From: Zingiber officinale | Lineage: Eukaryota; Streptophyta; Magnoliopsida; Zingiberales; Zingiberaceae | NCBI RefSeq assembly: GCF_018446385.1 | Contig: NC_055998.1 | Location: 75,882,744 to 75,946,743 of the forward strand | DNA: 64,000 bases | Direction: 5' to 3' | Part shown: positions 1-64,000 of the stretch, one piece after another | How positions within the stretch are numbered: position 1 is the first letter of the stretch | Layout: each line of letters begins with the position of its first letter | The notes under the pieces: generated by a model | Seen by the model: the letters and a program-made list of their open reading frames with translations, nothing else | The model's database searches: none | Told to the model about the DNA's origin: nothing | Translations under genes and position numbers: made by a program

Positions 1-615
1 GTTAAGTTCATTGTAATCAATTAGCGGATGACTAAACTGAATAACTTAACTTGATCACTGCATGTTTGGTATTTAACGCCTAGACTTATATTGATGCACT
101 GACATAAGCATCTTAAGTCCAGGCAATTAGCCTATACATCTCACCCCTTTCTATGTTTGTCAATCACAAGCAAGGTAAACCTAGAGTGTTAGTGAGATGC
201 TCAAATACCAGTCCTAGGGGAACATGATTTCTAGGGGATTTTTTTAGTCTAAGGCTAAAATTGTTTTGAAATTCTAAAAGTAGGAAAAAAATTTTAAAAA
301 AGGATAAAACAATTTTAACCTAGAATTTAAAACAGTCATTTTTAAAATAATTTTGAATTTTGAAAATCCTAGTCTATTAATTTAAAGCAGAATCAATCAA
401 ATCTGAAGGGACAATCAATAGATCAAGATGTACTATAAGATCTGTAACAGTGTCATAACAGAGTTATATAACAAATATAACTACTGAGATGATGAAGGAG
501 GTGGTCCAGAACCCAGAGAACGAAGTAATGCCAACAGCTCAGTATGTCGGGTCCGGTCATCCTCTCGTATGTTTCGTCGCAAGTCGGAGATCTCCTACCG
601 CACATCTCATTGTAA
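1..615 (-). other. Copia-A internal DNA without a supportable gene
   Basis: This stretch lies downstream (minus strand) of the Transposase_32-like coding part. It is AT-rich with a run of A/T tracts around 240-400. The short plus-strand reading frame at 489-788 is antisense to the end of the Transposase_32 frame and shows no family features. It is probably 3' non-coding or intronic sequence of the disrupted gene or of Copia-A. No LTR boundary was found here. Confidence 0.35.
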
Positions 616-1420
616 GTCAGAGACCTCCTGTCGCACCTCTTGTCGTAAGTCGGAGACCTCTCGCCGTATGTCTCGATGAAACTCGGAGGACTCCTGCTGG
701 AGGCTCGACATCGCTCTCTCTAGTCCGGATACTTGATCGGCTAGAGTGCGAGGAGCGGGACGTGGGGCTCGAGCTGGTGCTGGGGTAGGAACTCATCCTG
801 CTCTGCCTCCTCTTGCTGGGCATCTGGGTCAGGCTGGTGCTGTGCCCCCCCCCCCTCTGCCAAGTCATGATACCCTCACCATCTATATGAATACTAACTA
901 GGGAAAAGTTTCTAGCTCCTATAACGTCAAACTTGGTCATATAGCGGATGTCACCTCTGGTGACATCAATGCCCAAAGAGGACATATATGCTGTCAAAAT
1001 GTGACAGTAGGGCATATGAACTCGCTCGCTAGTCACGTATCCAGCCGAGTAGATAATGGTGGAAAAGATATGTAGGCTAATGTCAATATCTAACCTATGA
1101 CATAGGGCATAGAGGAGAAAAGAGTGGAATGGGCGCATCATCGCGATGTCGCGAGTGCTCAGTGGTAGAATGCAAAAGACTAAGACCCTATAAAGGGTGT
1201 AGTCCTGGACTCGAAGGGTAACTGACCTAAACTGGGTCACAGTGGGTACTCGCTCGCCCCTAAAAAAATACGAATAAATCGTATCAATAGTAATATGCGA
1301 GTAGGGATCTCCAAATGGTAGCTCCCTGGGAGGATAGCACTGAAAGGGACAGGTGGATGACCGTACATCCAAAAAGTCCTGGATGGTAGTAAGGGATAGC
1401 GTGACATTAGTGACAGCTGT
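616..1420 (-). pseudogene. Transposase_32-like protein, C-terminal part (split by Gypsy-A)
   Basis: The minus frame from 1420 to 617 reads through a helical region around 'FHSFLLYALCHRLDIDIS' and a following 'HMPYCHILTAYMSSLGID'. This resembles the plant Transposase_32 family (a domain of unknown function common in repeat-associated plant ORFs). The N-terminal part is at 28882-29267 on the same strand. Removing Gypsy-A and one 5-bp duplication joins the two halves in frame (both sides checked by codon phase). A C10 tract (around 847-856) in the tail probably marks a frameshift, because the residues after it look like an out-of-frame Ser/Arg-rich tail. The family assignment is from general pattern, not a search. 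Confidence 0.55.
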
Positions 1421-2168
1421 TGTAACACCCCCACCCTCCTCTCTACTAGTCTGTGAGGGTGGGATGTTACTGTACTATTAACTTTACTTAACTACTGTTG
1501 CTCACATGCTGATAATTATACTTATAACTCTTTACAAACTTGAAACATGCAATAAGTAACAGCTGGAAACATAAATAACTCGTCTAATACATTCTACTCA
1601 ATTATTTGTTCTCAACTAAAACTATATATATTAATATGAACATGCTAAAACTATATATTAATCTGAACATGCATGCAACAATAATACAACTTAGATAACA
1701 GAACTAATGTGTATAGCAAATAAAAGGAAGAATTCTAAAACTTAAAATATTCAATGAACAAATCCAGCAACATGAAAGAATAATCCCAATAGTCTAAATA
1801 CAAAATCTTAATGAATTCTTAAGCAAAATCCCAAGGCTTCCATAGTCCAGACATCACACATCCATCCACACCTCCTTGTCGCCTTCCTTCACTATAGCTT
1901 TCCTTTTCCTTTATCTGCAGTAAGAGGAAATGCAACTATAAGAAGAATGCTTAGTAAGCGCTATCTAACTCACAAAACTCGAATATGCATCTGAACAGGA
2001 AGAAATCTAAGAACTGAATGCTTTAAAAGAAATACTACTCATGCTCATCTAATAACAAGGAAATCAAAACAGACTGAAATGCTAAACATGTAAAGTTGCT
2101 CATGCTCATCTAATAGCAATAAGAAAATCTAAACATGTAAGAATAAAAGAACTAAGCTTGCTGAATTC
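1421..2168 (-). repeat. Gypsy-A 3' LTR, first segment (before CACTA)
   Basis: It begins TGTAACACCCCCACC and matches 26439-27186 base for base with few changes. It is cut at 2168/2169 by the CACTA terminus. The LTR resumes at 19932 after the duplicated ATT. Confidence 0.95.
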
Positions 2169-2395
2169 ACTACAAGAAAAACCCTCATAGACATCGGTGG
2201 AACAACAACGGTTTTAAGCAAAACCCGATGTATTTGAGTATTTTACACCAGTTTTTCCAAAAATCGATGTCTATGAGCGCAGATTTTCGCTCATAGACAT
2301 CGGTTTTTTAGCCAATGTCTATAAGCGCCTTTTTTTCATTAATAGACACCGATTTTAACAGCGGTTTTTAAAACCTGGTGTCTATGATAAATAAA
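2169..2395. repeat. CACTA left terminal inverted repeat and subterminal repeats
   Basis: The TIR is at 2169-2205. It is followed by direct and inverted copies of a 'TAGACATCGGTTTT'-like unit (for example near 2268, 2297, 2341 and 2375). Such subterminal units are the usual transposase-binding sites of CACTA elements. Confidence 0.85.
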
Positions 2396-2870
2396 ATAAT
2401 TTAATTTTTCCACCAATACTTAGCCAAAATTTACAACACTTCACTCTTCCCTCCAAACCTAAACCTTCCTCTTCCTAGATCGCGTCATCCTTCCCCTTCC
2501 TAGATAGACGCCCCTTCCTCTCCCGATCAGAATCAACACACGACTCCCTCCCTTGTGAGGTCTGCGGAATGCCCTGCTTTCCAAAACGACCACATCCATA
2601 TCCTCTTTCCCCTTCCCTTCTCCTCTCCCTTCCATCTTTGCCCTCTCGCGGGTTGCTCCATCTCTTAGGGTTTCTTCTCCTCATGCTTTCTGGTTTCTCC
2701 GTTGATTCGTTGGTGGCCTTTTCCCCGGAAATCATCTTGATTCCGTTGCTATTTTCGCTGCTGGTGCTCGGATTTGGCTCCTCGGGGCTGCTCCTTCGTC
2801 GTCTGCACTCATGGCGGCTCTCGTCAAACGCGTAGGTGATCCCTCGTTGATCCTTGTATGCTTAGCTTGT
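2396..2870 (+). pseudogene. Probable captured promoter/5' exon of an unrecognised host gene
   Basis: A CT-rich, GC-richer stretch (2430-2830) looks like a plant 5' UTR. It ends with a short open frame starting ATG at about 2811 ('MAALVKR') and a GT at the codon boundary that could be a splice donor. Composition is unlike the AT-rich transposon around it. I do not recognise the protein. It may be the 5' end of one of the gene fragments that follow. Confidence 0.3.
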
Positions 2871-3548
2871 TTCTTAGTGCTTTCTTGGAGGAAATCGATC
2901 GGCTTTGGGCTAGATCTGTTGGGATTTTTTAGTTCCTTGTTGGAATTTCTTCGCGCTGGTTGTTTGGATGGCTAGACTTTCTTTTGAGGGGTTAAAAGCT
3001 TGTTAAATTAAGGTGATGGTGTAGATCTATTAATATTTTTTAGTATTTACTTTTATTCTTGGTTTTGACTTCGCTTCTCAGGTCAGAGGTACAAATCTTT
3101 GATTGGTTTTGCTTCTGCTTCATTTTTTTTAGAGGGACAATTAGGGACCTTCAAGGTGACGCAAAGGCAAAGCAACCCTCCAAAATAAAATTTTGCAGCT
3201 TGTTGATTGCAAGACAGTACTAGCGATTTGAAATTTTGATGGATTACTAAGTTGCAAGACGAATCTTAGAAGGCTTGTTGAACTTCTGGTTGATGTATTA
3301 TTGCTCTGGTGAATGTTCTCTAGATTAGCATATTATGTGGTCTTCGATAATAGGATGCTAATAAGTATAACGCCCATATAAAAGATGATTCATTAGTTCT
3401 TGCACTGCAATATATTTTCTAGTACGCATAGTTCTTCAATTTGAGGAAACTGGTGTAATGTCTTTTACATGTTAAGATTAAGTTTTGATATGTTCCATAT
3501 TAGTATAGCCCATGAGTTTTTTCTTATGCCACATGATATCAGAATGGA

Positions 3549-3853
3549 GTGCTGTTTACTAGTGGAGAGGATCGCTGTCTCAGTGCTCTGGGGATATGAG
3601 AAGTGGGGAAATCGCATATAGCTTTGAAAATGCACATTCAACTCGGGTGAAAGGACTTGTTGTTTTGAAAAATCGAAGCAAGTCCGAGACTTCTGATGAA
3701 TCAAATCTGATTGCTTCTGCATCCTCGGATGGTATGATACGCGTGTGGGATGCTAGGATGACTGCTAAAGATAAACCAAATCATTTGGCTGAGGCTGATA
3801 CGAAATCTAGACTAACTTGTCTTGCTGGTTCATTTAAGAAATGTGAGTTATAG
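3549..3853 (+). pseudogene. Captured fragment of a WD40-repeat gene (PAK1IP1/MAK11-like)
   Basis: The frame from 3596 encodes 'MRSGEIAYSFENAHSTRVKG' and later 'IASASSDGMIRVWDAR', a classic WD40 blade ending in the WD dipeptide. The order and wording match plant p21-activated-kinase-interacting protein 1-like (MAK11, ribosome biogenesis) proteins. Upstream, 3549-3595 continues the homology ('LFTSGEDR') but is shifted by a base. The frame ends at a GTGAGT that looks like a splice donor (3843), so genomic DNA rather than a cDNA was captured. The fragment covers perhaps one and a half blades of seven. It cannot make a working protein. Confidence 0.65.
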
Positions 3854-3876
3854 GAGCTTTCTGCTTTATATATATA

Positions 3877-6191
3877 TGTTGGAGTGTATACTGAAAGCCT
3901 AAGCTTTGTAAACATTCATTATGAATAAAGAATCACATTTGGTCAAATTATCTACATTTGTTTGTAGTTGTTCAATTAATTTATATTGTAAATAATATAG
4001 TATGTGGTGTCACATGCAGAAGATGATGTTATCAGTACCTTATAAATTATAAACAGTAGCTCACGACCAAAATGGAAAGGAACAAACCATTAGTAGGTCG
4101 TAGTGTAATTAGGTATTAGTTTATCTTGACTATATAATTACACTAGTACACTTAGAGTGTAATGAGTAGGACCATTTGAGGTCGTTTCTTTTATACTGAC
4201 TTTATAAAGAAACAAAGTCCTCGGTTATTATGGAAGTGTGTGCTCTTAATCCTAATATAATAATAATCACATATATTTGATATTTATTTCTTTAATTTAT
4301 CTATGGGTGAGATTTAGTTCGATGAATCAATAAGCCCGATAAGTTGGGAAATGGTATCACTTATAGTGTGTGTTGTTGATTATAGAAGGAAACTGTGTCC
4401 TAGAGATACTAGGTTGATAATGTCCTCAAGAGGAGCTCATAAGGATTGTCATGTTAAACCCTGCAGGTGGACTTAGTCCGACATGATGATAAGGTTGAGT
4501 GGTACTACTCTTGGACTAAGATATTAATTAAATGAGTTGTCAGTAACTCACTTAATTAGTGGACATTCGATATCTTAAACACAGGGAGACTAACACACTC
4601 ATAATAAGAAGGAGCCCAAAAATGTAATTTGGGATTGATGCGGTAGTTCAATAATAGTTCTCTAGTGGAATGAATTATTATTGATAAAATTAAGTTGTGT
4701 GTTCGGGGCGAACACGGGATGCTTAATTTTATCGGGAGACCAAAACCAATTCCTCCTCTCGGTCCCTATCGTAGCCTCTTATTTATAGAGTACTATACCC
4801 ACCTATACCCACCCAAAGGGGGCCGGCCAAGCTAGCTTGGGAACCAAGCTAGGGCCGGCCGACCCTAGCTTGAACCCAAGCTAGAGGGGTCGGCCATATT
4901 AAATTAAAAAGAATTTTAATTTTAATATTTATTATGTGGAAGATATAATTTATTAAAGAGAATTAAAATTAAAATATCTCTCTTGTAAAAGATCTACAAA
5001 AGATTAAAGAAAGAGATTAGATCTCTTTCCTTATTTGTAGATTGGTGAGATATTTTAAAATTGAAATTATAGAAATTTCTTTTTATCAACCATGAAGAGA
5101 TTTTGAAGAGAAATTTTATTTTTAAAATGTCCGAAACAAATTAGGAAGTTTTAATTTGTTGATTAAAACTTGTCTAATTTATTTTTTGGTGGCCGGCAAT
5201 TATAGTTTAATTGGGAAATTTTATTTTATTTTTCTCAATTAAATCATGTCAAGGAAATTAAGGAAATTTTATTGTAATTAAATTTCCTAATTTGCATAGG
5301 CCAAGGAATATAAAAGAAGGGGTGAGGGTGCCTTCAGTGACAACCTCTTTTGTTCCTTGGTTTGGCCGGCCATCATCATCCTCTCCCTCTCTTCCTCTTG
5401 TGGTGGCCGAACCTCTCTCTCCCCTTGGAGCTCTTGTGGTGGCCGGATACTACTTGGAGAAGAAGAAGAAGAAGGAGAGAAAGCTAGCATCTCTTGGAGC
5501 TTGGTTGGTGTTTTGATCTTCTTCCTTGGTGAAGCTTCCTTATTGTTGGCCGAACCTAGCTAGGAGGAGAAGAAGGTGGTTGGTGGTTTCTCATCTAGGA
5601 AGATCGTTGCCCACACAACGTCCGAGGTTAGAAGAGGAATACGGTAGAAGATCAAGAGGTCTTTCTAGAAGGTATAACTAGTAATTTTTCCTTTCCGCAT
5701 CATGCTAGTTATTTATGAAAATAATACCAAATACAAGAGGCTTACATTCTAGTATTTCGAATATGTTTTTCGAAGTTTTGTTCTTTTGTTTTTTTTCCCT
5801 TGTGATTTGATTGTTCTTTTTGGTTAACCTAAAGTTATTTTAGGAAATTAAATATTAGATTTCTATAAAAGGTTTTGTCTAGTCGGTGGTGGTTGCTCCC
5901 ATATCCAAGAAGGTCATGTGCCTCACCACTTCAGTACTGGGAACCAATTATGGAAATTAATATTTAATGGAATTAATAACTAAAGGTGATTTGGATCAAA
6001 CGTGTTAAGTTCCGCAGGAGATCCAAGTCAAAACCTAAAAGAACATATAGATTAAGTTTTGGATCAAACGTGTTAAGTTCCGCAGGCGATCCAAAATTTA
6101 ATTTAAAAGAACACATGGTAGCTAGGAAAAGGTTCAGACCTTTGTACAAAATTTTTGTACAGTGGAACCTCTAGGTTTTCCGAGTAGCAAC

Positions 6192-6196
<5 letters not shown>
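3877..6196 (+). mobile_element. Solo LTR of the Copia-C family
   Basis: It starts TGTTGGAGTGTATACT and ends GCAACCAACA. It matches the two Copia-C LTRs in reverse orientation over most of its 2320 bp. Flanking ATATA on both sides (3872-3876 and 6197-6201) fits a 5-bp target duplication, though the site is itself an AT repeat. No internal sequence is attached, so it probably arose by LTR-LTR recombination. An imperfect tandem repeat of about 75 bp ('GGATCAAACGTGTTAAGTTC' twice) sits at 5993-6105. The 62-aa open frame there is not a gene. Confidence 0.88.
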
Positions 6197-6201
<5 letters not shown>

Positions 6202-6228
<27 letters not shown>

Positions 6229-6896
6229 TTTTGTTATCTTCTTGCCATTAAACATTACTGCTGTGACATCATTATTCAATCCTTTTTGAAATATTTGTGC
6301 AAGGTTACTAAACCTATAGGTTCATTGCTAATGATCTGGTTGTTCAAAGATTCAGTAAGTCCCTATATATGTTAAGGGAAATTTCATTTTACCATCGAGG
6401 TTTGATTGCTTTTTAAAAATGCCTGCTATAATTCTAGGATTTTCAAAATACCCTAGGATATGAAAAGTCTTGTTATTTTACTCTTTCACCAATGAAACTG
6501 TTAAATAACAACAAAATGGTGACTTGGTAGTTTGTGGTTGAAGTGTAAAATGATCATAGACTCAAGAATTTTCAAACTCTAAGGGCCTTTTGATCATCTT
6601 AAATTTCTGCAAGGCATTTTGAAAAAGTAGGTAAAAATTTTAGGGATTAATATGAAGATGTTGAATATTTACTTGCATTATATATCACAGTGCTCTTTGT
6701 AATAGTCTGCAGTGTGTAGAAAACTAATTGTTCATACAAGAAATGTTTGAGATATTTCTAGGCCATCAACAAAATTAAAGATCACCTTTCCTATCATACT
6801 AAAAATGTATTTTAGAAACTGCTGAAAACCACATGTCATAAAAAGAGGGAAAAAGATCACATGTCATATTTTCTAGGCCATCAACAAAATTAAAGA
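6202..6896. other. CACTA interior, no gene seen
   Basis: AT-rich DNA that begins with a TA microsatellite (about 6197-6226). A repeated phrase 'TTTCTAGGCCATCAACAAAATTAAAGATC' variant appears near 6757 and 6869. It is probably intronic sequence of captured genes. Nothing coding was recognised. Confidence 0.4.
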
Positions 6897-7087
6897 TCTT
6901 GCCGTAAGCATAGAGGGAAAAAGTCTTGAAGAGAAGAAATCCTTGCTGGCTAAATGTGAGCTACTACACTTTCTTCAAAGTTAATTGGTGGTGAGAAGGA
7001 ATTTTTTGCAAACATGGTTGTGGAGGCTATCCTTGCAATTGGCAATGATGATAGGCTTAATTTGATTGGGATAAAAAAGGTTAAGCT
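6897..7087 (+). pseudogene. Captured exon of chaperonin subunit CCT7 (TCP-1 eta)
   Basis: The plus strand encodes 'SIEGKSLEEKKSLLAKC', then, after a one-base deletion near 6957, 'SSKLIGGEKEFFANMVVEAI' and 'IGNDDRLNLIGIKK'. This is the apical/intermediate-domain stretch typical of the eta subunit of the cytosolic CCT chaperonin, which folds actin and tubulin. Only about 65 of roughly 560 residues are present. The homology stops at a GGTTAAG that may be the old splice donor, so it was captured as genomic DNA. The frameshift makes it a dead fragment. Confidence 0.75.
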
Positions 7088-7279
7088 TGTATTTCTAACA
7101 TTCTTAACCAGTTCAGTTGATTTGGATTTCATATTACAGTTTTTATACTTAATGGTAGATTGGTAGTACTTGTATACTGCCCCTGTGTTATGTGACGCTA
7201 ACTATATAGATTTACCATTTTTCAAGTGAAGAACTATTTTCACAAATTTGACTGACTTTGATATTGCCCAACGCTAGCA

Positions 7280-7357
7280 ATGGCGGCGGCGGCGGAGGCA
7301 GCAGTCGACGAGGAAGAAGGAGAGCAGATTGTGTTGTTCACTGCTGTCGGTGAATAG
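7280..7357 (+). pseudogene. Possible captured N-terminus of an unrecognised gene
   Basis: An ATG in good context opens a 25-codon frame 'MAAAAEAAVDEEEGEQIV' ending in TAG. GC-rich codons here contrast with the AT-rich surroundings, as in a plant first exon. CT-rich repeats follow (7370-7470) with 'CCACCTCTCGATCT' present twice. The protein was not recognised. Confidence 0.25.
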
Positions 7358-7954
7358 GGTTTGATTTCTTCTCTTCTGGAGGTGTCCACCTCTCGATCTC
7401 TCATTTTCGTGTCGACCACAAGTTCCCACCTCTCGATCTGTTTCTTCTCTTCTGGAGGTGTCCAGTGTAACCTCAGGGTTTGTTGTTGTTCGAGCTGATG
7501 CTTTCTCTAGATTTCGACTGTATTTGTGTGGCTAATCACAGTGATTTTGCAGAGTGAAACAAATCTTGTGCTATAATCTCTCTTGTGGTTACCAAAAGAT
7601 TCCTCCTTTCAGCAACAATCATTTATATGAATCCTTCCGGGACTTCATCTAAAGACTTCTTTTTTCTAGTCGGCAACATTAATCTTTCACTAATACAGGT
7701 TTTGGCATATTGTCTTTCTTTTCTGCATCAAAATCATTTATTTGGTCACTGTCAGTTCCTAAATTAGGCTAGCTTCACTCAAAAAATTATATCATTTCAC
7801 TGCATATTTTTTGGTTCTGTTCTATTTGCTCAACTGCATTAGATCCCAATAGAGCCCAGTGCTCTCATGGGCTCCATGTAAACAAATATTTCTTTTTCTT
7901 TTCCAATTTGGAGCTAGTGTGCTATTATGCTTTCATTTTGTTTGAAGAAAGCTA

Positions 7955-8490
7955 TACTAAAAACAGGGCAACCTATTAATCCTTCATGTCTTTTTCTTGC
8001 TATGAAGGGCTTCCCCTCTGAACGTACTACAGCATGGACTCCATTAAGGAAAAATATTATGGCAGCAGGTGAGTCTCTCTCCTACAATATAGTGTGGTCC
8101 TATGTGGTTGTTTACAAGTTAAGATTCTCAATTAATTTAATCTCTTTTTTCAGTGGTTATTGCCTTCTTAACTTTGCCAAATGTAGATGTCAAGCTGCTT
8201 CTAATTTATTGATCCTACAGTGATTAGACCAGGTTTCTAGCTTATCTGTTTGTAGACTTTAAAACATTTTATCCAACTTGCTGATGCACCAATCAAACTT
8301 TAAGACATCACCATCTTATGAATTCTTTAAAATGTAAACTGTGTTTTATATGTTTTCCTTCTTTTATTCTCCAATCAGGATTGAGTGTAGATTGTTTAAG
8401 GATCATATGCAGAACATGTCTTTGTCTCCTCATGCTGGTCATGGGATTCCTACACAGTCCTTTGAGGAAAATCAAGGGGGTAGAAATTAA
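7955..8490 (+). pseudogene. Captured exon-like fragments of an unrecognised host gene
   Basis: 7955-8069 encodes 'SCLFLAMKGFPSERTTAWTP' and ends at CAG|GTGAGT, a consensus splice donor. About 330 bp later, after an AG acceptor at 8389-8390, 8391-8490 encodes 'FKDHMQNMSLSPHAGHGIPT' and ends in tandem stops. A third piece near 8826-8880 reads 'YMKDIIENFGVDYKDSLPAM' before a GTAATA. The codon-like pieces separated by splice-like signals suggest one captured multi-exon gene. I do not recognise the family. Confidence 0.35.
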
Positions 8491-8880
8491 TAAATGCTAG
8501 GAAATAGGTGATAGTATTGGAAATATGTTGTCAACATGTAAGTTTTTTTGCTTCTTTTCTTACCTTTGTTGAAACATGGTTGTATTTTGATGTGGCAATA
8601 CAATTCCCACTGATTATATGCATGAAGGGCCTTGAAAATGTATAATGTGGAGGCGGGAAGGAAAGGAAAAAAAACAACCAACATGGGTAGTTGTCAAGGT
8701 ATGTCCTTTTGATTAGCAACTGTTTTAATATCCTCGAAGGAGTTATTCCAATATTTCTTTTCTAACATAGGCTCCTCAACAACCGGATGTGGAGTAATGT
8801 GGTTTTTATATCATGCGATATATGAAAGATATAATTGAAAATTTTGGAGTCGACTACAAGGATTCACTTCCAGCAATGGT

Positions 8881-9283
8881 AATAATACAATATCTTCCAT
8901 TTTGCATATAAGCCCTAAAGAAAATTTGTTGCATTTTCCAACACTACTTTAGTATCATATTCGTTGCTCTAGTTGTTGCGCTTGGGGTTTATGAATCCAA
9001 CAAAAAGTGCTTTGGGATTTTCTTGATTTTTTTAAGAGACCTTACCGTTCAAAGATTCCATTGGTCAGTTGCATGCACTAAAGACAGTGGGACAAGAATA
9101 CATATCCTCTCTTGTTTCCCTATTTCAAGTAATTTCTATGTGATTAATTACCACTTCATTCTTTTATGATATGATCTACACATGCACATTATAAACAATA
9201 TACAATAAGCAATGATGATATATGGTGAATTTACTTCTTTACTTATTTCTTGTTTTACTTGATGTATTATTGAGCATCCTCAT
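8881..9283. other. CACTA interior, no gene seen
   Basis: AT-rich DNA between the captured fragments and Copia-C. It ends with CTCAT (9279-9283), the target site duplicated by Copia-C. Confidence 0.4.
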
Positions 9284-12018
9284 TGTTGGTTGCTACTCGG
9301 AAAACCTAGAGGTTCCACTGTACAAAAATTTTGCACAAAGGTCTGAACCTTTTCTTAGCTACCATGTGTTCTTTTAAATTAAATTTTGGATCGCCTGCGG
9401 AACTTAACACGTTTGATCCAAAACTTAATCTATTTGTTCTTTTAGGTTTTGACTTGGATCTCCTGCGGAACTTAACACGTTCGACCCAAATCACCTTAAG
9501 TTATTAATTCCATTAAATATTAATTTCCATAATTGGTTCCCAGTACTGACGTGGCGAGGCACATGGCCTTCTTGGATATGGGAGCAACCACCACCGACTA
9601 GACAAAACCTTTTATGGAAAGCTAATATTTAATTTCCTAAAATAACTTTAGGTTAACCGAAAAGAACAATCAAATCACAAGGAAAAATAAAACAAAAGAA
9701 CACATCATCGAAAAACATATTCGAAATACTAGAATCGTAAGCCTCTTGTATTTGGTATTATTTCCATAAATAACTAGCATGATGCGGAAAGGAAAAATTA
9801 CTAGTTATACCTTCTAGAAAGACCTCTTGATCTTCTACCGTATTCCTCTTCTAGCCTTGGACGTTGTGTGGGCAACGTTCTTTCGAGATGAGAAACCACC
9901 AATCACCTTCTTATTCCTTGCAAGTTTCGGCCATCAAAACATCTTCTAGGATGAAGAGGTTCGGCCACCACCACCATGCTCCAAGGGATGCTAGAAACGA
10001 GGCTTGCTTTCTCTCCTTCTTCTCATTCCTTGATCCGGCCATTAACAAAAGCTCCACCAAGAGATAAGTTTCGGCCAACAAGAGGAGAGGAGAGAAATAG
10101 GGCCGACCACACCACCAAGGAAAAGAAGGAGAAAAATAGAATAGAGTCGTTAGCCTTGAAGCCTCCTCTACCCCCTCTTTTATAATCCTTGATCCTGGCA
10201 AATAAGGAAAATTTAATAAAAATTTCCTTAATTCTTTTTCCATTGAAAAGGAAAAATTATTTAATTAAAATAATTTTCTTTCTCAATTTTATTTGGCCGG
10301 CCACATAAAAGCTACAAACAAGGAGAGTTTTAATTAATTAAAACTTCCTAATTTGTCTCCAGAAATTTATAAAATTTCTCCAATAATTTAATCCGTTCAT
10401 GATTGGTTTATAAAAAGGAAATTTAATAAATTAAAATCTTTCTTTTAAACATGTGGATAAAAAGAAAGTTATCTCTAAAAATTAAAATCTCTTTTAATCT
10501 ACAAATAAGAAAAGATATCAAATCTTTTCTCAATCTAGTTATGTGATTATAGTTTAAGATCAGCACTAGCTCAGTTTTAGCTCAGTTTCAGTTACAGTTT
10601 CAGCTTATTTTCTCCTAGTTGATATCATGAGATAGCTCCATGCTTAGATTTTATTATGCATGCCATGTTTCAGTGTTTATGCCATGTAACTCCAGTATGC
10701 CATGCTTTAACAAATTCAGTGCATGTTTTCAAATAGCATTCTTTAAAAACATGTTTGCATCGTTGCATGTTTTAGTGAGGTAGATGGTTTCTTACTAAGC
10801 TTAAAGCTTACAAATACTACTTTTTCCTTATACTGCAGATAAGGGTAAAGGAAAGATGGACTAGCAGGGGAAGCTGGAGGTCAATGCAGTGATGGTGTGT
10901 GTGGCAGGAACCTGGAATGAAGATCCTTAGGGAGTTTAGCAAATTAAGAATTTAGTTCCTTGTCTTAAGATACTTTTATGCATTTCTAGTGGTTTAAATG
11001 CTATGAACTAATAAGCTTTGCACTATATCATGTTAGAATACTAGTTAATAGATATTAGAACGTTTTCCATGCATTCTATAACTGTTGTGTGAGATTTTGG
11101 CACGAACAAGTGCTGAAATCAGGGGTTCTGATTCAAAATCAGAAACCCAGACCGATCTACAGATCGATCAGGACTGGGCTGTGCCACTGGATCGGTCAGC
11201 CGACCGATCCAGAGCCTTCTTCCGTGCCAGTATCAAGCTGGATCGATCATGGGATCGATCCGACAGCCCAATCGATCCATGGATCGATTGAAATGCCTGA
11301 TTACAGTTAGTAGGACATCCAAGAGGCATAGATTATCTTCCCTAGCATGTGTACAACTCCTAGATACACCTAGAATATTAAGTTCAGATTTTCCAGTAAT
11401 CAGTTTAGCAAAATTTTAATAAATCCAGATTTCCGCAATAGTAATTTAGCACAGCATAATGTAGCGATCGGCCTTACAGCTTAGTTAGTAGAAGGCGGGT
11501 CGTTACAAATCAACAACACACACTATAAGTGATATCATTTCCCAACTTATAGGGCTTATTGATTTATCGAACTAAATCTCACCCATTGATAAATTAAAGA
11601 AATAAATATCAAATATATGTGCTTGTTATTATATTAGGATTAAGAGCACACACTTCCATAATAACTGAGGTCTTTGTTCCTTTATAAAGTCAGTATAAAA
11701 GGAACGACCTCAAATGGTCCTACTCAATACACTCTAAGTGTACTAGTGTAATTATATAGTTAAGATAAACTAATACCTAATTACACTACGACCTTCCAAT
11801 GGTTTGTTCCTTTCCATCTTGGTCGTGAGCTACTGTTTATAATTTATAAGGAACCGATAACATGATCTTCTGTATGTGACACCACACACCATGTTATCTA
11901 CAATATAAATTAATTGAGCAACTACATTTATCATAAATGTAGACATTTGACCAATGTGATTCTTATTTCTAGATAAATGTTTATACCAAAAGCTAGGCTT
12001 TTAGTATACACTCTAACA
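9284..12018 (-). repeat. Copia-C 3' LTR with foreign DNA replacing its middle
   Basis: 9284-10535 matches 16365-17540, and 11509-12018 matches 18402-18910. The stretch corresponding to about 17541-18401 is missing and is replaced by a Gypsy LTR piece (10536-11508). The left end also has an extra 'GCTACTCGGAAAACCTAGAG' segment that the right LTR lacks but the solo LTR has. Confidence 0.85.
10536..11508 (+). repeat. Truncated Gypsy-type LTR fragment inside the Copia-C LTR
   Basis: It ends GGGTCGTTACA, the 3' terminus style of Tekay/Del LTRs, and contains 'TTACTAAGC' and 'CTGCAGATAAGGGTAAAGGA' phrases that have inverted counterparts in the Gypsy-A LTR. The 5' end is missing. It holds a cluster of GATCGATC-type palindromes at 11151-11290. 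Exact left border is approximate. Confidence 0.55.
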
Positions 12019-12429
12019 ATCTCCCACTTATACTAAAAGACTAAGCTGCCATATCTGCTGCCATACATCTGATTCCCAACCCTTCAACATGCCCATCAAA
12101 AGCTCTTGCCTTAAGGACCTTAACCTGATGCAATCTAGGCAGCAACAACTTCTCCTCGTTTATACGATTTCTCGTATTGGGTGGTACTTGCGCTCTATTG
12201 TGTTTACTTGCCTTATAGACTTATGGTTTCTTCGAGTTTGCTACTGCACTAACATTATTACAATAAATTGTAACAATCTTTGGACAAACCAGAAATCATA
12301 TCTAAGTCTATCTTGAGGTTATTGAGTCATTCAGCTTTTATGGCTACCTCAGAGGCTTGCCATATACTAAGCTTCTATGGTGGAGTCCAGAAAAACACCT
12401 ATGCTTATCACTCTTCCATAGTTATGACT

Positions 12430-14460
12430 TTACCTCCTAAAGTAAACACAAAATCCCGAGGTTGACTTATTATTATCCCTATCCGATTGGAAGCCAAAAT
12501 CCATGCAACCCACTAGGACCAAATTAACTGCCTTGTAAGCTAGCATATAATCTCTAGTGCCTCTAAGGTACTTCAATATATGCTTTACTGCATTCCACTG
12601 TCCTTGTCCAAGGTTACTTTGATATCTGCTAACTATGCCCTTGGCAAAACAGATTTCTGATCTCGTGCATAGCATATATTAGGCTTCCGATAGCCGAAGC
12701 ATAAAGAACTGCCTTTATTTCCTTTATCTCCTTTGATGTCTACAGAGACATATCTTTAGATAAAGTTACTCCATCCTAAAAAAGTAAGAAACCTTTCTTG
12801 GAGTTTTGCATGCTTAAAACGAGCAAGCATTTTTCTGATGTATGAAGCTTGGAATAAGTAAAATATTCTTTTCTTGCGATCCCTTATTACTTTGATCTCA
12901 AGAATATATACATTCTCCCAAGTTCTTTATATCGAATTGTTTGGACAACCATACCCTTACTTCTAACAACATTTTGATATTGTTTCCAACTACCAAAAAT
13001 GTTATCTACGTATAGTACAAGAAATACCACCACGCTTCCATCACACCTTTTGTATACACAAGACTTATCCAGTTACTAAATGAATCCAAAGGTCTGGATT
13101 ACTTTGATAAACTGGATGTTCCAAGACCTTGAAGCTTTGTATCAGTCCATAGACTGATTGAGCTTGCACACAAGATGCTCTTAGCCCTTGGCAATGAACC
13201 CTTCTGGTTGCTTTATATGGATGCTTTCTTCAAGACTTCCATTAAGGAATGTTGTCTTGACATCTACTTACCAAATAGATAAAAGAATCCGGATAGACTT
13301 AAGCATGGCTACCAGTGAAAAAGTTTCCTTTTTCATCTAGCCTTGCTTTGAAAGTTTCTACCTTCCTGTCTATCCCTCTTTTCCTATTATAGACCTTTTT
13401 ATACCCAAAGGCTTTTACACCATTTGGTGGTTCTACAAGCTTCCAGATTTTATTAGAATACATATATTCTAATTCTGTTATTCATTACTCTTTGCCAAGA
13501 TATTGCATCTTTATCATGGAGTGTATGTCCGGAGATCGGGTTCATGTCCTCCAGGGATCGAGTCAAAACTCTCCCAAAACATGAATCTTTTAGGTTGCCT
13601 AACAACCTCCCACTACGACAAGACACTTTCTGCAATTGTGTATCATTTGTGATATGTGTTCCTTGTGGTATCTCATCTTGTACAATTGATACTAGATTAG
13701 ACATGTCTTTTATTATTTCCTTAAGAACAAGTTTTCTTATGGGCACATGGTTTATTACATAGTCCTTTTTCTAAAATTGGTCATTGATGCTAACAATGAC
13801 CTTCTAATTTTTAAGACTATAAACCTACTTTCATTTCTCTAGGATAACCCACAAACAAGTGAATTCCTGTCCAACTTATCATTGTCTCTCTTCAGCATAT
13901 GTGCTGGACTACCCGAATCCAAATATGCTTCAAAATAAGCTTACGCCTATTCAGCAATTCTATATGAGTAGAGAGTTCTGACTTTGGAAGGTACTATGTT
14001 CACTTCCGTTTCCAGAGTATATCCTTAAAATGAATTTGGTAAAATAACTCATCATCAATCTACTTATTTCCATAAGAGTCCTATACCTTCTTTCTACTAC
14101 ACCATTCTATAGGGGTGCAATTAGTTTGGATTGAATCCCTACTTCTGATAAGTGACTCCTAAATTCTCCCAAGAGGTACTTGCCACTATGATTTCACCAT
14201 AGTGTCTTTTTACTTTGTCGTTTCTCCACATCAGCCTAGTACTCTTTGAACTAATCAAAGTACTTAGTCTTGCGGTACATTAAGTAAATTTATTTGTATC
14301 TTGAATGGTTGTCTATAAAATAGACGAAATATTCAATACTACCTCTTGTCATAGGATCACACAAATCAGAATGAACCAATTTCAACATATCTTTGACTCC
14401 ATACCCCTTAGACTTGAAAGCTTCTTTGTTATTTTTCCTTCCAAGTAAGACTCGCAGGTT
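12430..14460 (-). pseudogene. Copia-C pol remains: integrase, reverse transcriptase, RNase H
   Basis: In minus-strand order, an integrase core piece ('LKLVHSDLCDPMTRGSIEYF', about 14400-14310) comes first. Reverse transcriptase follows, with 'LVLYVDNIFGSW' near 13025, where the catalytic YVDD has become YVDN. RNase H is last ('QWNAVKHILKYLRGTRDYML', 12675-12430). This IN-RT-RH order defines Ty1/Copia. The frame is broken by many stops and shifts, so only short frames remain. Loss of the second catalytic Asp alone would abolish polymerase activity. Confidence 0.8.
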
Positions 14461-16350
14461 GGAAAGATTTCCACTACTAATGAACCCAAAAGTTCATCAG
14501 CTACCAATGAATCATACTCAAGTTAATATAACCTAGCCTTAAATGCCAAAGATATAATTGGTTCATCTCCGAAGGTTACTTTCTCTTATAGTTAGAAGAT
14601 GTGTTACTAATTTCCATTTGTTGCATCGTGAGAGTTATTGGATTTATAAATTGCCAACCAACGTACTTCCCTCATTTTCTTAATAACAACTTTGTTATTA
14701 AAAGAGGCAGAATATCAAGTTCTTTGAATAGTTTAGAAACTGAAAACTAGTTCTTTCTAAACTTGGTGCGTAAAGACAATTACTCAAAAATCCATGTTTT
14801 ATTCTTATCAAAAGATAAACATCTCCCACTTTTACAGCAGGGCTCATGTGGGCGGTGTTTTAATTTTCATTTAGTTGTCGGGTTTCTTGGAACCTCTAAT
14901 TGCGGACATGATTAATGGCATATGTATCTACTCTAGGTAGATAACACCACTAAACATGTTTCAACTAATGAATTAAATACACCTATGTTGTTCTTAGTTT
15001 TAAGAAGACAGTCTACCTTAATGTCCAAATCCTATTTCCAATCATTACAATTGGGACTACTAAGCATTTTCTATAGTATGACTACTAGGGGATTGACAAA
15101 TATTTAAATCCTACAAAATATTTGGTCAAGATCAACTCCTTAAAAATCCCCATGAATTTTGTATGCCACGATAGTGTGGACGTATACAAAATCGAAGAGG
15201 AGATTTTATTCATTAATTTTATTATCTCGTCAACTTTACTTTATGACAAATAAAATTAATAGTTGATCTGTCTTTGATCAAATATTTGGTCAAAAACTTT
15301 TGAATTTAAAAAAAATATTGATTCCTCCAACAATATTATTTAAATTCACCAACATCTCAAACACCGTGAATTTTGCATGTCACGTTAGTGTGGACGTATA
15401 CAAATTCAACATTTGTAAAAGGAGGGTTTTAACCCATTAATTTTATTATCTTGTCAACCTAACTTTTTGACAAATAAAATTAATAGTTTGTATCATTTGG
15501 TCACACAAATAATAGCAGTGACTCCGATGGGGAGGATACTATTAGATGTGTCTAAGTGTATACCATTACTTGACACTAAGTCCATTAATAAGATTATGCC
15601 CCTTCCGTTGGGGAAGATCACACGCTCTTAATTAACTTCCTATAGTCATCCAAAAATAGAAGTCTGTTCTAGTGATCCACAAACAAGCTCATCAGTTATG
15701 GAGGAAGGCACTCAGAGCCAACGCGCAAGCTTGTTTGCATCACTTACAAACCAGTAATGGAGACCATGGGATTTACTTAAAAATCCCTCTCCCACTTAGT
15801 TATTTATAAATGAGGAATTCTAACTATGCTAGCCTATTAAATATGTAAACTAACATGCACACACAGCACAATATAAAAGCAATAAATAGAAAATCTAATT
15901 TTCAACTATTATGGCTTTTATCTCTAGTTGTCCTCCGTGTGTTGTCATCCCAAGCTGCTGCCATATTTTGTCGCATCCATCTTGCTCCTAGTTCCGCTGT
16001 GCCTCTGGTCCTTAGAAGGTTCCACGCTTTGCAAGATTCGATCAGCGACATAAATAGAATTTTACATTTTGATCCTATATTCCATAAAAGGAATGTACAT
16101 GTATCTAGATCAAAAATAAAATTCTAATAAAACTAAATACAGCTCCTGCTGTATTTAATAATACAATCATGCACACACAATAAAATGCCCTTGACATGTC
16201 CAAGGGTCTAATCACACACATAATAACTATAAGCTATAATAGTTGGATCCTGCATCCACAAAGTTAGCACATCCTACTATTATCCTGCCTAAATTATGTA
16301 TGACATGTGCATAATTAAACTAATACCAAATACACAGAGGCAAAACCCTA
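14461..16350 (-). other. Copia-C 5' internal region (decayed gag and leader)
   Basis: This should contain gag and the 5' leader, but no intact gag frame or zinc knuckle was found. Two diverged direct copies of a roughly 120-bp unit containing 'AGTGTGGACGTATACAAA' lie at about 15150-15270 and 15362-15490. The plus-strand frame at 15855-16127 is antisense and shows no family features. Confidence 0.45.
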
Positions 16351-16362
16351 GCTCTGATACCA
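16351..16362 (-). promoter_or_regulatory. Copia-C primer-binding site (tRNA-Met)
   Basis: The minus strand reads TGGTATCAGAGC, complementary to the 3' end of initiator tRNA-Met, two bases inside the LTR. Confidence 0.9.
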
Positions 16363-16364
16363 AT

Positions 16365-18910
16365 TGTTGGTTCCACTGTACAAAAATTTTGTAGAAAGAT
16401 CTGAACCTTTTCTTAGCTACCATGTGTTCTTTTAAATTAAATTTTGGATCACCTGCGGAACTTAACACGTTTGATCCAAAACTTAATCTATTTGTTCTTT
16501 TAGGTTTTGACTTGGATCTCCTGCGGAACTTAACACGTTCGACCCAAATCACCTTAAGTTATTAATTTCATTATATATTAATTTCCATAATTGGTTCCCA
16601 GTACTGACGTGGCGAGGCACATGGCCTTCTTGGATATGGGAGCAACCACCACCGACTAGACAAAACCTTTTATGGAAAGCTAATATTTAATTTCCTAAAA
16701 TAACTTTAGGTTAACCGAAAAGAACAATCAAATCACAAGGAAAAATAAAACAAAAGAACACATCATCGAAAAACATATTCGAAATACTAGAATCGTAAGC
16801 CTCTTGTATTTGGTATTATTTTCATAAATAACTAGAATGATGTGGAAAGGAAAAATTACTAGTTATACCTTCTAGAAAGACCTCTTGATCTTCTACCGTA
16901 TTCCTCTTCTAACCTCGGACGTTGTGTGGGCAACGTTCTTCCGAGATGAGAAACCACCAATCACCTTCTTCTTCCTTGCAAGTTTCGGCCATCAAAACAT
17001 CTTCTAGGATGAAAAGGTTCACCACCCACCAGGGATAAGGCTAGACAGGGAGGCTTGCTTTCTCTCCTTCTTCTCCTTCCTAGATTACCACAACAAGAGA
17101 AGATAAGTTCCCGAAAGAGGAGAGAGAGCTACCCCAACAGGAAAAGAGGGAGAAAATAGAGTTTTTGAAGCTCCTCTACCCCCTCTTTTATAATCCTTGA
17201 TCCTGGCAAATAAGGAAAATTTAATAAAAATTTCCTTAATTCTTTTTCCATTGAAAAGGAAAAATTATTTAATTAAAATAATTTTCTTTCTCAATTTTAT
17301 TTGATCGGCGACATAAAAGCAACAAACAAGGAGAGTTTTAATTAATTAAAACTTCCTAATTTGTCTAAATTTATAAAATTTCTCCAATAATTTAATCCTT
17401 CATGATTGGTTTATAAAAGGAAATTTAATAAATTAAAATCTTTCTTTTAAACATGTGGATAAAAGAAAGTTATCTCTAAAATTAAAATCTCTTTTAATCT
17501 ACAAATAAGAAAAGATATCAAATCTTTTCTCAATCTTTTGTAGAAACTAATAAAAGAGAATTATTAATTTTAAACTTTCTTTAAATCATGAACATGGTTA
17601 AAAGGAAAGTTTTCTTAAAATTCAAAATCCTCCTTTAATCAACAAATAAGGAAAGATTTCAAATTTTAAACTCTCTTTTAAACATGTAGATGATTTACAA
17701 ATAAGGAAAGTTTTTACCAAAAATTAAAACCATCCTTTTAAACTACAAATAAGGAAAGAGATTAATCTCTTCTCTTAATCTTTTGTAGAAAGTTATAAAA
17801 GGAAATTTTTAATTTTTAAACTCTCTTTTAAAATCATGATATCCACATAAGAAATAATTTTAATAAAAATCCTTTTTAATATTCTAGTGGCCGGCCACCT
17901 AAGCTTGGGACCCAAGCTTTGGCCGGCCACCTACATGGCCCTAGCTTGGGTTCCAAGCTAGCTTGGCCGGCCCCATTGGATGGGTAAGAAGGTGGGTATA
18001 AATCTCTATATACTAGAGGCTACGATAGGGACCGAGAGGAGGAATTGGTTTTGGTCTCCCGATGAAATTAAGCATCCCGTGTTCGCCCCGAACACACAAC
18101 TTAATTTCATCAATAATAATTCATTCCACTAAAGAACTATTATTGAACTCCAATCTCAAATTACATTTTGGGCTCTTCTTCTTATGATGTGTTAGTCTCC
18201 TGTGTTTAAGATAACAAATGTCCACTAATTAAGTAAGTTACTAACAACGCGCTTAATTAATATCTAGCTCCAAGTAGTACCACTCAACTTCATCGTCATG
18301 TCGGACTAAGTCCACCTGCAGGGTTTAACATGACAATCCTTATGAGCTCCTCTTGGGGACATTCTCAACCTAGATCACTAGGACACAATTTCCTTCTATA
18401 ATCAACAACACACGCTATAAGTGATATCATTTCCCAACTTATCGGGCTTATTGATTTATCGAACTAAATCTCACCCATTGATAAATTAAAGAAATAAATA
18501 TCAAATATATGTGCTTGTTATTATATTAGGATTAAGAGCACACACTTCCATAATAACTGAGGTCTTTGTTCCTTTATAAAGTCAGTATAAAAGGAACGAC
18601 CTCAAATGGTCCTACTCAATACACTCTAAGTGTACTAGTGTAATTATATAGTTAAGATAAACTAATACCTAATTACATTACGACCTTCTAATGGTTTGTT
18701 CCTTTCCATCTTGGTCGTGAGCTACTGTTTATAATTTATAAGGAACCGATAACATGATCTTCTGTATGTGACACCACACACCATGTTATCTACAATATAA
18801 ATTAATTGAGCAACTACATTTATCATAAATGTAGACATTTGACCAATGTGATTCTTATTTCTAGATAAATGTTTATACCAAAAGCTAGGCTTTTAGTATA
18901 CACTCTAACA
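16365..18910 (-). repeat. Copia-C 5' LTR (2546 bp)
   Basis: Full-length LTR, TGTTGG...CTAACA, followed by target duplication CTCAT. It includes GGCCGGCC-rich stretches near 17890-17965 that the solo LTR shares at 4820-4900. Confidence 0.92.
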
Positions 18911-18915
18911 CTCAT

Positions 18916-19892
18916 CCATATATTATAGGCCTTGGAAATTATATACAGTTATATATTAACCACAATATTAGCAATTTGATTATCAAGTTGATCTCATAGT
19001 TCTGTTGGTTCTAAAGGAAATTTATTCTTTGTCACTTTTTATACGTACAAGAGTTTTGTATTGTTTAGGGGAGAGAATTACAAGTCAGAAAAGCTCAAGT
19101 TCTTTAGTGGATATATACAGTTGTTTGTTTCACCTTTCTTGATCTCAATGCACACCAATCCCTTAGTTTAGGGAGGTAGTTCATTTTGTTGAGTTGTTGT
19201 TACAAATTAATCCCTTATATTTATGTGATAACTGAATGTTTTTTTTTAAGCATTTCGATTAGTAGTCATCTTGTTACGGTGCCCTTACTATTTTTTCAAC
19301 TATGATTTTTGGTCTTGGTTTACTAATATATTATTTATGTATTTTTATAGTTTACAAATCTCAAGTATCGAGTTGAATTTGATGAAGGCTTGATATGGTT
19401 ATGCATACAATAATTACATTTGAAGTGGTTTTAACAGAATGATGTGTTGTTACCAAGATTTGACATTATTGATATCTATTAGTTGTTATAAAAGAATGTT
19501 TTGTATTTTATGGATATCGTTAAGAAGATTATTTATGTAATTTGTGAATATTTGTGTATTTTATGGATCTTGTTATGAAAATAAGAATATTTGTGTAATT
19601 TGTATATTTGTATATTATTTTTTTTTTATACCGCCGGTTTCATTGTTTATCAAATTTGTCTTTGTTAAAAATACAGCTGCATATACGCAACCGTGTTATT
19701 ACTAATATATGATTTGCTTAACCGCAAGTGTTATTAACGTATTAATATTACATCGATACATTTTACGTTGATCGGAAAGTGCACAGAATACTAACGGTTC
19801 GCATTCTACCAGTTAAATGATACTACACTAACTCGATAATGCGGACCTTTTTACTTTAGACACGGTTGAATTTCGAAAATGTAATAGACACC
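18916..19892. other. CACTA right interior, no gene seen
   Basis: AT-rich DNA between Copia-C and the right terminus. No reading frame of interest was found. The last 130 bases contain degenerate subterminal motifs. Confidence 0.45.
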
Positions 19893-19931
19893 GGTGGAAA
19901 ACCAATGTCTATGAGGGTTTTTGTTGTAGTG
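19893..19931. repeat. CACTA right terminal inverted repeat
   Basis: Read inverted it begins CACTACAACAAAAACCCTCA, differing from the left TIR by one base over that stretch. It is followed by the ATT target duplication. Confidence 0.92.
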
Positions 19932-21629
19932 ATTTTTAAACTTACGGGAAGCTTATTCCATTTGTTCAAAACTTATACTTTTATACTTCAAAATATTAAT
20001 CTCTTGGGCTCAGGCTTAGTACCATTTGCGCGCTCCCTAATAGAAACTGAAGTAGCGAGCCACCAGTCCTACGAGGGTAAAGACCTTAGTCTTACCAGGG
20101 CCGAGACCTCGGAACCGATCACCTGGATTTGTTTAACGACAACCTCGGAAGTCGGGTACTAGCCTTCTCAAATAAAATACTTATTGCTTGTTAATACTTA
20201 TGATAAAAGACTGCCTCATACAAAACTGCAATACTTAAACAAATTCTAAAACTGCCACGCATAAACAATTCTAAAATTGTAATACTTAACAAAATCTGCA
20301 CTATGATACTTAACAAAAATCTGCACCATGATACTTAACAAAAATCTGCATTGTAAGCTTAACAAAATCTGCACTATAATACTTAACAAAATCTGCACTA
20401 TAAGCTTAACAAAAATCTGCACTATAAGCTTAACAAAAATTTACACTATAAACTCTAAAGGGGATGTTCGTGCCCCTTTTACAGCACAAAACAAAATTGA
20501 AACTTGTTGGAATTAAAGCCTATGTGAAGCTTGATGGAATTTTAAACAAAACCCATGTAAAACTTGTTCAAAGCTTATATCTTTACAGAGAAACAGAAAT
20601 TCTTCAGCATGCTACAGCAAGAATGCTAGGAGAAAGCAAATCTCGGATCTACTCTAAAATCCCTAGCAACCACAATTCTTTACAACATAATCCGAAAGCC
20701 AAAAGAAGATCATTCATACTAAGCAAATCAACAACAAGTTTTAAAGCGGATATGAAATTCATGGCTGTTCTGGTTCGGATTTAACAGGTAATCTGTGGCA
20801 GGAATACTATACTACATACAATGAGTCCAAAATTTCATGTATAAGAAAACTAATAACAAAAGATCCATAACAAAAACTTAAACAAACTAGAATGCTAAAC
20901 CAAATGCCCAATCTAAACAATTCCCTTTTCGTTTTCTTCATGAGACTCGCGGTATCAAGCTACAAAACACCAATCTTTATAGCATGCTTCGAAATCAAGA
21001 AGAAACAAGGTCCGAAACTACTCCTACTGCAGGTGAGAAGCACTTACCTTCTTCTTGGACTTACAACCGAACAAAAGGACTTCTAGGGTTTCGGAGATTG
21101 CAAGTTTCGGCCTCTTCTTCATGCCCTCGGGTTCTCCTCGACGAGAGAATCGTGAGGATGTGAAGAACTCACGGAATCGAACCTTGGTCGGCCACCGGAG
21201 AGGAACCCTAGTTCCGGCTTTGTTTCCGCCCGAGCAGAGACGCCGTCGCACGCGAGAGAGGAGAAAAGTTTAGTTCACGAAAATAAATCTCATTCCTCTC
21301 TTAACTCATCCCTTTTAATACCTAATATTTCTGTTAACTACTATTGCTTAAATTAATTTTGCTATCTATTTGATCAGCACGGCCCTGCTGGGTTCCTGGT
21401 CATCCGAAACAACTTAAGACTTTACTTAACCAAAGGTCTCCGGTTCGATCCTTGGCCCGACCTCTTTTTGCCTTAAATTCGTTTCTTTTGGTAAAATTAC
21501 TAAACAAACTCTGGAAATTGCATAAAAATACTCTAAAACTTTCTAAAATTCTCTAGAATATTTCTAAAGTATTTCTAAATATTTTCAAGTACTATTAGGA
21601 CTCAAAATGAGGAAATTTGGGTTGTTACA
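19932..21629 (-). repeat. Gypsy-A 3' LTR, second segment (after CACTA)
   Basis: It matches 27184-28881 closely and ends GGGTTGTTACA. A run of 'AACAAAATCTGCACTATAAGC' variants at 20280-20450 forms an LTR-internal tandem repeat shared with the other LTR. A polypurine tract (minus strand GTATGGGGAAT) abuts it at 21630-21642. Confidence 0.93.
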
Positions 21630-21664
21630 ATTCCCCATACCTTATAAAAAGTTCATCCTCGAAC

Positions 21665-22440
21665 TTAGAATAATTCTGGATATCTCTGTCTCATACTGTC
21701 CTCACGCTCCCACGTAGTTTCCTCGTGCTTTTGATTTTGCCAAATGACCTTCACTAGTGGTACTTCTTTGTTCCTTAGTCTCTTAACTTCTCTGTCCACT
21801 ATCCGTATAGGTCTGCTCTCATAGCTAAGATCCTCCTGAATCTGCACTGACTGAGGCTGAATCACTTGGCTAGAGTCGTGGAGGCACTTCTTTAGCATAG
21901 AGACATGAAATACATTATGTATTGCTGACATGTCTTGTGGTAACTCCAGCTTGTAAGCTACTTTCCCAATCCTCTCTGTGATCGGATAGGGTCCTACGTA
22001 GCGGGGACTTAACTTGCCCTATTTACCAAATCTCATCACTCCCTTCATAGGTGCAACTTTGAGAAAAACTAAATCCCCTACTTGGAACTCAAGTGGCCAA
22101 TAGCGTGTGTCAGCATAACTTTTCTGTCTACTCTAGGCAGTCTCAATTCTCTGTCTGATCTTCTAGATAGCCTGAGTGGTCTCATCTATCATCTCTATCT
22201 GAATGCCCAGCTCCACTTCCATTTCTTTCCTTTCACCTGCTTCTTGCCAACAATTGGGTGATCTGCACTTTCGACCATACAGTGCCTCGTAAGGTGTCAT
22301 CTGGATAGTGGCCTGGTAGCTATTGTTTAGGCGAATTCAGCTAAATATAGATACCTGCACTAACTACCCTTAAAATCTAATGCACAAGCCCTGAGCATGT
22401 CTTCTAAAATCTGATTTACTCATTCTGTCTGTCCATCAGT
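21665..22440 (-). pseudogene. Gypsy-A integrase C-terminus with chromodomain-like tail
   Basis: The frame at 21931-21665 starts '[19 protein letters not shown]', the standard end of Gypsy integrases. It closes with '[20 protein letters not shown]', the degenerate chromodomain of Tekay/Del-type elements, which may guide insertion by binding histone tails. The stretch 21932-22440 continues the integrase core but holds stops. Confidence 0.8.
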
Positions 22441-23169
22441 CTAGGGATGGAAGGTTGTGCTGATCTTGACTTTGGTGCCCAATGCATTCTGAACACACTC
22501 CCAAAAATGAGAGGTGAAGCGCCCATCCCTATCTGAAACAATCGACTTCGGGACTTCGTGAAGCCTGATCACTTCCTTAACATATAGCTGTGCCAACTGC
22601 TCTATAGAGTGAGAGACCTTCAAAGCTAGAAAATGGGCAGACTTGGTCAATCTGTCCACTATCACCCATATCGCATCGTACCCATTGGTGGTTCTCGGAA
22701 GACCTGTTATAAAGTCCATGGATATTTCTTACCACTTCCACTCTAGTATTGGAAGGGGTTGTAGGACTCCTCCTGGTCTCTGGTGTTCTACTTTGACTCT
22801 CTGGCATGTCAGGCAGGTGCTGACATATTTTGCAACATCTCTCTTGAGTCCAGACCACCAGAATCTCTGCTTCAAATCTTGATACATCTTGGTGGAACTA
22901 GGATGCATGGAGTATGGTGTACTATGAGCTTCTTCTATAATCTTCTTTCTCAATTCCCCATCATTGGGGACACAAAGGCGGCTCCCCTGATAAAGGATTC
23001 CACTGTCTGATACCCAAAACTCTGAATTTTCTTCTTTCTGTATCTCTTGCTTGATCTTCTGGATATCTGGATCTTCACTTTGCTTTCTCTGTATATCCTC
23101 AAGCAAGGTTGACTCTAAGGTCAATGCAGAGAGTTGCCCATAAATAATTTCAACTCCAAAGTCTAACAA
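22441..23169 (-). pseudogene. Gypsy-A integrase (zinc-binding and catalytic core)
   Basis: 23169-22729 covers the HHCC zinc-binding domain ('HPSSTKMYQDLKQRFWW' and 'CLTCQRVK'). 22719-22441 continues the core ('MDFITGLPRTTNGYDAIWVI' and 'IVSDRDGRFTSHFW') with the first two catalytic Asp residues visible. The two frames are separated by a stop or shift near 22725, so the protein is broken. Confidence 0.88.
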
Positions 23170-23226
23170 TTCCTTCTACAGTGGCAGTGCTAATGATGAC
23201 AAGTGCATCAGAGTTGCACTGGACTT

Positions 23227-24264
23227 TCAACTTAGTGCAGCTGCCACTTTGTTAGCTTTACCTGAGTGGTAGAGAATTTCACAGTCATAATCTTTAACCA
23301 ACTCTAGCAACCTGCGCTGTCTCATGTTTAAGTCTTTCTGGGTAAAGAAATACTTCAAACTCTGATGGTTAGTGAAGATTCTGCACTGAACTCCATACAA
23401 ATAATGTCGCCAGAGTTTTAGTACAAAGACCACCATAACTATCAAAAGATCATGAGTATTCTAATTCTTCATAGTCTTTGGAGTGGTCGAAGCATGCTAT
23501 AACTTCTCTTTGCCCTCATGAAGGGAGGCCCATCTAAGCATCTGTCACAAATGTATCTACTTACGGAATACAAGTGGGAGCAGTGTCATCTTTTCTTCAA
23601 TGCTTGGAAACTTTGCTCATTTGGTTCGACCAAAACTTTTGTTCTTCCTAGTTAGTTGTTAGTGGAGAGGCTATCTTGGAAAAGTCCTCCATGAATTTGT
23701 AATACCCAACTAAAACAAGGAAGCTCTCGATCTCCCTAGCGTTCTCTGGGTACCTGTTGACCGCTTATTTGGCGATCCACCATCCAGATGATACCTAGAT
23801 GAACTGCCACGAATCGTAATCAACTCGACTACGAGAATTTGACATCAGTCAATGCGTCTCTGAAATGTGCAGCATCAAGTCGTGTGCTCCACGTCGTTGA
23901 ATGAGATTAGATGAACATGTCGTCGATGAACACGATGACAAATTTGTCAAGGTATTCTTGAACACCTGTTATTAAGTCCATGAAGATTGCAGTGCATTAG
24001 TCACACAAAAGGCAAAGGCATGACTACAAACTGTCCATATGTGTCTTCGTCACAGCATCAGTCACACTTCTACTTCTCTTTCGAATCCGTCCCAGTCTAT
24101 CTTAGAGAACAAATTGCCCCTTTAGATCATCTATTCGGGAAGAGGGTACTTGTTCTTAATTGTCACTTTGTTCATTAACATAATCTATGTATCCATCTCT
24201 TTCTTTTTTCTTAACAACAACATCGAGCTCCCATGGTGAATGACTAGGACGAATGAAATCTTTG
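23227..24264 (-). pseudogene. Gypsy-A reverse transcriptase (heavily decayed) and RNase H
   Basis: RNase H remains at 23445-23227 with '[17 protein letters not shown]' and '[16 protein letters not shown]'. RT is recognisable only in scraps: 'SPWELDVVVKKK' near 24220, 'IKNKYPLPRIDDL' near 24150, 'FVVMPFAF' near 24030 and a 'FIDDM' catalytic box near 23925. Frameshifts and stops separate these pieces and parts seem deleted, so this is the most damaged section of the element. Confidence 0.75.
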
Positions 24265-25173
24265 TCAAGCGTCCGAGTTTCTTGTAGCCTTTTCATGTCT
24301 CTGAGACATCCGGTACGGAGCTTTTAAAATTGGACCGGTGCCAGGAACCAACTCAATTTCAAACTCCACTTCTCGGTTGGGAGGTAGTCCAGGTAGCTCT
24401 TCTGAAAATACCTCCGGATACTCACAGACTACCCGAACATCTTCTTGCTTGGGTCCTTTTTGTTCTTCTGTACTCACAATGTGTGCAAGAAAACCAGCAC
24501 ACCCTTTAGCTAACATTCGCTGAGCTGTTAGGGAAGAGAGGAATTTCTGGGTCTTCCTCTTCGGCACTCCCGTAAACTCAAAGGATGGTTCACCTTCTGA
24601 GCTGAAAATCACTTTCCTTCTGCGACAGTCCACCGAAGCACTGTACTTACTGAGGAAATTCATACCCAGAATAACGTCGAAATCCTGCATCGCAAGGACT
24701 ACTAAATTAACATATAGCTCTCGGTCTGAAATTTTGACTAGTACAGCCTGAAGCCACTGGTTGGACTCCATGACTTCCCCGGAAGGTAGGGTTGTCAAGA
24801 ACTTGGAGTTCATGCTCTCTGTAGGCACTTGAAATTCCTTGGCAAAGGGTACTGATACAAAAGAATGGGTCATCCCAGTATCAAATAGTACAGTAGCTAC
24901 ATGCTGAAAAATAACTACTTGACATTTTACGACCGTGGAGGCACTAGCAGCTTCATCTTTAGTGAGGGAGAATACTCCGGCACTGGTTGAAACTGGTGGG
25001 GCTTCCAACCTTCCTTGACTGAGCTGAGGTCCGTCCAGAGTTGCAGGCATATAGTGTAACTGAGGCTTGTTCCCGTATTGCGCTGTCTGTTGCTGAGGTG
25101 CTTCGAGCTTGTTAGGACATGCCTTAGCCAGATGCCCTTCTTGACCACACGAATAACATCCAGTCATGCCCAA
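24265..25173 (-). pseudogene. Gypsy-A zinc knuckle, aspartic protease and start of RT
   Basis: An open frame of 302 codons starts with a CCHC knuckle ('CYSCGQEGHLAKAC'), then the protease active site 'LFDTGMTHSFVS' at about residue 95 and 'VILGMNFLSKYSASVDC'. It ends at the beginning of RT ('YPEVFSEELPGLPP'). The knuckle binds the RNA genome; the protease cuts the polyprotein. Upstream, 25174-25374 links to gag but carries a stop. Confidence 0.88.
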
Positions 25174-25374
25174 AAGATAGGCTCCTGGATGTACTCTCCC
25201 ACATTTAGGACAGGGAGGGAACTTGGCCTGCTTGTTTGTTGAACCTCCCTTTTGGTTGCCTCCTATATTCCATTGTTTCCTTTTGTTATCTTTGCCCTTC
25301 CAGTTCTGCTTGCTTGCCTAGGGTTTCTGACTCCCTGCTGTCATGTCCTCTATCTTGACTGGCTTGAGTTGTGT

Positions 25375-26176
25375 TTATTGTGCCTTGATGCTATTCAGAT
25401 AGTGCTCAGCGACTAATGCTCTGCTGACCAGCTCTTCACCAGTCTGTGGTCGGTGAGTTCCACTACTCACGTTAAGTGCTATTTCTGGCCTCAGCATTCG
25501 GAGCATCAGTCTGACTCGTTCTTTCTCTGTACTTATTAGCTCTGGGCAGAGACGAGCTAGTCTGTTGAATCTCTTGACTGCTTCTTCTACTGGCAGGTTA
25601 CCCTGTCTGAATTCTATAAACTCCTCATAATGTTTATTGGTGATCCGTTGACGGAAGAATTCTTCGTAAAACTCTGTCTCGAAGTCAGCCCAGCTCATCT
25701 GGTTGGCTGCTCTCTTGCTCTTCACTCTCTCCCACCACATACGGGATCTCCGGATAGGCAGAAAGAGGCACACTTGACCTTCTCGACTTCTGGCCAGTCA
25801 AGAAGCTTCATTGTGCTCTCCAGTGTCTTGAACCAAGCCTGGGCATCCCAGGGCTCAGTCGTGCCTGAGAAACTTTCTGGCTTCAGCTTCAACCACTGTA
25901 TCAGATATGCTTCTTGTCTTTTAGGTGTTGTGGTGACTTCCAGGGCAGCTGGTGGAACTTCAGTCACTACTGGGGTCTCCACATTGATAGTTGGGGGAGT
26001 GGGAGGGACTGGCGCCGATTAGCCATCAGATTGACAATCACTTGTTGCTGCTCTGCCACTTGTCTCTGGAGTTGAGCAACAACTTCAGAGAGATTTGGTT
26101 CAGTTGCTCTGGGCTCTTCGTTCTCCTGTACTTGGTCCTTAGTACGAGCAGTACGGAGGCGTCCTCTTCTTGACAT
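25375..26176 (-). pseudogene. Gypsy-A gag
   Basis: The start is ATG at 26176 ('MSRRGRLRTART'), followed by a Gln-rich segment, then 'FSGTTEPWDAQAWFKTLEST' and, after frame changes near 25980 and 25740, 'FETEFYEEFFRQRITNKHYE' and 'RPEIALNVSSGTHRPQTGEE'. This is the retrotransposon gag capsid domain. Three overlapping frames cover it, so at least two frameshifts are present. Confidence 0.85.
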
Positions 26177-26423
26177 CTAGTCATGTAGAGAGAGAAAACC
26201 TGAAATCTTCTCTATACTCTCTAGATATATATGCATATAAACATAGAAAAACAAAACAAGAACTTTTATCTTACTTAAGCACTTATAAGTGAATACTTCT
26301 AAGGATTTCTCTATACTGCAAATAATAAGGGAAGGCATACTAAATAAAAGAATCTAAGTACTTTCTTACTTGAAGACGACAAGGCTGATGCTGATGTGTG
26401 TGTGATGCTGGAGAATGGGGACT

Positions 26424-26435
26424 GCTCTGATACCA
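26424..26435 (-). promoter_or_regulatory. Gypsy-A primer-binding site (tRNA-Met)
   Basis: Minus-strand TGGTATCAGAGC three bases inside the right LTR. Confidence 0.9.
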
Positions 26436-26438
26436 ACT

Positions 26439-28881
26439 TGTAACACCCCCACCCTCCTCTCTACTAGTCTGTGAGGGTGGGACGTTATTGTACTATTAAC
26501 TTTACTTAACTAGTGTTGCTCACATGTTGATAATTATACTTATAACTCTTGACAAACTCGAAACATGCAATAAGTAATAGCTGGAAACATAAATAACTCG
26601 TCTAATACATTATACTCAATTATTTGTTCTCAACTAAAACTATATATATTAATCTGAACATGCTAAAACTATATATTAATCTGAACATGCATGCAACAAT
26701 AATACAACTCAGATAGAGGAACTAATGTGTATAGCAAATAAAAGGAAGATTCTAAAACTTAAAATATTCAATGAACAAATCCAGCAACATGAAAGAATAA
26801 TCCCAACAGTCTAAATACAAAATCTTAATGAATTCTTAAGCAAAATCCCAAGGCTTCCAAAGTCCAAACATCACACATCCATCCACACCTCCTTGTCGCC
26901 TTCCTTCACTATAGCTTTCCTTTTCCTTTATCTGCAGTAAGAGGAAATGTAACTATAAGCAGAATGCTTAGTAAGCGCTATCTAACTCACAAAACTCGAA
27001 TATGCATCTGAACAGGAAGAAATCTAAGAACTGAATGCTTTAAAAGGAATACTACTCATGCTCATCTAATAGCAAGGAAATCAAAACAAACTGAAATGCT
27101 AAACATGTAAAGCTGCTCATGCTCATCTAATAGCAATAAGAAAATCTAAACATGTAAGAATAAAAGAACTAAGCTTGCTGAATTTTTAAACTTACGGGAA
27201 GCTTATTCCATTTGTTCAAAACTTATACTTTTATACTTCAAAATATTAATCTCTTGGGCCCAGGCTTAGTACCATTTGCGCGCTCCCTAATAGAAACTGA
27301 GGTAGCGAGCCACCAGTCCTACGAGGGTAAAGACCTTAGTCTTACCAGGGCCGAGACCTCGGAACCGATCACCTGGATTTGTTTAACGACAACCTCGGAA
27401 GTCGGGTACTAGCCTTCTCAAATAAAATACTTATTGCTTGTTAATACTTATGATAAAAGACTGCCTCATACAAAACTGCAATACTTAAACAAATTCTAAA
27501 ACTGCCACGCATAAACAATTCTAAAATTGTAATACTTAACAAAATCTGCAGTATGATACTTAAAAAAAATCTGCACCATGATACTTAACAAAAATCTGCA
27601 TTGTAAGCTTAACAAAATCTGCACTATAATACTTAACAAAATCTGCACTATAAGCTTAACAAAAATCTGCACTATAAGCTTAACAAAAATTTGCACTATA
27701 AACTCTAAAGGGGATGTTCGTGCCCCTTTTACAGCACAAAACAAAATTGAAACTTGTTGGAATTAAAGCCTATGTGAAGCTTGATGGAATTTTAAACAAA
27801 ACCCATGTAAAACTTGTTCAAAGCTTATATCTTTACAGAGAAACAGAAATTCTTCAGCATGCTACAGCAGGAATGCTAGGAGAAAGCAAATCTCGGATCT
27901 ACTCTAAAATCCCTAGCAACCACAATTCTTTACAACATAATCCGAAAGCCAAAAGAAGACCATTCATACTAAGCAAATCAACAACAAGTTTTAAAGCGGA
28001 TATGAAATTCATGGCTGTTCTGGTTCGGATTTAACAGGTAATCTGTGGCAGGAATACTATACTACATACAATGAGTCCAAATTTCATGTATAAGAAAACT
28101 AATAACAAAATATCCATAACGAAAACTTAAACAAACTGGAATGCTAAACCACATGTCCAATCTAAACAATTCCCTTTTCGTTTTCTTCATGAGACTCACG
28201 GCAGCAAGCTACAAAACACCAATCTTTACAGCATGCTTCAAAATCAAGAAGAAACAAGGTCCAAAACTACTCCTACTGCAGGTGAGAAGCACTTACCTCC
28301 TTCTTGGACTTACAGTCGAACAAAAAGGACTTCTAGGGTTTTGGAGATTGCAAGTTTCGGCCTCTTCTTCGGGCCCTCTGGTTCTCCTCGACGAGAGAAT
28401 CGTGAGGATGTGAAGAACTCACGGAATCGAACCTTGGCCGGCCACCGGAGAGGAACCCTAGTTCCGGCTTTGTTTCTGCCCGAGCAGAGACGTCGTCGCA
28501 CGCGAGAGAAGAGAGAAAAGTTTAAGTCACGAAAATAAATCTCATTCCTCTCTTAACTCATCCCTTTTAATACCTAATATTTCTGTTAACTACTATTGCT
28601 TAAATTAATTTCGCTATCTATTTGATCAGCACGGCCCTGCTGGGTTCCTGGTCATCCGAAACAACTTAAGACTTTGCTTAACCAGAGGTCTCTGGTTCGA
28701 TCCTCGGCTCGACCTCTTTTTACCTCAAATTTGTTTCTTTTGGTAAAAATACTAAACGAACTCCGAAAATTACATAAAAATACTCTAAAAATTTCTAAAA
28801 TTCTCTAGAATATTTCTAAAGCATTTCTAAATATTTTCAAGTACTCTTAGGACTCGAAATGAGGAAATTTGGGTTGTTACA
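26439..28881 (-). repeat. Gypsy-A 5' LTR (2443 bp, uninterrupted)
   Basis: Intact LTR TGTAACA...TGTTACA. It preserves the empty site (around 27183) into which the CACTA went in the sister LTR. Confidence 0.95.
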
Positions 28882-29267
28882 ACTGCCCTAGTAGTATAGG
28901 TAAAGTCGTCTACTTTTACTAGGTTGTTATAAAATTCGGCATACAAACTTATGTTTACTGGGCTAGTACATTCAACAAGATTCTGCAAATTATAGTGGTT
29001 TATAGCCTCTATAACTGGAACGCAAGAGCGTAAAAAGAACTCTCTATCTATACATTTGGTCCTAATGGTCATGTAGATGGTCGACTCAAACTTAATCCTA
29101 AGCTCGTCTGTAGGAAACCTAGGGTCAATACTAGAAGTAGAGGGTCCAGCACCAGATTTAGAATGTTTCCTAAATTATAAAACAAAATTATATTAATTAA
29201 AGAAAACAAACATGCAACAGAATTCTAAAAGTTTAAACAGAAGACAAGAATTTTACCGATGAGCCAT
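28882..29267 (-). pseudogene. Transposase_32-like gene, N-terminal part with one small intron
   Basis: ATG at 29267 starts 'MAHR', then a GTAAAA...TTTAG intron (29256-29170, 87 bp), then 'KHSKSGAGPSTSSIDPRFPT' and 'EFYNNLVKVDDFTYTTRA' up to the Gypsy-A junction. The frame continues at 1415 on the far side of Gypsy-A. The intron restores an Arg codon across the splice, which supports it. Such genes are common in plant repeats and have no proven activity. The insertion kills this copy. Confidence 0.6.
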
Positions 29268-29399
29268 TGCCAAAATATTTTTTAGAACTAACAACCTCGT
29301 TTGATTCGTGACCGCGTATTAACCGTAGAACGAAGAAAAATTTACTTTTGAACGCTTTCGTAGAAAAGCTTGGAAGAAGCTTAGACGAAAGCGAATGGA

Positions 29400-29560
29400 G
29401 GAGGTGCAAGTAGAGGGGGCGCCCTGCCCCCCTATATATAGGGGACTCCGGGCGCCCGGACCTATTCCGGGCGCCCAGGGTCAAGTGGGGCGGGGCGCCC
29501 AGATCCCTTCCGGGCGCCTCGGGTCTGTATACTTGGGGCGTCCGCCCCTGGTTTTTTACT
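29400..29560. repeat. GC-rich palindromic repeat cluster
   Basis: Repeated GGGCGCCCGGA/TCCGGGCGCCC palindromes just upstream of the Transposase_32-like gene. The same motif occurs at 33680-33790 in the Copia-A LTR. Confidence 0.75.
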
Positions 29561-29565
29561 CCGGT

Positions 29566-30960
29566 TTTGATTTTTTTTTTTTTTTTTTAAGGTTAATAAG
29601 AATTTAAAAGTAAAAAAAAAATAAGTTTAACATTAAAATGATTTTTAAAAAAAAGTTTAATTAAAACAATTTTTAAAAAATTTAACTTTAATAAAAAAAA
29701 ATTTAATTTAATTTTTAAAATAATTTTTAAGTTAAAAATTTAAGTTTAATTTTTTAAAATAATTTTTTAAAAATTTAAGTTTAATTTTTAAAATAATTTT
29801 TCAGTTAAAAATATAAGCTTAATTTCCAAAATATTTAACTTTAACTTTTAATTTTAGGAAAAATAAATTTAAGTTTAAATTTTTTAAGTTAAAAATTTAA
29901 GTTTAATTTTTAAAAAATTTAAGTTTAATAAAAAAAATTAAAGTTTAATTTTTAAAATAATTTTTAAGTTAAAAATTTAAGTTTACTTTTCAAAATATTT
30001 AAGTTTAAATTTTAAAATAATTTTTAGGAAAAAAATTTTAAGTTTTATTTTTTTAAAATAAAATTTTAAGTTAAAAAAAATTAAGTTTAAATTTTTAAAA
30101 TAAATTTTTAAGTTAAAAAAAAATTAAGTTTTAATTTTTAAAATAATTTTTAAGTTAAAATTTTAAGTTTTAATTTTTAAAATAAATTTTTAAATAAAAT
30201 TTTAAGTTTTAATTTGTAAAATAATTTTTAAGAAAAAAATTAAGTTTAATTTTTAAAATAATTTAAATTTAATTTTTAAAATAATTTTTAAGTTAAAAAG
30301 TTTAAGTTTAATTTTAAAATAATTTTTAAGTTAAAAATTTAAGTTTAATTTTAAATTTTAAAATAAATTTTTAAGTTAAAATTTTAAGTTTTAATTTTAA
30401 ATATTTTAAAAAATTTAAGTTAAATTTTAATAAATTTTAAGTAAAAAAGTTTAAGTTTTAATAATTTTTAAAATAATTTTTAAGTTAAAAAATTTAAGTT
30501 TAATTTTTAAAATAATTTTTAAGTTAAAATTTTAAGTTTAAATTTTAAAATAATTTTTAAGTTAAAACAATTTAAGTTTAATTTTTAAAACACTTTTTAA
30601 AATAAAAATAAAAATTTAATTTTTAAATTTTTGAAATAAATTTTTAAGTTAAAAAAATTTAAGTTTTAATTTAATTTAATTTTAATTTTCAATTAATTTA
30701 ATTTAATTTAAAAAATAAGTTTTTAAAAATTTAAGTTTAATTTTTAAAATAATTTTTAAGTTAAAAAAAATTAAGTTTAATTTTTAAAATAAATTTTTAA
30801 GTAAAAAATTTTTTAAAATAAATTTTTAAGTTAAAAAAAAATTAAGTTTTAATTTAACTTTTAGTTTAATTAAATTTAATTTAATTTAACTTTAATTTAA
30901 TTTTGATTTAATTTTAATTTAATTTAATTTTAATTTTAATTTTAATTTAATTTAATAGTT
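29566..30960. repeat. Low-complexity A/T tract of about 1.4 kb
   Basis: Almost pure A/T. A degenerate unit of about 35-40 bp ('TTTAAGTTTAATTTTTAAAA' followed by 'TAATTTTTAAGTTAAAAA') repeats dozens of times and is partly self-complementary. No coding potential. Confidence 0.9.
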
Positions 30961-31490
30961 AATGTCCTTAATTATCTCACCCGATATATGTTTTCAATCA
31001 GTTAATCCTATAATTTTGTGAGATGAATTAGGTTAATTTTAGGGCTTGTTTTTAACTTGTGTTAGATTCAGGTTTAGCTTTGGGTTCAACAAATAGGCGT
31101 TCTCTTGATAAACTTCTGGGCTATGGTGAGTCACTTGGACATCATTAAAGTAATCATATCTTCGAGGTTTTCCAAATAGTCTTATCCACTGGACTTAGTA
31201 CAAAACCTTGGTCAAACTGGTTATGATCCATAAAGGGTAGCTTTGGTCAGTTCCACTTAGCCAAATGCACCAGGTCGAAGTCATATCTTCCTAGACATGC
31301 ATAGACTAAGTTTCCTAACGTACTATCATCCAAAATTTCACCAATACCATTTTTCAAGTTAAACTTGAATCCTTTTTAACTAATCTTAATCACCCTGTCG
31401 GGTAGGTTGGTTAGGGTTACCCTGCCATGTAAGTTAGTTTTGGAGGTGCCAGCTATTCTGGAGCCTCCCCCTAAATTAATGACCATTAAT
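30961..31490 (-). other. Copia-A internal DNA, decayed, no intact gene
   Basis: Minus-strand scraps such as 'FVLSPVDKTIWKTSK' around 31185 look like former coding sequence but are broken quickly. I do not recognise the family. Confidence 0.35.
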
Positions 31491-33110
31491 TTAATTTTTA
31501 GTTCTTGGTTTATGTCTACTTCTTTTATAATTATATTTTACTTGGTGATAGTTTAAATTTTGTTGAGTTCTAATATGTTTAGATTTTAAATTTTTTTGTT
31601 TAGGTTTGTGTTCTGGTTTTTTATTTGGTTTATTTGACTTTACGTAATATATTTTATCTTTAGGAATATAATATTGGTTAGGTCCTATTTGCGTGGTTAA
31701 ACACACTTTCGGAACCCAGACTTTATTTGTTGGTTTATATTGGGTTATTAATGATTTAAAAGTTTTATTTGAGTTCGACTTATATCCGAGTCCGGTTTTA
31801 TTATAACATGCTTTTTGATTATTTAGAATTAAGTCTAAATTTTTTGATCTAGTAGTAAATTTTTCTAACATATTTTTTAAATTATTAATTTCTAATTTTA
31901 ATGATGAATTCTCCTCCTCAAGTGTTAGATCTTGAGTTGGTTTATTATTTACAACTTTTCCTTGAGGATTTGATTTTCCTCGAGGATCATTTTGTTTTCA
32001 TTTTCTAATTTAACTAATTTATTATTTAAGCATGAAATAATTTTTTAAAAAAATCAGTTTAAGGTTAGGAATACCTCTTTGGAACCTTCGAAAACGAGTA
32101 CGGACTCGTGGCTCGATTCGGGTTCGGACCCGTCTTCTGATTCTTCTTCCGACTCTGCTTCGAGGGTCGTCCCACGTCGCTTTGAGGGCCTTCTTTTTTG
32201 TCGGCTTCGGTTTGTCGATCTTCAATCTCGGGCACTCGTTCTTATAGTGGCCCTTCTTGTTGCATCCGAAACACGTCACACTCCTCGATTCAGTTGGAGA
32301 ATTGATCTTTTGAAGGTCCTTCTTGCTAAAGCTTCTTTTCCTCCTTGTGAACATTTTCCTTACCAGGTTCACCAGGTGTTCTTCATCTTCAGAGTTCTGG
32401 TCAGAATCTTCTTTCGGTTCAGACTTGTTCTTCTTTTCTTTTGAGGAACCTGCAAATAAAGCTACACCTTTCTCGACCTCGGCGTTAGTTTGCTCATGCA
32501 GTTCTAATTCACAAAAAAGCTCATCTAGTTTTAATTTTGATACATTTTTAGAGATCTTGTAGGCATCTACGATAGATGCCCGCAAGTTGTTGCGTGGAAG
32601 AGCGTTTAAGGCATACCTTATTAAGTCCCGGTTCTCCATTTGGTGCCCTATTGCGTGGAGTCCGTTGAGAATGTCTTTGATTTTTGCGTGGAGTTGGCTG
32701 GCCGTTTCTCCTTCTTGCATTTTTATGTTAAATATTCTATTTAAAAGCAAGTCTCATTTTGTTACCTTGGCGTCGCTCGTTCCTTCGTACAACTCGATCA
32801 GTTTGTCCCACAGCTTTTTAGCATTTTTATGTGGTCCAACCCGGTTCAGTTCTTCTCTAGTTAATCCGCACTGTAATGTGTTGATTGCCTTGTTCTCTGT
32901 TGATGCCTTCTTCTTTAAGTCTATTGTCCATTCTTCAGGATCCAGTAGATTCCCGGAGCTGTCTACTGGTATTTTGTAGGCTCTTGTGATGCTCAGCCAT
33001 TGATCGAAGTCTGTCTTTAGATATACTTCCATCCGCTTCTTCCAGTACGGGAAATCATCCCCGTTGAAAAGGGGAGGTCACACAGTGCTGAAGCCCTCGA
33101 TCTGCGACAT
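31491..33110 (-). pseudogene. Copia-A gag with CCHC zinc knuckle
   Basis: ATG at 33110 begins 'MSQIEGFSTV', and an in-frame TGA follows near 33080. 33032-32754 holds 'AINTLQCGLTREELNRVGPH' and 'AKKLWDKLIELYEGT', the Copia gag (UBN2-type) core. 32750-32022 continues with 'MLLNRIFNIKMQEGETASQL' and a CCHC knuckle ('CFGCNKKGHYKNEC', Cys160/Cys163/His168/Cys173 of that frame). 31871-31491 carries the 'TNKVWVPKVCL' tail. Three frames mean at least two shifts. Gag forms the particle and binds RNA. No pol follows it. Confidence 0.85.
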
Positions 33111-33366
33111 TTTTAATCTTCATAAAAAAATAAATGGAAATGTTCCAAGACTTGGTCTTGGATTTAGTAGTGCTAGAAGAATTAAATAAAAATAACTAAA
33201 TTGGTGTTGCACCAATTTAGATTTAATTACGATGGAAAAAATTCCAAAAAGGTAATAATACCAGTTTGGAGATATGCGGAAAACTGAAAGCCGAAAATAG
33301 AAAAAAAAAATAAAGCAAGTCACTCCCTTGCCTGATTGGTGGTTGCACCAAATCAGAGCGGTACCT

Positions 33367-33378
33367 GCTCTGATACCA
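33367..33378 (-). promoter_or_regulatory. Copia-A primer-binding site (tRNA-Met)
   Basis: Minus-strand TGGTATCAGAGC, two bases inside the LTR that begins at 33381. Confidence 0.9.
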
Positions 33379-33380
33379 CT

Positions 33381-36300
33381 TGTTGGATCGTGATGTTTCG
33401 ATAGAGGGGGGTGAATATCGATTACGAAAAATTCTTCTATAAGAGTTAAATGCAGCGGAAAAATTAAGCAATGCTAACACAGACCAATTTTACTTGGTTC
33501 GGAGCCTATGTCGACTCCTACTCCAAGGCCCGCACTCTTTGAGTGCTTTCGGTGGGCAATCACTAGCAATTCGAAATTTATTACAAACTACGTACAGGAA
33601 ATGCTAATGAAAAAGAAATACCGACAAAGGAATAAATCGAAAAGGAGAATTGTGTTGTCAGAACTTCGTTAGCGTCGCAGGGGGGCGCCCCGGATCCCTT
33701 CCGGGCGCCCTGGTGAGACGTGGCAGGTCCAACCAGCGAACTCCACTTGGCGACGCCGCGATAGGATGAAAATTGCCTCCCGAGCGCCCGGACCACCTTT
33801 CTCCAGGTACCATCTTTCCTGCAAGACAAGGTTAGTCCGAGGCAAATAGATAATGTATATCCTGCAAAACAAAGTGTTAGCACAGTTTATAAGTTCAATA
33901 TAAAAAGTATGACTTAGATTCCATCTTTCCGAGACCGGAATTTAGTCACAACCTCGACTTAGATATCCGAAATGGATCTAAGTCGGATCGACGCCTAATG
34001 TTCCATTCCCGAAAACGCGTCCTCACAGTCACTCCCTTCCAGTGACTTACCTTCACTCACCTGCCAGACGTCCGGTCAGCCCTTCTATAACACCCCACCC
34101 TCCACCCTACTAGTCTGTGAGGGTGGAGCGCTACTGGACTACTAACTATACTTAACTAGAGTTGCTCACATGAAATTAAGATTTACTTGAAACTCTCAAA
34201 ACTCAAAGCATACAATATGTACCAGCGGAAAACATACTACTCAAGCATACGTTCACAACTAAAATTATACATAAATCTGAACATGCTAGAAACTATATAT
34301 ATAAATCTACACAAGCATGCAACAATGATACAACTCAGATAATAAACCAATGTGCATAGCAATTAAAAGAAAGAGTTCTAAAAATAAAATATCCAATAAG
34401 CAAATCTAACAACATGAAAGAATAGTTTCAACATTCTGAATACAAAATCTTAATAAATTTTTAAGCTAAGTCTCAAGGCTTCCATAGTCCAAACATCACA
34501 CATCCATCCGCACCTCCTTGTCGCCTTCCTTCGCTATAGCTTTTCCTTTCCTTTATCTGCAGTAAGAGGAAATGCAACTATAAGCAAAAATGCTTAGTAA
34601 GCGTTATCTAACTCACAAAACTCGAATATGCATGTGAATAGGAAGAAATCTAAAAACTGAATACTTAAAAGAACATACTACTCATGCTCATCTAATAGCA
34701 AAAGAAACAAAACATACTGAAATGCTAAATATGTAAAACTGCTCATCTAATAGCAAATAACAATAAAAAGTTTCTAAACAACATGCTAGCATAAAAGAAA
34801 ATTAAACTTGCTGATTTTTAAACATATGTGAAGCTTATTTCACTTGTTCAAAAACTTATACTTTTATACTTCAAAATACTAATCTCTTGGGCTCAGGCTT
34901 AGTACCATTGCACGCTCCCTAATAGAAACTGAGGTAGCGAGCCACTAGTTCTACGAGGGCAAAGACCTTGATCTTACCAAGGCCGAGACCTCGGAAACGG
35001 TCACCTGGATTTGTTTACGACAACCTCGGAAGTCGGGTACTAGCCTTCTCAAGTAAAATACTTATACTTGTTAATACTACTAATAAAAGGATGTCCCATA
35101 CAAAACTAAACTGAAATACTTAACAAAATTGCACGGGAATGCTTAATAAAACTGCACTGAGATGCTAAATAAAACTACACTGAAATGCTTATTAAAACTG
35201 CACTAAAACTAAATCTGTTCAAGGTCACAAGCAACCTAAAAACATAGAACTGTCTCATACAAAAAAAAACTAAAAACAATAATCCTTCTTCATGTTCAAT
35301 GCCACGGCAAGGAAACAAAAGAAAACGAAGGCTACACATAACCATTCAAAACTAGAATCTGTTGAAGCCATCTGCAGTACCACGGCAAGGAAGTAAAAGA
35401 AACCAAATCCGAAACATTTTGTTACCAGCACAAATACATTGCCTGCCCAATTCTTTAGAGGATTTTTCTAAAGGGAACTAATTAAGAAATCTTTAAACAA
35501 CATATTCCAAAAGGAACCAAAATGCAACAAGTAAATAAAAATTGCTACTGGAAACTCAAAACCATATTTGTTCTTCATGCTCAATGCCATAGCAAGGAGA
35601 AAACCAAAACCTAACCATTCTGTATGCCCAGTGCCACGGCATGGAAAACCCAACCCATATGTCTTCCCTATACAATTCGTTTCCTTTCTTTGAAATTCAC
35701 GACAGCTACATCAACTAAAACCACACCCTTCTCCACATGCTTAGGGAAACAAGAAAAGAAAACAAGAATCCGAAACTACTCCTACTGTAGGTGAGAAGCA
35801 CTTACATTGGTTTCTTGGACTTACAATCCGAATTAGGCTTCTAGGATTTCAGAGATTTGCATGTTTTCGGCTTCTTCTTCGTGCCTACAGATTCTCCTCG
35901 ACGAGAGGATCCTGATGGTGTGGAAGACTCTCGGATTTGGGTCCTTGGCCGACCGCCGGAGACAAGACTCTAACCTCGGCTTCATTTCCGCCCGAGAGGA
36001 GCCGCCATGCGCAAGAGAGGGATGAGGAAGAGGTTTAGGTCACGGTAATTAAAAGCCTAAGTTCCCCTCTTATCTCCCTTTAGAAAACCTAGATATTTCG
36101 GTTATCTAACTACTGCTTAAATTATTTCCGCCTTTTATTTGATTAGCACGGCCCTGCTAGGTTCTTGGTCATCACGCTTCGCTTAAGTCTCGGGTCGGGT
36201 CGGAGGTCACGGGTTCGAACCTCGGTCGAACCTCTTTATTTTTTTACAACTTGTTCCTTTTGGTAAAAATATCAAACTCACTCCGAAAATTGCATAAAAA

Positions 36301-36598
36301 CATTCTAAAAATCTCTAGAATATTTCTAAAGAATTTCTAAATATTTTAAATTACTATTAGGACTCGAAATGAGGAAATTTGGGTTGTTACACCTTCGACT
36401 CGTCTGGACTTCTCGCCAAGCGTCCGGTCAGCCCGTCGACCCGCTTGGACTTCGTGCCAGACATCCGGTCAGCCCGTCGACATGTCTGAACTTCGCCTGC
36501 ACACTCGGTCAGAGTGTTAGATCACGACAAATCTAACTTAACCTGATTTGTCATTCATCAAAACATGAGTTAGACTGGTAGTGCTAACCGCACCAACA
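33381..36598 (-). repeat. Copia-A 5' LTR, interrupted by a Gypsy solo LTR
   Basis: It runs TGTTGGATC...CACCAACA. Without the insertion it is about 907 bp. It holds GGGCGCC palindromes (33680-33790) and several 'CCGGTCAGCCC' repeats on both sides of the insertion. Confidence 0.85.
34086..36391 (-). mobile_element. Gypsy solo LTR related to Gypsy-A
   Basis: It runs TATAACACCCCACC...GGGTTGTTACA (first TG changed to TA) and matches the Gypsy-A LTR throughout, with clear divergence. A perfect 5-bp target duplication CCTTC lies at 34081-34085 and 36392-36396. No internal region is present. The 61-aa frame at 35468-35653 is not a gene. Confidence 0.92.
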
Positions 36599-37438
36599 GG
36601 TAGCACGTAACACAGCCGTCGGGGCACAATCTGATCGCTAGTTTTCGCAGAGATCATTTGCAAGCCATTTGCTGGCTTGGGAGGAAATTTTCGACACAAA
36701 GTTGTGATTTCCAGGCGAAGTAATACAGATTATTTTCATGCTTTTGCAACTTATGCTTTGATACCATTGTTGATAGTTCTAAGCATGAAAAATACAGAAA
36801 TAAAAAATCTGTAAAAACTCACAGTGATCTCCCGCAGATCTGTAATCGGCGCCAGCAAGACTTGCTAACGGAAGAACGATCACAGAATCGGAAAGTTCTT
36901 CATGGTTCACAAACCAAATCCCTCTTGCGAGATTGGACAAACCAATCTTGAATATTCTTCTTTGCCCACTTACAAGCTTGTTCACATGGACGAACCTTGC
37001 ACAGAAACCTTTTCGATATGGAACGAACCCTTTCTCGAACCTCGCACACAGTAAGACTCCTCTTCCTTTCTCTCGTACACCAATTGTCTTAGACGCCTTT
37101 TTTATAGAGGAAGATGATTATTCATCGTCCTCTACCTCTCTTAATGGAGGAATGACAAAGGGTTGAAAGGTGAAGAGAAAAAGACACTCTTTCACTTAAC
37201 ACCAACACCTTCACTCGACTGTCTAGTTATCAGAGGACTATCTTTTATCTGACCGGCTATGAAGCCAGGTCAGCCGAGATGGTGGCTTAGGTGTTTTAAT
37301 ATTTATTTCTTATTTTATCCAACTGGCCTCAATGCTCGTTCGACCAACTACGCCCAATTATGGACTCGAACTTTTAACCTCCACGTTATCTAGACTTTCT
37401 TACTTTGACCTCTCTTTAATGACCCTCTTTCAGCAACA
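36599..37438 (-). mobile_element. Copia-B: LTR and leader remnant of an older Copia element
   Basis: An LTR-like unit TGTTGATAG...CAGCAACA spans 36768-37438 (671 bp). A primer site with one mismatch (minus TGGTATCAAAGC) lies at 36755-36766. 36599-36767 is the start of its internal region, cut off by Copia-A at 36598/36599. The rest of the element would lie left of Copia-A, outside the window. Confidence 0.65.
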
Positions 37439-37645
37439 CTGTATCAATTAGTATAACTAGGAAAGAACGCACCTGAAATAAAATAACAGTAAACATCTTT
37501 TATTGTTATAATCCATTATTCATATAAGAGTTAACTGATGATACAGTAGGTATATCTGTATTTGATTTATTCGATTTTAATGGTAAATTTATATCGATTT
37601 GATTTATAAATAATAGTAATAATTATTAATTAATTAAAAGTTCCA
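37439..37645. other. Spacer between Copia-B and the KCS gene (KCS 3' flank)
   Basis: AT-rich DNA that should contain the KCS 3' UTR. Minus-strand AATAAT/TTATAAAT runs near 37600-37625 could serve as polyadenylation signals. Confidence 0.4.
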
Positions 37646-39187
37646 TCAGTTTGATTCGGTTGCGTCGATGATTTCGACAGGGTAGCAGTCGATGCAGCCC
37701 TCCCATGGAGAATCCGGTGAGGGCTTGACATGCCGGAGCGCCTGCCAGACGGCGCTGTTGCACTTGAAGCCACTGCCGAAGGCGATCTGCCAGAGGCGGT
37801 GGCCCTTGCGCATCCGGCCCTTCGCCTCTGTGTAGGAGAGCTCGTACCATATGGAGCTGGAGGAGGTGTTGCCGAAGCGGTGGAGCGTCATCCGGGAAGC
37901 CTCGACGTCGGCGGGGCGGAGCTGGAGGTTCTTCTCCAGCTCGTCGATGACGGCGCGGCCGCCGGCGTGGATGCAGAAGTGGTCGAATGCGAGCTTGAAG
38001 TCCGGGATGTAAGGCTTCGCCTTCGCAGCGAATAGTTTCTTGGCGAGGAGGGTGGCGAAGAAGAGGAGCTGCTCGCTGACGGGGAGGACGAGGGGACCGA
38101 GGGTGGTGATGTTGACCTTGAGCGCCTCGCCGGCGATGACCATGAGGTACTTGGACAGCGAGACGCCGACGATGCCGGCCTCGTCCTGCTGCTGGTACAC
38201 GCCGCGAAAGGCCTTGTCGTCGGCGCCGTGGTGGGTGCGGACGACGTGCAAGAGCTTGTACTTGGCGCGCCGGCGGTCGGCGGAGCGGTTGGAGAGCAGC
38301 ACCGCGGCGGCGCCGACGCGGAAGAGGCAGTTGGGGATCAGCATGGACTTGCGGTTGCCCCAGTACCAGTTCCGGGTGAGGTTCTCGGTGCTGACCACCA
38401 CCGCGTAGGTGGCGCGGTGGACCTGGAGGAGGTCGCGGGCGAGGTCAACGGCGATGACGCCAGCGCTGCAGCCCATTCCGGCGAGGTTGAAGCTCCTGAC
38501 GTTGCCGCGGAGCTTGTAGTGGTTGACGATCATGGCGGAGAGGGACGGGGTCGGGCTGAAAAGGCCGCAGTTGACGACGAGAAGCCCGATGTCCCTGGGC
38601 TTCACGCCGGTGTTCCGGAAAAGCGAATCGAGAGCGCCGAACATGGCCTGCTCGGCCTCGTCGCGGGCGGCGGACATGGAGGGCCGAGGCGGCGAGTAGT
38701 GAAGCGCGATGGGCAAGCAAGTATCTTGCCCGAGGCCGGAGCGCTCCAGGATCCGCCGCTGGAACTCGACCGCCCACTCGTCGAACCTCCCGCAGAGCTG
38801 CGACTGCTGCACGAACCACCGGAACGGCGCCTTCAGCTCCGGCGGAGGTCGGTAGCAGGCGTAGTCGACGAGGTAGACCGGACGGGGGCGGGTCGTGACG
38901 TAGACGGCGGTGCCGAAGACGAGGAACGCGGAGCACGCCAACCAGCTCACGATGGTGGCAATCGTCGTGAGCTGGAGGTTGTACTTGAGGCGGAGCCAGA
39001 GGTGGCGGAGCTCGTCGAGGTCGGTCCGCGCCGCCTCCAGCAGGATCGCCGCCATCAGCGGGACCAGCAACAGGGTAAGGAAGTGGGTGACCAAGTAATG
39101 GTACCCTAATTTCACATACTTGAGATTGACGCTCTGCGAGAAATCCGGCAACCGCCAACTCTGCCCACGCCGCCGCTCCGTCTCCAT
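37646..39187 (-). CDS. KCS: 3-ketoacyl-CoA synthase (fatty acid elongase condensing enzyme)
   Basis: This enzyme condenses malonyl-CoA with a long-chain acyl-CoA, the first and chain-length-setting step of very-long-chain fatty acid elongation in the ER membrane (waxes, suberin, sphingolipids). The 513-aa intronless frame has the usual family length. Two membrane helices lie at about residues 31-52 and 71-97. The FAE1/CUT1-type condensing domain follows from about residue 98. All three catalytic residues are present: Cys240 in '[10 protein letters not shown]', His407 in '[10 protein letters not shown]' and Asn440 in '[10 protein letters not shown]'. The N-terminal '[16 protein letters not shown]' and the overall wording resemble the Arabidopsis KCS4/KCS11 group. 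GC content is high, as in many single-exon monocot genes. Long open frames on the other strand here are composition shadows. The gene looks functional. Confidence 0.96.
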
Positions 39188-39440
39188 CCTCGTTCCTTAC
39201 GCCAAGATCTAATACCAGAAATAATAAAAAGAGACGGTGCAAAAGGGCGATTTTGTTCCCTAGCTACTCGATCTCCGGGGGAAGAAAGCTCCCTTTTTTA
39301 AATCGGGAATGCGAATCGCTGATCGACGGCGGAAAGGAGTGGTCGCAGAAGATCCAATCCGAAGCTCAAGGGAAGCTTAAATAGGAAAAAAAATACAGTG
39401 AAAAAAAAAATTGGGGGTAACGGGAAGGAACCCCCGCCAC
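39188..39440 (-). promoter_or_regulatory. KCS 5' UTR and core promoter
   Basis: A TATA-like CCTATTTAAGC lies on the minus strand at 39375-39385, about 190 bp upstream of the ATG, so transcription would start near 39345. The assignment is by position and motif only. Confidence 0.45.
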
Positions 39441-40842
39441 GCAGGCAAGGGGCGCGTTGGTTCTTAGGGCTGGAGGGGAACATACGCCGGCACGGTCCGC
39501 GTGGGGCGGGGCACGCTAAGCGACGCGCGTCCATGGCGGTGGGATGGTGGTAGGTGTTTTCCAGGGCGAGCGGAGCAGAAGCTCCGTCCCCGCTCTGCTC
39601 GCAGAGATGGGCAGAGTGCTGCGGAGACGCTCCGCCTCCGCTGCGAAAGTCAGAACGATTCATGGAGACTCCGCCGGGCCGCCGGCCGCCGTGGCGTTTG
39701 TGGAGTCGCTCCTTGTTAATCAAGCTGTTTGCGTGAATTCAAGCAGTTATTCATTTAGATACAATATTTTGTTTGTTTAGAATTAATTGTTTTAAATGCG
39801 CTCATATAATATAATATTTATTAAAGGAGAAATTAAAATATAAAATATTTTTATTCTTAATATTCATATGTTTCTTTTTTAAAAAAAAAATCAGCAGTCA
39901 GAAATTGTTTTATAATTATAAACTAAATCACTTTATTTGGACTTTCCTTATTTTTTTATTATAAACATACTATACATTAAAAAATTACAATAATTTATTA
40001 TCTTTTTTCATCTAATATATTCTTTATTTATAACTATTCTAAGAATTGAAGATTTTTAGAATAAATAAATTAAGTTGAATAAATAAATCGAAGATTTCAA
40101 ATTAACTTTTTTTTATTAAATATTTTATTAATTATTTTTTAAAAAAAAATCCTCTAACTTTGGCAATTATATCACTTGTCTTGGATTGGTACAAGTAGTT
40201 TGGTGATGATTCAATCTTTTTCGACACGATGACGAACGAAAACTTAAGGCTCTACAGTAATCTATTTAACCTTGTTAGAATTGAAAGCTCATAGGTTATA
40301 TATAACTAACCTAAAAAATGTGTCAACTAGACTCTGAAGTTTAACTATATTAGTCCTTCAAATTTGTATGAACTAGTCTATAAAAAGTGTCACTAAACTT
40401 CCAAAAATTTATAGTTAAAATAGTTGGTGAAGTGATGAATAATGATAATTTAAATATTAAAATTTATTCATTGCATTAAGTCACTTTTTGCATTTTTATT
40501 TATATTATTTTTGCTATCATACAAATTTTCTATAATATATTAAAAATAAATTATAATATGAGTTCACTCTATAAGTTGAACATCATTAAGCTTGAGTAGG
40601 CTTAAGCTTATTTATAAGCCTTATCGATGAGTTCTATCCCAATAAGCTATACTTGCAATTGTAGGAATAAATTAGAAAACTCACTTAGATATATCAAAAC
40701 AAAGAATGCGTACGAAACAACCTATGAGAAGAAATTTGTCGATGGAATAAATCTTTGAACAACATTCCGGTTTGGGTTCATAGGGGCATAGTGAGCTAGA
40801 ACAAGAAAAAGGACCCAAAACAACATTAACAAACACTAACCA
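39441..40842. other. Intergenic DNA between KCS and RRP40
   Basis: 39441-39730 is GC-rich and may be the upstream promoter region of KCS. From 39780 the DNA is strongly AT-rich with no supportable frame. The end near 40800 is RRP40 3' UTR. Confidence 0.5.
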
Positions 40843-43600
40843 TCACTGAAGTCTCTTCATGAGTTTCTCCACCATGATCTTTTGCTGCGCAGCACTCAAA
40901 AACTCTGAATTCATGATTGCATTCGATACCAGAATGACTGTCGATGGGGAGGCAGCGTTCACCTGGGGTCCGCCAACAATTGTCGATAAATAAAGGGAAC
41001 GAACAATTCAAAAACCGAGAGTTCAAAACATGAAAAATGGTGAGGGTGTAGTACCCAGACACGGCCGTTTAAACCAATGGCAATTTCATAAGACAAACTC
41101 TTCCCGAGAGCCTCAAGAATCGGGCAGGGCGGAGAACTTAGCAACCTGGGAAGGGAGAAAGATAATATACAAACTGTAAATGACTGACACCGCTTGTAAC
41201 CAAGAAATGTAGGTTTGGGTTCCCTCACATGCGTGCTAAGCCAGTCGAGGTTTCGAACATGTAGCCATCTTTCAGGGGACCAAACTCGGCAGCTTTCCCT
41301 GTCTCTGTTTACGGACACCAGAGGGTTGAACATACAAGCAATAGAGTACAACAAATCAGTGGTTCGCAATCCAAGATGACGGTGGCATACAAGTATCGAA
41401 GTAAAAGAGAGTACCATCCATGCAAGAAAGTTCAGGATTCATGGTGTTGTTAGCTTTGACTACTCTGACATACAGTAGAGTACCAATCTGCACCAATACC
41501 TCAAACTCTTTTAGCCAAGCATGAATTTTCAACATACAGCATGAACTGGAAGCATTAACAGTTAAAATATTGAAAAAAATATTTATATTGACACCTAAAG
41601 TATTTGTCATTTGCAATGAAATATAACTGTTTAAGTTTACAATTTACAAATTACAAGCAATTAAATGGGGCACCATAGTATTTTACATCTCAAAAAGAAA
41701 AATTAAAAAATAGAAAATTATTAAATATTAAATTAAAATATTAAAATAAATTAAAAAATTAATAAAAAATGAATAAAAATATTGATGCATTAAATAAATA
41801 CAAAAGATTTAACTCCTTCCCCTATAAATAAACTTGCAGCAACAACCCCATTGATAATTCCATCAATTATAATTCTATCAAAAAACTGAGTTAGTTTGGT
41901 TAATCCCCTTATACCAAGATAAAAACTCTAGTATAAAAAATATCTATATAACCACAATTGTAGGACCAATTGTATATTCTATTTTTTATTTTGTCCAGCA
42001 AAATTCTTTTAGGACCTCCTTTCATAAATGAATTTCAAATTCTGGAATATGGTTTAACCCAAATTGATATAAGTGGAGGTTTTGTGTTACTATAGACAGC
42101 ATATGTCATGTGCGAACATATTCGGTCGCTATGCGGGCCCTTTCAAAATCCACCTAGACCACACATACAGCTGGGGCTCTGTAAAACCATACCACTGATT
42201 GTACGACTTGAAATGAGAGAGGAAAAAAGATCGAGAATCAGAAATTTCATCTAGAAAGAGTTTATATTAAAATCACTATTAAGTATATTGACATTGATGC
42301 TCGGAATTAAAATTAACATGCAAGAACAAAATTGAAGGGTTATGTACCTCAAACTTGGGTATGTTTCTTCGAGTTCCACCCTCAAATGCAAGAACAGGAA
42401 GCAAACCCAACATAGGAGCTTTTATGTCAACCAAAAAGTTCTGAAAAATGATCACACTGCTAAAGAATTGAACTACCACATAACCAAACACATTATTTGA
42501 TAGCATAATTTATAAGTTCGAGAACAAGAAAAATGCTTGGCTGATGCCTCTTATTCATCAAATAAAAGGCTCTGTAAGTCTCTGCCTCTCATATGTTGAG
42601 AGAAAATTTGAAATTGCAAAGAAAAATTTTTGTTGGTGAGACATGAATCAACTTCATCGAGGAAGAGAATTTTAACCACAAAGTAACTTTATGGTCATAC
42701 GGACAAAGTATATCAAATATTCAGTGAGTTATTTGAAATGTTCCATCAGTGAGATAGCTATTGATTATTTAGAGTATTCATCAGAATCTAGAACGAAAAG
42801 ATTTTTAGCATTACCACACAAAAAGCCTATGAGTTCTGCTTATGGAAAAAAGTGCAAATTTTGCATTATACTTACATCAAATTTAGAATCCACCACAATG
42901 CCAAGAACTGTATCCTCCACGCAAGGCACATACTGTAACAGTAGACTACAATATTTAGGCAAGTTCAACAGAGAACAACAAAAAGTAAGTTCAAAACTCA
43001 TTCACAACATAAATACATATGGGCAATTGGTGCATTAATTGCAAATAATAAATCTACAAATGCAATACATCTCTTGCATAAAATTAGAACAACTTCTTTA
43101 GAAGACTAGCATCCATTTATCTTTTTTATAAAAGGGTAAGAAACAGAGTTACACATCCTTATCCGTCGGAGACTGTTAAAACACATTGACTTATTACCCC
43201 CAGGTTAGAAAATCTAGACAAAAAAAAATCTACTCACCCTTTTGTGAGAACTTTCGACCCAATATTTGTTGGGCTTTGAAATTCTCAACTTCCCAGCCTT
43301 CATGACCGATATTGCATCACCATCCTGTATGTCAGATTAAAAAAACGAGTAAAAATACAAAATTCAAAATTGCAAAGAAAAATAATAGCACCTGACGCAG
43401 CCCTGCCCCCAATTTGATGGTCTGATTAGCCATTCCGGTAAGATCCAAAACATGGTCGCCTGGAACCTGAGAACCTGGTATTAGCAATAGGTGGGCTACA
43501 AAGAAAGAGAAAGGTAAATGCAAGGAGAATCTAATCAAAAACATACGACGACTCTATCAACAAAGCTCATTGATGCAGAATCTGAAGGCATTGAATTCAT
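40843..43600 (-). CDS. RRP40: Exosome complex subunit RRP40 (EXOSC3), nine exons
   Basis: RRP40 is one of the S1/KH cap subunits of the RNA exosome, which threads RNA into the core for 3'-5' decay in nucleus and cytosol. Exons (minus): 43600-43547, 43466-43392, 43324-43238, 42932-42876, 42440-42348, 41487-41415, 41304-41229, 41145-41055, 40962-40843. Every intron has GT-AG ends and the phases join to 241 codons plus TGA, the normal length of the plant protein. Landmarks: '[19 protein letters not shown]' (N-terminal domain), '[19 protein letters not shown]' (S1 domain, residues about 104-122) and the family's GxNG signature 'GLNGRVW' at 196-202 in the KH domain. The ATG was chosen because it opens exon 1 in frame; an upstream start in a 5' exon cannot be excluded. 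No lesion was seen. Confidence 0.95.
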
Positions 43601-44700
43601 CTGGCTGAAGGTTACTTGGGGTTATAGTGATGACGAGAGAGAAGAACAAGGCAAGAAGCACTTTAGTAAGTGATGGTGTGTTGACCTTGTCGTCAAAGTG
43701 GTAGCTCAATTAGGGCAAGTTCACTTGGATCGAAGCAAATGCCTATAAATGAGAAAGAAACCACCATAAATAAAGAAATACATCTTTTATCAAAAAAAAA
43801 AAAAAAGTAGTGTTTGTTGCCTGCACTTGTAAAGGGGGAAAAAATGATTTACGATGGCATTAGAACACTTTCCTTGAAGAGATAAGTTGGCTGATATATC
43901 TTGGAATGATAGATAAATTAACGAATAAACTATTTTATTCTTATTGTTTACAACGAATGAAATAAAAATAAATGAATTTGAGAAAATACTCAAAAGTGAG
44001 TACATTAATCAAAGTCACACGTAATCCAATCAAGGAGAGAAGATACAAAGTAATTAGATGGAAACTTCAAATTTCCCAAGACTAAAGCAAGCAAGAAAGT
44101 GTAAACCCAATTGTGGCGATCAACCTGGATTCGGGTGAGAGGGGATCGCACAAGGAAACTTAGAAATTCACGATCAATAATCAAGCACAAGTATAGCCCC
44201 ACTTGCTGGTACTCGATAGAGTTGAGTTATGCAAATCAGCATATCCACATGAAAGATGCACCAATAGGAAAAGAAATCACAAAAACAGTAGATGAGTTCC
44301 GCACGTAAGATCCCTATTCGAAAGAAATAAGAAGGAGGTAGAGGGTCACCGACTCGCCTGTGATTCTCTTCGCTGGAGAAGAGAAGAGAGGGACAGCGGG
44401 CCAGAAGCTGGCAGAACCAGAAGACGCGGATTCAGAATCCTGGAGCCAGTGCAGATCTGCGGTGAGTAGGACGGTAGGGAAAGCCGATTCGTATGGCGTC
44501 GAAAGTGGTAGCGTCCGGAGAGGAGGACAAGGGATGGGGAGCAACTTGAAGGGACCTCGCGGCAAAAGAGAAAACTGGCGGCGGCGGCTGAAGAGGAGCG
44601 GCAGCGTCTCGTACGCTACTGACGAGGCGGAGGAAGGGAGTAAATGAACGGCAGCGGCGGGGGCAACGATCAAGGGTTTTACGAGAAAGGTTTTCCGTTC
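43601..44700 (-). promoter_or_regulatory. RRP40 upstream region with a likely 5' UTR exon
   Basis: 43601-44330 is AT-rich and intron-like. 44340-44680 is GC-rich and opens on the minus strand for 119 codons ('MIVAPAAAVHLLPSSASS'), without a recognised domain. The position fits a first non-coding exon and promoter of RRP40. A separate small gene is possible but unsupported. Confidence 0.4.
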
Positions 44701-44902
44701 TATTTCTCCAAACAGGTTGGGTTTACTTTAACATCCGTTTCGATTAGCTACTAGCCGCGCGTCGAGATTGGATACTTTAATGTCCGTTGCATCGAGGGGA
44801 CGGATTCGAGTTTTACAACATAAACCTTTTTTTGAAAAATAAATAATAAAAAAATACCTATCTTTAAAAGAAATTTTATTTTTTAAAAAAATATCAAAGT
44901 TA
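44701..44902. other. AT-rich spacer left of the viral insertion
   Basis: No frame or motif of interest. Confidence 0.4.
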
Positions 44903-45020
44903 TTATAACTATTTTAATTAAAATAATTAGAATATTAAAATTACATTTAAAATATTATTATATCAAAATCCCTTTTAACTTAGTCAAAAACTATTAGTTA
45001 AAATTAATTGAAATTACATG
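44903..45020 (+). repeat. Left copy of the repeat flanking the viral insertion
   Basis: The 118-bp stretch 'TTATAACTATTTTAATTAAA'...'AATTGAAATTACATG' reappears diverged at 59731-59891 in the same orientation. The right copy has about 43 extra bases. Confidence 0.8.
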
Positions 45021-45099
45021 TTAAATAAACTTTTGTGCACAATGCACAATGTGATGATAAATAGTAGTTAGATTATTTTCTCACCATTTAATTATTATC

Positions 45100-45412
45100 T
45101 CGATTTATGCGTAAGATTTTGAATTAAAGATACCTTTCTTAGACTGTACAGATCTTATATGATTTTAGTTATTCCTGATACAATTACTGTTCACCTGTTG
45201 GTTACTAAGAAAATGATCGAGGAAAAAAACTAAGAAAAGATAGATAGAATATATTTGTTATTAAACTCAGTTTATCATTAAAAATAAGCATAGATCTTAT
45301 TTAGCAAAGAATTTACAGGGAATTACAACTAGAAAACTAAGATAGTTACATATTTGTACATAAAGATAACTTACAAAGAAAATTTACAAACACACTTAAG
45401 CACATACCATTA
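45100..45412 (-). repeat. Viral leader repeat, copy 1
   Basis: About 310 bp, diverged from the copy at 45655-45968 in the same orientation. Shared landmarks include 'ATTCCTGATACAATTACTGT' and 'GTTACATATTTGTACATAAA'. Both lie downstream of the presumed transcription start. Confidence 0.85.
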
Positions 45413-45654
45413 TTAAATTTTATGCTTCTTCTTAGTAGTTACGTTGGAAAAGTACAGTAAATAGTAATAGTAAACCGTAAAGTAAATAGTAGAAAGGAAA
45501 GTGTAGTAGTAGTGAATTGCAGCAGTAAAGTAAATAACCACAGTAATGTAATGATGTTGTAAATTTTTACTTTTTTTTATACTTACTCTGCTTTATATTC
45601 TTATTTGTTTTCAGGGAGCCTTACTTGTTCAGGATCACACAATTAACCATTGCC

Positions 45655-45968
45655 CTGGCTTATGCCTAAGATTTTGAGTTAAAGATGTCATTCTTACTTA
45701 GCTCGCACAGGTCTTATATAATTTTGGTTATTCCTGATACAATTACTGTTCACCTGTTGGTTACTAAGATAAAGACTGAGGAAAAGAACCAAGAAAAGAT
45801 AGACAAAACATCTTTGTTAATAAACTTAGTTTATCATTAAAACAAGCATAAATCTTATTTAGCGGAGAATTTTATAGGGAATTATAACCAGAAAACTGAG
45901 ATAGTTACATATTTGTACATAAAGATAACTTACAAAAAAAACTTATAAACAGACTTGAGCACACTTGA
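45655..45968 (-). repeat. Viral leader repeat, copy 2
   Basis: Partner of 45100-45412, about 556 bp away. This copy adjoins the promoter. The spacer 45413-45654 is AT-rich and unassigned. Confidence 0.85.
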
Positions 45969-46009
45969 AGAACACCGGGGGAATTTGGATAGTAGCGATG
46001 ACAGTGGGA

Positions 46010-46270
46010 GAAGTGGATACCCCAAAAGGAGAGGTTTGAGGGCCTTTTATAGGCAGAGGAGAGAGTGTTTACTTAGAGAAGAAGGAAAGCAGGGAGAGAA
46101 GAGAAGAGAGGGGTCGGGAAAGAGAAGGCTTGGTGAAGGACAGGTGGAAAGCAGTAAGAGATGGGAAAAAGGAGGGTCTGGCAAAAGGAGGCTTAGTGAG
46201 GGGCAGATGACTGCATTTTAGTTGGGCGGACATACTGTTGGAGGAATGGAAAAAAACGTCATGGATGACA
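46010..46270 (-). promoter_or_regulatory. Presumed viral pregenomic promoter
   Basis: Minus strand: a strong TATA box CTATAAAAGG at 46042-46052 with a start expected near 46015. A TGACGT (as-1/TGA-factor type) motif lies upstream at 46256-46261, followed by further TGA-type half sites near 46310-46330. The stretch between is pyrimidine-rich. Placement after the last ORF and before the leader fits a caulimovirid promoter. The plus-strand frame at 45955-46221 is an antisense shadow. Confidence 0.6.
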
Positions 46271-46659
46271 TTTTTAGTAGATGTTGCTATGGTGTTGTGT
46301 GAATGGAAAAGGACATCATAGATGATGTTTCATGGGCAATGTTGTCATTAAGTCTCCATTAGGTTATCTAGGTTATTGTCACTTGTAAGGTCCAGAGAGG
46401 GAGTTTATGAGCTTCCGGCTAAGTCTGGCTGGATACTTCTGTGGAGTGTTGTTCTGTATTCTCTAGCAGAGAGGATAGAGCTGGCTAGTTCCTTCTAGCA
46501 GTATCTTTCAGTTTTTCTTTGATAATGTTGAAGCAAAGTTGTGTGTTGTGTTTTAAAGGAGAAAGGGAATAATCTAGTACCCATATATTTTGGCCAGTAG
46601 ATTTTTTCAGTATAAGTTTCTTCTACTAGGAAGTAATTGTTTGGATCTGTCAAACTGTC
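46271..46659 (-). other. Viral intergenic region, no gene seen
   Basis: Non-coding DNA between the viroplasmin ORF end and the promoter; GC moderate, probably upstream promoter elements. Confidence 0.45.
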
Positions 46660-47956
46660 TCAAGCCCAATTAGTTCCTTGTACTGATGCTCTCCAGTGCT
46701 TTAGTTGATCTCCAAGAGCTTCCCAATTAAGCTCTGCGTCAGAAGGATAATCTTCAAGTTCCGTCTGAATACCTCCAACTTCATTGATATCAAGCTTAAC
46801 TAGATGTTTAGCTGGTTTAATATTAAGGTCAAGCCATTCAGGTGGAGAACTATCAAAAGTGCATACGACAAACATTTCTTCTTCTTCTAGGGCCAGAGAA
46901 ATAATAGTACTAAGCTTTTTAGGAAAATCTTTGACAGAATCTGGATCATGTATCCAAAATTTGTAAAGCAGTCCATAGTCCATTAGAAGAAAAGGAGTAA
47001 TAAGTCTTCCTTTGTAAGAGGTTGCTTTATACTTTTCATAGTCCAAGTTGACTTTACAGAAGGAATATAACAACTGACATGAACATCCGTATTTAGCAGA
47101 GTCTTCACGGGTTGGGTCAATTTTTTGACATTTGAGTTTTGAGCCCAATTCTGCTTCATAGACAATATTTATCCCAGGAGGAGGATTTTTATGGAAGTCC
47201 TTTAAGGCTTCACATAATTCAATAAAGGTTTGTAATATAGACTGTTCTGCTAAATTTCAAATGTAAGAGTTGATGTCCTCAGGTATAGTATTGGGTAGAC
47301 TCAATATATGAGTTGTGGATGCTCTTTGAGCGAAGGTTGTAGTAGCTTATTCTTTTAATTTAGCCAGTGTTAAATAGTTAGGTCGTTGTGGCTTCTTGTC
47401 TATTAATGTTGTAGAAGAGGAAGGAGACCCATGAGTTTCTTTAGTAATTTGTGCATATGTAGGAGTCTCTTCAGTTTGTGAGCTGGTTGGGTTTGTCATC
47501 ATGGTTGTTGTGTTTTAATAAAGTGCTAATAAAAAAATTAGCACCAAGTTGGGTTTTGGCAGCATTAAAAGCCTCTTCAAGTGAATAGTACCCTTTAAAG
47601 AAAGGATGTTCTAGACCTTGTATGGTCATATTTGTTTTTTCTCAAGTAGCATATACCCCAGCTTGTGGTCCAGAGAAGACTACATAACAAGAGAATTTCT
47701 TGTCTGCTGGCTTTTGTATGGTTGTTAAAAAAAAGTTTGTAAAAGCATTTATAATTGTTATCTTATGTCCAGAGCTACCAAGAATGATTGGAATGTGTCA
47801 AATGTTATTAATCAGACAGTGTTGTATGTGATATAATTTGTCTCTGAATATAGAGCGGAACTGATCTTCCTGTTGTATGAACTGTTGTAATTCTTGAGTT
47901 TCAAATCTTAATGTTTTAGTAGCAAATGATGTTCATACCTTCCTTGGTCTATCCAT
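46660..47956 (-). pseudogene. Viroplasmin-type (inclusion body/transactivator) protein of the endogenous virus
   Basis: A start 'MDRPRKV' at 47956 directly follows the pol end. At about 47720-47540 the viroplasmin domain (Cauli_VI) is clear: 'CYVVFSGPQAGVYAT' and 'GYYSLEEAFNAAKTQLGANF'. 47148-46660 is still open for 162 codons, ending '...HWRASVQGTNWA'. In related viruses this protein builds the inclusion bodies and aids translation of the polycistronic RNA. In-frame TGA stops lie after 'KV', in 'NNI*HI' and in 'YAT*EK', and shifts separate the parts, so it is not functional. Confidence 0.72.
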
Positions 47957-48093
47957 TACCTGAAAAAATTAGTAAAATAAATGAGATAAAGTATCAGCTA
48001 AAAATTGTTAATTCCCTTTATTTGTTCCCAGTGAATGCGTAAACCTTTATTAATAATGGTATCTATGAATTTTGACAATCTCTTAGTACTTAA

Positions 48094-49500
48094 TCATTTT
48101 CTTAATCTTTTAGTTTGTTGACTATACTTGACTATAGATTCACAGTCTGTTATAATAGTAATTTCTTGCTTATTGCAAATGAATAGTCGGAAGGCTTCTA
48201 GATAATAAATAACTGCTAATATTTCAAAATCTAGTGAAGTTAAATGTCCTTTTTCTTGAAATTTCCCAAACGCATACCTGCATAAGGTTTCTGTAGGTTT
48301 AGGATCATATTTGGAAGTTTTTCTAAATAAAATGTTTCCCCATCCTGTTTCACATCCATCTGTTTCAATAACTAAGTAGTCAGAATCAAGTGGGAGTGTT
48401 AACATGGGAATTATTTTTACTAACTGTTTAATTTGTTGTACAAGTATTATATCTTGTTGATTAATTTTTTTTTCGGTTAAGGAGGTCTTATTGTATAAGG
48501 GATTGTTAATTTTTCCTATATATCTTAAATAAGGTCTTGCATAATTTAGGAGTCCTAAAAAAGTTCTTAGAGTTTTAGTATCTTCCATTTTATTTGAAAA
48601 AGTAAGGATTTTAGCAGAGATATAAGGTCGAAGTGTTATTTGTCCTTGACCTATCTCGGCTCCTAGGAAAATCAATATGAGTAGTTGCTATTGTCATTTT
48701 CTTTCGAGAAATAATCAGATCATGTTCTCAAATAGGTCAAAAATAATATGAAGATGAGCATAATGTTCTTGTTTAATTTTAGAGAAAACTAGAATATCAT
48801 CTATATATACACAAGTGAAGAAAGAAACATCTCAAAAAATGTCATCCATTTTCCTTTGGAATATTTGAGGGGCTACCTTAAGGCCAAAAGGCATAACAAG
48901 TCATTCAAAATATCCCTCGGGGCAGAAAAAGGTTGTACATTCAATGGACTCAGGATGCATTTTAACTTGCCAAAATCCTGATTTCGTATCAATTTTAGAG
49001 TACCATTTTGAGTTTTGGATTTTATTTAAGAGTTGGTCTTTGTCAGGGATTTTATAATCATCTTCTTGACAATTATCATTAAGTCTTTTGTAGTCAAATA
49101 TCATTCTATATTGGCCACATTTTTGTTCTAATCCTTTATTAACTATGAAAGCTGGACTTCAGTGCCAAGATGTGTACCTTTGAATGACTCCTAAAGTTAA
49201 GAGTTGATTAATGTGCATTTTACATTCTTCAGTTTCCCAATTTATATATTTTAAGTCTTGAGCATTAATTGTATGGTCTGGATTAATTATTGATAGTTTG
49301 TAGTAGACTTTATCTCGGTCCCAATATTTAGTAGGATTGTCTCCAATAATTTCTAGTTTTTCTAATCTAGAAATAAGGGAGTCTAAATCGGGTTTATAGG
49401 TGTTTATTATTTGAAGTAACTGTTGTGGGAGTATGAGATCAGGTGGGATCCAGGTGTCATCAGTTATAGGGCTTGACCAGCTAAGTGAGGCTAGTTTTCC
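48094..49500 (-). pseudogene. Viral reverse transcriptase and RNase H
   Basis: RT: 'YKRLNDNCQEDDYKIPDK' and 'YSKIDTKSGFWQVKMHPES' (49104-48901), and the catalytic YIDD box at 48796-48807, which is still intact. RNase H: 48675-48094 opens for 193 codons with 'FLGLLNYARPYLRYIGKINN', 'IETDGCETGWGN' and 'IITDCES'. The wording is closest to badna/tungro-type enzymes. Stops interrupt RT at about 49171 and at two more conserved Trp sites near 48891 and 48835. Copying would be impossible from this copy. Confidence 0.9.
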
Positions 49501-49885
49501 TGATCTTGTTGGTCAGAAAAAACTATGGCACAGGTTTGGCTATTAGGTTGTGGTTGGTTACTGACTGTCTACATGCATTTTTAGGAGAACATTCAAAAGA
49601 TGATGTGTTGTCAGAAGGTATGATTTCTATGTGGGGTTTGGTGGTTAAGGGATGAACAATGGAGGGATAGTCTGATACTATTGAAGATATAGTGGGTGAG
49701 GAAAAGAAAAGAGCATAATCCTTGATTAGAAGAAAAGTTCTATCTGGTGCTACAAGAAAATTTAAGCCTAAGATTAAGTGAATATTAAGATGTAATAACG
49801 GTTTAATCTATAGTTTAGAGAGTGGGAGTGGTGTGTTATATTTAACATAGTTGTCATAAAACCTCATATGGGTGTTAGTGACAAA

Positions 49886-50254
49886 TTATGTGCAAGCTAA
49901 TTGTTGGCCATCAAATTGTGTACTTAGTAATGGTTGTGATGCGATTTTTATAAAAGTTTTTGGCAAGACTAAAAGAAGTGTATTTTCATCTATGGTCGAG
50001 TTGGTGACTCCACTATCTAGAAAGACATGTAGTGTAAACTCATGGCCATGGATATTTGCCAACCATTTGACTCTAATGTCTAGAGTTTTTCCTGTATTAT
50101 AGACACTAGAGGCTTTTATAAAGACCAGATCTCTATCTATCATATCTACTAATGTAAGTTGTAAGTCTTTGCCTTTATCAAGAGTAGCCTGAGAAGAAAG
50201 TGGAGGAAGGTTTACTTGAATTTGTTTATCTAGGGTCTCTAGTTCTGTTTCCAA
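49886..50254 (-). pseudogene. Viral aspartic protease
   Basis: A 122-codon frame with the active-site motif 'LHVFLDSGVTNS' (Asp80, codon at 50017-50015). This retropepsin-type enzyme would cut the viral polyprotein. The link to RT at 49500-49885 is broken. Confidence 0.75.
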
Positions 50255-50640
50255 TTTTTTAATACAAATTTCTAATACAGAAACTCTGGTTTCTAATAAA
50301 AAATTTTGAGTACCTCCCTTAGAGAACGGGCTTATGGGTATTGTGATAGAGAACAGTTGTTGAAGACAAAGATTACAGACTTGTTTCTTACATAACTTAC
50401 ATGTACCTCTTTTATCTAAAGATGGATAATAACTACAAAAGAAACAAGGAATGTTATCAGTTTTTGTTTTGAGTATCCACTTATGTGGACAATTAAGTTT
50501 TTCTGTAGTCTTAGTACTGAGTTGTTAACCATTATATTTGTATCTAGAAATTCATCCCATAATTCTTCTAGATTGTCTAGCATATCATAGGGTATATAAT
50601 TTTGGCTTTCAGAATGTAGGTTATACTGCTGGTATGAAGG

Positions 50641-51158
50641 TTACAAGAAGGAGTTTACAAGACTATAGTCATAAGAAGGAATAACTTCTTCCACATCATC
50701 TACAGAAACAATAGAGTAGATGGAGGATGTGTTAGAAATATCTGATTGTACTTCTACTAAATCAAGATTTGCACAGGTAACTAGTTTGGATTCTCTGGTA
50801 TATAAATTCTTTTTATTTAGGCAGACAGAAGATAAATGTCTTGGTTCATTACAGGAGAAACATGTGATGGTATTAATATACATCTTCTTTGGTTTGAACT
50901 TTCGCACATGTTTTTATTTATTTAGATAGGGTTTTTTTCTCTACTTTTTCTAACATAGTAGGTCTTTTTGGGGTTTATTGCCTTGGGCCTTGATATCGAT
51001 CTTCTAGGTATCTTGATGAATGATTTAGTCTTGGTCTAGGTTGGGTGAGACCATATTATTAAGGGGTATATATTTGGTTACAAAATCCATATTGTTGATT
51101 TTTTTAGTTACTTTTGTATGTGGATATAGGTACATTTTTCTTTAAGTATGGAAATAAT
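50641..51158 (-). pseudogene. Viral coat protein, C-terminal part with zinc knuckle
   Basis: The frame 50907-50641 has a CX2CX4HX4C knuckle ('CFSCNEPRHLSSVC', 50862-50821) followed by an acidic Ser-rich tail, as at the end of caulimovirid coat proteins. The upstream part is cut off by Copia-D at 51158/51159. A stop or shift separates 50908-51158 from the knuckle. 50255-50640 joins to the protease and is broken. Confidence 0.75.
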
Positions 51159-52769
51159 TGTTAGGATCTCTTCGTACGGCTAGAGAGGGGGGTGTGAATA
51201 GCCGACCCCAATTGCTCGCGTTTCTTTCTACAAACTAGGGTTAGCGCAGCGGAAACTAAATGCAGAAAGAAGACAGGAGAAGAAATCAAACCTTTACGCA
51301 AGGATGTAACGAGGTTCGGAGATGAAACTCCTACTCCTCGGCGTGTCCGTAAGGTGGACGAAGCCTATCAATCCGTCGGTGGATGAGTCCCCGGAAAACC
51401 GGCTAAATCAAACTCCTTGTGGGTGGAGAAACCTCGCCACAATCACTTGCAACAGCAAGCTAAGAGTACAAGAGAATAGCAAGAACAAAATACAACAGGA
51501 ATGTAAACACAGTAGCTTGCCTTCTCGTCGACTGGGGTCCCGGATGAAGTAGCAACTTCACGGACAGATGCAACAAGCAACTCAGCAGCAGCTGATCCAG
51601 TCGTGGAATGAAGCTCACACGAAGCTTCGACAAGGAGGAGCTCAACAAAGCTCAAGCACAACAAGACTTTGCAACTCAAGGAAGAAGAAGAAGAATCACG
51701 AAGATGCCTCGTCCTTTATACCGCGAAGAAGAAGCAATGAAGAAACTGGCTGGTGCGTAAGCGGCTAGAACTCGATGATCGGCACCGATCGGGGAAGAAC
51801 TCTTCGCCTGTTCTTCTGATCGGTCCATGGACCGATCGAACATCCCGATCGGTCCACGCAGGATGGAACCTTCCGATCGGTCCGCAGACCGAGCTTCTTC
51901 TCTGCTGTTCGATCTCCTCGATCGGTCTCGATCGATAACCATCGATATATCGATCGGCCTGATCGGTCACCACCGATCGGATGACCCATGTATCGTCGAC
52001 GATCCAAACTTCTCACCCTAAACCTAAGGCATCCGGTCAACCTTGACTGTTGGTACATCATGCCTAGCATCCGGTCACTCCCTGCACTCCTCGCTAAGTG
52101 TCCGGTCAATCCTTTGACCCACTTAGATTTTTCCACCGGATGTCCGATCATCCTGATCCATCTGGATTTTCCTCTTCGTGCCAAGTATCCTATCACTCCT
52201 TGACCTACTTGGACTTTCCAACACCGTAAGTCCGATCATCCCCGATCCATCTGGATTTTCCTTTTCGTGCCAAGTATCCGAACATCCCAGACTTTCTCAT
52301 CGCTTCACTCACTGGACTTTCCAACCGCCTAACATCCAAGGACTTTTTTGCACTTCACATTTTCTTTTAATTTTATCCCCTTTCTTCACTTTTCTTTCCA
52401 ATATAAATATTCCTCTTACAGCTTCACTCACGACTCCTCACTTTTGCAAGTCTCCATACTTGGACTTTTCAAGTGCCAAGCTCTTTTTCCGTGACAAGTC
52501 TCCATACTTGGACTTTTTTCCGAATCAGGTCAACCAGGTCAACCTTGACCTACGGTTGCACCAATAATCTCCCAAACATCTATTCTTGTCCCATATCAAG
52601 AATACAACTCTTCCACGAGTGTCAAACATCAAAATACAACTCAACTAGGTCAACCTTAACCTAAGGTTGTACCAACAATCTTCCTAAGTCAAACATCAAA
52701 ATACAACTCGAGTCAGGTCAACTTGAGTCAGGTCAACCAGGTCAACCTTGACCTAAGGTTGCACCAACA
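51159..52769 (-). repeat. Copia-D 3' LTR (1611 bp)
   Basis: Matches 56140-57677 with several indels (for example at 51195-51215). A dense cluster of GATCGGTC/GACCGATC palindromes lies at 51775-51985, followed by 'GTCCGGTCA'/'CTTGGACTTT' repeats. Confidence 0.92.
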
Positions 52770-52784
52770 ATCTCCCCCTTTTTG

Positions 52785-54606
52785 ATGTTTGACAAAACTC
52801 ATAATCAAGTTAGGTTAACCCGATAACCTAACTTAGGTTTTCCAACCATCTTCCAATGTCCAATGTTCTTTCCTTGAATATTCTCTGAACATTCTCCCCT
52901 TAGGTTAACCCGATAACCTAACTTGGGTTCTCCAATAATTCTCCCCCTTTTTGACACACATCAAAAAGAATTTCAATGTTCTTTTCTTGAACATTCCTTG
53001 ACATTCTTTCCCTAGCTTAGGTTAACCCGATAACCTAACTTGGGTTCTCCAATAATTCTCCAATGAACACTCTCCCCTTTTTGACACACATCAAAAAGGA
53101 AAAAAAGGGTATCAAGGTCAAGAGTTTCTTCCTAATGAAAGTCCCATACATTTCATTGAAACTCTTAATTTCCCCCTTGATACTAAACTCAACAATCAGC
53201 TTAGTGATAATCCCATATCACTAATCCTCAAAAGTCTTAAGGAGTAAAAACTCCCCCTTGACAATTAGGTAAAACTCCCCCTAAAGGTTAACTTCCCCTT
53301 TGACCATTGCACCAACAATGTCTTTGTGAGTTCCAAACCTTTAGAAATCTACAAAACCCAACTTCCAGCTGAAATTTCAGACCAACAGCTGAAAATCGGT
53401 CACCAGATCGATCAGGCTCCCTCTGGATCGGTCACAGTGACCGATCCAGGCTCCCCTGGACCGATCAGAAACCCTTCGGATCGGTCCACAAACCTGATCA
53501 AGGTCTGATAAGTTCTGATTTCTCTCCACGAAATTCAGAAACTCCTAGAAAATTCCAGAAAATTCAAAAATTGTGAAATTTTGAGGATACATTCCTCATA
53601 ACATATACTATCATGGAAAAATAGTTTTCTATGAAAATAACTTCCATTTTTCAATCTTGATACAAAGTTCAAAAACTTTGAAATAGTTCAAGTTTAACTC
53701 AACTTTGTATCACAATGTTCAATGATGAATGCTATCACTAGGAAAGCTTCATCAAGGTTTTTCAAATCAATTTTAAAATGCTTTTAAAACCTTTAATTTG
53801 GGACCACAATCTTTGGACTATATGTACATGACTTGTACATAAGCTTTCCCTATGATCCCCAATTAGAATTAGGCTCATCTAGGTACAAGAACTATGCACC
53901 TTGATCCTAACTCACAATCCTAATATCTCACACACATCTAAGATGTATCAAACACATCCAAGTCAATTTTGATGTGAGATATGGGTTAAGGTATCTTAGA
54001 CTAAGGTCTCATGCATTTTCTAAACACAAATTTGATCTCAATATCAAAATGTGTTTTTCATCCTTAAATCAATTCAATTGATTATTAATGCAAGAGATGA
54101 TGACATGGCATAAGATGGTATCATAAATGAAAACATGTGCCAAAGTCATGATGTCATGGCATAAAGTTTGAAACTTAAATAAACATGACATAAAAACTAG
54201 CCTAAGCATTATCATGACATTTCAAATGATAATAAAACTAAACATGATGTCATGACATGTGAGGGAAAACAATCATGACAAGATTTAGCATAAATAAATA
54301 TACCTAGATTACCTATCTAAGTATCCTTAACCACTTGACTAACTTCAAATTTAATCCTAGATTGCCCCAAAATGCCAAAATCCTAATTTTGACACTTCTT
54401 GAACTCTAGATTTTCCCAAATTGTGCCAATTAAGATTAAAAATGAAATTTCCAATCTTTAGGCACATTTAACTCTTCAAAGGAGTAAATGATAATTCCAT
54501 TTCATTTTCAAAAGTTCTCAAAACCTTGAAAATGCTCCTTGAGTGTCAATTTCCTCAAAGTTGGGTTAACTACCCTTCTAATCGGAGTTGACACTCTCTA
54601 ACCCAT
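52785..54606 (-). other. Copia-D 3' internal non-coding region
   Basis: No gene. Includes three copies of 'AGGTTAACCCGATAACCTAA' (52812-53040) and another GATCGGTC palindrome cluster at 53397-53490. The position is where pol would be in a complete element. Confidence 0.7.
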
Positions 54607-56078
54607 CTATGGGGTAGAGAAGATGCTCCTAGGAACCCAATACCTATTAGAGCTCATTGGGTTCACTAAATATTCACTAGGGATAACTTCCCTAGCAACC
54701 CTCCTAATGACCCTCTTAGGCTTTAAAGCCTTGGTCATTTGGGACTCATCAAGATCAACTCTAGGGGTGACTCCCCTTGTGACCTTGGTGTTGGTCTTCC
54801 TAGCCCTAGGTTTTGTTCCATAATCGAATGGAACATTATGATAAGTGGGCTTGACCACTTGAGACTTAGGTTTGTGACCCAAACCTTTCTTGTTCTTGGA
54901 CATTGGTTTTTGACCCTTAAACCCTAGAGATGACTTCTCCAAGTTCTTAAGAGCCTTTTCCAAAGTATCAAGTCTTGACCTCAAGACTTGATTCTCCTTC
55001 TCTAATACCTCAATTTTTAATTTTTCATTTTTCTTTGAGGTATTCCTAGGCATATGTCTAGATGATTTGGGATTTCTATCTAGGTTTCCCTTAACCTTAG
55101 ATGAGTTAATCCTAGGGTTGGCTTTCCTAGTGTTATCCTTATCTAGACTAACATCTTTGGCACCTAAGCACATATATTGGTTCCTAGAATTATCATGCTT
55201 ATCATTCTTGACAATTGCAATAAAACTACTAGCATGAGTCTTATTATTATTGCAAGAGTGTGCCTTAAATGTTACCTTAGGGTTTGCCTTAGCTCCCCCT
55301 ATCGACGTGCTCGGTCTCTTGTCCTTGTGAGATTGCCTCCCCCTCGGACATTGACTCCGATAATGTCCCCTTCGCTTGCATTGGAAGCACACCACGTGCT
55401 CCTTGCCCTTGCGTGTTGGGACTCCGACTTCCTTGATCTTTGGCGCGGTGGAGTCTTTCTAACCCTCTTTGGACACTTACTCTTGTAGTGCCCAAACTTC
55501 CTACACTCAAAACACATTATGTGTAATTTGCTTGAAATCACAGTGTTTGAGTTACCTAGGGTTGTGGATGTAGATGAGCTTTCTTCTTCATCCCTTCCGG
55601 AGGTAGATGCCTCTTCTTGCTCCGAACTTGAACAAGAGGAACTCTCCTCCTCTTCTTCCTTGGATGTTGAGTAGCCCTCAACTCCCAATTCGCTCCCTCC
55701 ATGATGTGAGCTACTTGGCTCACTAGGCTTCTCTTCATGGCTTGAAGTGGAGCTCTCCTCATGGTACTTGGCCAAGTTATCCCACAACTCCTTGGCATTG
55801 TTGTATTTACCTATTTTACACAAAACACTAGTAGGTAATGAAAATTCAATTGTTTTAGTTACCTCATTGTTGATCGTGGATTAGTGGATTTGTTCCTTCG
55901 TCCACTTGTTCTTCTCTAGAGGCTCTCCTTCTTTATCCATTGGAGGAGTAAACCCTTCTTGTACACAAAACCAGTTCCACATATTAGTCCTAAGAAAATA
56001 CATCATCCTTACCTTCCAATATGCGAAGTTGTCGTTGTAGAAGGGTGGAATGGTGATGTCTTCTCCAAATTGATCCAT
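54607..56078 (-). pseudogene. Copia-D gag with two CCHC zinc knuckles
   Basis: The likely start is ATG at 56078 ('MDQFGEDITIPPFYND'), then 'NFAYWKVRMMYFLRTN' (56038-55990), a Ser/Glu-rich middle (55823-55560), knuckle 1 'CFECRKFGHYKSKC' (about 55512-55471), knuckle 2 'CFQCKRRGHYRSQC' (55389-55348) and a basic tail that ends 'SSNRYWVPRSIF'. The two knuckles lie in different frames, so there is a frameshift near 55400-55450; another stop lies near 55880. Gag packages element RNA. Confidence 0.85.
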
Positions 56079-56125
56079 CTCTAGCTTGTGCTCCCACGGG
56101 TGTGAATCCGATGAAGAGCGGCCTT

Positions 56126-56137
56126 GCTCTGATACCA
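56126..56137 (-). promoter_or_regulatory. Copia-D primer-binding site (tRNA-Met)
   Basis: Minus-strand TGGTATCAGAGC, two bases inside the right LTR. Confidence 0.9.
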
Positions 56138-56139
56138 CT

Positions 56140-57677
56140 TGTTAGGATCTCTTCGTACGGCTAGAGAGGGGGGTGTGCGTTTCTTTCTACAAACTAGGGT
56201 TAGCGCAGCGGAAACTAAATGCAGAAAGAAGACAGGAGAAGAAATCAAACCTTTACGCAAGGATGTAACGAGGTTCGGAGATGAAACTCCTACTCCTCGG
56301 CGTGTCCGTAAGGTGGACGAAGCCTATCAATCCGTCGGTGGATGAGTCCCCGGAAAACCGGCTAAATCAAACTCCTTGTGGGTGGAGAAACCTCGCCACA
56401 ATCACTTGCAACAGCAAGCTAAGAGTACAAGAGAATAGCAAGAACAAAATACAACAGAATGTAAACACAGTAGCTTGCCTTCTCGTCGATCGGGTCCCGG
56501 ATGAAGTAGCAACTTCACGGACACAAGCAACTCAGCATCGTGGAATGAAGCTCACGCGAAGCTTCGACAAGGAGGAGCTCAACAAAGCTCAAGCACTTTG
56601 CAACTCGAAGGAAGAAGAAGAAGAATCACGTAGATGCCTCTCCTTTATACCGCGAAGAACGAAGAAACTATGCCGCTATGCTGTAGGACTCGATCGTGAT
56701 CCATTCGATCGGTCTGCCGACCGTCGGGAAGAATATTCGATCGGTCCATGGATCGAAACATCGATCGGTGACTGCGATCGATCGGTCCGTGGACCGATCG
56801 CTTCTCGCCGATCGACGGCCCCGACCGATCGATCCGATCCGATCGGTCACCGATCGATGACCCATGTATCATGGATCCGTCTCGCCGATCCAAACTTCTC
56901 ACCTAAACCTAAGGCTTCCACACCAACATCCGGTCAACCTTGACTGGTACATCATGCCTAGCATCCGGTCCCCCTTGACCTGCTAGCACTCCTCGCTAAG
57001 TGTCCGGTCAATTTGACCCACTTAGACCTTTTCCACACCGGATGTCCGATCATCCCGATCCATCTGGATTTTCCTCTTCGTGCCAAGTATCCGATCAACC
57101 CCTTGACCTACTTGGACTTTCCAATGTCCGATCATCCCCGATCCATCTGGATTTTCCTTGCCCGCCACTCACGGGACACCGCCTAGGGGCCTTCACCAGG
57201 ACTTTCCAACTTCATACATCAAGGACTCTCTTCACTCACTTAACATCCCGCTTAGGACTTTCCTGCTTCACTCACTGACTTTCCAACTAACATCAAGGAC
57301 TTTCCTCGTGCCAAGCTCCCCGCTTGGACTTCTCCGTCAAGTCTCCGCTTGATGCAAGTCTCCATACTTGGACTTAGCCTCCTGCTTGGACTTTTCCGTT
57401 GCCAAGTCTCCATACTTGGACTTTTTCCCGAATCAGGTCAACCAGGTCAACCTTGACCTACGGTTGCACCAATAATCTCCCAAACATCTATTCTTATCCC
57501 ATATCAAGAATACAACTCTTCCACGAGTGTCAAACATCAAAATACAACTCAACTAGGTCAACCTTAACCTAAGGTTGTACCAACAATCTTCCTAAGTCAA
57601 ACATCAAAATACAACTCGAGTCAGGTCAACTCGAGTCAGGTCAACCAGGTCAACCTTGACCTAAGGTTGCACCAACA
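56140..57677 (-). repeat. Copia-D 5' LTR (1538 bp)
   Basis: Partner of 51159-52769. It has its own version of the GATCGGTC palindrome cluster at 56690-56860, differing in unit number and order from the 3' LTR copy. Confidence 0.92.
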
Positions 57678-58518
57678 ATAATGTGTTGGATTCTTACTCC
57701 AATGTTATCGTATTGTGGTGCTACATTCATATCTGTCCATGTCTTATGTATTTCCTTTCCTAAGTCTCCTGAAAGCTTGCTAAAGAGTCTTTCTCCTAAT
57801 TCTGAGTTACAATAGTTTCCTGAGACTGCTGTTAATGCAAAGATGTCATTACAAAAAAGCTTAATCCAGTTCTAGCTAAAGAGTTGTAATTGTTTTAAGT
57901 CTCTCGTAGCTTCTCTTTGTCTTATATTTAATCCAGTATTAGCATCTCTGATAGTAAATAACTTATGAATTGTATAGCAAAAATTGAGTATGTTATTTCC
58001 TTATGAGATCATCCTGGCTACTTCCTCAAGATATGTAGTTTTATAAGCTTCCCATGTTGCCTTGGCAACATCGCCTGGGTAATTTCCCCCTACTTTTATC
58101 ATGACTTCACCTGTTTCTATGTCTAGTTCATGTCTGGCTTGATAATCTTTTTTTTTTTACAGAGACTATCCACTGTTCTAAGTAGGTATCATAAAGTTGT
58201 GGATCCTCATATTCTCTAATATTTAATAAAACTGATTTTTTGCCAAAATAAGTAATTTCAGGTGATCTCCTTTTTCCTATTGTTCTCAACAAAGAATTAT
58301 TATTAGTATATGAGGTAATCTTTGTTCTTGGAGAATGTCCTTCTCCATAATCCATAGTTCTTATAGAGCTTTCAGGGTATCTTACTTATAATGATTGTGG
58401 TCTGAAATTACTAGTGCCACTAGATTCAGCTGGATTCATTAGGTTTATTGTTGAAAAGCAATCTTGCTTTTTAGCAATTATATTATGGTCCTTATCAAAT
58501 ATAACATCCAGTCATGCT
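57678..58518 (-). pseudogene. Viral coat protein N-terminal/core region and MP-CP linker
   Basis: 57690-58130 on the minus strand shows the caulimovirid coat core: pieces such as 'YPGDVAKATWEAYKTTYLEE', 'LNIRQREATRDLKQLQLF' and 'GDLGKEIHKTWTDMNVAP' are readable between stops. 58355-58128 encodes 'SPEITYFGKKSVLLNIREYE' and belongs to the linker between movement and coat proteins. Copia-D separates this from the zinc-knuckle end. Stops include TAA and TAG. Confidence 0.7.
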
Positions 58519-59621
58519 CTAATTTATGGTGTAAAAGGTCAAAAGTTTTAATTCTTTTAAATCTTCTTTAGTGAAATAAGTAACTATTTCAAATGGGACG
58601 TAAACATATTCATTTAAGTCATCATAAAATAAATAGTTATTCTCAACATTGTTGTTTGTATGAATTTTCAGTATGCTATATTCTATGTTCATTAAATTAA
58701 TATTAGTTTGATTTTCTTCATAATCTTCTTCTTGTGATGTTGAGGGTTTGTAATTATGAAATCTTACTATGGAGCTACCGTGTCTATCTTTATAAATAAT
58801 GGATTTTGTTGGTTGTAAAGTTTGTGTTTTAGCGCTTAGCTCCAAATTAAGAATCCAATCTAATCCGACAAGTAAAGTAGATGAAAAGTCCTTAGGTTTG
58901 AGGAAATAAATACCTTTTGTAGTAAGGGTTTCAATGACATTAGTAATTTTAACTTTAAAATTATTGTTAATATTTGTCATTATTTTTTCTAGAAAGATTA
59001 TGTCTATTTGGATATTATGTCTTCGAAAGTCTCCATACCCTCTGGCTTGTACTGAAATTTTAATATGTTCTATAAAGTCTAGGATTGTCATATTGAAGTT
59101 TGGACAGAAATATGTAATTCCTAAATTGCTATTCATATCTACTTCAATGAATCCAATAACTACCTTATCATTGTCAGAAAATCTTGAGTCATAAATGACT
59201 AAAAATACTTTGGCTCCTATGATTTTTTAGTAAGTCTTCTTAGGCCAAACACTATTAGTCCTAAATGTATGTAGCGATGTTTTCTTTACAAAAGTGTTTG
59301 TGCCGATTCTTCAGTCATGAGTGTAAATCTTTCTTCACCTCCATCTGGTAGATGAAGTAGTTATGTCTTATGATGTCTATAGAGTGATGTAGAGAAGGAT
59401 AATAGTCCTTGATTATATATTCTCCTTGGATTTAGGGTATTTAATTATTCGTTAGAAAATGTATCTAAATTATGTTCAATGTCTATAAGTTCTTCTAATC
59501 GATAAATAGCAATATTTGTTGATGATCTCTTGGGAATCACAGATAAGTTTCTATTTGGTTGTCTTAAAGCTTGTGATAATCCAGAAAAATTTTCAATTTG
59601 CGTCTTTGTTCGTAGATCCAT
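58519..59621 (-). pseudogene. Viral movement protein (30K superfamily), N-terminal ORF of the virus
   Basis: An ATG at 59621 opens the first ORF ('MDLRTKTQIENFSG'). The open part 59136-58519 contains 'LGITYFCPNFNMTILDFIEH' and 'ISVQARGYGDFRRHNIQIDI', matching the pattern of caulimovirid movement proteins of the badnavirus type ('...SIQTRGYE...'). Such proteins form tubules through plasmodesmata for cell-to-cell spread. The stretch between 59137 and 59560 holds stops and shifts. The Asn/Ile-rich composition reflects the AT bias of the insert. Confidence 0.75.
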
Positions 59622-59730
59622 TTTGAATGAGGTCTTGGATCTTGTATGTAAGAAACTTATAAGTAGTAAGTTGTTGGATAATTATTTTTACTAAAGATAA
59701 TTTATTAAGGTCTTTATTTATACTTTCTAG

Positions 59731-59891
59731 TTATAACTATTTTGATTAAAATAATTAAATGTTAAAATTACTTTTAAAATATTTTTATATCAAAATCTCT
59801 TTTAACATAGTAAAAATTGTTAGTTAAAATTGATCCAACATAGTTGTAACAATTTTCATCAAATGTGAAGCAATTTGATTGAAATTACATG
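59731..59891 (+). repeat. Right copy of the repeat flanking the viral insertion
   Basis: Partner of 44903-45020. It contains an extra segment 'CAACATAGTTGTAACAATTT' plus about 23 more bases near its right end. Confidence 0.8.
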
Positions 59892-60808
59892 CTGAATATT
59901 GTAACTTTTACCCAAAGTTACTATAATAACATTAAAATAATAATATTTTTTTAAAAAATAAGAAATAAAACATCCACACAGTAACAATTTAACAAAATAA
60001 CAAAAATAAAAGATGCCCTTTCGAATTTTTTGCTTTTTACACAAGTGCTGCTTCTTATCCTGAATGAAGATCCAGTAGAATGATGAGAAAGAACTAGGGA
60101 TGTAAAGAATTTGATCACCTGGCTGATGTGAAAACACAAACCCGGGGGCTCACTTGATACGATAATTTGAAAGTAAGAATATACAACAACCAAATATTGG
60201 TGTTTCAACCAGGCTCAATTAGATCTATTTTGAATTTCCGACAGCAAAGACAAGAACTGAGAACAGAAAACACATGAATCTACCTCTCAACATGATCATT
60301 TTCAAATGCCCAACCTAGCTCAAACGCCCAGCTCGGCTCGATAATGGCATTGGCATCGACATCGACATCGACGCGATGTCGACGCAAATCATCTGGTGAT
60401 GATCAACAGTGTACTGCCCATTCTGGCTCTAGAGCCTTCCACGTTTGAGGTAACAACAACACACCCCCGTATTGTGCTATTGGGGTGGAACAATCACATT
60501 CGGGTTCAGTGACTAACAGAAATCAAGGGCTGAAGACTCGCCTGCAAACAAATGTTATTTTCATCTTGTTAATGTCCTTAAATCTAATTAGTGAGTAAAA
60601 TGATGATTCTGGGATTAGAGTAGCTTAATTTAAGTTTAATTAATGATTGTGGTACCTTGAAATTCTGGACTCTTCGCCATTTCCATCTCCCAAGGAGGAA
60701 AATGTGTTTGTCACTCTTGGCAGAACCATTTCATTACATCCTGTTCAATCACTGAGCGCATGAAAACAACCTCATCAAGGTGTCAGAATATCAACTGTAA
60801 TTGCTAGT
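59892..60808 (-). other. Spacer and likely 3' UTR of the kinase gene
   Basis: 60660-60808 probably belongs to the 3' UTR. A GTACCA-type donor near 60655 suggests a UTR intron, with a further UTR exon around 60250-60540. A GACATC triplet-like repeat (GACATCGACATCGACGCGATG) occurs at 60358-60378. No frame is supportable. Confidence 0.4.
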
Positions 60809-63578
60809 TTAATGATGTGTCTGAAAGTAAGGATGGCGTAGGGCTTCATCAACACTCAAGCGATCCTCCTACAAGACAAATAAATTACAGATGTAAATAT
60901 GTGAAGGAAAGATATCAACACAAAACAGAAACAGTACGTGTGAAAGCTATTGCATGAAGCAGGAAAGATACTATGTAGTTAGTACAATGTAGCACAATTT
61001 AGAGGAGCATATCCTATGAAGAAGATTATGGTGTTCGAGCAAAGATTGCACATCAAAGGATGCACAAGATGAGCTAAAGAATAAAAGACCAACGAAATGC
61101 AAAAAAAAAAAAAATCCACAAATTCCTACTTAATTTAAGAAGAAAAAAAATCAAGAATAAAAAACAAGAAATGGACATCCCAAGTAATAATTCAGGGAAG
61201 TCCCTTGCAGAGGAACACTTTCTCGGACACATTTGATGTGTCCTAAAGCCTTAAATTATTTGAAGGAAAAATTCTTGGGATTTTCATCCAATTTATGTCA
61301 TTATACTGATTTGGATCATGTTGATTGATGACAAATAAATATACATTTTTCCTGCATGTAAGTTAAGAGGCAAATGACTTACAGGATGCCATACTAACAA
61401 CTGACGTACTAATCGCAATGCCCAGGCATCTTGAAATCTGTGGAGAATTTAAAAGCATAAGAGGAACTAATTCTAATTTAATCAGTAATTAGTAACCATA
61501 AAAATTCACTGTAGCATATAACTTCAGACTGACCCGATTTTAAGGGGATCTCTACTTTTCACTTGAAGAGAAAAAGACTCTTCAGAACACTTCCAAGAAA
61601 CAGGCGAGACATCAACCTTAATTGAAAGAAAAAGATATTATCTTACTAGTGTCGTACAAACTTTATTCTCATGATTTTCAATATATATCTACAATGTATG
61701 TCATCAATAAGAATAATAATACCAACTACTAAACATCAACTTTTATCACAATCACATTGCTATTTTAAAAAAATGACAAACAATTATGGTTGGTATAGAA
61801 AAAAGTGTGAAAGCAGACACCATCGGGAGGTATATTGGATACGAACAAATGAGAATGATAGTAATACAGGGCTTACATGGTCTTTTCTACCACCATTTGG
61901 ATAATGATTTGGAGATATCCCAGGAATTAAAATGCACATCTCCATGTACGATCTCAATCTGAAACCAAAACATGCAACTAATATATTCAGAACAAATGGC
62001 AATGATCATGATCACTCAAAATTGCTATGGATATTAATGCAGTCAAACATCAATGTTTTTTTTTTCATTTTCTTGCATTTCAAAAACATCAGTAGCAATA
62101 AATGTAAAAAAGTAGACGGGACCTGGAATGGAGAGATACAAGAGAGCTGTTGTTGCTACAAAAACTAGAGAATTGCATCATTTCAATCATTAATGTTTCT
62201 TTTAACATTTAACCACATCTTGGAGGTCAACTAGTCAACTAATATCAGTTAACTTATGTTGGTTTTAATCAATGGTACTTGCAAAAATTAGTTCTGTTAA
62301 ACATTAAGATTTTGACAAGTTAAGAAATGTTGGGATATATATTTCCAAAGAGATATTGAGCACCCAAAGGCTAGTGATTTATCATAAATAAGTTCAAGAA
62401 TATATGATGATTATAATATAAAGCGGGCGATATATATTTCTGCAATTAACACCGACAGCTATAGATAGAAGTATAACAATTATAAATTTATTAAAAAATT
62501 GCAAATGATCACAGATCAAGTGGAATGGTAAAATGATAAGAGTAACAAGAACCTTACAGAGATTAAGATGAAAATAAACCAAGTTATTACTTGAGATTTC
62601 ACAAAGAATTTACTTGTAAGCAAGTTCCTTCGTATGGTCACTCCAACCTTCAAGATGCTGGTCCAACAGAGCACGGGTGCGGTCATTTATCTCAAACACA
62701 TGAGGGGATCCTAAAACTAGTTCTAGCATCACAACTCCCACACTCCACATATCATACCTAGAAAGGAAGTAATGTACAATAAAAGCAAGTTTATTAGCAC
62801 TCGTGGAAGAGATGAATGAACAGCAAACAGTTGAACAGATGTTTCAAAGGAAGAATGAAAAGTGAAAGGAGAAAACACTTGAATGAATAATATCCTTTAG
62901 GAATTTTAATATGAAAATATACAAAGAAGAGAAGAAAGTTGTTAACTTTAGTGTCACGCTTTTTGGCCCCTGAAACCAGCTAGCATTAAGTAAAGCCTCT
63001 GGTGGAGTATACTCAAAGGTCTGTTCAGACCTGAAATCCATAAAGGTAAAAGGAGTAAGCAAACCAGATAAAATAGAACAACAATAATATTCAATTAAAT
63101 AAGTGCATGAAATTTTCAGCAATACTTAAACTCTAAGCTCAAGATTTGCCAATTGATCCAATGGCTAATAAAGCATATAAATCACATCTCAAAATAGACC
63201 AAAAAAAATACATCAATGATAAATAGGAATAGACAGGTTGCATCAAAGATATTACTAGCTATTTCAATCTACAACCTAAAGAAGAGAAAAAGGATGATTC
63301 TGCCTTATTGCCCAATATAGCAGTCAATAATATTTTTGCAAGTAAGCTGTTCTGTTTTAGCATGACTCGTTCGCCATTTCAAATAAGATCCATGGAATTC
63401 AATTTCTGTTCTTGGAAACCTTAGAATGATAGTTATGAAAATATTCTCTTGAAAGATTTCAAACTTCAAAATATGTTTGTACTATCATGCCACTGAAGTT
63501 TCTTACCTAGTTGGCCCAGATCCATATAGATGCTTCATGGTGAAATCATCCATAGCACTGCCAAAATCAATAATTCGC
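60809..63578 (-). CDS. Protein kinase-domain gene, 3' part (At3g63340-like), continues past right edge
   Basis: Seven exons read on the minus strand: 63578-63507, 63030-62947, 62757-62614, 61958-61877, 61616-61534, 61437-61383 and 60868-60809 (TAA). All junctions are GT-AG and phases agree. They encode the C-lobe of a kinase: DFG in 'RIIDFGSAMDDFTMKHLYGS', the APE-equivalent PPE in 'FEYTPPEALLNASWF', subdomain IX 'YDMWSVGVVMLELVLGSPHV', and a final 'EDRLSVDEALRHPYF'. The wording matches plant proteins like Arabidopsis At3g63340, which join a PP2C-type phosphatase domain and a kinase-like domain. The N-lobe, the catalytic-loop HRD and any phosphatase part lie upstream, beyond 64000. About 193 residues are present, without lesions. 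Substrate unknown. Confidence 0.88.
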
Positions 63579-64000
63579 CTGTAGAATAAAACAGAAATAG
63601 TCTAGTATCAATTTAAAAATAAATAAATTGATGACCCATCTACAACCAAAATATAGAAAACAACCATATTCATATCATTGTAAGTAATCAAGATGAGAAA
63701 GGAAAAGGAAAGAAAAAAAGAAAGCTACGACCTAAAGTTGTCTATATTTTAGTAATTATATTAGTAATCACACCTCATCTGGTGCAATAAGCAGTACCTG
63801 ATGCAGTTCCTTTTCTCTCAAATTGTGGCTGGATGGGCATTAATTTGATTGATTGAAGATCAGAAAAGGAATTCATAAGTTTTACTTCAAGAAAGAAATG
63901 AATTGAGCTAACATATGTTACACTGTTGTCTCTAGCAGAATTAAGAGCTCTTAGCAGTCTGTCTAGCTGTCACATAATCAGTACCATTTCTTAATAGATT
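63579..64000 (-). other. Kinase gene intron or unresolved upstream exon
   Basis: The exon at 63578 needs a preceding exon ending in phase 2. No clear match was found. A minus frame (about 63960-63776) 'SFSDLQSIKLMPIQPQFERK' is open to a TGA but was not recognised as kinase sequence. Most of this stretch is probably intron. Confidence 0.35.

Follow-up and report, generated by a model that had tools for sequence, protein, structure and literature searches.

An endogenous caulimovirid of ginger with a badnavirus-side polyprotein and a separate viroplasmin/transactivator ORF

A 64-kb stretch of a Zingiber officinale chromosome (the window, whose positions serve as coordinates throughout) contains a decayed endogenous caulimovirid of a badnavirus-side lineage that carries a viroplasmin/transactivator (TAV) ORF. 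We hold the explanation as a whole, its proposed steps of expression and integration included, to be very probable. The ginger virus unit, ~8.1 kb long, consists of an ORF for movement protein (MP), coat protein (CP), Zn-Cys region and protease, followed by a reverse transcriptase (RT)-RNase H frame and the TAV ORF. The lineage is not Dioscovirus and falls outside Badnavirus, as judged from RT-RNase H sequences.

Results

Structure and history of the locus

The locus, delimited by tblastn with relatives' proteins, occupies 45006..59730 on the minus strand with a nested LTR element inside. As the earlier note had read from this DNA, MP, coat, protease, RT-RNase H and a viroplasmin ORF all lie on one strand (minus, by the tblastn map), and its estimate of about 7.6 kb holds, with 8221 bp left once the nested element is subtracted and 7662 bp once one 559-bp unit is subtracted too. 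Comparison by tblastn with proteins of other natural copies revealed frames disrupted by stops and frame changes, and the 5' end is truncated within a small ORF. Among 38 matches to this 5' end elsewhere, 30 stop at 59729-59730 and only the allele on the other haplotype (C14) extends further. A direct repeat flanks the locus, its 103-bp left copy at 44903..45005 being 90% identical (93/103) to the right copy at 59731..59831, which abuts the viral 5' end. Because this repeat ends at 45005, the left end lies nearer 45006 than 45021. The right-repeat junction region also occurs on C14, with ~48 bp extra there, and the window copy would have been inserted before the two ginger haplotypes diverged.

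The nested element is a copia-like LTR retrotransposon of 6.5 kb (51173..57676, minus strand; recognised from LTR pairs and an empty site on C14) that splits the coat gene and has a tRNA-Met-like primer binding site at 56126..56137. Its gag traces are weak DUF4219 and copia gag matches below their cutoffs, and no pol ORF was noticed in the window's ORF list. The C14 allele is continuous across the empty site and has no nested element, and the copia-like element probably entered the coat gene later, on one haplotype only. The leader duplication that had been reported for this DNA is real: self-repeat comparison places its copies at 45134..45404 and 45693..45963 with a period of 559 bp, and relatives align both copies to a single region. 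Related places in the ginger genome number at least 150 with both haplotypes counted, and rows of the genome match table include head-to-tail copies spaced ~8.1 kb apart; the longest MP-bearing frames among the copies run to 1226 aa.

Polyprotein domains

Reading from the 5' end along the minus strand, the C-terminal part of a small ORF upstream of the polyprotein (59596..59730) is 76% identical by tblastn to residues 88-133 of a relative's protein, P0129, which itself has no Pfam match. The broken 30K MP region follows at 58519..59550 (tblastn segments 59550-58807 and, for the C-part, 58803-58287), where a profile built from eight relatives matches 58522-59226 at 4.4e-48 against a best E of 0.22 among 200 shuffles; PF01107 on the relative P0126 gave E=1.5e-4 and 21.8 bits, below its 23-bit cutoff. 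Coat protein part 1 lies at 57677..58283 by tblastn (PF22909, E=2e-8 for 57653-57871) and part 2, past the nested element, at 50928..51158 (52% to P0127 residues 200-276). The Zn/Cys-rich region, 51003-50132 by tblastn, holds a zinc knuckle C-X2-C-X4-H-X4-C read from the ORF translation (50821..50862), for which PF00098 matches the relative P0127 and has no match on the window piece, and a second cysteine motif C-X2-C-X11-C-X2-C-X4-C-X2-C found by regular expression (50366..50446), which 16 of the 17 relatives' polyproteins checked also contain. The A3B aspartic protease (49565..50173) is 82% identical to P0002, a relative on which PF21024 scores E=1.7e-10, and RT with RNase H (48004..49506) is 83% identical to P0001, the window pieces themselves matching RVT_1 (E=5.9e-11) and RT_RNaseH (E=4.6e-8).

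The element belongs in Caulimoviridae, as a single strand carries an MP, a caulimovirid coat, an A3-type protease, RT and RNase H and shows no integrase. Because no integrase was seen (no Pfam match in the pieces scanned from window and relatives), the virus probably integrated passively. Relatives carry a tRNA-Met primer site, TGGTATCAGAGC, for example in L031, where it precedes the first ORF on the 5' side; this site is missing from the viral sequence of the window copy, itself 5'-truncated, and the site at 56126 is the nested element's. Expression would have started from a single, tRNA-Met-primed pregenomic RNA.

A separate TAV ORF

The TAV ORF is broken in the window and spans 46350..47959 on the minus strand with an approximate 3' end, tblastn to P0003 giving segments 47959-47513 (87%) and 47484-46606 (84%), and the C-terminus beyond 46606 being placed by ORF translation and DNA match. 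On P0003, PF01693 scores E=2.6e-8 and 34.4 bits against a curated cutoff of 21, and its residues 92-130, mapped through tblastn, put the Cauli_VI domain at 47570..47686 (minus strand). A domain search of 46660-47956 and 58519-59621, as the earlier note had proposed, therefore succeeded in part: Cauli_VI was recovered by way of the relative's ORF, while the window's TAV and MP pieces on their own reached no Pfam threshold. The genome holds 95 TAV matches. In this virus lineage the ORF is 536 aa long and starts 17 nt past the RT-RNase H frame, and TAV frames are intact in many ginger copies. Of the 30 loci fetched with an RNase H query, 29 have TAV on the 3' side of RNase H, and at 18 of 30 places the gap between the two measures 144-147 bp (coordinate pairing with 28 of the 95 TAV places).

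Searched against 5.8 billion proteins (4,001 candidates scored), the ginger TAV found two proteins, one from ginger and one identical across 52% of the query; because there were only two, its kinship to other TAVs is argued from the domain and the N-terminal third. Beyond the domain, similarity extends to tails of caulimovirid proteins from grasses and metagenomes: four of five tails score 51-78 bits, where 100 shuffles reach 26 at most, and the fifth scores 32 against 22. A structure model gave no usable fold (pLDDT 28.9). Since PF01693 is, in Pfam's description, the N-terminal domain of RNase H1, one might take the ORF for the hybrid-binding domain of a host RNase H1 that was captured and has no relation to viral TAV, a reading we find scarcely credible given the fixed position 3' of RT-RNase H (29/30 loci), the length of 536 aa and the similarity past the domain to caulimovirid tails. 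As a viral TAV, the protein may by analogy with caulimoviruses have promoted ribosome reinitiation on several ORFs and viroplasm formation.

Between two ginger lineages (three were defined as identity bins), uncorrected pN/pS was 0.24 for TAV, 0.28 for protease and 0.12 for RT; synonymous sites are near saturation between them (pS 0.65-0.75), and for this reason the uncorrected values are quoted and not a corrected TAV dN/dS. The low ratios indicate that TAV, protease and RT were functional while the lineages diverged.

A frame change between protease and RT

Comparison of copies located GGAAAACTAG at the protease/RT frame change (49491..49500, minus strand), and the motif with its 3' context occurs 128 times in the genome. 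In two ginger lineages RT is shifted by -1 relative to protease at a conserved GGAAAAC-TAG, and in the third the two share one frame. In counts that include several loci chosen for showing the pattern, the relation was -1 in 11 of 14 loci and one frame in 2, with no protease match in 1, and in 16 of 17 loci the RT frame ran for at least 294 nt before its first in-frame ATG, against 78 nt in the other. Across codons 6-98 pN/pS is 0.18 in the RT frame, while the other two frames give 1.00 and 1.60. This conserved frame change, with a selected and usually AUG-less RT start, suggests that RT was reached by -1 frameshifting or started at a non-AUG codon; in two of the three lineages RT-RNase H was probably a minority product, made either by ribosomes shifting -1 at GGAAAAC-UAG or from a non-AUG start.

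The frame change might instead be a founder lesion spread by amplification and no mode of RT expression, as would fit the many near-identical copies in the main lineage (TAV rows 96-100%), which one amplified founder predicts, and a GGAAAAC heptamer that differs from the canonical X-XXY-YYZ and is followed by no stable structure (no downstream RNA structure stood out, z 0.15 and 0.06, with pseudoknots outside the model). We regard this as unlikely, since two lineages at pS 0.65-0.75 share the change and their protease, RT and TAV genes are under purifying selection, which is also seen across 93 codons where the RT frame begins. We know of no caulimovirid in which gag-pro/pol frameshifting occurs after the protease. 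For CaMV, frameshifting was ruled out experimentally, according to the available text of PMC5902531.

Phylogenetic placement

Contig scans found no relatives in viral contigs, so reference rows were taken from the protein database (two lists of 120 proteins); the RT-RNase H tree has no RTBV-named or named-Yendovirus row and was built without the C8 lineage of ginger. The ginger group lies outside Badnavirus, 14 badnavirus-like rows forming a separate clade (100/100). DNUaV, a Dioscovirus, groups with Badnavirus (100/99), and a union of the ginger group (8 rows) with DNUaV and the three rows beside it was rejected (p-AU 1.2e-5). These results, with an RT-RNase H identity of 50% to DNUaV, make it very improbable that the ginger element is simply a Dioscovirus or a very near relative endogenised in ginger, even though the layout is the same, with small ORFs, an MP-CP-Zn-AP-RT-RH polyprotein and a TAV ORF, and DNUaV at 8139 bp is close to the ~8.1-kb unit (available text of PMC6135502).

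The nearest rows have 60-64% RT-RNase H identity and include dicots, with Cajanus, Taraxacum, Olea and Ancistrocladus in the clade. A clade of Oryza, Triticum and Lolium (12 rows, 9 without a host name; 100/100) is 52-57% identical to ginger; its union with the ginger group is absent from the tree but was not rejected (p-AU 0.083). The nearest relatives are dicot endogenous sequences and rows without a host name, probably members of the informal Yendovirus/Orendovirus group.

Discussion

The earlier note had proposed, from the gene combination, a possible undescribed or endogenous-only genus in monocots. The position outside Badnavirus and Dioscovirus (tree and AU test) is in keeping with a distinct lineage, but endogenous-only groups nearby, Yendovirus and Orendovirus, are already named (available text of PMC5766536, PMC9794742 and PMC13308828), the dicot rows in the clade contradict a restriction to monocots, and the combination itself is not new, since DNUaV already joins a polyprotein to a TAV ORF (PMC6135502, in the text available). 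We lean somewhat towards the lineage belonging to informal Yendovirus, or to Yendovirus plus Orendovirus, its gene content alone being new. Yendovirus is described as badna/tungro-side and as frequent in both monocots and dicots (PMC5766536, available text), a Vitis group falls with Yendovirus and Orendovirus into one OTU at 62% identity (PMC13308828, available text), and the nearest rows at 60-64% include dicots; against this, the union of ginger with the Oryza/Triticum/Lolium clade is neither in the tree nor rejected, at p-AU 0.083. The available main texts of PMC5766536, PMC9794742, PMC13308828 and PMC11359110 use neither the term viroplasmin nor transactivator and give no gene content for Yendovirus.

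A badnavirus-side polyprotein with a separate TAV ORF, as had been claimed for this DNA, is borne out by the RT-RNase H tree, the second cysteine motif and the TAV map. In the available text of a 2018 review, genera fall into two groups, one with TAV and separate ORFs and the other with an MP-CP-RT polyprotein and no TAV, Orendovirus being without TAV (PMC5902531). The ginger lineage and the TAV-like tails of grasses are further exceptions to this split, beside Dioscovirus, and these exceptions make an ancestral TAV in the badna-side half of the family testable. The same text lists badnaviruses without TAV, and Petuvirus without a recognisable TAV, the latter at odds with the list of genera in the earlier note. 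That TAV is ancient in the badna-side clade and was lost in badnaviruses, together with RT expression by -1 frameshifting in two ginger lineages, is a tentative proposal that we hold to be possible but somewhat doubtful. The clade meant here comprises the ginger lineage, grass orendovirus-like elements and Dioscovirus. If TAV is ancient there, its evolution was not limited to split-ORF viruses, and the protease/RT frame change, if it reflects frameshifting, would be a new mode of RT expression in Caulimoviridae by the literature consulted, as far as its available text goes.

Comparison with known systems

Dioscovirus resembles the ginger unit in having a polyprotein (ORF3, MP-CP-Zn-AP-RT-RH) followed by a separate ORF4 with a TAV (Cauli_VI) domain, a size of ~8.1 kb (8139 bp in DNUaV) and a second Cys motif, and differs in that the available text of PMC6135502 mentions no change of frame between protease and RT. 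The grass orendovirus-like elements, whose rows we equated with Orendovirus by host inference, share a badna-side polyprotein and, in Oryza and Triticum gene models, a TAV-like tail, but form their own RT-RNase H clade. Yendovirus, compared by description, is likewise endogenous and of the badna/tungro side in monocots and dicots (PMC5766536, available text). Badnavirus has the same polyprotein order and C-X2-C-X11-C-X2-C-X4-C-X2-C motif, whereas it lacks TAV (PMC5902531, available text) and forms a separate clade. Within that genus, Sweet potato pakakuy virus also divides its ORF3 between two frames, which overlap briefly upstream of the first AUG; the split there lies before the protease and is +1 (PMC7145414, available text), whereas the ginger split follows the protease and is -1.

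Gene content of the window copy

Every viral part of the window copy lies on the minus strand, and tblastn of relatives onto the window covered 59730 to 46606 with, in this order, a small ORF, movement protein (MP), coat protein (CP), Zn/Cys, protease (PR), reverse transcriptase-RNase H (RT-RH) and viroplasmin/transactivator (TAV), at 71-87% identity for matches of at least 40 residues except one coat stretch at 52%. Pfam scans of stop-free window pieces revealed RT (RVT_1, 5.9e-11), RNase H (4.6e-8) and coat (PF22909, 2e-8), while none of the viroplasmin, protease and MP pieces scanned matched their own families. Better-kept copies from the same genome served as comparison: P0001 is an RT-RH frame of 515 aa, protease frame P0002 matched Peptidase_A3B (1.7e-10), TAV frame P0003 matched Cauli_VI at 2.6e-8 (34.4 bits, above the cutoff of 21), coat-zinc frame P0127 matched PF22909 (6.5e-27), and MP frame P0126 matched PF01107 at 1.5e-4 (21.8 bits, under the cutoff of 23). 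The window MP piece matched a profile of the N-terminal polyprotein regions of eight relatives at 4.4e-48 (best of 200 shuffles, E=0.22), which together with the tblastn order and coverage and the Pfam matches bears out the gene list and coordinates of the earlier note. The motif C-X2-C-X11-C-X2-C-X4-C-X2-C, typical of badnaviruses, lies at 50446-50366 (minus strand) and was present in all but one of the 17 relative polyproteins examined.

Insertion history

Among 38 places with the window 5' end, similarity ended at 59729-59730 in 30 and earlier in the other 8, and only a place on contig C14 continued to match the window beyond 59730. Because it has >2 kb of right flank in common with the window (with ~48 bp extra at its junction), we took the C14 place as an allele of the window copy. 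Its coat gene is uninterrupted, without the 6.5-kb element, and this empty site sets the limits of a nested copia-like LTR element at 51173-57676, in which LTRs, a PBS and weak copia-type gag traces were seen and no pol ORF was noticed. Since the C14 allele shares the viral insertion without the LTR element, we infer that the insertion is older than the ginger haplotype split and that the element arrived later, in one haplotype only. By mismatch counts, three alignments of viral sequence show 4-5% substitutions between window and C14, and the right-flank alignment 2.5%. A 103-bp direct repeat (44903-45005 and 59731-59831; 93/103 identical, 90%) flanks the insertion; it may be a target duplication of unusual length or a repeat that was already there and was used in integration. 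The 559-bp tandem duplication at 45134-45963 was confirmed. Elsewhere in the window, three more exact TGGTATCAGAGC sites (16351-16362, 26424-26435 and 33367-33378, minus strand) may serve other LTR elements as primer sites, and GC is very low (18.6%) at 30001-32000.

Copy number and the TAV gene

We searched a 3.09-Gb assembly of 211 contigs, taken as cultivated ginger with both haplotypes, in which the window occupies C13:75882744-75946743; the ginger assembly in the literature totals 3.1 Gb in 11 pairs of chromosomes, which measure 88.69 to 194.39 Mb (PMC8342452). Matches numbered at least 150 for RNase H (150 of 150 scored matched; 21,233 first-look candidates), at least 150 for MP (150 scored of 2,089 candidates) and at least 95 for TAV (93 scored of 2,358 candidates), all lower bounds with both haplotypes counted. 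Same-strand neighbouring RNase H matches were spaced 8,090 (C16), 8,092 (C8) and 8,212 bp (C5), which indicates a head-to-tail unit of ~8.1 kb. Other copies in the genome retain uninterrupted frames of single genes, and a dense cluster at C4:140.93-141.01 Mb holds copies in both orientations with nine RNase H matches.

TAV belongs to the ginger virus. It was present in the same-strand 3' flank in 29 of the first 30 loci from the RNase H query (window included), and coordinate pairing, which used 30 of 150 RNase H and 28 of 95 TAV places, put a TAV match 144-147 bp from RNase H in 18 of 30 places. In a third, 73%-identical lineage, TAV lay 3' of RNase H in 4/4 loci at 41-58% identity. The TAV ORF is 536 aa long, and at locus L003 its ATG stands 17 nt beyond the stop of RT-RH, whose frame runs to 2205, with the TAV match starting at 2226. 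Between the main and C8 ginger lineages, pN/pS was 0.24 in TAV, 0.28 in protease and 0.12 in RT, so these lineages parted as working viruses. Separately, ginger protein P0125 (LOC121992915) is a predicted gene model in which a viral TAV ORF piece is fused to other coding sequence.

A frame change between protease and RT

In the main and C8 lineages, the RT frame is -1 relative to the protease. This held for 11 of 14 loci, several selected for the 515-aa frame, with a single frame in 2 (73% lineage) and no protease match in 1; in a second set it held for 17/17 loci, at least 7 selected for the pattern, and the two stops lay 13-28 nt apart. A conserved GGAAAACTAG marks the change in both lineages (L003 658-682; L071 871-889; window 49491-49500); GGAAAAC precedes TAG in 16 of the 17 loci (GGAAAAA in the remaining one) and also in the window copy. 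With its 3' context the motif occurs 128 times in the genome; the reversed pattern occurs 0 times. No ATG occurs in the first 294 nt of the RT frame at nine of the ten main-lineage loci (at the tenth, the ATG-free stretch is 78 nt), nor in the first 408-423 nt at the other 7 loci.

Substitution patterns show purifying selection on the RT codons at the frame start, most of which precede any ATG: codons 6-98 gave pN/pS of 0.18 between L003 and L071, against 1.00 and 1.60 in the other frames. It follows that in those copies this stretch was translated in the RT frame with no AUG ahead of it. We favour -1 frameshifting, at about an even chance, although the GGAAAAC heptamer is non-canonical and RNA structure after the frame change was not beyond shuffles. 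Initiation at a non-AUG codon ranks second, and has a precedent in RTBV ORF I, which begins at AUU (PMC3542737); a founder lesion, or splicing, comes third. Sweet potato pakakuy virus also has a split ORF3, but there the split lies before the protease and is +1 (PMC7145414), whereas in ginger it lies between protease and RT and is -1.

Phylogenetic placement and comparison with known genera

The RT-RH tree comprised 55 rows, with proteins drawn from the best 120 of 603 and the best 120 of 954 matches (50 of 214 different proteins among matches listed), the window being represented by RNase H alone. Named outgroups were CaMV and Ty3, with one more distant row from Tanacetum; RTBV, named Yendovirus, Soymovirus, Petuvirus, Florendovirus and others were outside the sample. 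Window RNase H grouped with the ginger main and sister rows (100/100, starred), then with P0130 and a Cajanus-containing group (8 rows; 100/97, starred), all within a 17-row group with Taraxacum, Olea, Ancistrocladus and P0132 (93/89, not starred). Oryza, Triticum, Lolium and nine unnamed rows formed a 12-row grass clade (100/100, starred), and Dioscorea nummularia-associated virus (DNUaV), three unnamed and 14 badnavirus-like rows formed an 18-row clade (100/99, starred). Forcing the ginger group together with DNUaV and the three unnamed rows beside it was rejected (p-AU 1.2e-5); constraining it with the whole 18-row clade (AU p 0.30) or with the grass clade (AU p 0.083) was not.

BLAST of ginger TAV against the proteins gathered revealed similar tails in P0132, one Triticum protein and Oryza proteins, with single comparisons at 6e-19 (P0132), 1e-13 (P0019) and 1e-10 (P0215). 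Five tails scored 78, 62, 51, 51 and 32 bits, and 100 shuffles at most 26. In the grass gene models, which are named hypothetical or Ty3-gypsy and are caulimovirid-derived, the tails follow RT or RNase H (P0019 577-850, P0215 831-1098, P0046 496-764); genomic order is inferred from these models, two Oryza ones having RNase H cut short. The Cauli_VI scores of the two longer Oryza proteins and the Triticum one (18.0, 17.6 and 14.1 bits) all fell below the cutoff of 21; Pfam did not list the domain for P0016 and gave it 49.9 bits in P0132. The latter, a 1304-aa metagenome protein, carries RT-RNase H, a weak aspartic protease, TAV and dUTPase in that order, which is unusual among caulimovirids. 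A 2018 review splits the family by TAV versus polyprotein and describes Orendovirus as without a TAV homologue recognisable by protein BLAST (PMC5902531), and in the parts of the open-licence literature covered, TAV was not reported for either Orendovirus or Yendovirus. Two features merit specialist attention: the occurrence of TAV on either side of the badnavirus split, and the change of frame from protease to RT.

The earlier note had suggested, from the gene combination, that the element may belong to an undescribed or only endogenous genus in monocots. The observation holds and is well delimited, but less of it is novel than suggested, since the combination is known from Dioscovirus: the 8139-bp DNUaV encodes MP, CP, zinc finger, protease, RT and RNase H in ORF3 and a TAV domain in ORF4 (PMC6135502), so that a polyprotein plus a separate TAV ORF has already been described. 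The ginger lineage is therefore a distinct, endogenous, high-copy one of an already known kind, like DNUaV in this layout and also in sharing, in the window, its C-X2-C-X11-C-X2-C-X4-C-X2-C motif.
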